This document shows, one piece after another, positions 1 through 40,762 of a stretch of 40,762 nucleotides of DNA. A program made the translations under genes and the position numbers. A model generated the notes under the pieces. That model worked only from the letters and a program-made list of their open reading frames with translations. It was not told the DNA's origin and did no database searches. Origin of the DNA: Microcaldota archaeon. GTDB lineage: Archaea; Micrarchaeota; Micrarchaeia; Micrarchaeales; CABMGC01. Location: assembly GCA_021817125.1 (NCBI GenBank), contig JAKAWC010000006.1:1-40762 (forward strand), in the 5' to 3' direction. How positions within the stretch are numbered: position 1 is the first letter of the stretch; the number at the start of each line of letters is the position of its first letter.

Positions 1-1
1 C

Positions 2-38
2 TTTCGCCTGTGCGGCCCAAAGGCCGCGCTGCGCGAAA
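2..38. other. Extended GC-rich hairpin TTTCGC-CT-GTGCGGCC-CAAA-GGCCGCGC-TGC-GCGAAA
   Basis: Arms complementary by inspection, followed by AAAATCTCATGATAAAAATA; possible terminator or end of an upstream RNA cut by the window edge. Confidence 0.4.
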
Positions 39-58
39 ATCTCATGATAAAAATATAG

Positions 59-105
59 CGGCTTCTTTCATCCACATGCGTAAACGCAAGGGATTTCAGA
101 AGCCG
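59..105 (+). ncRNA. Candidate structured RNA hairpin (function unknown, strand uncertain)
   Basis: Perfect 8-bp outer stem CGGCTTCT/AGAAGCCG, inner ATCC/GGAT, apical TGCG-TAAA-CGCA; lies outside any plausible CDS. Confidence 0.35.
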
Positions 106-187
106 ATGAAAGCATTAAAGATGACAAAACTAGTACCAATTATCTAATTGTTGGTCGCCACAGAGTGATGGAGTATAGTAGTCTAAT

Positions 188-298
188 ATGGGCAGAGCCG
201 ACCCTGTACTGGAAGAAGCGTGGGTGGGACGCGAAAAGATTAAGGCATTAGCAAGCGCGCATCTGAAGGAGCTGATGGAGAGGCTGAAGAAGGGTTAA
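188..298 (+). CDS. Possible 36-aa small protein MGRADPVLEEAWVGREKIKALASAHLKELMERLKKG
   Basis: Open frame ATG to TAA, helical/basic composition, followed by GGTTAAAAACCTTTTTT; no homolog recognised. Confidence 0.25.
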   Translation: MGRADPVLEEAWVGREKIKALASAHLKELMERLKKG

Positions 299-310
299 AA
301 ACCTTTTTTA
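293..310 (+). terminator. Short hairpin plus T-tract (GGTT-AAA-AACC-TTTTTT)
   Basis: Small inverted repeat directly followed by six T, upstream of the carbamoyltransferase gene. Confidence 0.35.
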
Positions 311-355
311 CCGAATACTAGAGTAGCCAATTCTAGGGGGCAGAGCAGAGAGCAT

Positions 356-2056
356 ATGTATATACTGGGAGTCTGGGACGGTCACGATGCCGGAGCGGCG
401 CTGCTGCAGGACGGCAAGATCATATTTGCGTCAAACGAGGAGAGGTACACCAGGAGGAAGCTGGAGATAAAGTTCCCTGTCAATTCGGTAAACGCTGCGC
501 TCAGGTATGCCGGCATAAAGCCCACGGATATCGACACCGTGGCTTTTCCTACGACCGAGTTCGCGAAGACAATGACGCGGGTCTTCCCGTACCAGATGGA
601 GGTCTACTACAAGTTCAGGAGGAGAAAGCTCCCGCTAAGACCGAGGCTCGAATGGTGGATGCACATGATGAAGTACGGCCAGACCGGCATCGGTGTGCTT
701 CCAGGCTGCGATGGGATAAGCAAGATCGTTGTGTCGAAGCACCTGCGCAGCATGGGCTTCAAGCAGTTCAAGCTTCATGCGGTGGACCACCACACGTCGC
801 ACGCCACTGGCGCAGCTTTCACGTGCGGATTCGACAAGGCGCTGGTCATCACGATGGACGGGCTCGGAGACGGGCTCTGCGGCTCGATAAGCACACTGGA
901 GAACGGCAAGCTCACCAGACGCAGCAGGATACGGGCGCGTGACTCGATTGGGATATTTTACGAGCAGGTCACCAATATAGTAGGGATGAGGGAGCTCGAG
1001 GACGAAGGCAAGGTCATGGCCATGGCAGATTATTCATTCCCGTTCAAGTTTGAAGAGAACAAGCTCAGGGACCTTTACGCAGTCAACGGCACATCCATAC
1101 GGGCGAAGTACGGCGCCGCGGCGCAGTACAACTTCCTCTCGAGAATCGCGTGGACCATGCCGAGGGAGCAGTTCGCATACATGGCACAGCAGCTTCTTGA
1201 GAATGTGCTTGTCCAGCTCGTCCAGAATGCAATAACCGAGTACGGCATAGGCAATATCGCGCTCTCCGGAGGGCTATTCGCGAACGTAAAGGCGAACATG
1301 AAGGTAAGGGAGCTTGATGCAGTAAAGGAGTGGTACGTCTTCCCGCACATGGGTGACGGCGGAATAGCGCTTGGCGCAGCAATGCAGGTCGACTACGAAC
1401 TGAACGGGACGCATAGCTACCCGTTCGACAACGCATATCTTGGCGATGAATTCGACGACAATGCCGTTGAGACTGCTCTGAAGGCTGACCCTACGCTCAG
1501 TTATGAGAGCGACAGCGACAGGATGTCGCATGCGGCCGAACTGATAAATGATGACAATTACGTGTTCTGGTACCAGGGCAGGATGGAGTACGGGCCCAGG
1601 GCGCTCGGAGACAGGTCGATACTCGCCAAGTCTGGCTCGGATGACGTGAAGGAGAAGCTCAACATATACGTGAAGCAGAGGGAATGGTACCAGCCGTTCG
1701 CGCCATCGATGCTCAGGAGCGACGCCGACAAACTGCTCGAGAGCGTCAAGGGATACGACAGGTTCATGACCATGGCGTACAAGGCTAAGGATGATAAGAA
1801 GGCGCTGATGCAGTCTGTCGTGCACATCGACCTCACTGCAAGACCGCACATGGTGGGTGACGAGAACCCGAATTACAGGGACCTGCTGACCGCGGTTAAG
1901 AAGAGGACGAAGTACGGAATCGTGCTTAACACAAGCTTTAACATCCACGGACAACCGATAGTCATGAGCCCGCAGGATGCGATAGCGACGATGAAGAAGA
2001 CTAAGACGAAGCACATGTTCCTCAACGACTTCTACGTGGAGAACAAGGAGGCATGA
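356..2056 (+). CDS. Carbamoyltransferase, NodU/CmcH family
   Basis: N-term ILGVWDGHDAGAALLQDGKIIFASNEERYTRRK; HHTSHA; LSGGLFANVKAN; C-term GPRALGDRSIL and FAPSML motifs typical of the family. Confidence 0.93.
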   Translation: MYILGVWDGHDAGAALLQDGKIIFASNEERYTRRKLEIKFPVNSVNAALRYAGIKPTDIDTVAFPTTEFAKTMTRVFPYQMEVYYKFRRRKLPLRPRLEWWMHMMKYGQTGIGVLPGCDGISKIVVSKHLRSMGFKQFKLHAVDHHTSHATGAAFTCGFDKALVITMDGLGDGLCGSISTLENGKLTRRSRIRARDSIGIFYEQVTNIVGMRELEDEGKVMAMADYSFPFKFEENKLRDLYAVNGTSIRAKYGAAAQYNFLSRIAWTMPREQFAYMAQQLLENVLVQLVQNAITEYGIGNIALSGGLFANVKANMKVRELDAVKEWYVFPHMGDGGIALGAAMQVDYELNGTHSYPFDNAYLGDEFDDNAVETALKADPTLSYESDSDRMSHAAELINDDNYVFWYQGRMEYGPRALGDRSILAKSGSDDVKEKLNIYVKQREWYQPFAPSMLRSDADKLLESVKGYDRFMTMAYKAKDDKKALMQSVVHIDLTARPHMVGDENPNYRDLLTAVKKRTKYGIVLNTSFNIHGQPIVMSPQDAIATMKKTKTKHMFLNDFYVENKEA

Positions 2057-2060
2057 ACGC

Positions 2061-3830
2061 ATGTTGCTCTTAGGCTACGCGCTCTCGGCTTCATTCGCTG
2101 CGTCGCTCATCGGGCTCATCGCAGCTGTGGTCATCTGGCGAAAAGAGTTCTATGCCGTGCTGTCACGTTCGGTGAATGCGTACTCGCTAGTTACTCTCGT
2201 TGTGCTGATATCGTTCTTCGCAGCATTCTCGCTGACCCAGGTCACACCGACGTCCCAACTCTACTTCGACGAGAATATCTACCAGGGTATAGCGCTGAAC
2301 ATACTCAACCATTTCAACGCAGTCTGGTGCCAGTTTGGCACAGGATATGTAAAGACCTGTTTTGTCAACGAGGTATACCATGACCCAGTAGAGGGCTCGT
2401 TCTTCATCGCAATCGCGTTCGGCATCTTCGGAGTATCACTAAACACCGCATACGGCCTTGAGTTGTTCGAGGGAGCGCTCTTCATAATCGCTGTCTTCCT
2501 GCTTTCAAGCGTCCTTCTCGAGAGGAAGGACCTTGCGGTGCTTGCGACTGCCGTGTTCGCGTTCATGCCTGAGCTCTTCATCTGGTCCAGGACGCAGGCG
2601 GATTTCGACCTTACCTTTGGGATGCTCGCCGCATTCGCCTTCTTCTTCTTCGTCGTCTTCACCAAGAGGCCGAGCATCAGGACCTTGGCACCGTTCTCGT
2701 TCGCACTCCTGATGGCGGTCTTTGCGAGGAATGAGGGCGCCATGCTACTGGGAGTTTTTGCCGTTGCGTACCTCACGTTTGGAGAGAGCGGCATAAAGAG
2801 GACGTTCGGAGAGCGGCTCCGCCTCGCGATAAGGACCATCGATACGAACACCTACGCACTGGTGCTGCTGCTTATCTTCGTCGTGCTTCTGCTGCCGCAC
2901 ATCTACTACCTCTCGCTGCAGTTCTTCAACCCCCAGTACGGTCAGCCAAGCGGGCAGGGTATAGTCTCTGTCCAGGATTTCCTGAATAACCTCGGGCCGA
3001 ATACCTGGTACTTCCTGGGCAAGTACAACAGCACCGGATACTTCCCCGCGGTGTTCCCCGAAGTGATAACGATAGTAGCGGTGGCTGGCGCGCTTCTCTT
3101 TGCCATGGACGCCAGGGTCAAGAACAGGTTCAGCGTCCTGCTACTGCTGGGCATATGGCTCCTGGCGTACTGGACGTTCTACACCTTCTTCTACGCAGGA
3201 TCGGCGGTCTACGGTGTTGACGTGAGGTTCATGCTTCAGCTGCTGCCAGCAATATCCATCTTTGCGGGCTTGGCGATGATGGAACTTGCCAACATGCTCT
3301 CCGACCCTAAGAGGAACGTGAGGGAACTCTTCACAGGCGCCAAAGCCATCGGCGGGCCCGGCACGAGCGTCATCATGAGGAGGTCGTCTCTCATCGCCTT
3401 CATTCTGATAGTAGCTATTGTGGTATTCCCCTTCACCCTGCTCATATCGGACATCACGCTGTCACCGCACGCGATGCCGCAGCAGAGCGTGATATACAAT
3501 GCAGTCAACTTTGTATATAATAATATCGATGCGGTGCCGGCGAACTGCCTGGTCTTCACGTTCACGCCGGACCTGTTCGAGGAGTTCAACCGGAGCGCGG
3601 CGCAGATAGGATACATGAACGGCAACGAAACGGTAAGCTCGAACGTCACAGGCCATTTCAGCTGCTATGTCCTCGATTACGGATACTGGTGCGTGGTGCC
3701 GCCCAACTACAACACGACATGCAAGAATATAGTAGGTCAGTACAAACTGCAGCCGCTGGCCAGCCAGAACTCTGGTTCCCAATACAGTCCGCCGAATGTC
3801 TCATTCTACAGGCTGCTGAACTACACCTGA
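2061..3830 (+). CDS. GT-C fold (GT39/PMT-like) membrane glycosyltransferase
   Basis: Multiple TM segments; acidic motif YFDENIYQGIALNI in the first extracytoplasmic loop; soluble C-terminal domain. Confidence 0.75.
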   Translation: MLLLGYALSASFAASLIGLIAAVVIWRKEFYAVLSRSVNAYSLVTLVVLISFFAAFSLTQVTPTSQLYFDENIYQGIALNILNHFNAVWCQFGTGYVKTCFVNEVYHDPVEGSFFIAIAFGIFGVSLNTAYGLELFEGALFIIAVFLLSSVLLERKDLAVLATAVFAFMPELFIWSRTQADFDLTFGMLAAFAFFFFVVFTKRPSIRTLAPFSFALLMAVFARNEGAMLLGVFAVAYLTFGESGIKRTFGERLRLAIRTIDTNTYALVLLLIFVVLLLPHIYYLSLQFFNPQYGQPSGQGIVSVQDFLNNLGPNTWYFLGKYNSTGYFPAVFPEVITIVAVAGALLFAMDARVKNRFSVLLLLGIWLLAYWTFYTFFYAGSAVYGVDVRFMLQLLPAISIFAGLAMMELANMLSDPKRNVRELFTGAKAIGGPGTSVIMRRSSLIAFILIVAIVVFPFTLLISDITLSPHAMPQQSVIYNAVNFVYNNIDAVPANCLVFTFTPDLFEEFNRSAAQIGYMNGNETVSSNVTGHFSCYVLDYGYWCVVPPNYNTTCKNIVGQYKLQPLASQNSGSQYSPPNVSFYRLLNYT

Positions 3831-4666
3831 GCTGGAGGCTGTACATTGCTGCGCGACCTCTTCGTGGCTCTCAGGATAAGGAACAATATTACGGCGACTA
3901 TTGCAACCGTCACGCCCCCTAGAAGAACAGATGGTGTCGGTAGCGTTGTGCCTCCGCCACCGGCGGCTGTGACATTCACGCTCGGCAGATTGGATAGGGT
4001 TATCACTTGCAACGATGCGTAGTGGGTCTTGCCCTCAAAGTAGCTTGCGGCTACAGCTCCCTGGTAGTATTCCTGCGCACTCGCCCGGGGAAGGGGAACA
4101 GCAAAATGGACGTGTGCGGTCTGGTATGGAGCTATGCTGACGACCGTTGAGCCATTGGACATTGCGAATGCGGGAGGGGTTATCAAAGAGATGTTTGCGA
4201 CTATTGTACGCCCTCCTCCGTTGAGTATAGATGCGTTAATCGTGTCCCTGCCGTTTGCGCTGGTAACCGCCGGGCTTATGTACAGCTCGGATGGGGCTGG
4301 TGTAAAGAAGCCGAGGTTGCACAGAAAGGTCGCAGTGAATGCCTGGGCTCCCTGTTGGTAAGACACCTCTATGTAATCGGCGTAGCTGCCGTATGCGGTC
4401 ACGTTGGTGAGGTTGACGATTAGGGTCTGGGATGATCCGGGGTTGACTGCAGGTATCTGGTATGAGCTATTCGCCAGGGTGGCACCGTTTATGACGGGAG
4501 TCACTGTCAGGCTCAAAGCTGCATCGGTGCCGCTGTTGGTGAGCGTGAAGTTTATGCTGTTGCTTGACAGCTGCTTTGAGCAGAGCCCGCTTAATGTCAC
4601 GGTGCCTGCGCTTGCGATGCCAGACAGAAGTGCAAGTGCCATAAGCAATACTAGAGATTTGTTCAT
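3821..4666 (-). CDS. Secreted/membrane-anchored CARDB-like surface protein
   Basis: Signal peptide MNKSLVLLMALALLSGIASA, Ig-like repeats, C-terminal TM (LLGGVTVAIVAVILFLIL) and basic tail. Confidence 0.7.
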   Translation of the reverse strand: MNKSLVLLMALALLSGIASAGTVTLSGLCSKQLSSNSINFTLTNSGTDAALSLTVTPVINGATLANSSYQIPAVNPGSSQTLIVNLTNVTAYGSYADYIEVSYQQGAQAFTATFLCNLGFFTPAPSELYISPAVTSANGRDTINASILNGGGRTIVANISLITPPAFAMSNGSTVVSIAPYQTAHVHFAVPLPRASAQEYYQGAVAASYFEGKTHYASLQVITLSNLPSVNVTAAGGGGTTLPTPSVLLGGVTVAIVAVILFLILRATKRSRSNVQPPAQV

Positions 4667-4708
4667 CAGATCAAGATAATGTAGAGAAACAAGAATAAAA
4701 ATGTAGCG

Positions 4709-5593
4709 TCAGTCCAGTTCCTTCCCGAGGAAGTAGCCGAGCGTGAGGTATGCGAGCTTCGCAGCGAGGAAGTCCGGTGCGTGTAGGCCTGCAATCGGAC
4801 TGAGCTCCACGATATCGAGGCCTGCAAGCTGCTTCTTCTCGCCTATCCCCTTTAACATGGCGGCGAGTTCGCCGAATCTAAGACCATCCGGTTCGGGCGT
4901 GCCGACGCTTGGCATCTCGCTCGGGTCCAGCACATCAAGGTCGATAGTAATATAGACATTCTGCAATGTCGCATCGTTTATCCTGTCGATGATGTCGAGC
5001 ACGTCTTTGCCGTGGATGTCGCTCATGAAGAGCACCCTTTCCCTCTTCATCTTCTTCGAGTATGCTTCGTCGATGTTCCTTATACCGACGTGAAGGTAAC
5101 TATCGCATGCCTCCATGACTCTGGACATGACCGTGGCGTGCATGTATTTACTATTGTTGAGCTCGTCGCGTGAGTCGGTGTGCGCGTCGAACTGGATTAC
5201 ACTGAACTCCCGACCCTTCTCCTGCAGCGCCTGGACCGCGCCGACTGTCACTGTGTGTTCGCCGCCGAGTATGAGCGGTATCTTCTTATCATCAAGCAGC
5301 ACGCCGACCTCCTTCTTGACCCGCTTCACCATGTTCTCGGGGGAGCTGTAGTCCGGCTCAAGCTCGTCCATCGTGTAGACGCCAAGCTTGGACAGGTCCC
5401 TACCCAGTTCGTAACTGTAGAGCTCCATCGTGCGGGAGGCATTTATTATCGCCCTAGGTCCCTCACGCGACCCTGTTTTGTATGTGAGCGTGGCGTCGTA
5501 TGGAATCGGGAGGACGGCGACCCGTGCCTTTTTATAGTCCTGATCGTCGAGGCCGAAAAGGTTGTACTTGGGCATCGCATTTAAAGGATTCAT
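4709..5593 (-). CDS. speB: Agmatinase/arginase family ureohydrolase
   Basis: GGEHTVT, FDAHTDSRD, TIDLDVLDPSEMPSVGTPEPDG metal-binding motifs. Start moved from 5659 to 5593 (MNPLNAM...) because a TATA-like CTTTATAA lies at 5616-5623. Confidence 0.9.
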   Translation of the reverse strand: MNPLNAMPKYNLFGLDDQDYKKARVAVLPIPYDATLTYKTGSREGPRAIINASRTMELYSYELGRDLSKLGVYTMDELEPDYSSPENMVKRVKKEVGVLLDDKKIPLILGGEHTVTVGAVQALQEKGREFSVIQFDAHTDSRDELNNSKYMHATVMSRVMEACDSYLHVGIRNIDEAYSKKMKRERVLFMSDIHGKDVLDIIDRINDATLQNVYITIDLDVLDPSEMPSVGTPEPDGLRFGELAAMLKGIGEKKQLAGLDIVELSPIAGLHAPDFLAAKLAYLTLGYFLGKELD

Positions 5594-5615
5594 GTATCCC
5601 ATTTGTGCGTCAGGG

Positions 5616-5623
5616 TTATAAAG
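5616..5623 (-). promoter_or_regulatory. TATA-box-like element for the agmatinase gene
   Basis: CTTTATAA on the minus strand ~23 nt before the preferred ATG, consistent with leaderless transcription. Confidence 0.45.
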
Positions 5624-5665
5624 CCTTTCCCGGCCTATTTTGTATTGGCAGATACCCACAAGGAT

Positions 5666-5730
5666 CCCTGCTAAACGGCAGGGGAGATAATGCCCGGTTT
5701 CTTCCAGTTTCGTTTGCAGGAAACCGGCAT
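5666..5730. ncRNA. Two adjacent hairpins in a divergent intergenic region (candidate RNA or regulatory element)
   Basis: CCCTGC-TAAACG-GCAGGG (5666-5683) and ATGCC(C)GGTTTC...GAAACCGGCAT (5690-5730; 11 bp with one bulge). Confidence 0.35.
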
Positions 5731-5791
5731 AAAACCCACCATATTATATATATTACGCCGAACACAGTAGATACGAAATATTGGTGAAATA

Positions 5792-7729
5792 ATGCCAGGT
5801 CCAGCAATCATAAAACCAAGCGCATTTACGCGCACAGACAAGACAGCAGTAGCAAAGGAACTTATTGCCATGCTCTCGGAGCAGAAGGCAGAAGTGACTG
5901 AATTCTTTTCATACCCTGCAGGCGGGCCGAAGAGCGGAATGATGAGCAGAGAGGACTTCATTGCCGCGAAGTGGGCCACGCCAGAGCAGAAGAAAGAGAC
6001 AGAGGATGCTGGGCACGCGCTAAGCACGGGTGCATTGCAGGTGTGGTGGAATGAGATCCGGGCGATCGCGAAGGACGCCGAAGTGGACGCATCTACGAAA
6101 GCTGACCTGAAGAATGCAGCGGACCAGCTGAACGATCTTATCGGAGATAAACATTTTGAGATGTGGGGTTCGAGGCCGACTATGCCACTGGAGAATCTTG
6201 GACCTACCCTTGACTTGAATACTGCGACGAGAGCTGATGCTGAGAAAGCAGTAAAGGTGAGGAGAGATGCACTGCACGCGGAATGCGGTTTCAGGGCAGA
6301 CAATGAGGCAGCACTGGAGCCCGCGGTTCTGGCGAGGCAGAAGCGCATACTTGACCTATTCCAAGACAAGACCCCTGAGGGGAAGTCGAGCGAAGACAAC
6401 GTAGAGAGCAAAGCAGGTAATGAGGAGGTCGCTGGGAAGGGCAAGGCAGAGGAGCTCGAGGCAGGACCTGGAGAGGTCAGGATGCCAGAGAGGATACCTC
6501 AAGAGCAGGAGTCTTTGCTTATTGATGCCACACAGACCACATTTGCAGCTACTACTGGAATGAAAACACGCGAGGCGCTCGAAGCGGCGTTGACGAAGAT
6601 GACCGATAAAGAGGGCGTGCTCGCAACTGCAGTTACGGTTTTGACAAAAACAGGAGCGACGGCGACTGACGGGGATAAGATAAGGAGAGCGCGCAATGGC
6701 GTGACAGGCGCTCAGGCTGAGGTAAGGACGGTCCTTGGAGCAGTCACGGAAGAGCTCGAGGGCAGGCGTGAGGCGCTTGTCGACACCGCGTTGGTAGGAA
6801 TACCACTTATGGTATCTGAACTTAGCAATGAACTTGGTGCAGGCGACGAAGCGCAGGACTACAAGCCCAAGCTCGATGCGCTTGGGCATGCGACCGAGAC
6901 TGACGTGAAGAGACCAAGCCCCTCGGATCCGGCAGTCATGGTACCATTGACATACAGCATAGCGGACCTCAAGTGGGCCCAAGAGGAGATAATCACCCTG
7001 GGTAAGGGAAACAAGGAGCAGAAGAGGCATAGTTATGTCCACTTCCTAAAGAGGGCAGAGAAACTGGGAGCGTTGAACGACCCAGAAGCGACCACGACGA
7101 TAGATGGTAAGACGTATACTACAGAGCAACTTGAGAATATGGCAAGGGACCTCAAGCAGCAGCGCCAGAGACTGAGCGCTGCGGTGGATGTGATAACCTC
7201 CAAGAGGGCAGAAGCAGCCGGAGTCTTGGAAGGGGACAGCCCAGAAGCGAACAAAACGTATAAAGTAATCACCACCACGCTTGAGACGATAGCGGCAGAT
7301 AACAAGCATGCAAGGCTAGTGATTGTAGATGCACTCAGGACGGTAGGCATAGACCTGAAAGACAGGGACGTCGAGGTCGACCTAAGAGCCAACGCACAGA
7401 CGGCGTGGAAGTGGCAGGATGTTGAACTCGAGAGCCTTTCGGTTAACCGGAGAGTTAAAGCGGCACTGCGCAATGCGACCGTGAGGTTTAAGAACTTTTG
7501 GAAGGGAACGTCCGTAGAGGAGCTGGACCTTGAGGCTAGAGCCGGAACGATCAAAGCAGCACAGACACTGTTGAAGGAGGTAATGACCATGCCGGAGCTG
7601 AGGTATCAGCTTGCAGGCATAGAGCCGTTGACCGAGCAGGAAAGGCAGAAGGCGTTTAGGGCAGAGATACGCGGGTCAAGTGCAGCCGCATCACCTTCCA
7701 CAAGCTCCGCAGCCGCGGCATCGGCCTGA
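5792..7729 (+). CDS. Uncharacterised large helical protein, cassette member P1
   Basis: 645-aa ORF after TATA-rich ATATTATATATATTA and GGTGA; soluble, charged, S/A/P-rich C-terminal tail; no family recognised. Confidence 0.75.
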   Translation: MPGPAIIKPSAFTRTDKTAVAKELIAMLSEQKAEVTEFFSYPAGGPKSGMMSREDFIAAKWATPEQKKETEDAGHALSTGALQVWWNEIRAIAKDAEVDASTKADLKNAADQLNDLIGDKHFEMWGSRPTMPLENLGPTLDLNTATRADAEKAVKVRRDALHAECGFRADNEAALEPAVLARQKRILDLFQDKTPEGKSSEDNVESKAGNEEVAGKGKAEELEAGPGEVRMPERIPQEQESLLIDATQTTFAATTGMKTREALEAALTKMTDKEGVLATAVTVLTKTGATATDGDKIRRARNGVTGAQAEVRTVLGAVTEELEGRREALVDTALVGIPLMVSELSNELGAGDEAQDYKPKLDALGHATETDVKRPSPSDPAVMVPLTYSIADLKWAQEEIITLGKGNKEQKRHSYVHFLKRAEKLGALNDPEATTTIDGKTYTTEQLENMARDLKQQRQRLSAAVDVITSKRAEAAGVLEGDSPEANKTYKVITTTLETIAADNKHARLVIVDALRTVGIDLKDRDVEVDLRANAQTAWKWQDVELESLSVNRRVKAALRNATVRFKNFWKGTSVEELDLEARAGTIKAAQTLLKEVMTMPELRYQLAGIEPLTEQERQKAFRAEIRGSSAAASPSTSSAAAASA

Positions 7730-7818
7730 GTTGATGAGAGAGCCGCTGGCTCCTCGTTTTAATATTCATGGTGCCTTTGATGGCACCGGAAGTCAGGAGA
7801 AAGCAGTGGGGAACAATA

Positions 7819-9894
7819 ATGGCAGCAATTATAGCAAAACCTGGACCGTCGGCGAGACCGGCAGACTCTCAGATAAAGGAAGCTGTTTCTAGGAATCTGT
7901 TTGCCCTGGCAGACGATGTTAGTGTGAGATTAGATGCCGTATTCGTAGGTCCGGATGGCAAGCCAAAAGGGAGGGCAGCCATCATGAACGAATTGAGGGA
8001 TAGTCCGGCATTCAGCACCAGCATGCACGAGCTTAACGTCAGGTTCCTCACACTGTATTATATCCGGGATAAGGTCAGCGACCCTGCACTATGGGCACGG
8101 GCCGTGGAGATCGAGAAGAGGTATGAAGTCTTGACCGCAGGTCACAGCACATCGAAGGAGGAGGTTCAGGATGCTGGGGCGAAGGCACTACCATCGGGTT
8201 TCTCGGATATGGGGGCAGCCACGACGACGATACAACAGACCATAACTCAAGCGATGGAAGACGCGGGAGTGCCGCAAACTGAACGGTCAGTCATGTTCAA
8301 TAGGTTGGAAGCGGACATCTTGCTTAATGTAGCGTTGGCACATCAGTTGCCAAGCGAACCGGCTGCACCACAGGCTGCTTCTAAGTCAGAAGAGCCAAAT
8401 CCTGCGGCTCAGCTTCCTGCGGCCAAGCCCGAGGAGACGGGACGCACAAGGATGTTGGAGGTGCCTTCGGGAACGGAGTTGCTAGACAGTTTGATTGCAG
8501 AGCTTGAAGGAGAAGGTGCGCCGGATGACCTGAAATCAGAAGGCCCAGTTTCGCCAGCTGCAGGTGGGGGAACGCCGCCGCCATCTGAAGCGCCCGCCGT
8601 ACCTGCCATGGGAGCCGATGTGCCGTTTGTGCCATCGATGGCGCCTCCGGCTGCACACATTGCGGAGAGCCCCGCGGCACAGCCGCCTGAAACATCAAGA
8701 CCAGTTACCATGCCGGCGCGGATGACCGCATCCTCGTCAACGAAACACACGCCGAGGACACCGGGAACGCTGCAATCAAGTGAACCTAAAGCTATGGAAA
8801 TGCCGTCTGGAGGGACGCAACAGCCACAGCCTACCGCAAGTGCAGGAGTACCTATGGCTCAGGCTACACAGCCTCATGTAGAGATTCCATTCTATACATT
8901 TGGAGATGACCCCAAGGCAGCACCATCGAATGGCGCACGTGCAAAGAAACCAGTGCATGTCTTCCCGTCAGGGCTGCGAGTAGTCGAGATAACGGAAGAG
9001 AGGGCGAAGAGAGTGATAAATTCACTGACGGCACAGAGGGTCGGAGAACTTCTTGCCCTCCAGGCGCAACCAGTACCAGATGGCTTTGTTGTGGCTGTAG
9101 AGGAACTAAACCATGTTGTTAGGGCGTATGCTTTCCCTAAGGATAGGCTGTTGGAGCTCAATATAAGACCTGTCGCACTTGACCACCCGACAAAGAAGGA
9201 GCTTCCTCCATTGCGTCCATCGGCTTCCCCGCGGATATCTCCAAAGCGCAAGCTCGAAAACGACTACGTACCGGTTATAAGAACGATATTGAGTATCCCG
9301 CGGGGAACGGGTCTCGTTCAAGATGGCGTTAACAGGATGCAAAAGCAGCTTGAGGACCTCGAAGGGTTGATGAACTTCTTTAAGAAACAGCGAGAGGCTG
9401 ACCGGCCAGATGCGGGAAAAGACGCCTCGACAGTAAAGGGCATTAAGTTTGCGTTTGATGGATACAGAAAGGCAAGAGAGGGAATGTATTCTTCCTTTGC
9501 CACTCTTATGGGCAGAGAACTATGGATATTCATAAGCGAGAAGAACGTGCCGGCGGCGGACAGGCATGACCAATGGGACGAAGACGCTGCACCGACAACG
9601 TTGCCGGAGATAGCGTCGAAGATGCCGGGACTGCTAGAGAGAGCCTGGAAAAGGGTGAAGGAGGAGGACCTTGGGATGATGCGGATTATAAGAAGCGTGA
9701 TCGATGCCGATCCGATAGTTGCGGATGTACTTAAACAGGAAGAAGAGATGATAGCACTCGTTAAGGCATGCAAGGGAGTGTGTCGGTCGACTATGCCTGC
9801 ATCAAGCGGCGCGTCGGAGCTATTCGTTGAGATAGAGCGAGAGTTTGTGAAATCCTTAACTAGGCCAAAAGCAGAAGTACCTGCCCTGGCTTGA
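7819..9894 (+). CDS. Uncharacterised large protein, cassette member P2
   Basis: Start MAAIIAKPGPS preferred over 7768 (GGGGA upstream of ATG, N-term similar to P1); long Pro/Ala-rich linker then folded C-terminal half. Confidence 0.75.
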   Translation: MAAIIAKPGPSARPADSQIKEAVSRNLFALADDVSVRLDAVFVGPDGKPKGRAAIMNELRDSPAFSTSMHELNVRFLTLYYIRDKVSDPALWARAVEIEKRYEVLTAGHSTSKEEVQDAGAKALPSGFSDMGAATTTIQQTITQAMEDAGVPQTERSVMFNRLEADILLNVALAHQLPSEPAAPQAASKSEEPNPAAQLPAAKPEETGRTRMLEVPSGTELLDSLIAELEGEGAPDDLKSEGPVSPAAGGGTPPPSEAPAVPAMGADVPFVPSMAPPAAHIAESPAAQPPETSRPVTMPARMTASSSTKHTPRTPGTLQSSEPKAMEMPSGGTQQPQPTASAGVPMAQATQPHVEIPFYTFGDDPKAAPSNGARAKKPVHVFPSGLRVVEITEERAKRVINSLTAQRVGELLALQAQPVPDGFVVAVEELNHVVRAYAFPKDRLLELNIRPVALDHPTKKELPPLRPSASPRISPKRKLENDYVPVIRTILSIPRGTGLVQDGVNRMQKQLEDLEGLMNFFKKQREADRPDAGKDASTVKGIKFAFDGYRKAREGMYSSFATLMGRELWIFISEKNVPAADRHDQWDEDAAPTTLPEIASKMPGLLERAWKRVKEEDLGMMRIIRSVIDADPIVADVLKQEEEMIALVKACKGVCRSTMPASSGASELFVEIEREFVKSLTRPKAEVPALA

Positions 9895-9963
9895 GACGCA
9901 CCAGACGAACGTCAGGGGCATGGTTTATAGACTTGGACCGGATCATATCTAACGAGGGTTCTG

Positions 9964-10554
9964 ATGAGGGTTCTAGTCCAGTCAACTAGAGAGAGTATTC
10001 TTCTGCAGAAGCTTCAGGAGGCAACGCATGAACTCGGCCAGACAATAGAGTGCTTACTCTTTAAGGATGGCAAGGTTAAGACATCGACGCAAGTCAACAG
10101 CGAGTTAAACTCCAGTGCAGATACTAAACTCCGTCGAGAGTTGGTTGCAAAGTGGTTAACTCTTCGTTTTCTCAGCGGGGCGCTTGATGATGAGGGCTTG
10201 AATGACCGCTTGGAGGCATTTGGCCCCGTTCTCGAACATTCGCTCCGGGGCATTCCGGGGATCTGGAGCGCGTCGGAGGACCTTTTGCGTGCTAGAGGTC
10301 CAGCGGTAGACCACCGGACAGCATATGGCGTCGAGAAGAGCATAGACGACTGTGCCCTTGAGGCTGTTGCACTCACGCATATACCATTGTGGAACAAGCC
10401 GTACTTTATGATGGACATCCGAAAGCTGCTTCGGCTTAACGAGACGGAGATGTGCGGGCTTATTACTGTTGAGGAGAAGCAGACAGAGGCAGCAAAGCCG
10501 CCTGGTGACGCTACGACAGAAGCGAGCAAGACGGATGAGCATTCCTCCTTGTAG
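9964..10554 (+). CDS. Uncharacterised protein, cassette member P3
   Basis: 196 aa; N-terminal half aligns by eye with P2 (DGKxK...EL..S...EL...LTL...D..L..R); disordered C-term. Confidence 0.65.
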   Translation: MRVLVQSTRESILLQKLQEATHELGQTIECLLFKDGKVKTSTQVNSELNSSADTKLRRELVAKWLTLRFLSGALDDEGLNDRLEAFGPVLEHSLRGIPGIWSASEDLLRARGPAVDHRTAYGVEKSIDDCALEAVALTHIPLWNKPYFMMDIRKLLRLNETEMCGLITVEEKQTEAAKPPGDATTEASKTDEHSSL

Positions 10555-10595
10555 ATGCTGTGCACCCCTGGAACGCGGGTGAGAGTAAATCGTCC

Positions 10596-10630
10596 TTGCC
10601 CGAGGGCAGCGGTTGCGTCTCTTCGGGCAA
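10596..10630. other. Inverted repeat TTGCCCGA/TCGGGCAA
   Basis: Perfect 8-bp arms with a 19-nt loop in the P3-UbiA intergenic region. Confidence 0.4.
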
Positions 10631-10656
10631 CCAAATTCGGAAGCGCACACCAGCGG

Positions 10657-10684
10657 GAGATGTCTGACATCTCTCTGTTTTTAG
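10657..10684 (+). terminator. Hairpin GAGATGT-CTG-ACATCTC followed by TCTGTTTTTAG
   Basis: 7-bp stem, 3-nt loop, T-rich tail downstream of P3. Confidence 0.5.
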
Positions 10685-10708
10685 ATTCTCGGATTCGAAT
10701 AGATTCTT

Positions 10709-11578
10709 ATGAACAAGCTTGCCGCCGTCCTGAAACTTGTCAGGATAGAACATAGCATAATGTCTGCGGTCGCCGTGATTGCTGCCGAGCTTATCGCAGG
10801 AAGACTGCCAGGGCTTCCCCTCCTCTTGCTTAGCCTTGTCGCACCTGTTTTCCTGAACATGACCTCGTTTGCGATTAATGATTACTTTGACATTGAGACA
10901 GACAGGCTGAACAAGAAGAAAAGACCGCTCGTTACCGGAGACCTAGCACCAGATACCGCGCTGTATATAACTGGAATCACGCTTGTGGTGGGGGTAGCGG
11001 CGAGCTATTTTATAAACACCGCCTGCTTTGAGATAGCCATCATATTCGGCATCTTTGACGTACTCTACAGCTACAAGCTGAAGGACATCCTGCTCGTCGG
11101 CAACTCGTACGTCGCATTGTCCATGGCGATAGCGTTCGTCTATGGTTCTTATGTAGTCACGCCCGCTTTGGGGCCGGCCATCACCATTGTCACGGTGCTG
11201 GTGTTCTTTAGCGGAATGGCCCGCGAGATCCACGGGACCATCAGGGATTACAGGGGAGACCTGAGGGCAAGGGGGGCGAAGACCCTGCCCATGGCAATCG
11301 GGATGCGCAGTGCGTCCATGATTGCATTTGCTTTGTACTTATGCTCCGCGTTGCTCGGCGTTTATCTGTTCCTATACGTTGCGCCATTCAGGCTCAACAT
11401 AGCATACAGCCTTATATTCGGTGTTGCGATGGCAATGCTGTTCTATGTCGGGGTGATATTTATTACAAGCAAGAGGCAGAAGGACTACGACAGGACGAGG
11501 AACATATCCCTGGCTGCGATGGCGATAGCAATAATCGCCCTGCTCATAGCCCCTTTGGCGCCTTTTGCTTATATCTAA
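10709..11578 (+). CDS. UbiA-family prenyltransferase (archaeal DGGGP synthase-like)
   Basis: NDYFDIETDRLNKKKRPLVTGDL motif, second motif REIHGTIRDYRGDLRARGAKTLP, multi-TM. Confidence 0.88.
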   Translation: MNKLAAVLKLVRIEHSIMSAVAVIAAELIAGRLPGLPLLLLSLVAPVFLNMTSFAINDYFDIETDRLNKKKRPLVTGDLAPDTALYITGITLVVGVAASYFINTACFEIAIIFGIFDVLYSYKLKDILLVGNSYVALSMAIAFVYGSYVVTPALGPAITIVTVLVFFSGMAREIHGTIRDYRGDLRARGAKTLPMAIGMRSASMIAFALYLCSALLGVYLFLYVAPFRLNIAYSLIFGVAMAMLFYVGVIFITSKRQKDYDRTRNISLAAMAIAIIALLIAPLAPFAYI

Positions 11579-12020
11579 GGTACTTTCGCAGCTTAGCCAC
11601 CTCCGCGAGGTACGCTTTCCGGGGCAGGACATTTGCCTTTGTGTCGATGTCCTTGTATATATCATCATCATTAGCATATGCGTCATTCGGCTTTCTCGGC
11701 ACTATGTGGATATGGAAATGCGCTATGCTCGCGCCGGCTGGCTTGCCACGCTGGATGACCAGATTGTAGGACTTGCAGTCCCCGTATACCTTTGCGAGTC
11801 CCGGCAGCACGCTCTTGAGGATATGCCTTAGATCAGCGAACTCTTCAGGCGACAGCTCGTTTATATCGACAACGTGCCTCTTTGATACTACAAGACAGTG
11901 GCCGGGCAGAAGCGGCTTTTTGTCGTACAGAGCAAGGAAGTGTTTTGTCGCGAAGAATGCCTCACTATACCTCTTCTCATCGCAGAATGCGTCCTTGCCC
12001 TTGTCCATGCCATGCCTCAT
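11544..12020 (-). CDS. HIT-family hydrolase
   Basis: HFHIHIVPR histidine triad; start corrected to 12020 (MRHGMDKGKDAFCDEK), sharing ATGA with the upstream stop. Confidence 0.9.
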   Translation of the reverse strand: MRHGMDKGKDAFCDEKRYSEAFFATKHFLALYDKKPLLPGHCLVVSKRHVVDINELSPEEFADLRHILKSVLPGLAKVYGDCKSYNLVIQRGKPAGASIAHFHIHIVPRKPNDAYANDDDIYKDIDTKANVLPRKAYLAEVAKLRKYLRYKQKAPKGL

Positions 12021-13777
12021 CTCCGGTGTGTGCGGCGTCCGACCGGTTTGCTGCTCTTCGGCAGAAACTGGAGCAGCTGCATAATCAGGATTATTATTAG
12101 CACTATGAGGATTGCAAGCATGGTTGAGTAGAGGTTCTGAATTGATTGGTTGAGCTGTGATATCTGCAGTGCTATCTGGGAGCCAGTTACATTGTAAACG
12201 AATGAGGCTGCCAGCTGACGGTTGGTGCTGTCGAGGCCACTCGCCAGTAGCGCCACGGCGTATGCAGATGCAATAGAACCCTGCTGCGCAGAAGAGTTCT
12301 GGGACTGTGCATTGCTGAGATAGAAGTCCGCCTGGGCGGCGAACTGCGACGGCCACACCCCATGGGTGGAATTGACCAACAGCGCGCCGATCTTCTGTTC
12401 GGTGGATGATGCATTATTGCCTGCAGATGCCGCGAACGCTCGGTCGTAGTCAAGCGCATAGAGCACAGCCCCGTAGTTGCCCTCGTTATAGTTCATCCTC
12501 GCGGAAGTTGTGTATAAGGACACATCGGTTATCGTCAGGTTGTTGAGCTCTGACTGAGCCTCATTCCGTATGTTTGGCGGGTATCCTACAGGAGTTCCGC
12601 CGATAGAAGCCGCAACTGAATACATCTTTGAAGCGGCGCTGCACCATGCGTAGGCAGATGCTGAGTTGTACAGGTTTGTCAGGATACCGTCTATGGACTC
12701 GGAAGAATTCAACACCTGCAATGATGAGTTTATCGTCAACTCGCCCCACGACTGCCTCAGCTGGCCTCCAATCACGTACTCGTAGTTCTGGCTGGTTATC
12801 TGAGGAGCCGTCAAGGACGTGCAGTATGAGGAGATGCTGTCAAGTTCTGTCCTTGCATTTTCGAGCGTCAGCCCCCGCGAGTTGGCCATGGTGAACGCAG
12901 CAGGGTACTCGAGGAACGCGAGATCGGCTCCGGTGTATAAATACCCTTTCGAAGCTATCGACGAATAGTTTGAGAGCATGCCGAGCATGGTTGCCCTGGC
13001 CTGCACATAGCCACTGCCAGTCACATTTATCTCTTTGGAGACGTATTCGATGGTGAAGTTCGTGAGGTTGGCGAACTCTGAGAAGTTGCAACCGGTGCAC
13101 GTGACATTTGCCCTTGGCAGAGAACTTAGCTTATAATACGGAGGCATGTTGAGCGTTAGGGCGGTTATCGTAGGCTTGCCAAATGCGAACGCCGCTGCCT
13201 GGCTCACATTCGCTACTTCGATTAGAGGTATGCCGATATTCTGCTGTGACACGTAGTATAGCAGATACTCCAGGCTGCCCGGAGGCGTGAACGGCACGAG
13301 CATATACTTTAGGTTCCCTGCTTTTGCAGCTTCGGCCTTGTTGTACACCCCTCCGATGAGCCCAACAGAGCCGTCAGGGTTTATGGTGCCTGTCACCGTG
13401 AAGTTGCTGTTTAACGGCTTTTTCTCCAGGGCGGATATCGTAAGCAGGGTCAGTGCGAGCCCTCCGCTTGGACCGGAGACACTGCCAGTAGTGTCGTTTA
13501 TGAAGTAGGTCACGTTATATAGGGAGAGATTCATGCCGGTATATGCAAATGCATATTGGGCAGCTGTCTGACCTGATTGCTGTGTCGATGCGCCCACATT
13601 GACAGGTCCCTTTATAACCACCTGACCGTTGCCGGAGGATATGTTTACGGTTACCTGTGTAAGGGTGCCGTTCGTGACAGAGATGACGGCAGGCGCGTAG
13701 ATGCTTGCGGAGTAGTGCTGCGCCGAGATGGAAGCCGCTAAGAGCAGCAGGGATAGCATTGCAAATAGGAACTTCAT
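12017..13777 (-). CDS. Secreted/membrane S16 (Lon-type) serine protease-like protein, COG1750-like
   Basis: Signal peptide; SGPSGGLALTL (Ser) and TINPDGSVGLIGGVYNKAEAAKAGNLKYMLVP (Lys) as in the Lon Ser-Lys dyad; C-terminal TM and basic tail. Confidence 0.8.
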   Translation of the reverse strand: MKFLFAMLSLLLLAASISAQHYSASIYAPAVISVTNGTLTQVTVNISSGNGQVVIKGPVNVGASTQQSGQTAAQYAFAYTGMNLSLYNVTYFINDTTGSVSGPSGGLALTLLTISALEKKPLNSNFTVTGTINPDGSVGLIGGVYNKAEAAKAGNLKYMLVPFTPPGSLEYLLYYVSQQNIGIPLIEVANVSQAAAFAFGKPTITALTLNMPPYYKLSSLPRANVTCTGCNFSEFANLTNFTIEYVSKEINVTGSGYVQARATMLGMLSNYSSIASKGYLYTGADLAFLEYPAAFTMANSRGLTLENARTELDSISSYCTSLTAPQITSQNYEYVIGGQLRQSWGELTINSSLQVLNSSESIDGILTNLYNSASAYAWCSAASKMYSVAASIGGTPVGYPPNIRNEAQSELNNLTITDVSLYTTSARMNYNEGNYGAVLYALDYDRAFAASAGNNASSTEQKIGALLVNSTHGVWPSQFAAQADFYLSNAQSQNSSAQQGSIASAYAVALLASGLDSTNRQLAASFVYNVTGSQIALQISQLNQSIQNLYSTMLAILIVLIIILIMQLLQFLPKSSKPVGRRTHRR

Positions 13778-13836
13778 TTTGACCCCATAAAGGCTACGTC
13801 GCCAATATTTAAAAAGATACTATCCGAATCTAGTAC

Positions 13837-15564
13837 ATGGCAGTGCAGACCTCACACTTCACACCTGTATTCTCTTCGGGCAGCAAAAAGTGGACTACGC
13901 GGAAGGTTGTGCTCCTCCTTCTGCTTGAACTGCTCGTCCTATCTGTAAGGCTGGTCACAAGCCCAATCCCGTCATATGTCAGCGTAGGGGACGAGGGCAT
14001 ATACATGAGCATCATGTACTACAACGCATACGGCGGGCAGAGCGAGGGCGGGATATACCGCGGCTTTGGCGGAGTGAACTTCGGCAACATAAACGATAGC
14101 CATTTTGATCCGGGAGTGGTATTCAACTTTTACGACTCTTTTATATATCCGGAGATCTTGATAGGGGACTTGTTTGGAGTATCCGCAACCAATGCAATTG
14201 CGTTTGTGCTCCTGATGTCGCTTGTGGAGGCTTTGTTCGCCTTTTTGATCATAGACCATATAGCGGGCACCCGGTCGGCGACGCTGGGAATGATACTTCT
14301 TGCGTTCTTCCCGCTTGATGTGGTATACTCAAACTACGTCCAGCCGTTCGTGCCTCTTGCGGCGTTCACGGCCATAACGCTGTTCTTCTTCGTCAAATCA
14401 CTTGACGACAAGAAAGGACTTGCAAAATATGCGCTCGCGGCAGGAATATTCGCAAACATAGCCTACGAAGCCAATCCCTGGGGGCTGCTGGACATCATGT
14501 TTATCGTGGCGTATCTTGCCGCCACTTATGTTTGGAGCTCGGCCAAAGGCAAAAGGTCGGTCAACTTGCGAGTGCTTGCGTTCTCCGCGTTGGGGTTCCT
14601 GCTAACATTCTCGATCACCGGAGTTTATTATTTTGCACTGTCAGGGAACTTCTTTCTGTATCCTGCAGTAGACCATAATGTCTTCGCCAGGCAGGTGTAC
14701 CTTACTTGGAATCAGGGCAGCACGTTGATCGGACTTCCGCAGCCATTCGGAAGTTATGTGGTAGACTACGTATTCTCCGCGCCTAACTTTTATGTTCAGA
14801 CACTGCTGGGTGGGCTCACAGGAGACGGCTTTCAGGTATACCTGCTCTCGGTGATGCTCTACCTTGCGATATTCGGATCTATCATGGCCTTGTTAAAGAG
14901 AGTTAGAAAGGAGATCAAGCATGCTTTGTTGTTCGCTGCTTTCTTCGTGGTACTTCTCTTTGCGCTGAACTTCCTGCCTACGGCGATGGTGCCAGTTCCA
15001 GGCGGGCTGACGGTCATAGGGATGGCAGACCACATGTATGTGTACCTGGAGATCCTTGCGCTGCCAATCGTCATTGTCAGTGCCGTGGCTATAGGCTGGC
15101 TGTTCGATAGGGGAGGCATCTGCAGGGGCATCGCCTTGGCTATGATAATCACTGCCCTCTTCGGAGATTTCCTAAGCTTAAGTTATGATAGTGCATATTA
15201 CAAAGCAGGGCTTTACTCGTACATCGCTTTTGCGGGCTTCTACAACCAGCACAAGAACGCCACTTTTTATGTAAATGATCAATTTGGGGGCAATGCGAGG
15301 TTCACCGTAGGCGGCAGGGCCGGCAACATAGTGTTTGTTTCGACGTGCCAGCCAGTCTCAACATTTGCGGACGGCTCTTACTTGGTGGAGGGAGGAACGA
15401 TAAGCATATCGGCGTCGCCTTCACTGATGCAGAGGATGGAAGACTGCTACGCCAACTTCACGCGCAATATTACTCCCGTTTACTATGAACCAAACCCGTT
15501 CGCGGCGTATGCATCACCAGAGCCCCCGCTGGAGATTTACCGGATTGGCAACGGTACCCGCTAA
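13837..15564 (+). CDS. GT-C fold (GT39-like) membrane glycosyltransferase
   Basis: Multi-TM; SVGDEGIYMSIMYYNAY acidic loop motif; soluble C-term. Confidence 0.7.
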   Translation: MAVQTSHFTPVFSSGSKKWTTRKVVLLLLLELLVLSVRLVTSPIPSYVSVGDEGIYMSIMYYNAYGGQSEGGIYRGFGGVNFGNINDSHFDPGVVFNFYDSFIYPEILIGDLFGVSATNAIAFVLLMSLVEALFAFLIIDHIAGTRSATLGMILLAFFPLDVVYSNYVQPFVPLAAFTAITLFFFVKSLDDKKGLAKYALAAGIFANIAYEANPWGLLDIMFIVAYLAATYVWSSAKGKRSVNLRVLAFSALGFLLTFSITGVYYFALSGNFFLYPAVDHNVFARQVYLTWNQGSTLIGLPQPFGSYVVDYVFSAPNFYVQTLLGGLTGDGFQVYLLSVMLYLAIFGSIMALLKRVRKEIKHALLFAAFFVVLLFALNFLPTAMVPVPGGLTVIGMADHMYVYLEILALPIVIVSAVAIGWLFDRGGICRGIALAMIITALFGDFLSLSYDSAYYKAGLYSYIAFAGFYNQHKNATFYVNDQFGGNARFTVGGRAGNIVFVSTCQPVSTFADGSYLVEGGTISISASPSLMQRMEDCYANFTRNITPVYYEPNPFAAYASPEPPLEIYRIGNGTR

Positions 15565-16823
15565 TCGAAGTCGGACATGCTTGCCTGCTTCCTCTTTGGC
15601 TTCTTGTCGTCTGGAGATGCCTTATTCATCACGTCGACTACGCCGAACACGCCATCATATCCTGGAATGAGCTTGACCCGTTCCGTGCGGACGTTCTCTA
15701 TCCCTTTTGCGACATCGGCATCCATCTCTGCTATCTGCGCAGGGTCGATGTTTAGCAGGATATCAAATTCGGTGCCCAATCGGGCCAGCATATCGTTGTA
15801 GGCCCGCTTTACTGCGGTGGAGGTCACTACGGACGTCTTTACCTGTGCAATTATCTCTAGAAGAGGCACAGCGTGGACAGTCGGAATTGCGGCTTTTGGC
15901 AGATGACCTTCGGGCCTGTCCGCAAGCTGGTCGACCCTGTGCTCTACCCCGATGGTGAGGGGTCTCCCGCATTTCGGGCACCTGCCATTGTACTTCTGCG
16001 CCTCTTTCGGACTCAGTGATATCTGGCAGTTGCGGTGACCGTCGTAGTGATACTTGCCCTCGTCCGGATAGAACTCGATGTTCTTCTTGAGCTTCTTGTT
16101 CTTTATTGCATTCAGGATTGCGGCATATGACAATCCATCTTCGCTGAATTCGAACACAGTTGCTTCCCTCCCTATCTTTGGCAGCGAATGGGCGTCGCTG
16201 TTCGAGATCGGAAGGTATTTGTCGAGCTTTGAGAGCCTCCAGAACATCGCAGGGTCGGCAGAGAGACCGGTCTCGGCACAGTAGATGTATTTGGCCTGGT
16301 CCCCATATGCCTCCTCTATCGAGTCGAACCCGGAGAACGACCCCAGAACGCCGAACCAGGGAGTCCAGCTGTGTGCCGGGAAGATTATTGCATCTCTGTT
16401 GACGCCGATTACCTTCTCTACGAGTTCGCTGCACGACATGCTTAGTGCGGGTCTGCCGTCAGACTCCAGCGCCCCTCTGGTCTTTACCTCATCTATTATC
16501 GCATCGACGTCGTCCAGGCTTGGCACAAGGATGCAATTGTGCACCCGCCTGTTCTTGCCCCCTGCGTCGAATATGTTTGATACCTCTGAACTGAGGACAA
16601 AGCGAGTGCCAGTCTTGGACCCTTTTACTTTGTACAAGCCTGGTTCCGCGTCCTCGAGCTTCATCTTCAGCTCGTCGACCCACAACGGGTGCGTGAAGTC
16701 GCCGGTGCCTATTACCTTTACCCCTTTCTCCTTGGCAGCCTCATCGATGCCTTCTATCGTTATGTTGGGGCTACAAGCCATGGCGTGTCTGGAATGGATG
16801 TGGAAGTCGGCTATGTACTCCAT
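15561..16823 (-). CDS. PHP-domain protein, COG1379-like (UvrD/helicase-associated family)
   Basis: DFHIHSRHA, GTGDFTHP, SNSDAHSL motifs plus Zn-binding CP.CGRPL; start MEYIADF at 16823. Confidence 0.85.
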   Translation of the reverse strand: MEYIADFHIHSRHAMACSPNITIEGIDEAAKEKGVKVIGTGDFTHPLWVDELKMKLEDAEPGLYKVKGSKTGTRFVLSSEVSNIFDAGGKNRRVHNCILVPSLDDVDAIIDEVKTRGALESDGRPALSMSCSELVEKVIGVNRDAIIFPAHSWTPWFGVLGSFSGFDSIEEAYGDQAKYIYCAETGLSADPAMFWRLSKLDKYLPISNSDAHSLPKIGREATVFEFSEDGLSYAAILNAIKNKKLKKNIEFYPDEGKYHYDGHRNCQISLSPKEAQKYNGRCPKCGRPLTIGVEHRVDQLADRPEGHLPKAAIPTVHAVPLLEIIAQVKTSVVTSTAVKRAYNDMLARLGTEFDILLNIDPAQIAEMDADVAKGIENVRTERVKLIPGYDGVFGVVDVMNKASPDDKKPKRKQASMSDFD

Positions 16824-16827
16824 GCAT

Positions 16828-17487
16828 TCACTTGTTTGCCGTGACCCCGTTCTTCGGGCAGATTTTGTTGAGTGTACATTTGCTGCAGATTGGAGTCGGC
16901 GCCTGGCACACCGCGCGCCCATGGAACTTGATGGCGTATGCTATCCTGCCCCAGTCCTTCCTGTCGACCAGCCTCATCAGATCGAGCTCCATTTCGTCTG
17001 GCTTTGCACTCTTGCTCAGACCAAGCCTGAGCGACACCCTATTGACGTGTGTGTCGACAGGTATACCCTCCGCGATGCCGAATGCGTTGATTAATATGGT
17101 ATTTGCTGACTTTCGGCCTATGCCCGGAAGCTCGACCAGTTCCTCCATGCTGTTCGGCACCTTGCCGCCGTGCCTCTCCTCTATTAGCTTGCAGGCCTTG
17201 ATTATGCTGGCGACTTTGTTGCCTGCGAAGAGTATGCCGTGGATATGCTTTAGGATGTCCTTCGGGTTGGCATTGGCGTAGTCCTTTGCAGTCGTGTAGT
17301 GCTTAAATATCTCAGTCGTGCACTTATTGACGGTCTCATCCCTTGACCTTGCAGCGAGGATTATCGCTACCATCATCTCGAGAGGATTTGAGAACTTGAG
17401 TATCTCCTTTGCGCCCGGATATTCCTTCTTCAGCAACTCCAATGCCTTCTTCGCAGACTCCTTGTCGAGCAGCTTTGATTCGGGCAT
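16828..17487 (-). CDS. nth: Endonuclease III
   Basis: HhH ELPGIGRKSANTIL, VDTHVNRV catalytic Asp, C-terminal Fe-S cysteines CQAPTPICSKCTLNKIC. Confidence 0.94.
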   Translation of the reverse strand: MPESKLLDKESAKKALELLKKEYPGAKEILKFSNPLEMMVAIILAARSRDETVNKCTTEIFKHYTTAKDYANANPKDILKHIHGILFAGNKVASIIKACKLIEERHGGKVPNSMEELVELPGIGRKSANTILINAFGIAEGIPVDTHVNRVSLRLGLSKSAKPDEMELDLMRLVDRKDWGRIAYAIKFHGRAVCQAPTPICSKCTLNKICPKNGVTANK

Positions 17488-17491
17488 CCGA

Positions 17492-18781
17492 TCACGGAGT
17501 CAGCCGGTTTCTGTCTCGTGGGAATAACGATGCTTCGCGGATGTTTGCTCTGTCAGTAAGTTTCATCGTGAACCGCTCGAGCCCGAATGACCATCCTGCG
17601 TGGGGCGGAGCGCCGCGGCCCATTGCGTTTATGTAGAACTCGAACGCCTTGACGTTCATGCCGCGCTTCTTTATCGCTTCCTCGAGCAAGGATGGGATGT
17701 GTATCCTCTGGGCGCCGCTGACGAGCTCCATCCCCTTGTAAAGAAGGTCAAAGCTGTTGCTGAACTCTGGATTCTTCTCGTTCGGCATGCTGTAGAACGC
17801 TCTGACAGCAGTCGGATATTCCGTAACTACTACGAAATCACCGTATAACCTGCATATTCCCGTTTCATCCTCGCGAGTCAGGTCCTGGCCGAATTCTATC
17901 TTGCCTCCGTTCGCCTGCAACTTCTTTACGGCGTCCTTATACTTTACCACACTTATCTTGTGCGGCTTCAGCTCGACGCCGAGCTCCTCAAGGTCTGGCC
18001 CGTTGCACTTGATGACCTCTTTGACTACGCCTGTTGCGACATTCTTGAGTATCCTTATGACATCGTTGTGGTCGGCGAACCCCATCTCAATATCCATCTG
18101 CGTTATCTCGTTTATGTGATAAATTGTGTTATGCTTCTCTGCCCTGAAGATTGGCATTATCATAAAGACCCTGTCCATGCCGCCTATTACCGCAAGCTGC
18201 TTGTATAGCTGGGGAGACTGCGCTAGGTAGGCTTTCCTCTCGAAGTATTTCACTTCGAACAGGTCTGCTCCGCCTTCGGTCGCTTCTTCAACGAGGGTAG
18301 GGGTCCGTATCTCCTGGAATCCCTTCTTCTGGACGATGGTCCGGAAGCTCCTGAGCACAGTGGTCTGTATGTTGAATACAGCAGTGGTCTCCAACCGCCT
18401 AAGGTCAATATATCTGTAGTCAAGCCTTACGTCAATCTCTGCCGGGACCTTTCCCGTAACCTCGAACGGTATCGCGGCGACGAGCGGATTGAGGTCCTTG
18501 ACTTCCAGCGGAACGAGTTCGTACCCCTTCTTCGCCACTTGGCTCTTTGTCACCTTTGCCTTTACGCTTACGACGCTCTCCTTCTTCAGTAGCATTGACT
18601 TTATTACCGGCTCGGCTGTGGTCTCTTTCTTGGCGACCACCTGGACTATCCCCGTATGGTCCCTTAAAAGTAAGAACACGATGTTGCCCTTGTCCCGCAC
18701 TTCGTGGACCCAGCCGCAGACAGTGACCTCTTCCCCGTCCATCTCTGCGTTGATCTCTTTGACATAATGAGTTCTGAGCAA
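17492..18781 (-). CDS. aspS: Aspartyl-tRNA synthetase, archaeal type
   Basis: N-term OB fold (VCGWVHEVRDKGNIVFLLLRDHTG); class II motifs FRAEKHNTIYHINEITQMDIEMGF and GRGAPPHAGWSFGLERF. Confidence 0.96.
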   Translation of the reverse strand: MLRTHYVKEINAEMDGEEVTVCGWVHEVRDKGNIVFLLLRDHTGIVQVVAKKETTAEPVIKSMLLKKESVVSVKAKVTKSQVAKKGYELVPLEVKDLNPLVAAIPFEVTGKVPAEIDVRLDYRYIDLRRLETTAVFNIQTTVLRSFRTIVQKKGFQEIRTPTLVEEATEGGADLFEVKYFERKAYLAQSPQLYKQLAVIGGMDRVFMIMPIFRAEKHNTIYHINEITQMDIEMGFADHNDVIRILKNVATGVVKEVIKCNGPDLEELGVELKPHKISVVKYKDAVKKLQANGGKIEFGQDLTREDETGICRLYGDFVVVTEYPTAVRAFYSMPNEKNPEFSNSFDLLYKGMELVSGAQRIHIPSLLEEAIKKRGMNVKAFEFYINAMGRGAPPHAGWSFGLERFTMKLTDRANIREASLFPRDRNRLTP

Positions 18782-18820
18782 AGCAGCACCGATTACAGGT
18801 TACTATCGAAAGGATAAATA

Positions 18821-19261
18821 TTAAAATGCTCTCTGTTGCTTCATCCTCTTGAGAGCCTCGAAGCCTTTCCTCAGCGCCGGAAGGAATGAGTCACCTTTGT
18901 CAAAGTAACGTTCAAGTTCCTGCTCCGTGACCCACTTGAACTCGGTGTGTTCTTTGCTGAGGGCTATTCCTTTTTCGGGGTTCTTCAGTCTTGCTAGATA
19001 GTTAATTTCTACCCAGTGCTCATCCCGCTCCGGGAAGAGGTAAGTTGCGGCATAGTAAAGAGCTTCTACATGTATCTCAGCACAAAGTTCCTCCATAGAC
19101 TCCCTCTTGAGGGCGTCCTCCAGTGTCTCCCCAAACTCGACATGCCCCCCCGGTATGTCATATTTGCCAGGAAAGAAGCTCAAACTGGGAGACCGCTTAA
19201 GCAGAAGCAACTTGTTGCCATCATGCACGAAAGCCCCTGTGATTATCTTTTGCGTCTTCAT
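18821..19261 (-). CDS. NUDIX hydrolase
   Basis: Nudix box GHVEFGETLEDALKRESMEEL. Confidence 0.93.
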   Translation of the reverse strand: MKTQKIITGAFVHDGNKLLLLKRSPSLSFFPGKYDIPGGHVEFGETLEDALKRESMEELCAEIHVEALYYAATYLFPERDEHWVEINYLARLKNPEKGIALSKEHTEFKWVTEQELERYFDKGDSFLPALRKGFEALKRMKQQRAF

Positions 19262-19299
19262 GCCAGCGCCGGATGAGAAGCATGAGTGAGAGATAAGAG

Positions 19300-19608
19300 C
19301 TATCTCTCGAGCGTTATCTCTATCGAACTGACTTTCGACTTTGTGCCGTCCTCGTTCGCAAGCTCTTCAGAACCTATCGCGATCGTGCTGACCTTCGCAT
19401 CCTGAACGAACCTGTTCCTTGATATCTCGGCCACGTCCACGGCCCTCGATATGGCATTGCCCCTCGCTCTGACCTTCACGGCCTTTGCCCCGTTGTTGAA
19501 CTGCGTCACTACCGCAAGCACGTAATTCATCGCAGGCTTCTTTCCGACGAAGACCTCGTTCTCAGGTATTGTTGATTCCTTGCTTTGTGTTCTTTGTTCT
19601 TCTGCCAT
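19300..19608 (-). CDS. albA: Alba-family DNA/RNA-binding protein
   Basis: [49 protein letters not shown]. Confidence 0.93.
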
Positions 19609-19617
19609 ATGATCACC

Positions 19618-19652
19618 TTAAGCGCATGCGCTGGATGCCCACTGACGCTTAA
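19618..19652 (-). promoter_or_regulatory. Inverted repeats in the alba 5' leader
   Basis: TTAAGCG(19618-19624)/CGCTTAA(19646-19652), with nested 12-bp palindrome AGCGCATGCGCT (19621-19632), immediately before the SD-like GGTGAT. Confidence 0.45.
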
Positions 19653-19714
19653 TGGATGATATGTTACTAAAGAGTATTTAAGGATTTCCTACCCTGCTGG
19701 GACTTCCCGCAGAT

Positions 19715-20209
19715 TCAGCTCCTGACGAACCTTCCGACATCCGTTCTGCCATCCATGACTTCTCTGATTGAATAGTGCTTCAGCACCAGAGCCTTTAGGC
19801 GCTCGACGTCGCCAAAGTCCTTCTCCCTGGCGTTCCTCTCCGCCTTGTTGAGCTTATTTGCGTAGCTGAAGTACGCGATCTTCGCCGCGGCGAGCGCATC
19901 GCGCTCGTGGAGATTCTCCACGGCATCTTCGTCGTACGTTACCTCCTTCTTTTTCTGGACTGCGATATCTCCACCTGGCGCGAATAGGACAGCGTCGAAT
20001 ATCGATGCGAGTTCCGTGACGAGCCTATTGGGCTGTTTCTTGTCGCTTGCGATAACGGCAGGAGTGCCTATGGATTTTATGGAGTCAATGAACCAGGACC
20101 TTTCTGCGAAGCGTTTCGAGAATACGCGGACGGTCTTGCCGTGAAGGTCGATGCATGCTATAGCAGCGGTCTTTCCAGGGTCTACGCCTACGATGAGGTA
20201 TTTCATCAT
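19715..20209 (-). CDS. RNase H-like protein, DUF460/COG2433 N-terminal-like
   Basis: YLIVGVDPGKTAAIACIDLHGK; ERDALAAAKIAYFSYANKLNKAER. Confidence 0.75.
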   Translation of the reverse strand: MMKYLIVGVDPGKTAAIACIDLHGKTVRVFSKRFAERSWFIDSIKSIGTPAVIASDKKQPNRLVTELASIFDAVLFAPGGDIAVQKKKEVTYDEDAVENLHERDALAAAKIAYFSYANKLNKAERNAREKDFGDVERLKALVLKHYSIREVMDGRTDVGRFVRS

Positions 20210-20215
20210 ATTATC

Positions 20216-21271
20216 TCAGCACATCGTGCTGTTTGAGTAGCATATGGCGTTCCTCGCTGTCGGGGGCACGGAGAGATATTCGCAGTTTGTCACTGCGGTC
20301 GGCGTAAACACTATGCCGTAATACTGCGCCAGCAGCTCCTGCGCGCTTATCGAGGTTGATGATGCGTTGAGGCAGCTTGCCAGGGAGCCCATGTTCAAGC
20401 CGGATGACTGCGCGATGATATTGAGGTTGCTCGGCGACATATAGCCGTTGGTGAACGCCGAGTTGAGCGTGGCTACGAATAGCTTAAAGTTCGGCTGACC
20501 GGATGCACAGTAGGTGTACTGGCCCAACGCCTGTGCATTGTCTGTGCCGAAGGCATTTGCATACGCTGTGGTGTACTGGCTGAAGACTATGTCGATGGAT
20601 GCATTGATCTTACTTCCATACTTGCGCTGCAATGCCGTATAATTCAACAGGCTTTGCACTGCACCAGGAGCGTATGGGTCGATAAACCATTGGATATGAA
20701 GCGGCTGCTGGGTAGCACAGGCTGTTGCCTTGGCATCCCTTATGACGCCCTGCGAAGCGACATAGCTCTGTGACTGTATCGGAGGCAGCACCGTCTGTAT
20801 AGAGGCTGACTGGACTCTGTCAGTCATGTCACTTACCGTCATTGTCAGCACGAACGTGCCGCTGGCTGAAGGGTTCTGCACCGGCAGCGATGCATACCAC
20901 GTTCTAGAGACCGGCGCGTATGTCAGGTTCATCGCTGAGACGTTCGCCAGGTATGCTATCTGCGAGAGCGAGCTATTCAGGTACTGGTAGTTTGCAAGCT
21001 GGCGTTCGACCGAGAACCGAATCTGGGTCGCGTTGTGCATTGGGTTTGCACATGTACCGTTGACCGCACCGTACGTACAGTTAAGCGATGAATTGGATAT
21101 GCTCTTCACTATAACCGGTTTCGAGTACGAGACTACCACCACGAGCGCGATCAGTATAGCCACCAATACGAGCAGGGCGAGGTGTATGTTGTCCAAGCCG
21201 CCCAGCTTCCTTATCGGCCTCACGAGTATGCTCGGTTCTTTCACATCCGCCTGCTTTTTTGAGTCTGCCAT
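20216..21271 (-). CDS. Membrane-anchored DsbA/thioredoxin-like protein lacking CxxC
   Basis: N-terminal TM; LHIQWFIDPYAPGAVQSLLNYTALQRKYGSKI resembles a DPYCPxC thioredoxin motif; FTPTAV cis-Pro-like loop. Start MADSKKQ at 21271. Confidence 0.6.
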   Translation of the reverse strand: MADSKKQADVKEPSILVRPIRKLGGLDNIHLALLVLVAILIALVVVVSYSKPVIVKSISNSSLNCTYGAVNGTCANPMHNATQIRFSVERQLANYQYLNSSLSQIAYLANVSAMNLTYAPVSRTWYASLPVQNPSASGTFVLTMTVSDMTDRVQSASIQTVLPPIQSQSYVASQGVIRDAKATACATQQPLHIQWFIDPYAPGAVQSLLNYTALQRKYGSKINASIDIVFSQYTTAYANAFGTDNAQALGQYTYCASGQPNFKLFVATLNSAFTNGYMSPSNLNIIAQSSGLNMGSLASCLNASSTSISAQELLAQYYGIVFTPTAVTNCEYLSVPPTARNAICYSNSTMC

Positions 21272-21282
21272 TTTACACACCA

Positions 21283-21395
21283 CGGGTCCGACGGGACTTT
21301 CATGACTGCCACTATATGATACAGCTGCAATCAATTTGAACCCGTGACCCTCACCTTAGGACGGTGTCGCTCTGTCCAAGCTGAGCTACGGACCC
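21283..21395 (-). tRNA. tRNA-Arg(CCU) with intron in the T-loop
   Basis: Exons fold to GGGTCCG TA GCTC AGCTTGGACA GAGC G ACACC GTCCTAA GGTGA GGGTC ACGGG TTCAAAT CCCGT CGGACCC G after removing 38 nt; no encoded CCA; one A27-A43 mismatch. Confidence 0.9.
21297..21334 (-). other. 38-nt archaeal tRNA intron at position 59/60
   Basis: BHB: ACGGG/CCCGT, central helix TTCA/TGAA, 3-nt bulges AAT and AGT on opposite strands, intron helix TGATTGC/GCAGTCA. Confidence 0.88.
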
Positions 21396-21445
21396 TTGAG
21401 CTTTATGGGTAGCCACAGTTTAAAAACTTCTCTGTTTGTCCGGCG

Positions 21446-23335
21446 CTACATCACTTCTATCGGCGTTATGCCCAGAAGCGCGAGCATGTTTCCCATTACC
21501 TGCTTTGTTGCAGCCACCACTGCGAGCCTTGCGTCCTTTGCCAGACCTCCCTTCAGGACGGGCATCGATTCGTAGAATCCGCTGAATGTTGACGATATAT
21601 CGAGCAGATATTTTGTTATTATGTTTGGCCTGTACTCTGCACACGCCTTCTCGACCATCTCTGGCGCCTTGCCGAGCATCATGAGCAGTTCGAAGTCCTT
21701 GCCGCGTGTTATCTGCGCGTAGTCCGAAGCCGTTAGTTTTATTGGGGATCTGCTTCCCTTCTCGAGTATTCTGGCCGCTCTCGCATAAGTGTACATGCAA
21801 TACGGCCCGGAATTGCCCTCGAAGTTAAGCGCCTTCTCCCATGAGAAAACCACCTCTTTCTCCGGAGTGACCTTCAGATACTCAAATTTAATCGCTGCTA
21901 TCGCAATCGCTTTCGCAGTATCGTCGACTTTTGACTTGTCGGTTATCTTCTCGCTCTTGAGCACAAGTTCCTTTGCCTTCCCCCTGACCTCCCGCAGCAG
22001 GTCGTCGGCAGTGTAGTTCCTTTTCTCGCCGAGCCAACCGCCAGTCCTGCCACTCAGTGACCCGGACTCGACCGAGACCAACCCATACGCCAGATGCACT
22101 ATGTTCTCTGCAATCTTAGGGTACCCCATCCTCGCGAAGAGCATCCTAAGCACCTGCTGCTCATACTTCTGTTCCGCGCCGATGAGGTTTATCGCTTTTT
22201 TTACGTTGCCAAACTTTATCTCTTCGCCTGATTCGTTGGTGCTATAAAGCGGCCTGCCGTTCGGCTGCTCAGCCATGAACTTCGAGAACTTGAACCCTGG
22301 ATTAATCAGCCCGAACTTCCAGGCGTGGAATGCGAAGTCTTTTGCCACGTAGGTTGCCACTCCGGTCGACCTTACAATCACCTTGATGGTCTCCTCGTTC
22401 TGGCCGAACTCTCCGGTGCCGGTGAGGTCTACTACCAGACAATCCTTGAACTTGCCCTCTTTTGGAGTCTTCAAGACGCCCTTCTCCTTTGCGGCAGTTA
22501 TTGCCTTGTCGAGTAGCTTTGTCCTGACTATGTCACTCTCCCAGATCAGGACGTCGTGATATATCCCATAATCGAATGCGGTCTCGTACTGCGCCCTGAC
22601 GACCTTGCCCGTGAGATCGCGGCCAAGCTTTGCCTCTTTCGAGCGGTGGTCCTCCATCTTCTTCAGAAGTTCGTCGAGCTCTGGTTGGATATTCTTCTCC
22701 TGCATCACTTTATTGACTTTGACATATTGCTCTCCGAACCACTGGTCTATCTTCTTGTCGGGGTTGTGGGCTATGTGGGCATATCCCCAAATGCTCTCCG
22801 CAACCTGGAGGCCGAGGTCGTCTATGTAGTCCTCACGCTCGACAGTGTAGGAGCACGCAGAATGGATGTTGGATATAACGTCCCCGAGAAGCGCGTTCCT
22901 CAGCTGCCCTATGTGCCACGGCTTGTTCGGGTTGACGCTCGGAGACTCGACTATGACCTTTTCCCCCTTGCCGGAGTCGCACGCCCCGTACGATCCGCCA
23001 CCCTCGTTTATCGCGTCTAAGACCGCCTTTGAGTATGACGCTTGGTCTGCCCATGCGCTGATATACCCTCCAAGGCTCTTCACCTCGCTTACCCCGCCGG
23101 ACGGCTTGATGCCAGCCACTACAGCCTCTGCTATCTTGTCCGGCGCGAGCTTGAGCTGCTTCGCGAGCCTGAAGGCTATCGATGAACTCATGTCGCCGTG
23201 CTCCCCCTTGGGCACCTCTATGGTCGCATATGCCTGCTCCGTAGTCATCTCCGCCTTCGGGAATGCCCTCTTCAGGGAGTCGAAGAGCAGCCTCGAGAAT
23301 TCCTGCTTGAGTTCCTTGCTGGGGTTCGTAGTCAT
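21446..23335 (-). CDS. argS: Arginyl-tRNA synthetase
   Basis: SPSVNPNKPWHIGQLRNALLGDVISN; YARAARIL; anticodon-binding C-terminus. Confidence 0.95.
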   Translation of the reverse strand: MTTNPSKELKQEFSRLLFDSLKRAFPKAEMTTEQAYATIEVPKGEHGDMSSSIAFRLAKQLKLAPDKIAEAVVAGIKPSGGVSEVKSLGGYISAWADQASYSKAVLDAINEGGGSYGACDSGKGEKVIVESPSVNPNKPWHIGQLRNALLGDVISNIHSACSYTVEREDYIDDLGLQVAESIWGYAHIAHNPDKKIDQWFGEQYVKVNKVMQEKNIQPELDELLKKMEDHRSKEAKLGRDLTGKVVRAQYETAFDYGIYHDVLIWESDIVRTKLLDKAITAAKEKGVLKTPKEGKFKDCLVVDLTGTGEFGQNEETIKVIVRSTGVATYVAKDFAFHAWKFGLINPGFKFSKFMAEQPNGRPLYSTNESGEEIKFGNVKKAINLIGAEQKYEQQVLRMLFARMGYPKIAENIVHLAYGLVSVESGSLSGRTGGWLGEKRNYTADDLLREVRGKAKELVLKSEKITDKSKVDDTAKAIAIAAIKFEYLKVTPEKEVVFSWEKALNFEGNSGPYCMYTYARAARILEKGSRSPIKLTASDYAQITRGKDFELLMMLGKAPEMVEKACAEYRPNIITKYLLDISSTFSGFYESMPVLKGGLAKDARLAVVAATKQVMGNMLALLGITPIEVM

Positions 23336-23423
23336 GCAATCTGCTCTCGTAAGAAAGTGCTATAAGCCTTTCAGGAGTATACTAGCATAGTATGCATTTA
23401 AAGCATTCTGTGGGGGCGATTTT

Positions 23424-24296
23424 ATGGTGAAGGTCTACAAATCCAAGACGTCAAGCTCTAAGCTACTGCTATATCTGCCGTACGATGTCATAACCGCGCT
23501 CGGGGTTAAGGACGGCGACGATATCGACTTCATCAAGTACAACGATAGGGCATTCCTCTTCGCTAAGAAGTCCGATATCGCGACCCTTCTCTTGGCTGGA
23601 GGGACCAGAGAGGAGCCAAAGACTCCGAAAGAGGCGAAACAGGAGAACCGCGGGATATCCGAAGACGAGATACGTGTCCTGAAGAAGATGGACACACTCA
23701 AGTATGCAGACAGGACACCGGAGAACGTGGGCAAACTACTTAACGATGCTGAGAAGGAACAGCTGCAGAGCATCCTGAAGAAGAAGGCGGTTGCGCTGTT
23801 CGAGAGCCAGAAGACGGGGAAGCGGGTGTATAGCATCCCAAAGGACGTTTATGAGAGATTCCTGATGAGGAAACAGATGGCTTCTCAGAGGCCGCAGGTC
23901 CCTGCGGCAAGGCAGTCTGCCTCAGCTGCGCCGAGATACCAGCCCGCTGCGCCACTTGAGAACGAAGGGGTCAAGACGCTGGAGGAGAAAGGGTTCGTCG
24001 TACTGCAGAGCGAGAGCGAGGCGAGCGGCGTGTCGCTCGCGCTGGAGGACAGCATAAGACACGGGCAGGTGATAGGCACGCGCGCGTTCAACAAGAAGTT
24101 CTACATAGTGCTGAGGAGATACCTGAGTGACAATGGCCCCCGCGTGCTTAAGGGGCTCGCAAACGGACAGGCAAAGGTCGCAGACCTCGCGAAAGAGCTG
24201 AAGCTCGATGAGGACGGAGTCAGAGCCGTGCTCTACCTGCTGTCTGAGGGTGGGGAAGTCAGCGAGAAAAGGAAGGATATCTTCGCTCTCGCCTGA
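23424..24296 (+). CDS. SpoVT/AbrB-like N-terminal domain protein with C-terminal winged-helix-like region
   Basis: SKTSSSKLLLYLPYDVITALGVKDGDDIDFIKYNDRAFLF resembles AbrB swapped-hairpin; C-term ANGQAKVADLAKELKLDEDGVRAVLYLLSEGGEV HTH-like. Confidence 0.6.
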   Translation: MVKVYKSKTSSSKLLLYLPYDVITALGVKDGDDIDFIKYNDRAFLFAKKSDIATLLLAGGTREEPKTPKEAKQENRGISEDEIRVLKKMDTLKYADRTPENVGKLLNDAEKEQLQSILKKKAVALFESQKTGKRVYSIPKDVYERFLMRKQMASQRPQVPAARQSASAAPRYQPAAPLENEGVKTLEEKGFVVLQSESEASGVSLALEDSIRHGQVIGTRAFNKKFYIVLRRYLSDNGPRVLKGLANGQAKVADLAKELKLDEDGVRAVLYLLSEGGEVSEKRKDIFALA

Positions 24297-24311
24297 CCAT
24301 ATTGCAGATGG

Positions 24312-24698
24312 TCAATGCTCGATTACCCTGACACCGACTTTTCTTGCAATATCTGCCTGGTAGCCATCACAGGTAACAAGCTCATATCCCTCTTTGAGTG
24401 CAACCGCTATGAAAAGGGAGTCGTAAATGGAGGTGTCATACTTTTGTGCTATCTCGAACGCGCCATTCAGGTGCTTTTTTTGCTCTAAGAATCTGAATAT
24501 CTTAGGGCAGCGTGCAAGAATCTCCATCGCGGTCTGCCTCTCCATCCCCTTTTGGCGTACTTTCTTTAAAAGGGCGCTCCCTAGCTCTTTCATTGAGAGC
24601 TCTATGCTTATTGGCGTGTACAGGTACTCCCTGAGGCTACCCCAGCCGGGCTCTTCTGCGAAGAACTTCACTATCACTGACGAATCAATGAGCCTCAT
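24312..24698 (-). CDS. vapC: PIN-domain ribonuclease toxin, VapC-like
   Basis: MRLIDSSVIVKFFAEEPGW; YDTSIYDSLFIAVALKEGYELVTCDGY acidic PIN residues. Confidence 0.9.
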   Translation of the reverse strand: MRLIDSSVIVKFFAEEPGWGSLREYLYTPISIELSMKELGSALLKKVRQKGMERQTAMEILARCPKIFRFLEQKKHLNGAFEIAQKYDTSIYDSLFIAVALKEGYELVTCDGYQADIARKVGVRVIEH

Positions 24699-24918
24699 TT
24701 CTATCTTCCCTTATGGATGCGATGGTGAATCCCGCCTTGGATGGCTTTGAGTGCTTCTTTACCATCGCCTCCAATTCAGCGATAGTCTGCTTAGCCTCTT
24801 CCTTCCAAACAAGGCTTTCGAGGTATGACCTTGCCTTCCTGGAGCTGTTTATCCTTAGTCTGCGCAGTCGTTGGGCGGTGCCTTTCCTTACCCTTATGCT
24901 TATCACTTCGCTTCCCAT
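24685..24918 (-). CDS. vapB: VapB-like antitoxin
   Basis: ISIRVRKGTAQRLRRLRINSSRKARSYLESLV RHH-like N-term; overlaps the toxin start by 14 nt. Confidence 0.8.
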   Translation of the reverse strand: MGSEVISIRVRKGTAQRLRRLRINSSRKARSYLESLVWKEEAKQTIAELEAMVKKHSKPSKAGFTIASIREDRNEAH

Positions 24919-24939
24919 ATTAGAGATATGTAATACAAG

Positions 24940-24976
24940 TATATAAACATCTCTGTATACACAAAAGTATACAGAG
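24940..24976 (-). promoter_or_regulatory. TA-operon promoter with operator palindrome
   Basis: TATA TTTATATA (24940-24947); perfect inverted repeat CTCTGTATAC-ACAAAA-GTATACAGAG (24951-24976) just upstream. Confidence 0.65.
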
Positions 24977-25019
24977 TATGCTCTTACGCCTTAGCTATAG
25001 CGAAGTCTGACTCGCAGGA

Positions 25020-25175
25020 TCATATCTTGCCGAAGTGCTGGAAGACTATCACTATTACCGCAAAGATTAGGACCACGGCAAGCACCACTTTTGGGTTTAT
25101 GGTGGGGCCTTTGCTAGGCGCATCGTAGAAACTCATTATTCCCGCTTGCGATTGCGGTGCGGATATTCCTGCCAT
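25020..25175 (-). CDS. Preprotein translocase Sec61-beta/SecG subunit (51 aa), absent from supplied ORF track
   Basis: Translation MAGISAPQSQAGIMSFYDAPSKGPTINPKVVLAVVLIFAVIVIVFQHFGKI: G(L/I)M.FYD....GP.I.PKVV + single TM, typical archaeal Sec61-beta. Confidence 0.85.
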   Translation of the reverse strand: MAGISAPQSQAGIMSFYDAPSKGPTINPKVVLAVVLIFAVIVIVFQHFGKI

Positions 25176-25266
25176 GTCATCAATTAGATATCATTTATTG
25201 AAAAGATATTAAAAGGGTGCGCAGGGCGGGGCGCACCATTAAATAGACGGGTTTCCAGAGCTTATT

Positions 25267-25770
25267 ATGCAGGAAGCTGAGGACCGCAACAGGGCATTTC
25301 TCGTTAGCATGACTGGGATAGCTGCAGTGCTCATCATTGCGGTCGTGATGCTCGTTTCGGGCTACAACGGCTCGCTGAAGGCACATCCTGGGACATTCGC
25401 CTACTTCACTGCGAATGGCAGGACGTTCAACATAACTGCCAACCAGGTCAATATGCAGGAGTGGGAGCATGGGCTAATGAATGCGACGGTGACCAACAGT
25501 ACGTTCATGCTATTCGTCTTTGGAAGCTACGCCATCTGGGACTTCTGGATGTTCGATACGTACTACAACCTCGACATAATCTGGATCAACATGACAAACA
25601 GCACAGGCAAGGTGGTGTACATCGCGGCTAACGTGCCAGGGTGCTTCAGGATGTCGAACTGCACCGTGTATGATCCGAACACATACGCAAACTATGTGCT
25701 CGAGGCGAAGGGAGGGTTCGCTGCCAAGAACGGCGTGACCGTGGGCAGCATAATGAAGTTTGGTAATTGA
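25267..25770 (+). CDS. Membrane-anchored extracytoplasmic protein, unknown
   Basis: N-terminal TM (FLVSMTGIAAVLIIAVVMLVSGY) with N-glycosylation-type sequons. Confidence 0.6.
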   Translation: MQEAEDRNRAFLVSMTGIAAVLIIAVVMLVSGYNGSLKAHPGTFAYFTANGRTFNITANQVNMQEWEHGLMNATVTNSTFMLFVFGSYAIWDFWMFDTYYNLDIIWINMTNSTGKVVYIAANVPGCFRMSNCTVYDPNTYANYVLEAKGGFAAKNGVTVGSIMKFGN

Positions 25771-26091
25771 ATGACGGGCAAGGAGACCAAGAGATTCCAG
25801 AAGAAGACCGAGAACTTTGTCTGCGTATCCTGCGGGACCGAGGTAAAGGGCAGCGGCTACACGGATCACTGCCCGAACTGCCTGACCAGCGTGCACGTCG
25901 ATAACAATCCCGGAGATAGGGCATCTGACTGCAAGGGTCTGATGATGCCGAGGTACGTGACGTACATCGACGGCAATTATATCATCACGTACCAGTGCAT
26001 CAAGTGCGGTAAGACACAGAAGGTCACCTCTGCGCCTAGTGACGACCAGGACCTCCTGGAGCAGCTAAGCCAGAAGCACTCTATGCGTTAG
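25771..26091 (+). CDS. RNHCP-domain zinc-ribbon protein
   Basis: KRFQKKTENFVCVSCGTEVKGSGYTDHCPNCLTSVHVDNNPGDRASDCKGLM; start abuts preceding stop. Confidence 0.9.
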   Translation: MTGKETKRFQKKTENFVCVSCGTEVKGSGYTDHCPNCLTSVHVDNNPGDRASDCKGLMMPRYVTYIDGNYIITYQCIKCGKTQKVTSAPSDDQDLLEQLSQKHSMR

Positions 26092-27680
26092 CCTCTCTTC
26101 TGGCCCCTTTGCTTCTGCTGCGCCATGTATCTCCTGGTTACAGCCGCTACCGCGATTACTACCACTACCACGATGATTAGGTCTGTGACCGAGTTCGACA
26201 CCGGACCGGCGGCGGTCTGGTTGACCGCTGCATAGTATGCAGACGCTCCGGAATACTGTTGGTTCACCGCGCCATTGGGCTGTTTCCATTGCTCGTACAG
26301 GGTAACTGGATAGTTCGCTGCGCTGCCCTGCGAGTCTACGCTTACCAGCAGGGTGACATTGGTAGATGCACCGGGAGCCAGGTCCTGCACATAGTAGGTA
26401 CTGGAGAGAGGAGTTATCGGATACGTTGACTGGAAGCTGAACTGCACCTGCTGTGCGGGAGCATTGCCTATGTTCTCAACGGAGAACGTTATCGGCACGT
26501 CAGTAGCACCAGGATACAGGTTCGACGACAGTTGCACGACTTTGAACTGCGCGGATGGGACTACCTGCAGCGTTATCGGCCTATTTTTTGAGACCGTGCC
26601 CTGTCCATTGGCGAGGGAGTAGCTTATGGCAGCGTTTATCGTGCCGCTGCCTGTCGTGGTGCTATTCGCAGTGACCAGTATCTGCTCGTTCACCGACTGG
26701 GACGGGGAGAGCTGGCTGAGGAAGAAGTTGTTTACCGCACTGCTCACCGATGCACCCGGGCCTGCCAGCATGGATACACTGACATTCTTCGCTACGCCGG
26801 TGCCTATGTTCTCGATGCTTACTGTGAGGGTCTGGTTGCTCCCGCTGTAAAGCGCAGACGGAACCGCACTCACGGGAACCACGATGACGTTTGGCGTGTT
26901 GAGTGCTGTGTTTATGCTCACATAGAGGGTCTGGCTATACTTCTGGCCGGTCTCGGAGTAATAAGTGAGCTGCACTGGGATTGAATACGTCCCGTTCTGC
27001 ACACTCTGCCCGGCAAGGTACGTTACCGTAGCCTGCGTCGCTCCAGATACTTGCAGCAGACCGATGGATGTGGTTGCGCCGCCGATAGACGTGAAGTTTG
27101 GGGTGTTCAGGAAAGTGACTGTTATATTCCTCGCCTGGCCGTACCCCGAATTGGATATGGATGCCTGCAGCGTGAACTGGCCGCCTGGAGTCACCGCGCT
27201 TGGCGTGGCCGTGATGGATATTGCAGGTATGCCGTGCACGTAGATGCTTATCGGCATCTCTTCCTGCTCGCTTACGGTCTCGGTCTCCGAGCCCGATGCT
27301 GTATTGAGGGTAGTCGTCGTCTGGTAGGTCGCGAGCACGTCAAGGGTGTACTGACCCGACGGCGCTGTCTTTGGGATTGTCAGATTGTAGACGAAATATG
27401 ATCCCCCTGCAGAGTAGACTCCCTGCCCGACAGTGCCTATCAGGTAGGACGATGAGGGAGAGAAGTTGAGCAACGGATACGAGCCCGTGAGCTGTATGTC
27501 TGCATTGCTCAGTGATGCACTGTACGAATTGTACAGCTCAAAGGATATCGTTGCCCTTCCGCCAGCCACCACCGGGTTCGGGGCGACGTTCGGATTCAGC
27601 AGCGAGAGTGCAGTTGCCTGCGCGCTTGCGATGCTGCCCATCAGGAGCAGAATCGTACATACCAACATTGCGTTTTTCAT
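26088..27680 (-). CDS. CARDB/NEW3-like secreted surface protein linked to ABC exporter
   Basis: Signal peptide MKNAMLVCTILLLMGSIASA at 27680; repeated Ig-like segments (VENIGNAPAQQVQFSF), C-terminal TM and basic tail. Confidence 0.75.
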   Translation of the reverse strand: MKNAMLVCTILLLMGSIASAQATALSLLNPNVAPNPVVAGGRATISFELYNSYSASLSNADIQLTGSYPLLNFSPSSSYLIGTVGQGVYSAGGSYFVYNLTIPKTAPSGQYTLDVLATYQTTTTLNTASGSETETVSEQEEMPISIYVHGIPAISITATPSAVTPGGQFTLQASISNSGYGQARNITVTFLNTPNFTSIGGATTSIGLLQVSGATQATVTYLAGQSVQNGTYSIPVQLTYYSETGQKYSQTLYVSINTALNTPNVIVVPVSAVPSALYSGSNQTLTVSIENIGTGVAKNVSVSMLAGPGASVSSAVNNFFLSQLSPSQSVNEQILVTANSTTTGSGTINAAISYSLANGQGTVSKNRPITLQVVPSAQFKVVQLSSNLYPGATDVPITFSVENIGNAPAQQVQFSFQSTYPITPLSSTYYVQDLAPGASTNVTLLVSVDSQGSAANYPVTLYEQWKQPNGAVNQQYSGASAYYAAVNQTAAGPVSNSVTDLIIVVVVVIAVAAVTRRYMAQQKQRGQKRG

Positions 27681-27688
27681 TTCTACCA

Positions 27689-28810
27689 CTATTTTGCTTT
27701 CTTGAACATGATTATGCTGAGAGCCACCATCAGCCCTGTGAATATGAGCATTGCGGTGGTATCGACAAGGAACGACTGGAAAGGTATCGTCCCCTTCAGC
27801 ATCAGGGACCTTACCCCATCTATCGCGAACGTCAGCGGATTGTACGTCCCAAATGGCCGTATTATGGCGGGAAGCGTGGCTGTAGGGAAGAACGCTCCGG
27901 CAAGGAAGTATTGCGGCATGACTATGCTCATGCTGGCCACCATGTAGACCTCCATCTTGCTTATCCTTGATGCGATTGCGGCTGCCAGCGAGCTGAAGCC
28001 GAGGGCGGCGAGAAGCATGAACCATAGGATTATGGGCATGCCGGCTATGCCGGATGCGACGGTGCCGCCGTCAAGGATGCCTATCCCGAATGCCAGGATG
28101 CCATAAATCACCGATTGGAGGGTCCCCGACACCACTTTAGCCATGAGTATGGCGCTGTTGCTTATCGGAGTCGCCATGAACGCCTTGAGGTTGCCCAACT
28201 GCCTGTCTGTAAGCATCGAGAGACCGCCGCCCCATATGGAACCGAATGCGGTGACCATGATTATTATGCCGGCGATGAGGAACGACTTGTAGTTGCTCGA
28301 TGCGCCATATACGCTGTTCGTGACTACGCTTGTGCCAGACGACTGCAGGCTGCTGCCGACCGAGGAGGTAGTTACCCTGCTGTTCAGCGACGCTGCCGCA
28401 TTCTGTATGACCGCTATGGATGTCCCGGACGCTAACGGCGATGATGCGTCTACATATAGAGTCACCCCGGGCACGGCGCTGCCCGCCGTTCCAAACGTCG
28501 GCGAGATGACGGCTACTATCGTCACCTGCCCTTCAGCGAGCATCTGCATGGCAGCGTCCTGCGTGGTCAGTGCGTAGACCGATACCGCATTGCTTTTGGA
28601 GACAGCACTGACGAACTGCAGCGAGGCGGGATTATTGGCGTAATTAACGACGGCTATCGGCACGCCCAGTGGCGCGTTGCCTATGTTTCCAAGCAGCAGT
28701 ATGAGGACTATCGGGAAGATTATGGACCTTATAACGTTCACCCTCAGGTTCTTCTTGAAGATGAGCATCTCCCTTATGAACAATGTGTATGTGTCTCTTA
28801 GCACGCCCAT
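27689..28810 (-). CDS. ABC-2 type transporter permease
   Basis: N-term TM, large loop, five C-terminal TMs including FGSIWGGGLSMLTDRQLGNLKAFMATPIS. Confidence 0.88.
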   Translation of the reverse strand: MGVLRDTYTLFIREMLIFKKNLRVNVIRSIIFPIVLILLLGNIGNAPLGVPIAVVNYANNPASLQFVSAVSKSNAVSVYALTTQDAAMQMLAEGQVTIVAVISPTFGTAGSAVPGVTLYVDASSPLASGTSIAVIQNAAASLNSRVTTSSVGSSLQSSGTSVVTNSVYGASSNYKSFLIAGIIIMVTAFGSIWGGGLSMLTDRQLGNLKAFMATPISNSAILMAKVVSGTLQSVIYGILAFGIGILDGGTVASGIAGMPIILWFMLLAALGFSSLAAAIASRISKMEVYMVASMSIVMPQYFLAGAFFPTATLPAIIRPFGTYNPLTFAIDGVRSLMLKGTIPFQSFLVDTTAMLIFTGLMVALSIIMFKKAK

Positions 28811-28814
28811 CGCA

Positions 28815-29822
28815 TCACTTCCCCATCCCCAGCTTCATCTTTGTAAGGGCTGAGGTCTCCTGTTGCTGCGTATCCCTGAGCGACCCTCCAGTCAGCTTGA
28901 GGAAGACGTCGTCGAGCGTTGGTGCGTGTATGCTCACGCTGGAGAACGTTACCTTTCTCTTGTTCAGCATATCGAGTATCTTCTCCAGGTGTTTTGGGGC
29001 GTTCGACTGCACAGTGACAGTGACGTGCTCCCCGGCTACCCTTGCATCCTTTCCGGTGGCTTCCTTTATGGTGGCAATGATCGCCTTGAGGTTTTCCTTC
29101 TCAGCACTGACCTCTATCAGCTCGCCTTCGCCTATGCTCTGCTTCAACTGCGACGGAGTGCCGAGCCCCATGATCTTGCCGTGGTCGATTATGCCTATCC
29201 TGTTGCACAGGAAATCCGCCTCCTCCAGATACTGTGTAGTCATCAGGATGGTGACCTGCTGCTTCTCGTTTATCTCCCTTAGGAGATCCCATATCTTGGT
29301 CCTGTTCTGTATGTCAAGACCGGTTGTCGGCTCATCCAGTATGAGTATCGAAGGGCTGTGCATGAGCGCCTTGCTTATCGCAAGCCTTCGCTGCATCCCT
29401 CCGGAATACGTGCCGGCATACGCCTTCCGGAAACCCTGCAGCTCCGAAAGGTCGAGCATCGCCTCGATGCGCTTCTTTATGTCATCCTCGCTCATCTGAT
29501 AGAGGCGACCGAAGAGCTGGAGGTTCTGCTCGCCCGTGAGCTCGCTCTCCACGACAGTCTCCTGTGCCACCAGCCCTATGTGCAGCTTTGCCTTGTTCGG
29601 CTCCTTTGCCATGTCTATGCCCTGTATGTATGCCTTCCCTGACGTCGGATCGAGGAGGCTCAGCAGGATGTTTATTATCGTGCTCTTACCCGCCCCGTTT
29701 GGACCGAGCAGGCCGAATATCTCCCCTTTCTTTATGCCAAGGGAGACGTTGTTGACCGCTACGAGTGAGCCGAACCTCTTCGTGAGGTGGTCTATCTCTA
29801 TTGCATTGCTGTGATCACTCAT
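28815..29822 (-). CDS. ABC transporter ATP-binding protein (DrrA-like)
   Basis: Walker A GPNGAGKST, signature YSGGMQRRL, Walker B ILILDEPTTGLD. Confidence 0.95.
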   Translation of the reverse strand: MSDHSNAIEIDHLTKRFGSLVAVNNVSLGIKKGEIFGLLGPNGAGKSTIINILLSLLDPTSGKAYIQGIDMAKEPNKAKLHIGLVAQETVVESELTGEQNLQLFGRLYQMSEDDIKKRIEAMLDLSELQGFRKAYAGTYSGGMQRRLAISKALMHSPSILILDEPTTGLDIQNRTKIWDLLREINEKQQVTILMTTQYLEEADFLCNRIGIIDHGKIMGLGTPSQLKQSIGEGELIEVSAEKENLKAIIATIKEATGKDARVAGEHVTVTVQSNAPKHLEKILDMLNKRKVTFSSVSIHAPTLDDVFLKLTGGSLRDTQQQETSALTKMKLGMGK

Positions 29823-30183
29823 TGAACTCCTCCTTGACCAGGTTCTTCATCGCAAGTATGTGGCGCAGAAGTATCCTCTTTGAGTTGTGTGCTACCTTGC
29901 CTCCCTTCGCCGTGACCGTGTATATCTTCTTCGCCTTCGCGCCAGAGAGCAGTACCCTGCTGGTGATGTATCCTTCGTTCTCCAGCGAGGAGATGATGTT
30001 GTAGATGTCGCTCTTGGAGAGGCGGGCTATGGCTGGAGACGGGACCTTCTTCAGCCCCTTGAGTATCGCGTACGGATGGGACTTGTGCTTCGCGAGATAG
30101 TTTAGGATTATGACCTTGGCTATGCCTCGCCTGAATGCGCTGTCAAAATAGCCCCCAATGCCCTTATCAATATCCCATGGCAT
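29815..30183 (-). CDS. PadR-family transcriptional regulator
   Basis: Short wHTH: VIILNYLAKHKSHPYAILKGL...DIYNIISSLENEGYI...KIYTVTAKG; first gene of the ABC operon. Confidence 0.85.
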   Translation of the reverse strand: MPWDIDKGIGGYFDSAFRRGIAKVIILNYLAKHKSHPYAILKGLKKVPSPAIARLSKSDIYNIISSLENEGYITSRVLLSGAKAKKIYTVTAKGGKVAHNSKRILLRHILAMKNLVKEEFNE

Positions 30184-30191
30184 AAGACCAG

Positions 30192-30239
30192 ATAGTCTAG
30201 ACTTAGACTATTCTTAATATAGACTAAGAAGTATATAAA
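30192..30239 (-). promoter_or_regulatory. PadR-operon promoter and operator
   Basis: ATAGTCTA-GACT-TAGACTAT (30192-30211), third half-site TAGACTA (30220-30226), TATA element TATATAAA (30232-30239, forward). Confidence 0.7.
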
Positions 30240-30259
30240 TCTTGCGCCAGGCATCGGCC

Positions 30260-30282
30260 GGAGAGCCCTGCGGGCTATCTCC
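30260..30282 (-). other. Hairpin spanning stop codon of the 248-aa surface-protein gene
   Basis: GGAGA-GCCC-TGC-GGGC-TA-TCTCC; stop codon at 30275-30277. Confidence 0.4.
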
Positions 30283-31021
30283 TTCGGGCCTTCTTAGGGG
30301 TGCGCCTCGCCTTTGTCTTAGTCCTCGCCCTCGCCTTTGCGGTCTTCAGGCGCCTCAGCTCTGCTTTGGTCTTTGCGAGCTCGCGCTCGACGTCGGTTTG
30401 TGAGCGGGCGCGGGCGGCGGCGCTGCCTCTTGCCGAGCGTCCCCTGACCGGTGCCTTTGCGCCGCGCAATGCCTTAGCGCGGTTAGGCCTGACCTTGTAT
30501 AAGTAGTACGAACTTATCCCGAATATGACGAGCGCTATGGCCACTAGTATTACGAGCACTTCGATGACAATCGGCCACGGGCTTGGCGGAGGTGCTTTCG
30601 AGTAGATTATTATCTCTTTTCCGAGACCCCCTTCGACAGTCGCACCAGGACCCTGATTGGCAGGCACAGCGATAATCTGGGCGATGTTGTCCCACTTCAG
30701 GCCTGGCGAGTCGTTGGATGGCATGGTCACCCTGACCTGCAACTGTAATTGCTGACCCGGCGCAAGCGTGCCATTCATGGGCGTTATGTTCACTATCGGG
30801 GTGAGGTTGTACGGGATCTGGGTGAAAGTAGGGAGGACTATCCTGAAGTTTATCGGTGCGCTTCCCCCGTCTGAGACCGTCCAGTTGTCTGGGGCAGAAG
30901 TCGTGCCGAGCGAGACATTGAATAAGAGCCCCCCTCCACGCTCACCGAGATTCTGTGCGTGGACCGTGCTCAAAAGTACGGACAAGAAAATAACACTAAT
31001 CAAGAAAGGTGTTATGCGCAT
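30275..31021 (-). CDS. Secreted/membrane protein with long basic cytosolic tail
   Basis: Signal peptide, Ig-like ectodomain, TM (WPIVIEVLVILVAIALVIFGI), tail rich in K/R/A (KAKARTKTKARRTPKKARRR). Confidence 0.7.
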   Translation of the reverse strand: MRITPFLISVIFLSVLLSTVHAQNLGERGGGLLFNVSLGTTSAPDNWTVSDGGSAPINFRIVLPTFTQIPYNLTPIVNITPMNGTLAPGQQLQLQVRVTMPSNDSPGLKWDNIAQIIAVPANQGPGATVEGGLGKEIIIYSKAPPPSPWPIVIEVLVILVAIALVIFGISSYYLYKVRPNRAKALRGAKAPVRGRSARGSAAARARSQTDVERELAKTKAELRRLKTAKARARTKTKARRTPKKARRR

Positions 31022-31052
31022 CGGGTTCCCTCTATTTTATACGGCTGCCCCG

Positions 31053-31580
31053 TCAGCAGGTGTTCAGAATGGTTATTAGCTGGTTGTAGGTCGCTGCCGC
31101 CTGGGCGCTGGGTATCTGCACTCCGAAGTAGATATTGTTGCTGGCAGTCGTTGGTATGTATTCGGCGGTGTTGGCCGGAGTCAGCGTTAGCGCATTACCT
31201 ATGAAAGACGAGTCAGAAGTTCGGTCCCATAGGGTGTTGGACACTCCGAAGTTGGTGACTCCGGCGATCCAGTTGCCTCCATATACCCATAGGTAAGTGT
31301 TGGCGTTGCCGTTGTTCGTGTCCGTCACCAACGAGTTGGTGTTTGTGGACTGGCCTCCGTTAAGGCTCCCGAAGTTTATTACTCCGGTGTTCAATCCTAT
31401 CTCGCAGGTGGAGCTGACTACCACATTGGCGTTGAGGTTCTCCTGTGTGTTTGCAGAGAGCGCAGGTGACAAGTATACGTTCAGCGCGATAAGTCCGGCG
31501 AACATAGCTGCGAATGCAGCTGTGACGATGAACAGGTTCATGATTTTTTTGTTGTTTGTTTTTATTGCCATGTTCGTCAC
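31053..31580 (-). CDS. Small surface protein with Cys-terminated domain (copy 1)
   Basis: N-terminal hydrophobic segment then CEIGLNTGVINFGSLNGGQST...SNNIYFGVQIPSAQAAATYNQLITILNTC-stop. Confidence 0.75.
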   Translation of the reverse strand: MTNMAIKTNNKKIMNLFIVTAAFAAMFAGLIALNVYLSPALSANTQENLNANVVVSSTCEIGLNTGVINFGSLNGGQSTNTNSLVTDTNNGNANTYLWVYGGNWIAGVTNFGVSNTLWDRTSDSSFIGNALTLTPANTAEYIPTTASNNIYFGVQIPSAQAAATYNQLITILNTC

Positions 31581-31581
31581 C

Positions 31582-32097
31582 TCAGCACACGTTCAGGAAC
31601 GTGATTACCTGGTTGTAAGTTCCTGCTGCCTGTCCGTTTGGTATGGTTACTCCGAAGTAGACATCGTTGGCGTTGCCTGCCGCCTGCCCTATAAGCGTAT
31701 TGATTGCGATAGTGTTGCTAAGCGGAGTGCCCGTAAACGAAGACTGGATGGTATTGGCCCAGTCTGTATTCGTTCCCGAAAAGCCAAAACTTGCGCCGAG
31801 GAGCCAGTTGCCTCCATAGAGCCATATCCAGTCCTGCAGGTTGCCCGTGTTCGTGTCAGTGACTACCACGTTGGTGTTGTCGCTCGCACCCGGGTCGAGT
31901 GCGTTGAATGCTATCGCAGTAGGGCTCAGGCTTACCTGGCAGCTTGATGCCACTACGACGTTTGCGTTGACCGAGTTCGACTGGTTTGCGCTCAGCGCAG
32001 GGCCTAGGTCTACAGCTATTGCTAGCAATCCCGTAAACACAAGGGCGAATGTCGCCAGCGTAGTCAGTAGGTTGACCGCTTTATTCTCCTTGTACAT
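31582..32097 (-). CDS. Small surface protein with Cys-terminated domain (copy 2)
   Basis: Paralogous to copy 1: PALSAN, NANVVVAS(S)C, VTDTNTGN, YGGNW, VYFGVTIPNGQAAGTYNQVITFLNVC-stop. Confidence 0.75.
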   Translation of the reverse strand: MYKENKAVNLLTTLATFALVFTGLLAIAVDLGPALSANQSNSVNANVVVASSCQVSLSPTAIAFNALDPGASDNTNVVVTDTNTGNLQDWIWLYGGNWLLGASFGFSGTNTDWANTIQSSFTGTPLSNTIAINTLIGQAAGNANDVYFGVTIPNGQAAGTYNQVITFLNVC

Positions 32098-32196
32098 TGA
32101 AATCCCATTTGTAGTAGTGTAGACATCACTGATTTAAAAGCTTTGCGCCTAACTTCCAGTATCCTGCACAAGGGTATGGAATGCGACGCGACACCA

Positions 32197-35100
32197 TCAG
32201 CACACGTTTGTCACGGTTATCAGCTGGTTGTACGTACCCGCAGAGGTGGTGCTCGGCACCTGGACCCCGAAGTAGATGCTGTTCGAACCGCTCGACGCTA
32301 CGGGTATGTTGGTGTTCGTTGCGGTAAGGGTGAGCGGTGTCCCTGTGAAAGTGATCTGCGACGCTGTATCCCACATCGTGTTGGACACGCCGAAGCCGAA
32401 GCTTCCACCGAGTAGCCAGTTCCCGCCAGAGACCCAGGCATAGGTATTGGTCGCCCCTAGGTTGTTGTCCGTGACCGCGACGTCCGTGTTCGTCGACTTG
32501 CCGCCATTGAGCGTCCCGAACGCGAGGGAGTTCGTCGGCGTTATGGATATCGTGCACGATATGGACGTGGACGTGAAGGTTATGGTCTCTGTGTTGTTGG
32601 TGGGGTCCTTGCCCGATGCTGGCGAGTCGGTGAAGCCTGCGATTGTGTTGACCGTGAAGCTGTAGTTACCAGGATCGGTATAGAATATTATAGTATTGGT
32701 GGTGGATGTGCCATTGACCCCGTCGTATATGACATTCCATGCCTGCCCACTCGTCAGGCCGGTCTCTATGAAGACGGTGAGCTTGCGCACGGTTTCTAGG
32801 GATGCGAACTGCACGGTCGGCGCGGTGTAGTTGTAGAACCTTACCCTTGTCCAATATATGTCTGCGGATGAACCGATCACGCCGTATATGAGCCTGGAGA
32901 AGTTCAGCACGCTCAGGAACTTTGCGCTTGCCATGTGTGTAAAGTAGTTGAGCTCTCCGGACATGTTGTCCATGAACGGTACTATGCCGGTGTAGACCGC
33001 CAGCCCTGTGACCTCGCCCACTGTCGCGGTGCCCTGGCATGACGTCGCAGAGGTGAAGTTCTCGTACTGCAGCACGCCCGCTGTGCAGCCATCGGTGAGG
33101 TCGTACGAGTAGTTGCCTACGGTCGCGGACTGCGATGCTAGGGTGAACCCCCACTGCCTTGCGTGGCTCGAGCTGGAGAGGTTGCCCATAGCTATCGCAG
33201 AGTCTAGTGCCAGTGGTATGATGTTGACAGGCACGCCGATCGTGCCTGTAACGTTCTCCTTGGTCAGGCCAGGCGCCGCTATCTCTAGGCTGTTGCCGTT
33301 AAAGACTATGTTCGTGCCTGCGGCGATCCAGTTGCTCGGCAGGGCGCTCAGGCCGCCCCACGCCTGGTAGTATGGGAAGACGCCCACGCCGTCGTCGTAC
33401 TGCGCATATGTTGCGGATAGTATCGGCGATTCACCGGTAACCGTGTTGGACAGGAAGCTTATGTAGTTGCCACCGAACTCGTTTCCGGAGAAGCCCATGT
33501 ACACTGTGAGACCTGTGAGCCCAAGATAGCCATGCGACAGGTTGAGCCAGAAGATGTTGTTGCCGCTGGTGGAGAGCATCGTGTTCTGCGTCTCGCTGAG
33601 CACGTTGCCCTCGAACCATGAAGGCATTATGGTTCCGTTGGCGTAGAAGAACTCCACGTTGTTCATGGATGTGTTCTCGTGCGTCTTGTACGCTATGCTG
33701 TTGACGGCGAGCATCTGCTCGGCTGGCGTGTGCACCACGGGTATCGGGGGAGAGGAGTACTGGTAGGTTATGACGTTACCGCTACCGCCGTTACCGCCAG
33801 GATCTGTGCCTGAGCCTGCGCTCCCAGTGCCTCCGGCATCGGTGTACGTGCCTGTCGTCAGGCCGCCTGAGCCATAGGCGAGCAGTATCGCTCCTCCGCC
33901 TCCTCCGCCTCCTCCGCCGGCAGTTCCGGTAATGGCGCCTCCGCCTGAGCCGCTCGTAATTATCTTGCCCGCTATTAGGGTATTGGCTTCTATAAGTATG
34001 CCTTCACCTCCGCCTCCCCCTGAGCCGCCTGTGTCGCCGTGACCTTCTGCTGCGCCGCCGCCTCCTCCTGCCCCTGATAGGTAGTTCTGGATGCCGTTCT
34101 CGTACCAGTAGATTACATTCGCGTTGGTTATCGGAGACGGCGCTGCCGGCGAAGCGCCTACTCCTCCTGCGGCGTTGAAACCTCCGCCTGCGCCGCCTGC
34201 TGCAAGCGTGGCGCCGCCATTTCCTCCTGCAGCCGTCTTACCTGAGTCGTCGCCGCCCCCTCCTGCCCCGGAGCCCGCGTAGGAGTTTGGCACAGCGCCG
34301 CCAGGCGAGCCCACGCCCCCAGAGCCGCCCGCACCGCCGTTCGCCAGCGTTCCGGTTATTATGTTGCCGTTGTTCGTGACCTTGCCCGCGCAGATTATGC
34401 TGTATCCGTTAGTGGTGAGCGTCACTGCGCTGCCGATCGTCAGGTTGCCGCAGAAGATATCGCTGGACAGCACCGTGTTTGTGGAGTAGGTTATGGACGG
34501 CAGTATGAGGTTTACGGGCACGAGCCAGTCTATGTTCGCAGGAGGATTGTTCACATGGAGCTTTGCAGACTGGGTTGCGCCGCTAGTTATGTCGTTAGAT
34601 TCTATGGTGTATGTGCCGGCCGTGAGCGTGTTCGCATCGTAGGTCACCGTGTTCGTTACAGGGCCCGCCTTCACCACGCCGTTTATCTCTATTTCTATGC
34701 TGCCCGTCGTGGGTTGCGCTGTGGCGGTGATGTTATCGTCGACGAATGCAAATGTGGGATTGAACTGGATCTTGAGGAGCGGGGACGATATGAAAGTGAT
34801 GCTCTTCGTGCCGCCTGCAAGGAAGTTGCCCTGTGGCACTGTCGGAGAGTATACTGTGGTGCCAGAGGTGACGTCGGGTATGTTGAAGAAGAAGTTGCCG
34901 GGGTTTGTCAGGAAGCTTATCGTATTCGTCGTGGAGCTGTTGGTGACGACATGGTACGTGACCTGCCAGTCGGCACCCACAGGCAGGCCTGTTTCTGTAA
35001 AGTGTGTCACGGTGTTTGCGACAGAGTAGTATGCGGTCACCGTGCCGGCACCTGCCACACTCAGGTTTGCGTTGGGGGAAGAGATGTTGTCTATCTGCAG

Positions 35101-37164
35101 GGTTATTGAATTGCTGACTGTCCAGTGGTCGAATACATAGCCGTGCATCGCGTTTGCGGTTATGCTTCCGGTGCCTAAGAGGTTGGCTGTCTGGGCATTC
35201 GTATAGCTCTGGCTGCCGATTATTATGTTGCCTGCGGTTGATGGATTATCGTCGAGAACGACATTGTATGGCGCCCAGACGTATGCGGCGGCTATCTGAC
35301 CGTTCTTGCCGCTCGCGTCGACCATCGTCATATTGTATGTGCCTACGGCCTGGTTCTGGCATACCGCCTGCAGTAGCTGCATGTAGCGCACGGCAGACGG
35401 TGCGTTGATAGCATAGGTGCATGACGGAGGTATGGACGTGGACGTCCAGCCGCACGTGAAGCCGCAGCTGTCGCCCATGTCGATTATTGTGAAAGATCCG
35501 GGCTTGACGACGTTATAGGTATAGGTGTACGTTCCTGCAGCAACGCCGTTGCCGGAATAGGACCATAGCGTACCATCTGAAAAGAGGAGGTTCGCGCCTA
35601 TGCCTGCTATAATTCCCTCGGCGTCGCCGGCGGCGCTAGGTGTTATGTCCGTGTGGCTGCCTATGGAGTTTACAGTGTGCCCCGCATAGGTGCCGTTGGG
35701 ATTCGTTCCGCCGCCGCTGCTGTAACCTGAGATGCCATAATCGTCCAGGGCAGTCACCGGAGCCGTGTTCACGAAGCTCACATTGGAGAACCCTATCTCT
35801 GCGGCGCCGGTGTAGTAGTAATCGTAGAATCCGCTTGGCATGGTAACCTTGGTCACGTTGCATACATTACCAGCGGTCGTGCACGTGTTTATCGTGTTGT
35901 CGGCGGTGTAGCTTATTGCGTAAGTCGAGAGGGAGTCTGATATCGCAGAGAAATTGTACGATGTCGCGTCTCCGCCTAGGTATTTTGTTGGGAGTGCCTG
36001 CCAGTTGTTGTTCACAAATTTCATCACCGTTATGCTGCGTGGGTCTATTCCCCTCGCCAGGAGCGCAGACTTGGACACGGAGAAGTTGTAGGTGACGTTC
36101 TGGAGGTATGGATCTACGCTCTGGTTCGTGCCCAGTACGGTGTCGTTTATCTGTATGTACTCAAGCGTCGGCCTGTTGTTGTAGGTGTTGCGCACGCTGA
36201 ACGTCGACGAGAACAGTTTTGCCGCCTGGCTGGGCATGTTCGACTGATTCGTGATGGTCATGTTGAATACCACCCCCGCCTTAAGGTATGCCGTCATCCC
36301 TGTCAGCGGCGAGTCTACGAGCCCGATGTGCACGGCGCGGCCTCTCGCATTTACGGTGCCAAATGCGTGGCCGTTCGAGTACGCCAGCGCCACGTTTGAC
36401 ATGTTTGCATTCGACACCAGGATGGTGGTCGTGGTAAGCGTTGACACCGACGATGTCATCGACGTGCTGAGCGTGGTGGACGCCGTGGACACAGTGGATG
36501 ATGCTGAGAGCGTTGATGCGGTGGACGATGTAGAGAGCGTTGACACAGTTGATACTGTAGACGATGCGGTGGAGAGCGTGGACATCGTAGATGCCGTAGT
36601 TGATAGCGTGGAAGAGGTAGTGGAGAGCGTGGATTCTGTGGATACGCTCGACACGGATGTCGATAGCGTGGACGCCGTTGATACCGATGTTGAGAGCGTC
36701 GAGAGTGTAGTGGATGCGGTGGAGAGCGTGGACATCGTGGAGAGCGTTGTCGAGAGGGTCGAGAGGGTGGAGATAGTCGAGAGCGCCGTGGAGAGTGTGG
36801 ATACCGTAGACGCTGTAGACACGGTCGACACTGTGGAAGCGCTGGTCGGGAGGGTGGAGAGCGTCGAGACAGTGGATACAGTAGACATTGATGTCGAGAG
36901 GGTCGATGCTGTAGATAACGTAGAGACGGTGGTCGACAAGGTCGACACTATCGTGGAGAGCGTCGAGATGGTGGACACCGTGGAGATAGTGGTGGATTCT
37001 GTGGATACGGTAGTAGACGCCGTCGATATTGTGGAGAGCGTAGTGCTCGACGAGCTTAGCGTCGCCTGCATGGGCACCTGAAGGTGTGGCTGCTGTGCAG
37101 ATATGGACAACAGGATGCCCAAGGCTAGCAGTAACGCGATTCCTGTAAAGCTCCTGAATGCCAT
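32197..37164 (-). CDS. Giant adhesin-like surface protein (1655 aa)
   Basis: Signal peptide, ~212-residue Ser/Thr stalk, PGF-pre-PGF-like region (NNNWQALPTKYLGGDATSYNFSAISDSLSTYAIS), Gly-rich region, two FxETGLxxGxxW repeats, C-terminal Cys-terminated domain. Confidence 0.85.
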   Translation of the reverse strand: MAFRSFTGIALLLALGILLSISAQQPHLQVPMQATLSSSSTTLSTISTASTTVSTESTTISTVSTISTLSTIVSTLSTTVSTLSTASTLSTSMSTVSTVSTLSTLPTSASTVSTVSTASTVSTLSTALSTISTLSTLSTTLSTMSTLSTASTTLSTLSTSVSTASTLSTSVSSVSTESTLSTTSSTLSTTASTMSTLSTASSTVSTVSTLSTSSTASTLSASSTVSTASTTLSTSMTSSVSTLTTTTILVSNANMSNVALAYSNGHAFGTVNARGRAVHIGLVDSPLTGMTAYLKAGVVFNMTITNQSNMPSQAAKLFSSTFSVRNTYNNRPTLEYIQINDTVLGTNQSVDPYLQNVTYNFSVSKSALLARGIDPRSITVMKFVNNNWQALPTKYLGGDATSYNFSAISDSLSTYAISYTADNTINTCTTAGNVCNVTKVTMPSGFYDYYYTGAAEIGFSNVSFVNTAPVTALDDYGISGYSSGGGTNPNGTYAGHTVNSIGSHTDITPSAAGDAEGIIAGIGANLLFSDGTLWSYSGNGVAAGTYTYTYNVVKPGSFTIIDMGDSCGFTCGWTSTSIPPSCTYAINAPSAVRYMQLLQAVCQNQAVGTYNMTMVDASGKNGQIAAAYVWAPYNVVLDDNPSTAGNIIIGSQSYTNAQTANLLGTGSITANAMHGYVFDHWTVSNSITLQIDNISSPNANLSVAGAGTVTAYYSVANTVTHFTETGLPVGADWQVTYHVVTNSSTTNTISFLTNPGNFFFNIPDVTSGTTVYSPTVPQGNFLAGGTKSITFISSPLLKIQFNPTFAFVDDNITATAQPTTGSIEIEINGVVKAGPVTNTVTYDANTLTAGTYTIESNDITSGATQSAKLHVNNPPANIDWLVPVNLILPSITYSTNTVLSSDIFCGNLTIGSAVTLTTNGYSIICAGKVTNNGNIITGTLANGGAGGSGGVGSPGGAVPNSYAGSGAGGGGDDSGKTAAGGNGGATLAAGGAGGGFNAAGGVGASPAAPSPITNANVIYWYENGIQNYLSGAGGGGGAAEGHGDTGGSGGGGGEGILIEANTLIAGKIITSGSGGGAITGTAGGGGGGGGGAILLAYGSGGLTTGTYTDAGGTGSAGSGTDPGGNGGSGNVITYQYSSPPIPVVHTPAEQMLAVNSIAYKTHENTSMNNVEFFYANGTIMPSWFEGNVLSETQNTMLSTSGNNIFWLNLSHGYLGLTGLTVYMGFSGNEFGGNYISFLSNTVTGESPILSATYAQYDDGVGVFPYYQAWGGLSALPSNWIAAGTNIVFNGNSLEIAAPGLTKENVTGTIGVPVNIIPLALDSAIAMGNLSSSSHARQWGFTLASQSATVGNYSYDLTDGCTAGVLQYENFTSATSCQGTATVGEVTGLAVYTGIVPFMDNMSGELNYFTHMASAKFLSVLNFSRLIYGVIGSSADIYWTRVRFYNYTAPTVQFASLETVRKLTVFIETGLTSGQAWNVIYDGVNGTSTTNTIIFYTDPGNYSFTVNTIAGFTDSPASGKDPTNNTETITFTSTSISCTISITPTNSLAFGTLNGGKSTNTDVAVTDNNLGATNTYAWVSGGNWLLGGSFGFGVSNTMWDTASQITFTGTPLTLTATNTNIPVASSGSNSIYFGVQVPSTTSAGTYNQLITVTNVC
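36424..37059 (-). repeat. Low-complexity Ser/Thr (x-S-T) repeat tract inside the adhesin CDS
   Basis: Near-continuous LST/VST/AST triplets over ~212 codons; minisatellite-like 9-nt periodicity in DNA. Confidence 0.85.
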
Positions 37165-37185
37165 CGCAGCACGCTATGTATCTTA

Positions 37186-37998
37186 TTATCCCCCAAACAG
37201 CCTTTTAAAGAGTTCCCTGAGCCAGGACCCGCGCCTCCCTTCCTGTACCTTCCCCGCACCCGATCTGCCGGATATCTGGATGCAGCGCTGCGCAAGCCTT
37301 GCTATGCCCCTTGAGAAGGGTGCCCTTCGCTGGAGCAGGTATGCGGGTATGTGTTCCGAGACGCCTATCTCCACCGCGTCGTCCTCCGGCAACTGAGCGG
37401 CGAGCTCGTCGCCCACGGTGGAGACTATGTCGCCCACGCTCTGCTCGAACCTCTTCCCCTTTATCCTGTTGACCACCAGGCCGTGCTTTATGTGCACACT
37501 GTCGTAAAGCTTCGCGAGCTTCGATGCGCTCGCGTATGATGGGAGGAATGGAACTGTGACTATGAAGGCATAAATGTTAGGTAACCTGCGCCCGAAATAC
37601 TTCCAGACCGCCACGGGGAAGAAGCCGGGAGGCGTGTCTACTATAATAAAATCGTAGTCACCGATCATCACCGCCTTGTACACGTTTATGGCGCTTGGTA
37701 GCAGTGCCGCGGGCCTGCCGCTGTGCCTTGCGGTTATCACGTGCACGCCGGTGGGCTGGTGCACCTGCAGTATGTTCTTCAGTTTCGTCCCCCGCTTATA
37801 GTCCATCAGCTTTTTGCTGCCAGTGGATGGGAGGCCGAGGTGGAAGGCTATCGCAGGATTGGTGTAATCGGCATCGATTATCAGGATGCTATAGCCCTCC
37901 TGCTGCAGCGCTACAGCGAGGTTCGATGTTATGGTGGTCTTGCCTACGCCGCCCTTCTGGGAGGATACTATTATTCCAAACGGAGGGGAGTTCATCAA
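37186..37998 (-). CDS. MinD/ParA-type ATPase (copy A)
   Basis: Deviant Walker A SSQKGGVGKTT, DADYTNPAIAFHLG, FIIVDTPPG; C-term GSWLRELFKRLFGG. Confidence 0.9.
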   Translation of the reverse strand: MMNSPPFGIIVSSQKGGVGKTTITSNLAVALQQEGYSILIIDADYTNPAIAFHLGLPSTGSKKLMDYKRGTKLKNILQVHQPTGVHVITARHSGRPAALLPSAINVYKAVMIGDYDFIIVDTPPGFFPVAVWKYFGRRLPNIYAFIVTVPFLPSYASASKLAKLYDSVHIKHGLVVNRIKGKRFEQSVGDIVSTVGDELAAQLPEDDAVEIGVSEHIPAYLLQRRAPFSRGIARLAQRCIQISGRSGAGKVQEGRRGSWLRELFKRLFGG

Positions 37999-38061
37999 TC
38001 GGCACCAGGCATCTGCAGGCGTGAGACTTAATGCAATCGAGTATTATATGTGTTTCGCCAG

Positions 38062-38847
38062 CTAGAGGCCGAAGAGCCTGAGCAGCCAGCCGAGTATCCC
38101 TGCGCGCTCTCCGAACCGTGGCTCGTTCGGCAGGGCGTCGATCCTGGATGCGTAGTTGTGCGCCAGCTGCCTCAGCCCTTTTGAGAACGGGGTCCTCTTG
38201 TCCAGCAGGTATGCGGGTATGTGCTCTGCAACGCTTATCGGCACTTTCTCGTCGAACGGCAGGGATGCGAGAGCCTTGCCCTCGTAGAGCTCCTCTATCT
38301 CGTCTATGTGGAGCTCGTACCTCTTGTTTTTCACGAGGTTCAGCGAGAGGTTGTGCTTTATATGGTGGTCGTCGTATACTTTTGCAAGCCTCATCGCGCT
38401 CGCCGCGGATGACATGTCCGGTGTGGACAGGATGAGTGCCTCGTCGTATATCCTGGACAGCTCCGGATTGAAGTAGCCTGGAGAGGTGTCCACTATCATG
38501 AAATCGTACGACACTTTATCCATCTGCGCGTGAAACCTCTTGAGCTGCTCCGTACTCGCTACGTACGATCTCGCAGTCACGGTGCCGGGAAGCACGTGCA
38601 GACCGGTGGGGTTGTGTATGACTACGGCGTTCCTTATGGATGCCTTCCCGTCGAGGACCTCCTTGAGCCCGATGTTGACCTCATCTATGCCGAGATGGAA
38701 GCCTATCGATGGGTTGGCGGTGTCTGCGTCGACGAGGAGCACCTTGTAGCCTGCCTGCTTCAGCGCGACAGCCAGGTTCACGGCCACTACCGTCTTGCCG
38801 ACTCCGCCCTTCTGCGACGATATCCGTATAGCATACAGCTTACTCAT
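38062..38847 (-). CDS. MinD/ParA-type ATPase (copy B)
   Basis: SSQKGGVGKTV, VDADTANPSIGFHLG, FMIVDTSPG; C-term GILGWLLRLFGL; ATG at 38847 preferred over GTG at 38853. Confidence 0.9.
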   Translation of the reverse strand: MSKLYAIRISSQKGGVGKTVVAVNLAVALKQAGYKVLLVDADTANPSIGFHLGIDEVNIGLKEVLDGKASIRNAVVIHNPTGLHVLPGTVTARSYVASTEQLKRFHAQMDKVSYDFMIVDTSPGYFNPELSRIYDEALILSTPDMSSAASAMRLAKVYDDHHIKHNLSLNLVKNKRYELHIDEIEELYEGKALASLPFDEKVPISVAEHIPAYLLDKRTPFSKGLRQLAHNYASRIDALPNEPRFGERAGILGWLLRLFGL

Positions 38848-40762
38848 TGCCACCGCTTCGCCGTATCTGCTCCCTCATGCGCACGAGATGCTCTGCGCGG
38901 TCTTTGTCGTAGTGCGGCTTTCCGAGGGAACGCCTGATCGCGATTAGGGATAGGATGACAAGTATTAAGAACAGCACTGTGCCCCCTATCTCTACCAGAT
39001 TGGCGGTGCCTAGTGGGAAGGCGGGCGCTGGAGAAATAGTAGTGGCGGAGAAGAGTTGCCTCGGCACGACCAGTACGGGCAGGGAGTAACTGTAGTTGGC
39101 GCCCCCTGTCGCCACGTACAGAGTGAAGAGCAGCGTCTCTGACATGGGGACCGGGCCTATCAGGAACTTCGTGAACAGCAGCTGGTTCGGGGTCGCGTTT
39201 GTGGTCTGCGCGGAGTTGTATACGGTCAGGTCAGAAGGACCGCTCAGGATGAACGAGACCGGCTGCTGCGCCGTACCGGTGTAGAGCGAGTAGACGTCTA
39301 TCTCGTTTGTGGTGTTGGTGTAGAACGTGGGCAGCTCTATGTTGACCACCTTGAGGATGGACTGCGCAGCCGGCGCCGATTGCAGCACCATGGAGGTGCG
39401 CGCCTGCATGAGCGTCACCTGGCTAAGCACTTTGGAGATGGAGTAGTATGCGTATACAACTTGCCCTGGCGGCAGGTACGGAACTGTCCAGTAAAGCATA
39501 AACCCGCCCTGCACAGAGACGACCTTTGATGGAAGACCGTACGCGATTATGTGCCCGCCGTTTGCGACAGCATCCAGAGGTACGAAGAGTGACGCTGTCG
39601 CGTTGTCCAGCGACGCGTTCGATGGACTCCTTATAGTTATGATGCCAGTAGCCGCTGTCGTGGAGTTGGTGAGCGTGAACTCGTTCGTAAGCGTAGGTGA
39701 GGAGGCTGATGACGGCATCATGACGGTGAATGTCAGATACTCTGTCTGCGATGCGGGCTTGGCCCCGGATATGCCAGCCGACACGGTCAGAGGGATTATG
39801 TAGGTGCCAGCTGGAACACCCGCAGAGCTGAATAGCAGCCCTATGTTCGCAGCCTGTCCGGATGGCAGACTCAGGCTGTTCGTAGACAGTTGCAGCAGAT
39901 TTGAATAGTCAGAGGGAACGCTGACGTTTATCACCTCGGTGTTCGTCGCCGTGTTCTGCAGACCCAGATATGCGGCGTACTGCTGCCCGGAGACCAGAAC
40001 CATGAGCAGCGGAACCGTTGTGATGGAAAGTCCAGGGACAGGCACTACAGGCGGCGTCGAAGGAGGCGGACCGGAGCTGCTCGGGGGGCTGGATGGGGAT
40101 GGCGCAACCACAGTATACTGCAGTGTCACGTTGTTCGAGGTCTCGACGACCGTGTTCGATACGAAGGTCGCATACTCTTTTGCGGTGTACGTGCCAGAGG
40201 TGCCAGTAACAGAGCCTGAGGATATCGCCATGTACTGGTATGTCAGGGGAGACATGCTCGGCACGGACTGCGTTATCAGCGTATTCGAGGGCCCAGTGAT
40301 ATTTATGTAGACTATGACGTTCGTGGCCGCGAGGGAGCCGTTGTCGAAGAGGGTGGAGTGGAACGTTATCGCGGCGTTCTGCGTCACGGTGCCGGATGGA
40401 GCGGATGTGAAGTTCGAGACCTGCACGTTCGCCGGCGCGATGAGGTCGTATGTCTTCACGCTCGAGTTGGTGTACATAAAGTTGTTGAATGTCAGGTTGG
40501 CAGTGTAGTTGCCCAGCTGCATGGGGAGCGTGTTGGATACGGTTATGTAGTAGAGGGTGTTGCCCGATACCTGCGTCACCGAATTGACGACCTCGTTCTG
40601 CGCGAGCACCGTGTTTCCTGTGGGCTTGTACTTCAGTATGAACTTTCCTGAGAGACCGTTTATGGTGCACTGAGATGGAGTCCACACAGAGTAATTCATC
40701 ACGACATTTGTGCCACGCGTGTATGTGGGGAGCACATTGTACTTTAGCGCGAATGGACAAGA
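38840..40762 (-). CDS. Large surface protein with C-terminal TM, 5' end truncated by window edge
   Basis: Frame stays open upstream of the listed GTG at 40735 to the window edge (SCPFALKYN-VLPTYTRG...); Ig-like repeats, Pro-rich linker, TM and basic tail. Confidence 0.75.
   Translation of the reverse strand, partial: SCPFALKYNVLPTYTRGTNVVMNYSVWTPSQCTINGLSGKFILKYKPTGNTVLAQNEVVNSVTQVSGNTLYYITVSNTLPMQLGNYTANLTFNNFMYTNSSVKTYDLIAPANVQVSNFTSAPSGTVTQNAAITFHSTLFDNGSLAATNVIVYINITGPSNTLITQSVPSMSPLTYQYMAISSGSVTGTSGTYTAKEYATFVSNTVVETSNNVTLQYTVVAPSPSSPPSSSGPPPSTPPVVPVPGLSITTVPLLMVLVSGQQYAAYLGLQNTATNTEVINVSVPSDYSNLLQLSTNSLSLPSGQAANIGLLFSSAGVPAGTYIIPLTVSAGISGAKPASQTEYLTFTVMMPSSASSPTLTNEFTLTNSTTAATGIITIRSPSNASLDNATASLFVPLDAVANGGHIIAYGLPSKVVSVQGGFMLYWTVPYLPPGQVVYAYYSISKVLSQVTLMQARTSMVLQSAPAAQSILKVVNIELPTFYTNTTNEIDVYSLYTGTAQQPVSFILSGPSDLTVYNSAQTTNATPNQLLFTKFLIGPVPMSETLLFTLYVATGGANYSYSLPVLVVPRQLFSATTISPAPAFPLGTANLVEIGGTVLFLILVILSLIAIRRSLGKPHYDKDRAEHLVRMREQIRRSGGNE

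What the first reader, a model, noticed from the sequence alone, without database searches (positions are those of the whole stretch)
5792..10554. Three-gene cassette of unrecognised proteins sharing an N-terminal domain
Three co-directional genes (645, 691 and 196 aa) show no family I recognise. P2 (DAVFVGPDGKPKGRAAIMNELRDSPAFSTSMHELNVRFLTLYYIRDKVSDPALWARA) and P3 (ECLLFKDGKVKTSTQVNSELNSSADTKLRRELVAKWLTLRFLSGALDDEGLNDRL) align clearly; P1 is weaker (shared AII-KP-SA start and G-PK). C-terminal parts diverge completely. None has an obvious signal peptide or TM. This pattern of common module plus variable effector regions is the best candidate here for an undescribed intracellular system.
Basis: partly seen in the sequence, partly recalled or inferred. 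Interest (0 to 1): 0.7.

Follow-up and report, generated by a model that had tools for sequence, protein, structure and literature searches.

The report
Fast-evolving helical-protein cassette of Micrarchaeota
Three neighbouring genes of a tiny symbiotic archaeon encode soluble proteins, at least two of them built on one shared helical module; they are probably extreme members of an undescribed, fast-changing protein family that recurs across Micrarchaeota, often beside giant surface-protein genes, and its function is unknown.

Summary
The observation largely holds. P1 (645 aa), P2 (691 aa) and P3 (196 aa) are real, co-directional, soluble proteins with no match in Pfam, NCBIfam, PHROGs, PADLOC or PDB. 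P2 and P3 share an N-terminal helical module; P3 is little else. P1's share is weaker (in register, p about 0.02). A P1-P2 cassette without P3 lies at the same place, between agmatinase and UbiA genes, in the only other genome of the genus; its module parts are 25-31% identical while agmatinase and UbiA are 73% and 64%. No relative was found in the other 77 family genomes.

Going further, I found an unmodelled helical domain in 38 of 164 genomes (17 of 54 genera) of the order. It sits in long soluble orphan proteins, often tandem, in some genera directly downstream of giant secreted proteins and in four other genera directly beside UbiA. The P modules are probably diverged members (profile-profile p from under 0.01 to about 0.01, plus position), but this is not proven.

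Most likely they are hypervariable protein-interaction adaptors or effectors tied to the symbiont's surface and host contact. Function is inferred from context only.

The parts
5792..7729 (+). P1, 645-aa soluble helical orphan protein
   Evidence: orthologue Q1 at the same locus in G001; no family
5834..6166 (+). P1 N-terminal module (residues about 15-125), weak member of the shared module
   Evidence: conserved with Q1, E 1e-4; profile P 0.0096 against P2/Q2, in register; helix order like P2's in a poor model
7133..7657 (+). P1 C-terminal region conserved with Q1 (residues about 448-622)
   Evidence: 0 of 400 shuffles
7819..9894 (+). P2, 691-aa protein (alternative upstream start 7768)
   Evidence: orthologue Q2 in G001, E 1e-11; Q2 start fits 7819
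7846..8343 (+). P2 N-terminal helical module (residues about 10-175)
   Evidence: shared with Q2 and P3; six helices, best-predicted part of the model
8344..8928 (+). P2 Pro/Ala-rich linker, predicted disordered
   Evidence: pLDDT about 20-34
8944..9228 (+). P2 small alpha/beta segment with a partial, weak CARF-like match
   Evidence: PADLOC CARF3 model E 0.002 (whole protein) and 1e-4 (segment), six shuffles none; not shared by Q2
9301..9858 (+). P2 C-terminal helical region, not shown conserved in Q2
9964..10554 (+). P3, 196-aa protein that is almost only the module
   Evidence: similar to Q2 and P2 over most of its length; absent from G001
4709..5659 (-). flanking agmatinase/arginase-family gene (SpeB), divergent
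   Evidence: Pfam Arginase E 1e-67
10709..11578 (+). flanking UbiA prenyltransferase gene, positional anchor across relatives
   Evidence: Pfam UbiA E 7e-37
5741..5755 (+). AT-rich TATA-like stretch upstream of P1, by eye
   Evidence: sequence read; not tested
7770..7787 (+). perfect inverted repeat GGTGCC-N6-GGCACC between P1 and P2
   Evidence: sequence read; role unknown

Best explanation
P1-P3 are a tandem, genus-specific set of soluble alpha-helical proteins built on one N-terminal helical module (certain for P2 and P3, likely for P1). They are probably diverged members of an undescribed, very fast-evolving domain family of Micrarchaeota, called here the IN-domain after its motif (E)IN..N..LF.E. 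Proposed working: the module folds as a bundle of about six helices and is a shared docking or assembly part, with P3 as module alone, P1 carrying a long helical body, and P2 a disordered linker plus a small alpha/beta and a helical part. The variable regions bind changing partners. Because members of the wider family are encoded beside giant exported surface proteins, the likely setting is the inner side of, or delivery through, the symbiont's surface and host-contact machinery, which would explain the rapid change. Shown: real genes, module shared by P2/P3, orthologous locus, rapid divergence, the wider domain family and its gene neighbours. Inferred: P1's module, membership of P1-P3 in the wider family (about 0.6), and every functional step.
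For: Orthologous locus with strong divergence: conserved N-terminal parts 26% (P1) and 29% (P2) identical against 64% for UbiA and 73% for SpeB. P2/P3 module. Wider domain: a profile of eight orphans from other genera, none from a UbiA locus, detected orphans beside UbiA in four further genera: L044 1.6e-8, L094 2.4e-7, L089 1.8e-6, L078 7e-5, first gene of L085 1.3e-4 among 13 targets. A 13-sequence profile hits 38 of 164 genomes, 17 of 54 genera. Position beside UbiA in 4 of 17 genera, chance about 4e-6. P/Q modules against that profile: score 21.9 over 94 columns; 0 of 150 column shuffles (max 13.8), 0 of 150 sets of unrelated helical segments (max 18.0), reversed 8.8. Adding P/Q modules makes the gene just upstream of UbiA in G026 the best new hit (E 0.014; reversed control 0.64). 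IN-domain genes lie directly downstream and co-directional of a giant secreted protein in G017 and G089, one ORF further in G079 and G050, and beside it in G007.
Against: With profiles of 32 and 40 sequences the P/Q score falls to 13.6 and 14.1, at the edge of the controls (max 14.1-14.2), and HMM scores of P1, P2 and P3 alone are about zero. The 13-sequence profile does not hit the P genes in their own genome. No giant surface gene lies beside this cassette. Structure models are poor overall (pLDDT 42 and 39) and fold searches gave nothing significant. There is no expression, localisation or interaction evidence.
Confidence: 0.4

Rival explanations
1. Ordinary genus-specific orphan genes: cytoplasmic helical scaffold proteins under weak constraint, without a role at the surface or host contact. 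The shared module reflects local tandem duplication and the link to the wider family is helix-level resemblance.
For: No homologue in the other 77 family genomes or 295 class genomes; absent between the same flanking genes in G003, G009, G013; atypical codon usage of P2, P3 and Q2 in both species, as expected of weakly expressed genes; weak profile scores with larger alignments.
Against: Position beside UbiA is shared with IN-domain genes of four other genera, and the 13-sequence profile comparison beats helical controls.
Confidence: 0.3
2. Effectors delivered into the host archaeon: the conserved N-terminal module is the recognition part for a non-classical export route and the variable C-terminal part acts in the host.
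For: Constant module plus variable remainder, also between orthologues P2 and Q2; fast divergence in a presumed symbiont; giant surface proteins beside wider-family genes, and a published proposal that giant surface proteins of nanohaloarchaea secrete unknown effectors (PMC10266531).
Against: No export signal, no toxin-like or enzyme domain; P3 is module only; P1's C-terminal region is conserved; in several wider-family members the domain is C-terminal.
Confidence: 0.15
3. Remains of a virus or other mobile element inserted between the agmatinase and UbiA genes.
For: Insertion-like distribution at a conserved site and atypical codon usage of P2 and P3.
Against: No match in phage records, viral contigs or viral families; no significant viral fold match; no mobile-element gene among the neighbours; kept in both species of the genus in the same order.
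Confidence: 0.07
4. A defence or signalling system, with the alpha/beta segment of P2 as a CARF-like ligand sensor.
For: Partial match of P2 residues 396-450 to a CARF model, E 0.002 for the protein and 1e-4 for the excised segment, none for six shuffles; Csa3_N at 0.09.
Against: Only positions 15-69 of 209 matched; Q2 has no such match; no CRISPR, nuclease or other defence gene among the neighbours.
Confidence: 0.06

Closest known systems
SPEARE-type giant surface proteins of nanohaloarchaea and their downstream genes (PMC10266531)
   Same: DPANN symbionts; giant membrane-anchored surface protein with further genes directly downstream, proposed to serve host contact or secretion; some wider-family IN-domain genes lie in a similar position
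   Different: P1-P3 are not beside a giant gene; no VirB4/TraG ATPase was found beside them; IN-domain proteins match no ATPase profile
Polymorphic-effector-like design (constant module, variable remainder), as a design only
   Same: constant N-terminal module, variable remainder, tandem copies, rapid divergence
   Different: no toxin domain, no immunity gene, no export signal, and one copy is module only; not filed as a member
CARF domain proteins
   Same: weak profile match over about 55 residues of P2
   Different: partial, not conserved in the orthologue, no partner genes; not filed as a member
Highly expressed hypothetical proteins of Ca. Micrarchaeum harzensis (PMC8623467, PMC8975820)
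   Same: Micrarchaeota rich in low-conservation hypothetical proteins
   Different: the passages read do not describe this domain; whether those proteins carry it was not tested

Membership tests
Shared module of P2/P3 (P module) | significant sequence similarity over the N-terminal module of P2 and P3 | tested here: met
   P2-Q2 E 1e-11, P3-Q2 E 0.002, P2/Q2 profile-P3 E 2e-4, 0 of 200 shuffles
Shared module of P2/P3 (P module) | P1 carries the same module | tested here: inconclusive
   profile P 0.0096 in register, shuffle p 0.02; adding P1/Q1 raises the score with the wider family from 14.1 to 21.9
IN-domain family (defined here) | hit by the family HMM at E below 0.01 | tested here: not met
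   P1, P2, P3 score about 0 bits; not hit in own genome
IN-domain family (defined here) | profile-profile similarity in register beyond helical controls | tested here: inconclusive
   21.9 against control maximum 18.0 with 13 sequences; 13.6-14.1 against 14.1-14.2 with 32-40 sequences
IN-domain family (defined here) | common context: long soluble orphan, often tandem, in several genera directly beside UbiA | tested here: met
CARF domain proteins | full-length CARF domain, conserved in orthologues | tested here: not met
   match to 55 of 209 positions, absent from Q2
Known anti-phage defence systems (PADLOC) | match to core models of a system | tested here: not met
   no other match up to E 1
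Viral or phage proteins | homologues in viral collections | tested here: not met
SPEARE-type surface/secretion systems | giant surface protein with VirB4/TraG-type ATPase at the locus | tested here: not met
   neighbours are agmatinase and UbiA; of two wider-family giants scanned one has an SLT domain and one no match
Delivered effectors | export from the symbiont | not testable with these tools
   no signal-peptide-like or TM stretch; an export route needs experiment

The most novel reading that the evidence does not exclude
Micrarchaeota possess an undescribed, hypervariable family of soluble helical proteins that assemble through one shared domain and form the cytoplasmic or delivered component of a surface apparatus built around giant surface proteins; P1-P3 are its version in this genus, evolving with the host.
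Probability: 0.2. Interest if true: 0.85.

Novelty: categorically new. Interest (0 to 1): 0.55.

Why it matters
How Micrarchaeota hold on to and exploit their host archaea is open, and about a third of their genes have no assigned function (PMC8623467). A domain that links otherwise unrelated-looking orphan proteins in 17 genera, and places some of them directly beside giant surface proteins, gives a concrete set of genes to test for a role in host contact. The novelty claimed is that of a protein family without a match in Pfam, NCBIfam, PHROGs, PADLOC or PDB; that it is a new kind of system is not shown.

Tried and rejected
Family libraries and PDB sequence profiles: chance-level matches only, apart from the partial CARF match, which I did not adopt. 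AlphaFold2 with 2-3 sequences gave poor models, usable only for the helix map of the P2 module; fold searches had no E below 0.001. Scans of GTDB contigs with P2 and of viral contigs with P1, P2 and an IN-domain protein: nothing. I considered that P1's C-terminal region might hold the IN-domain; the profile test did not support it (score at the null mean). Some hits of the leading queries were judged chance: a transposon TnpB-like protein and several enzyme-like or short shadow ORFs. That P2's middle segment is the same domain as Q2's repeats was not supported (p 0.03-0.6), although Q2's first two repeats are related to each other (E 9e-6). Shared origin of the La/Lb domain with single module G2 by direct comparison was not significant.

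Full report
WHAT IS THERE. The window is a whole contig (40,762 bases) of an 893-kb genome, 85% complete. Named relatives found through the UbiA gene are nearly all 'Candidatus Micrarchaeota archaeon' assemblies, so the organism is a DPANN archaeon of that group. P1 (5792-7729), P2 (7819-9894) and P3 (9964-10554) run in the same direction between a divergent agmatinase/arginase-family gene and a co-directional UbiA prenyltransferase gene. They are soluble by hydropathy and match no known family.

THEY ARE REAL GENES AND EVOLVE FAST. Searches find relatives of P1 and P2 only in G001, the one other genome of the genus: Q1 (572 aa) and Q2 (637 aa) lie in the same order at the same place, followed directly by UbiA, with no P3. 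BLAST similarity to Q1 and Q2 is confined to the N-terminal parts (26% over 112 aa, E 1e-4; 29% over 155 aa, E 1e-11), whereas the flanking genes are 46% (CARDB), 73% (agmatinase) and 64% (UbiA) identical. P1's C-terminal region (about 448-622) is also conserved with Q1 (0 of 400 shuffles), but P2's C-terminal part is not shown conserved with Q2's (p 0.43). No relative was found in the other 77 family genomes nor in 295 class genomes. In G003, G009 and G013 the agmatinase and UbiA genes are adjacent with nothing between, so the cassette was gained in this genus, or lost or moved in those.

THE SHARED MODULE. P2 and P3 share the module: BLAST E 0.003, P3-Q2 E 0.002, profile P2/Q2 against P3 E 2e-4 and 0 of 200 shuffles. 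P3 is almost the module alone. In the P2 model the module is the best-predicted part (pLDDT mostly 60-83), with six helices (13-42, 52-60, 65-82, 89-106, 128-148, 153-174); residues 165-501 have very low confidence, as a disordered linker would. The P1 model is poor (pLDDT 39) but lists helices in the same order (17-38, 53-60, 64-93, 100-125, 147-165, 169-190). P1's sequence match is weak: p 0.016-0.31 for single comparisons, profile P 0.0096 in register, reached by 2% of shuffles.

A WIDER FAMILY. Looking at what lies upstream of UbiA in other Micrarchaeota showed large orphan genes there in several genera. A weak lead from one of them led to two tandem orphans in G017, La (458 aa) and Lb (312 aa), which share a domain (BLAST E 2e-10). 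A La/Lb profile hit parts of other long orphans. A profile of eight such sequences, none from a UbiA locus, then detected the UbiA-neighbour orphans of four other genera: among 13 targets E 1.6e-8 (L044), 2e-7 and 2e-6 (L094, L089), 7e-5 (L078) and 1e-4 (first gene of L085). After adding L044, L089 and L094 only, the L085 gene scored 1.8e-4 in a set of 2,381 ORFs, against 0.66 for the best reversed control. The 13-sequence profile (A11) hits 38 of 164 genomes of the order, 17 of 54 genera, two genomes in the sister family, nearly all in uninterrupted ORFs of 230-750 aa and with many members outside the training set. The motif is roughly (E)IN..N..LF.E, followed by a helix with a conserved N. 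There is no convincing Pfam or PDB match. Four of 17 genera have such a gene directly beside UbiA, against a chance of about 4e-6 (the gene number of 950 is my assumption, and I looked at UbiA loci first, although the profile that found them had not been trained on them).

ARE P1-P3 MEMBERS? Profile-profile comparison of the five P/Q modules with the 13-sequence profile scores 21.9 over 94 columns, above all 150 column shuffles (max 13.8), all 150 sets of unrelated helical segments (max 18.0) and the reversed alignment (8.8). Adding the P/Q modules to the profile makes the gene just upstream of UbiA in G026, the positional counterpart of P2, the best new hit, E 0.014 against 0.64 for the best reversed control. 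With 32 and 40 sequences, however, the P/Q score falls to 13.6 and 14.1, at the edge of the controls, and HMM scores of the single proteins are near zero. I tried several alignments, so these p-values are not independent. My estimate for membership is about 0.6.

CONTEXT OF THE WIDER FAMILY. IN-domain genes are often tandem (G017, G014, G068, G002, G028; three copies in G062). They lie directly downstream and co-directional of a giant (about 2,000 aa) secreted, C-terminally anchored protein in G017 and G089, with one ORF between in G079 and G050, and beside it in G007. One of two such giants scanned has a transglycosylase SLT domain. In genus g2 the copies lie next to a thermopsin-like protease gene; in G033 and G023 they lie beside a series of paralogous proteins with membrane or signal segments. 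In genus g4 the domain follows ankyrin repeats (repeats recognised by eye). No such giant gene lies beside the P cassette.

HOW IT MAY WORK. The best-supported reading is a shared helical docking domain on proteins whose other parts change fast, used at the inner side of, or in delivery through, the host-contact surface. In nanohaloarchaea giant surface proteins with genes downstream have been proposed to secrete unknown effectors into hosts (PMC10266531), and hypothetical proteins make up 60% of the ten most expressed genes of a cultured Micrarchaeum (PMC8623467). Both are analogies, not tests. The alternative, ordinary genus-specific scaffold proteins under weak constraint, is nearly as likely. 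P2, P3 and Q2 have unusual codon usage; as it persists in both species it fits weak codon selection or low expression better than recent transfer.

VERDICT. Observation mostly right; interpretation partly right. The main gain is an unmodelled domain family across Micrarchaeota, to which the cassette probably but not certainly belongs. Function is not established.

Noticed in passing
L007:9623-12058 (G001:C66): The PHP-domain-like gene of the sister genome is 811 aa against 453 aa in the window (15561-16922) and seems to carry an intein with a homing-endonuclease-like part, absent from the window's copy (by eye).
   Followed up: no
L148:8386-14727, L196:10271-16000, L206:9015-16001, L210:10041-16001, L211:3-5948: A family of giant (about 2,000 aa) secreted, anchored proteins shared by several Micrarchaeota genera, one with an SLT domain; IN-domain genes lie beside them.
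   Followed up: partly
L203:7514-8386, L202:7168-8034, L212:7863-8768: Ankyrin-like repeats followed by the IN-domain in one protein, in a conserved gene order (genus g4).
   Followed up: partly
L198, L199, L200, L207, L213: Genus g2: one to three tandem IN-domain genes, in most loci with small paralogues (MNATMQK...), next to a thermopsin-like protease gene in a conserved gene order.
   Followed up: partly
window 32197-37164 (minus): 1,655-aa secreted-looking Ser/Thr-rich protein without Pfam match; a stretch resembles a protein beside an IN-domain gene in G100 (L195; E 3e-7).
   Followed up: no
L007:4970-6883 (Q2 residues about 227-464): Two related copies of a small alpha/beta-looking repeat (E 9e-6) in Q2, not demonstrable in P2.
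   Followed up: partly
window 7819-10554 and L007:4970-6883: Codon usage of P2, P3 and Q2 is far from that of their neighbours in both species (correlation 0.44, 0.18, 0.50), although G+C is normal.
   Followed up: partly

Follow-up and report, generated by a model that had tools for sequence, protein, structure and literature searches.

Fujishima in 2011 and Hirata in 2012 are said to have dealt with the tRNA introns of ARMAN-1 and ARMAN-2 and with the epsilon2 splicing endonuclease. Position 59/60 is listed among the non-canonical intron positions of archaeal tRNAs, and introns of the bulge–helix–bulge (BHB) type that interrupt the T-loop at this very junction are reported from the Thermoproteales and others (PMC4090602). 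In ARMAN, non-canonical introns are described at various tRNA positions and are reported to be cleaved by the ARMAN splicing endonuclease, EndA (PMC4033280). The ARMAN-2 enzyme, a homodimer with a broad substrate range, cuts different pre-tRNA substrates and needs Y160/K161 to do so, and both pre-tRNA substrates that were tried depend on its ARMAN-specific loop for their cleavage (PMC12397907). The same junction is also found in the permuted tRNAs of Thermofilum pendens and Cyanidioschyzon merolae, which are joined at 59/60 through a BHB-type motif (PMC3218864, PMC3978253). Since 59/60 introns and broad-specificity endonucleases have already been described, the intron considered here belongs to a known kind. 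Unlike the Thermoproteales-type introns, however, it is found in Micrarchaeota, where it is kept at one orthologous gene across much of an order. The source genome shares its phylum and its EndA architecture with ARMAN-1 and ARMAN-2 (PMC4033280, PMC6379350, PMC12397907); what we add to that work is a comparative survey of relatives. The permuted tRNAs share the junction and a BHB-type motif, but the exons here stand in normal order around a plain intron, and a permuted or split tRNA is rejected on that ground. The Micrarchaeon cultivation paper (PMC8975820) makes no mention of introns.

Within the window, i.e. the whole 40,762-nucleotide stretch of DNA that was analysed, a tRNA-Arg(CCU) gene runs on the minus strand from 21395 to 21283; an earlier note on this DNA had located the gene correctly but left the strand unstated. 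The precursor body of 113 nt becomes 75 nt after in silico splicing, and ARAGORN reads the spliced 75-mer as tRNA-Arg(cct), in agreement with the identity first proposed. The 5' exon (21335–21395, minus strand, 61 nt, nucleotides 1–59, ending in TTCAAA) covers the acceptor, D and anticodon arms, with the anticodon CCT (CCU) at 21358–21360 within the loop GTCCTAA, and is 84–100% identical to many relatives. A 38-nt intron (21297–21334, minus) separates it from the 3' exon (21283–21296, minus), which supplies T60, the T-stem strand CCCGT, the acceptor strand CGGACCC and the discriminator G73 at 21283, CCA not being encoded. The acceptor stem and the T-stem are fully paired between both exons. 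Removal of the 38 nt restores the T-loop TTCAAAT, such that the interruption does lie inside the T-loop, as had been claimed, at position 59/60. Upstream, the TATA-box-like TTTTTAAA (21419–21426, minus), at −31 to −24 relative to the tRNA, is probably the tRNA's own promoter: over 70 relatives, AT content peaks at −36 to −28, and a TATA-like word stands at −40 to −20 in 43 of the 70, compared with 22% in shuffles.

The junction has the full anatomy of a BHB, namely two 3-nt bulges with a 4-bp helix between them and a flanking helix on either side, and each element named in the earlier note is present on the minus strand. By direct reading, the 5' bulge is AAT (21334–21336), with a predicted cut after its second nucleotide, and the 3' bulge is AGT (21296–21298), with a predicted cut after AG. 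The central helix pairs TTCA (T54 T55 C56 A57, 21337–21340) with the intron-borne TGAA (21299–21302); in other words, half of this helix consists of the exon's conserved T-loop letters. The outer flanking helix is the T-stem itself, ACGGG/CCCGT, and the intron helix pairs TGATTGC (21327–21333) with GCAGTCA (21303–21309) over 7 bp, one of them G-U, a pairing that is found by folding and that is matched by compensatory pairing in relatives. The pre-tRNA folds with a z-score of −4.7, none of 200 shuffles being equally stable. RNAfold draws the T-stem and the intron helix but leaves a 7x7 internal loop where the central 4-bp helix would lie, and thus that helix is supported by conservation and not by folding energy.

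In the mechanism that we propose, T54-T55-C56-A57 pairs with the TGAA of the intron, flanked by the T-stem and the intron hairpin, such that the 3-nt bulges face each other; the genome's own EndA, as an epsilon2-type homodimer, would cut both bulges after their second nucleotide, and ligation of the exons would then yield a 75-nt tRNA reading AGG. The predicted spliced junction is ...GGGTTCAAA-TCCCG..., as expected in A_DKE and ARM-1. The intron is almost certainly spliced.

The endonuclease that this mechanism calls for had been guessed to be of the broad-specificity (epsilon2) type, and a search of the source genome found one EndA of 385 aa with Pfam N- and C-terminal EndA domains, which matches the epsilon2 EndA of Candidatus Micrarchaeum acidiphilum ARMAN-2 (4FZ2) with 506 bits over residues 8–385. 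An epsilon2 enzyme is a single chain of ∼390 aa made of three units (alphaN-alpha-betaC), and the length found here agrees with that architecture. The catalytic Tyr, His and Lys are present, and neither they nor the Lys of the ARMAN-specific loop vary among 83 relatives; the substrate loop of the source enzyme reads GTYK, so that the Tyr-Lys pair is there as well. EndA was matched in 151 of the 164 genomes of the source's order, most intact frames measuring ∼380–430 aa. By these features the source enzyme is classified as a fused EndA of the epsilon2 type, presumably with broad specificity. The ligation step is unaccounted for, because RtcB (PF01139), the usual archaeal exon ligase, has no match in the source's 84.9%-complete assembly, whereas all four archaeal control genomes have one; with ∼15% of the genome missing, this absence is weak evidence. 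Introns are kept in indispensable tRNAs, and if RtcB were lacking from the lineage as a whole, another ligase would have to join the exons, a scenario that we regard as improbable.

How easily would such a gene be overlooked? ARAGORN detects no tRNA anywhere in the window and, with or without its intron option, none in the unspliced gene either. The Rfam tRNA model gives the unspliced gene no more than a damaged match, its 21.1 bits lying below the cut-off of 29. Both results bear out the warning that a gene finder may miss the interrupted gene. Simple tRNA finders would list such genomes as being without Arg(CCU). Another intact Arg(CCU) gene, which the earlier note had named as grounds for doubt, was not found with the tRNA model, ARAGORN or BLAST in the 84.9%-complete assembly, and since ∼15% is missing a second copy could lie in that part. 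In ARM-1 (AP024486) and A_DKE (NZ_CP060530), whose chromosomes are titled complete, the sole Arg(CCU) match is the intron-bearing gene. We are highly confident that the locus is a functional, probably sole, tRNA-Arg(CCU) gene with a BHB intron in the T-loop at 59/60.

A pattern describing Arg(CCU) with a 59/60 intron, run on 85,462 named genomes, returned 65 matches, 64 of which are true tRNAs on inspection; the remaining one, in an Atopobiaceae MAG, was discarded as a chance match. Nearly all records with the intron-bearing gene are titled Micrarchaeota. Seven records titled 'Marsarchaeota' or 'bacterium' carry the same Micrarchaeota tRNA locus, and because those that could be placed to a genome fall in the source's family, the titles look wrong. 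Among 301 Micrarchaeota genomes, 67 have the Arg(CCU) intron at the identical junction: 66 belong to the source's order, and the last, G201, to a different family of the same class. A further 36 match the strict intronless pattern, 26 of these in the source's order. The two sets are disjoint, no genome having both forms; as both patterns are strict, genomes that match neither count as unscored, among them some with a further intron at 37/38 or with a divergent 3' end. At two loci of one genus (g8), the Arg(CCU) gene is interrupted at ∼37/38 by an intron of 14 nt and again at 59/60 by one of 47 nt, and in one further genome (G053) the Arg(CCU) intron lies in the anticodon loop only. With the same spot interrupted in dozens of related species, by letters that differ and a fold that is kept, the 59/60 intron is no artefact but real, typical of the lineage and of a known kind. 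The earlier view that T-loop introns are uncommon holds for archaea at large but not for the source's Micrarchaeota order, where an intron at this exact site is common; it thus characterizes the lineage and does not single out the source genome.

What has been conserved, and what has been free to change? The 69 distinct introns range from 13 to 47 nt and are divergent in sequence. Their 5' bulge is AAN in every case, their 3' bulge is AAT, ATT, AGT or TAT, and their central helix is made up of 4 pairs in 61 introns and of 3 pairs in the other 8. In the 51 introns with room for an intron helix, we scored the first five pairs, i.e. 255 positions, and found 193 of them paired, compared with 87–120 when the strands were slid by 1–3 nt; a permuted null of 111 ± 7 was computed on an earlier, uncorrected set in which 190/255 were paired. 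For 40 non-redundant introns, 150 of 200 positions are paired, against 80 ± 6.6 after shuffling of the intron interior. The BHB structure is kept by selection, as seen in the compensatory changes of the intron helix. In the shortest introns, of 13–15 nt, the intron helix is rudimentary or absent; a broad-specificity EndA accepts relaxed substrates of this type. In other words, a single-gene T-loop intron has been kept in most scorable genomes of the order while its sequence turned over almost completely, and the result is a natural series from 13 to 47 nt that runs from strict BHB to short forms without an intron helix and includes repeated losses. Such a series is suited to testing what an epsilon2 EndA accepts.

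Could the gene instead be a decayed tRNA, i.e. a pseudogene or half-tRNA that has taken up a chance insertion, with a working Arg(CCU) gene elsewhere? The failure of ARAGORN, the sub-threshold Rfam score and the incompleteness of the assembly would all fit, but we consider this very improbable given that the acceptor stem and the T-stem are fully paired between the exons, around a complete BHB, that all 67 genomes are interrupted at the same junction with compensatory helix changes and without a match to the intronless pattern, and that ARM-1 and A_DKE, titled complete, have an intron-bearing Arg(CCU) only. It is scarcely conceivable that a self-splicing or mobile element (a group I/II intron or an integration scar) was inserted here and not a BHB intron spliced by EndA: group I and II introns are much longer than 13–47 nt, the 700 bases searched contain no Rfam family except tRNA, and the BHB form is seen at the junctions throughout, although the patchy presence of the intron and the possible copying of an identical 13-nt intron between the Arg(UCU) and Arg(CCU) genes of ARM-1 are what an element of this sort might produce. 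With an intron this short and a fold this conserved, both the pseudogene and the group I/II readings were rejected.

The history of the intron is a closer question. On a tree of EndA from 83 genomes, 78 of them scored for presence or absence of the intron and with partial branch support, at least 9 presence/absence changes are needed, 5 of them forced by starred branches; shuffled labels need 21.9, and none of 500 shuffles is as low. An old intron with several losses explains this most simply, with the caveat that the change counts are blind to gain versus loss and that EndA may have been transferred. Under this reading the intron probably predates the split between the order's two sampled families, after which its sequence and its length would have changed freely, with the fold kept and with several losses along the way. 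The alternative is that 59/60 is a hot spot that acquired introns many times independently, in place of inheritance and repeated loss. The number of changes counts equally for gain as for loss, the intron-bearing G201 sits in another family, and Arg(UCU), Leu(CAA) and the tRNA with anticodon AGG have T-loop introns in this lineage too; the strong clustering of intron presence on the tree, however, argues against repeated gain, as does the downstream neighbor shared by most intron-bearing loci, and we judge it unlikely, if worth keeping in mind. That neighbor, directly downstream of the tRNA (20216–21271, minus), encodes a conserved, apparently membrane-anchored protein with no Pfam or NCBIfam match; it is adjacent and on the same strand in 60 of 63 loci, from which it follows that the intron-bearing tRNA genes are mostly orthologous. 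On the other side lies argS (arginyl-tRNA synthetase, 21446–23335, minus), which scores 500 bits with the NCBIfam model arginine--tRNA ligase and stops 50 nt short of the tRNA. It adjoins the tRNA in 32/63 relatives' loci, compared with the 60/63 of the downstream gene, and a coupling between intron and argS was therefore rejected.

Other tRNAs of this lineage have peculiarities of their own. A pattern scan of the source genome (G000) for further T-loop introns gave 16 matches, compared with 15 in a reversed control, and only matches with readable tRNA exons were retained. In a tRNA with a 29-nt T-loop intron (G000:C11:17523-17625, minus), the anticodon loop TTAGGGA gives the reading Pro(AGG) with A34. 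Such A34 tRNAs are described as nearly absent in archaea (PMC6000648), and the 84.9%-complete assembly showed no Pro(GGG) gene. The AGG-anticodon tRNA is conserved in many genomes of the family (L235–L263), with variable T-loop introns, and in some relatives (L247, L248 and L252) it seemingly holds two adjacent insertions, at ∼53/54 and 59/60, for which an ordered removal would be needed. The tRNA-Leu(CAA) gene (G000:C14, ∼784–883, plus) has a T-loop intron of ∼15 nt without an intron helix. In ARM-1, Arg(UCU) and Arg(CCU) share an identical 13-nt T-loop intron, suggesting that introns are copied between isoacceptor genes, and Arg(UCU) of A_DKE has a T-loop intron too. Additionally, the D-loop of the tRNA-Ser(GCU) gene (G000:C8, ∼133699–133805, minus) is enlarged by an additional stretch that may be an intron, and a copy of tRNA-Leu(CAG) without the 5' acceptor strand (G000:C17:16846-17315, minus), with repeated T-arm-like pieces nearby, lies ∼1.8 kb from the intact Leu(CAG) gene and resembles a remnant of duplication or integration. 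A tRNA-Ile(UAU), of a type that is rare in archaea, is present as well (G000:C12, ∼2041–2115, minus). The pre-tRNA-Ile(UAU) of ARMAN-2 has been used as an EndA substrate (PMC12397907). Finally, the box C/D-like words TGATGA and CTGA occur in the introns that Ser(UGA), Ser(CGA) and Trp have at 37/38.
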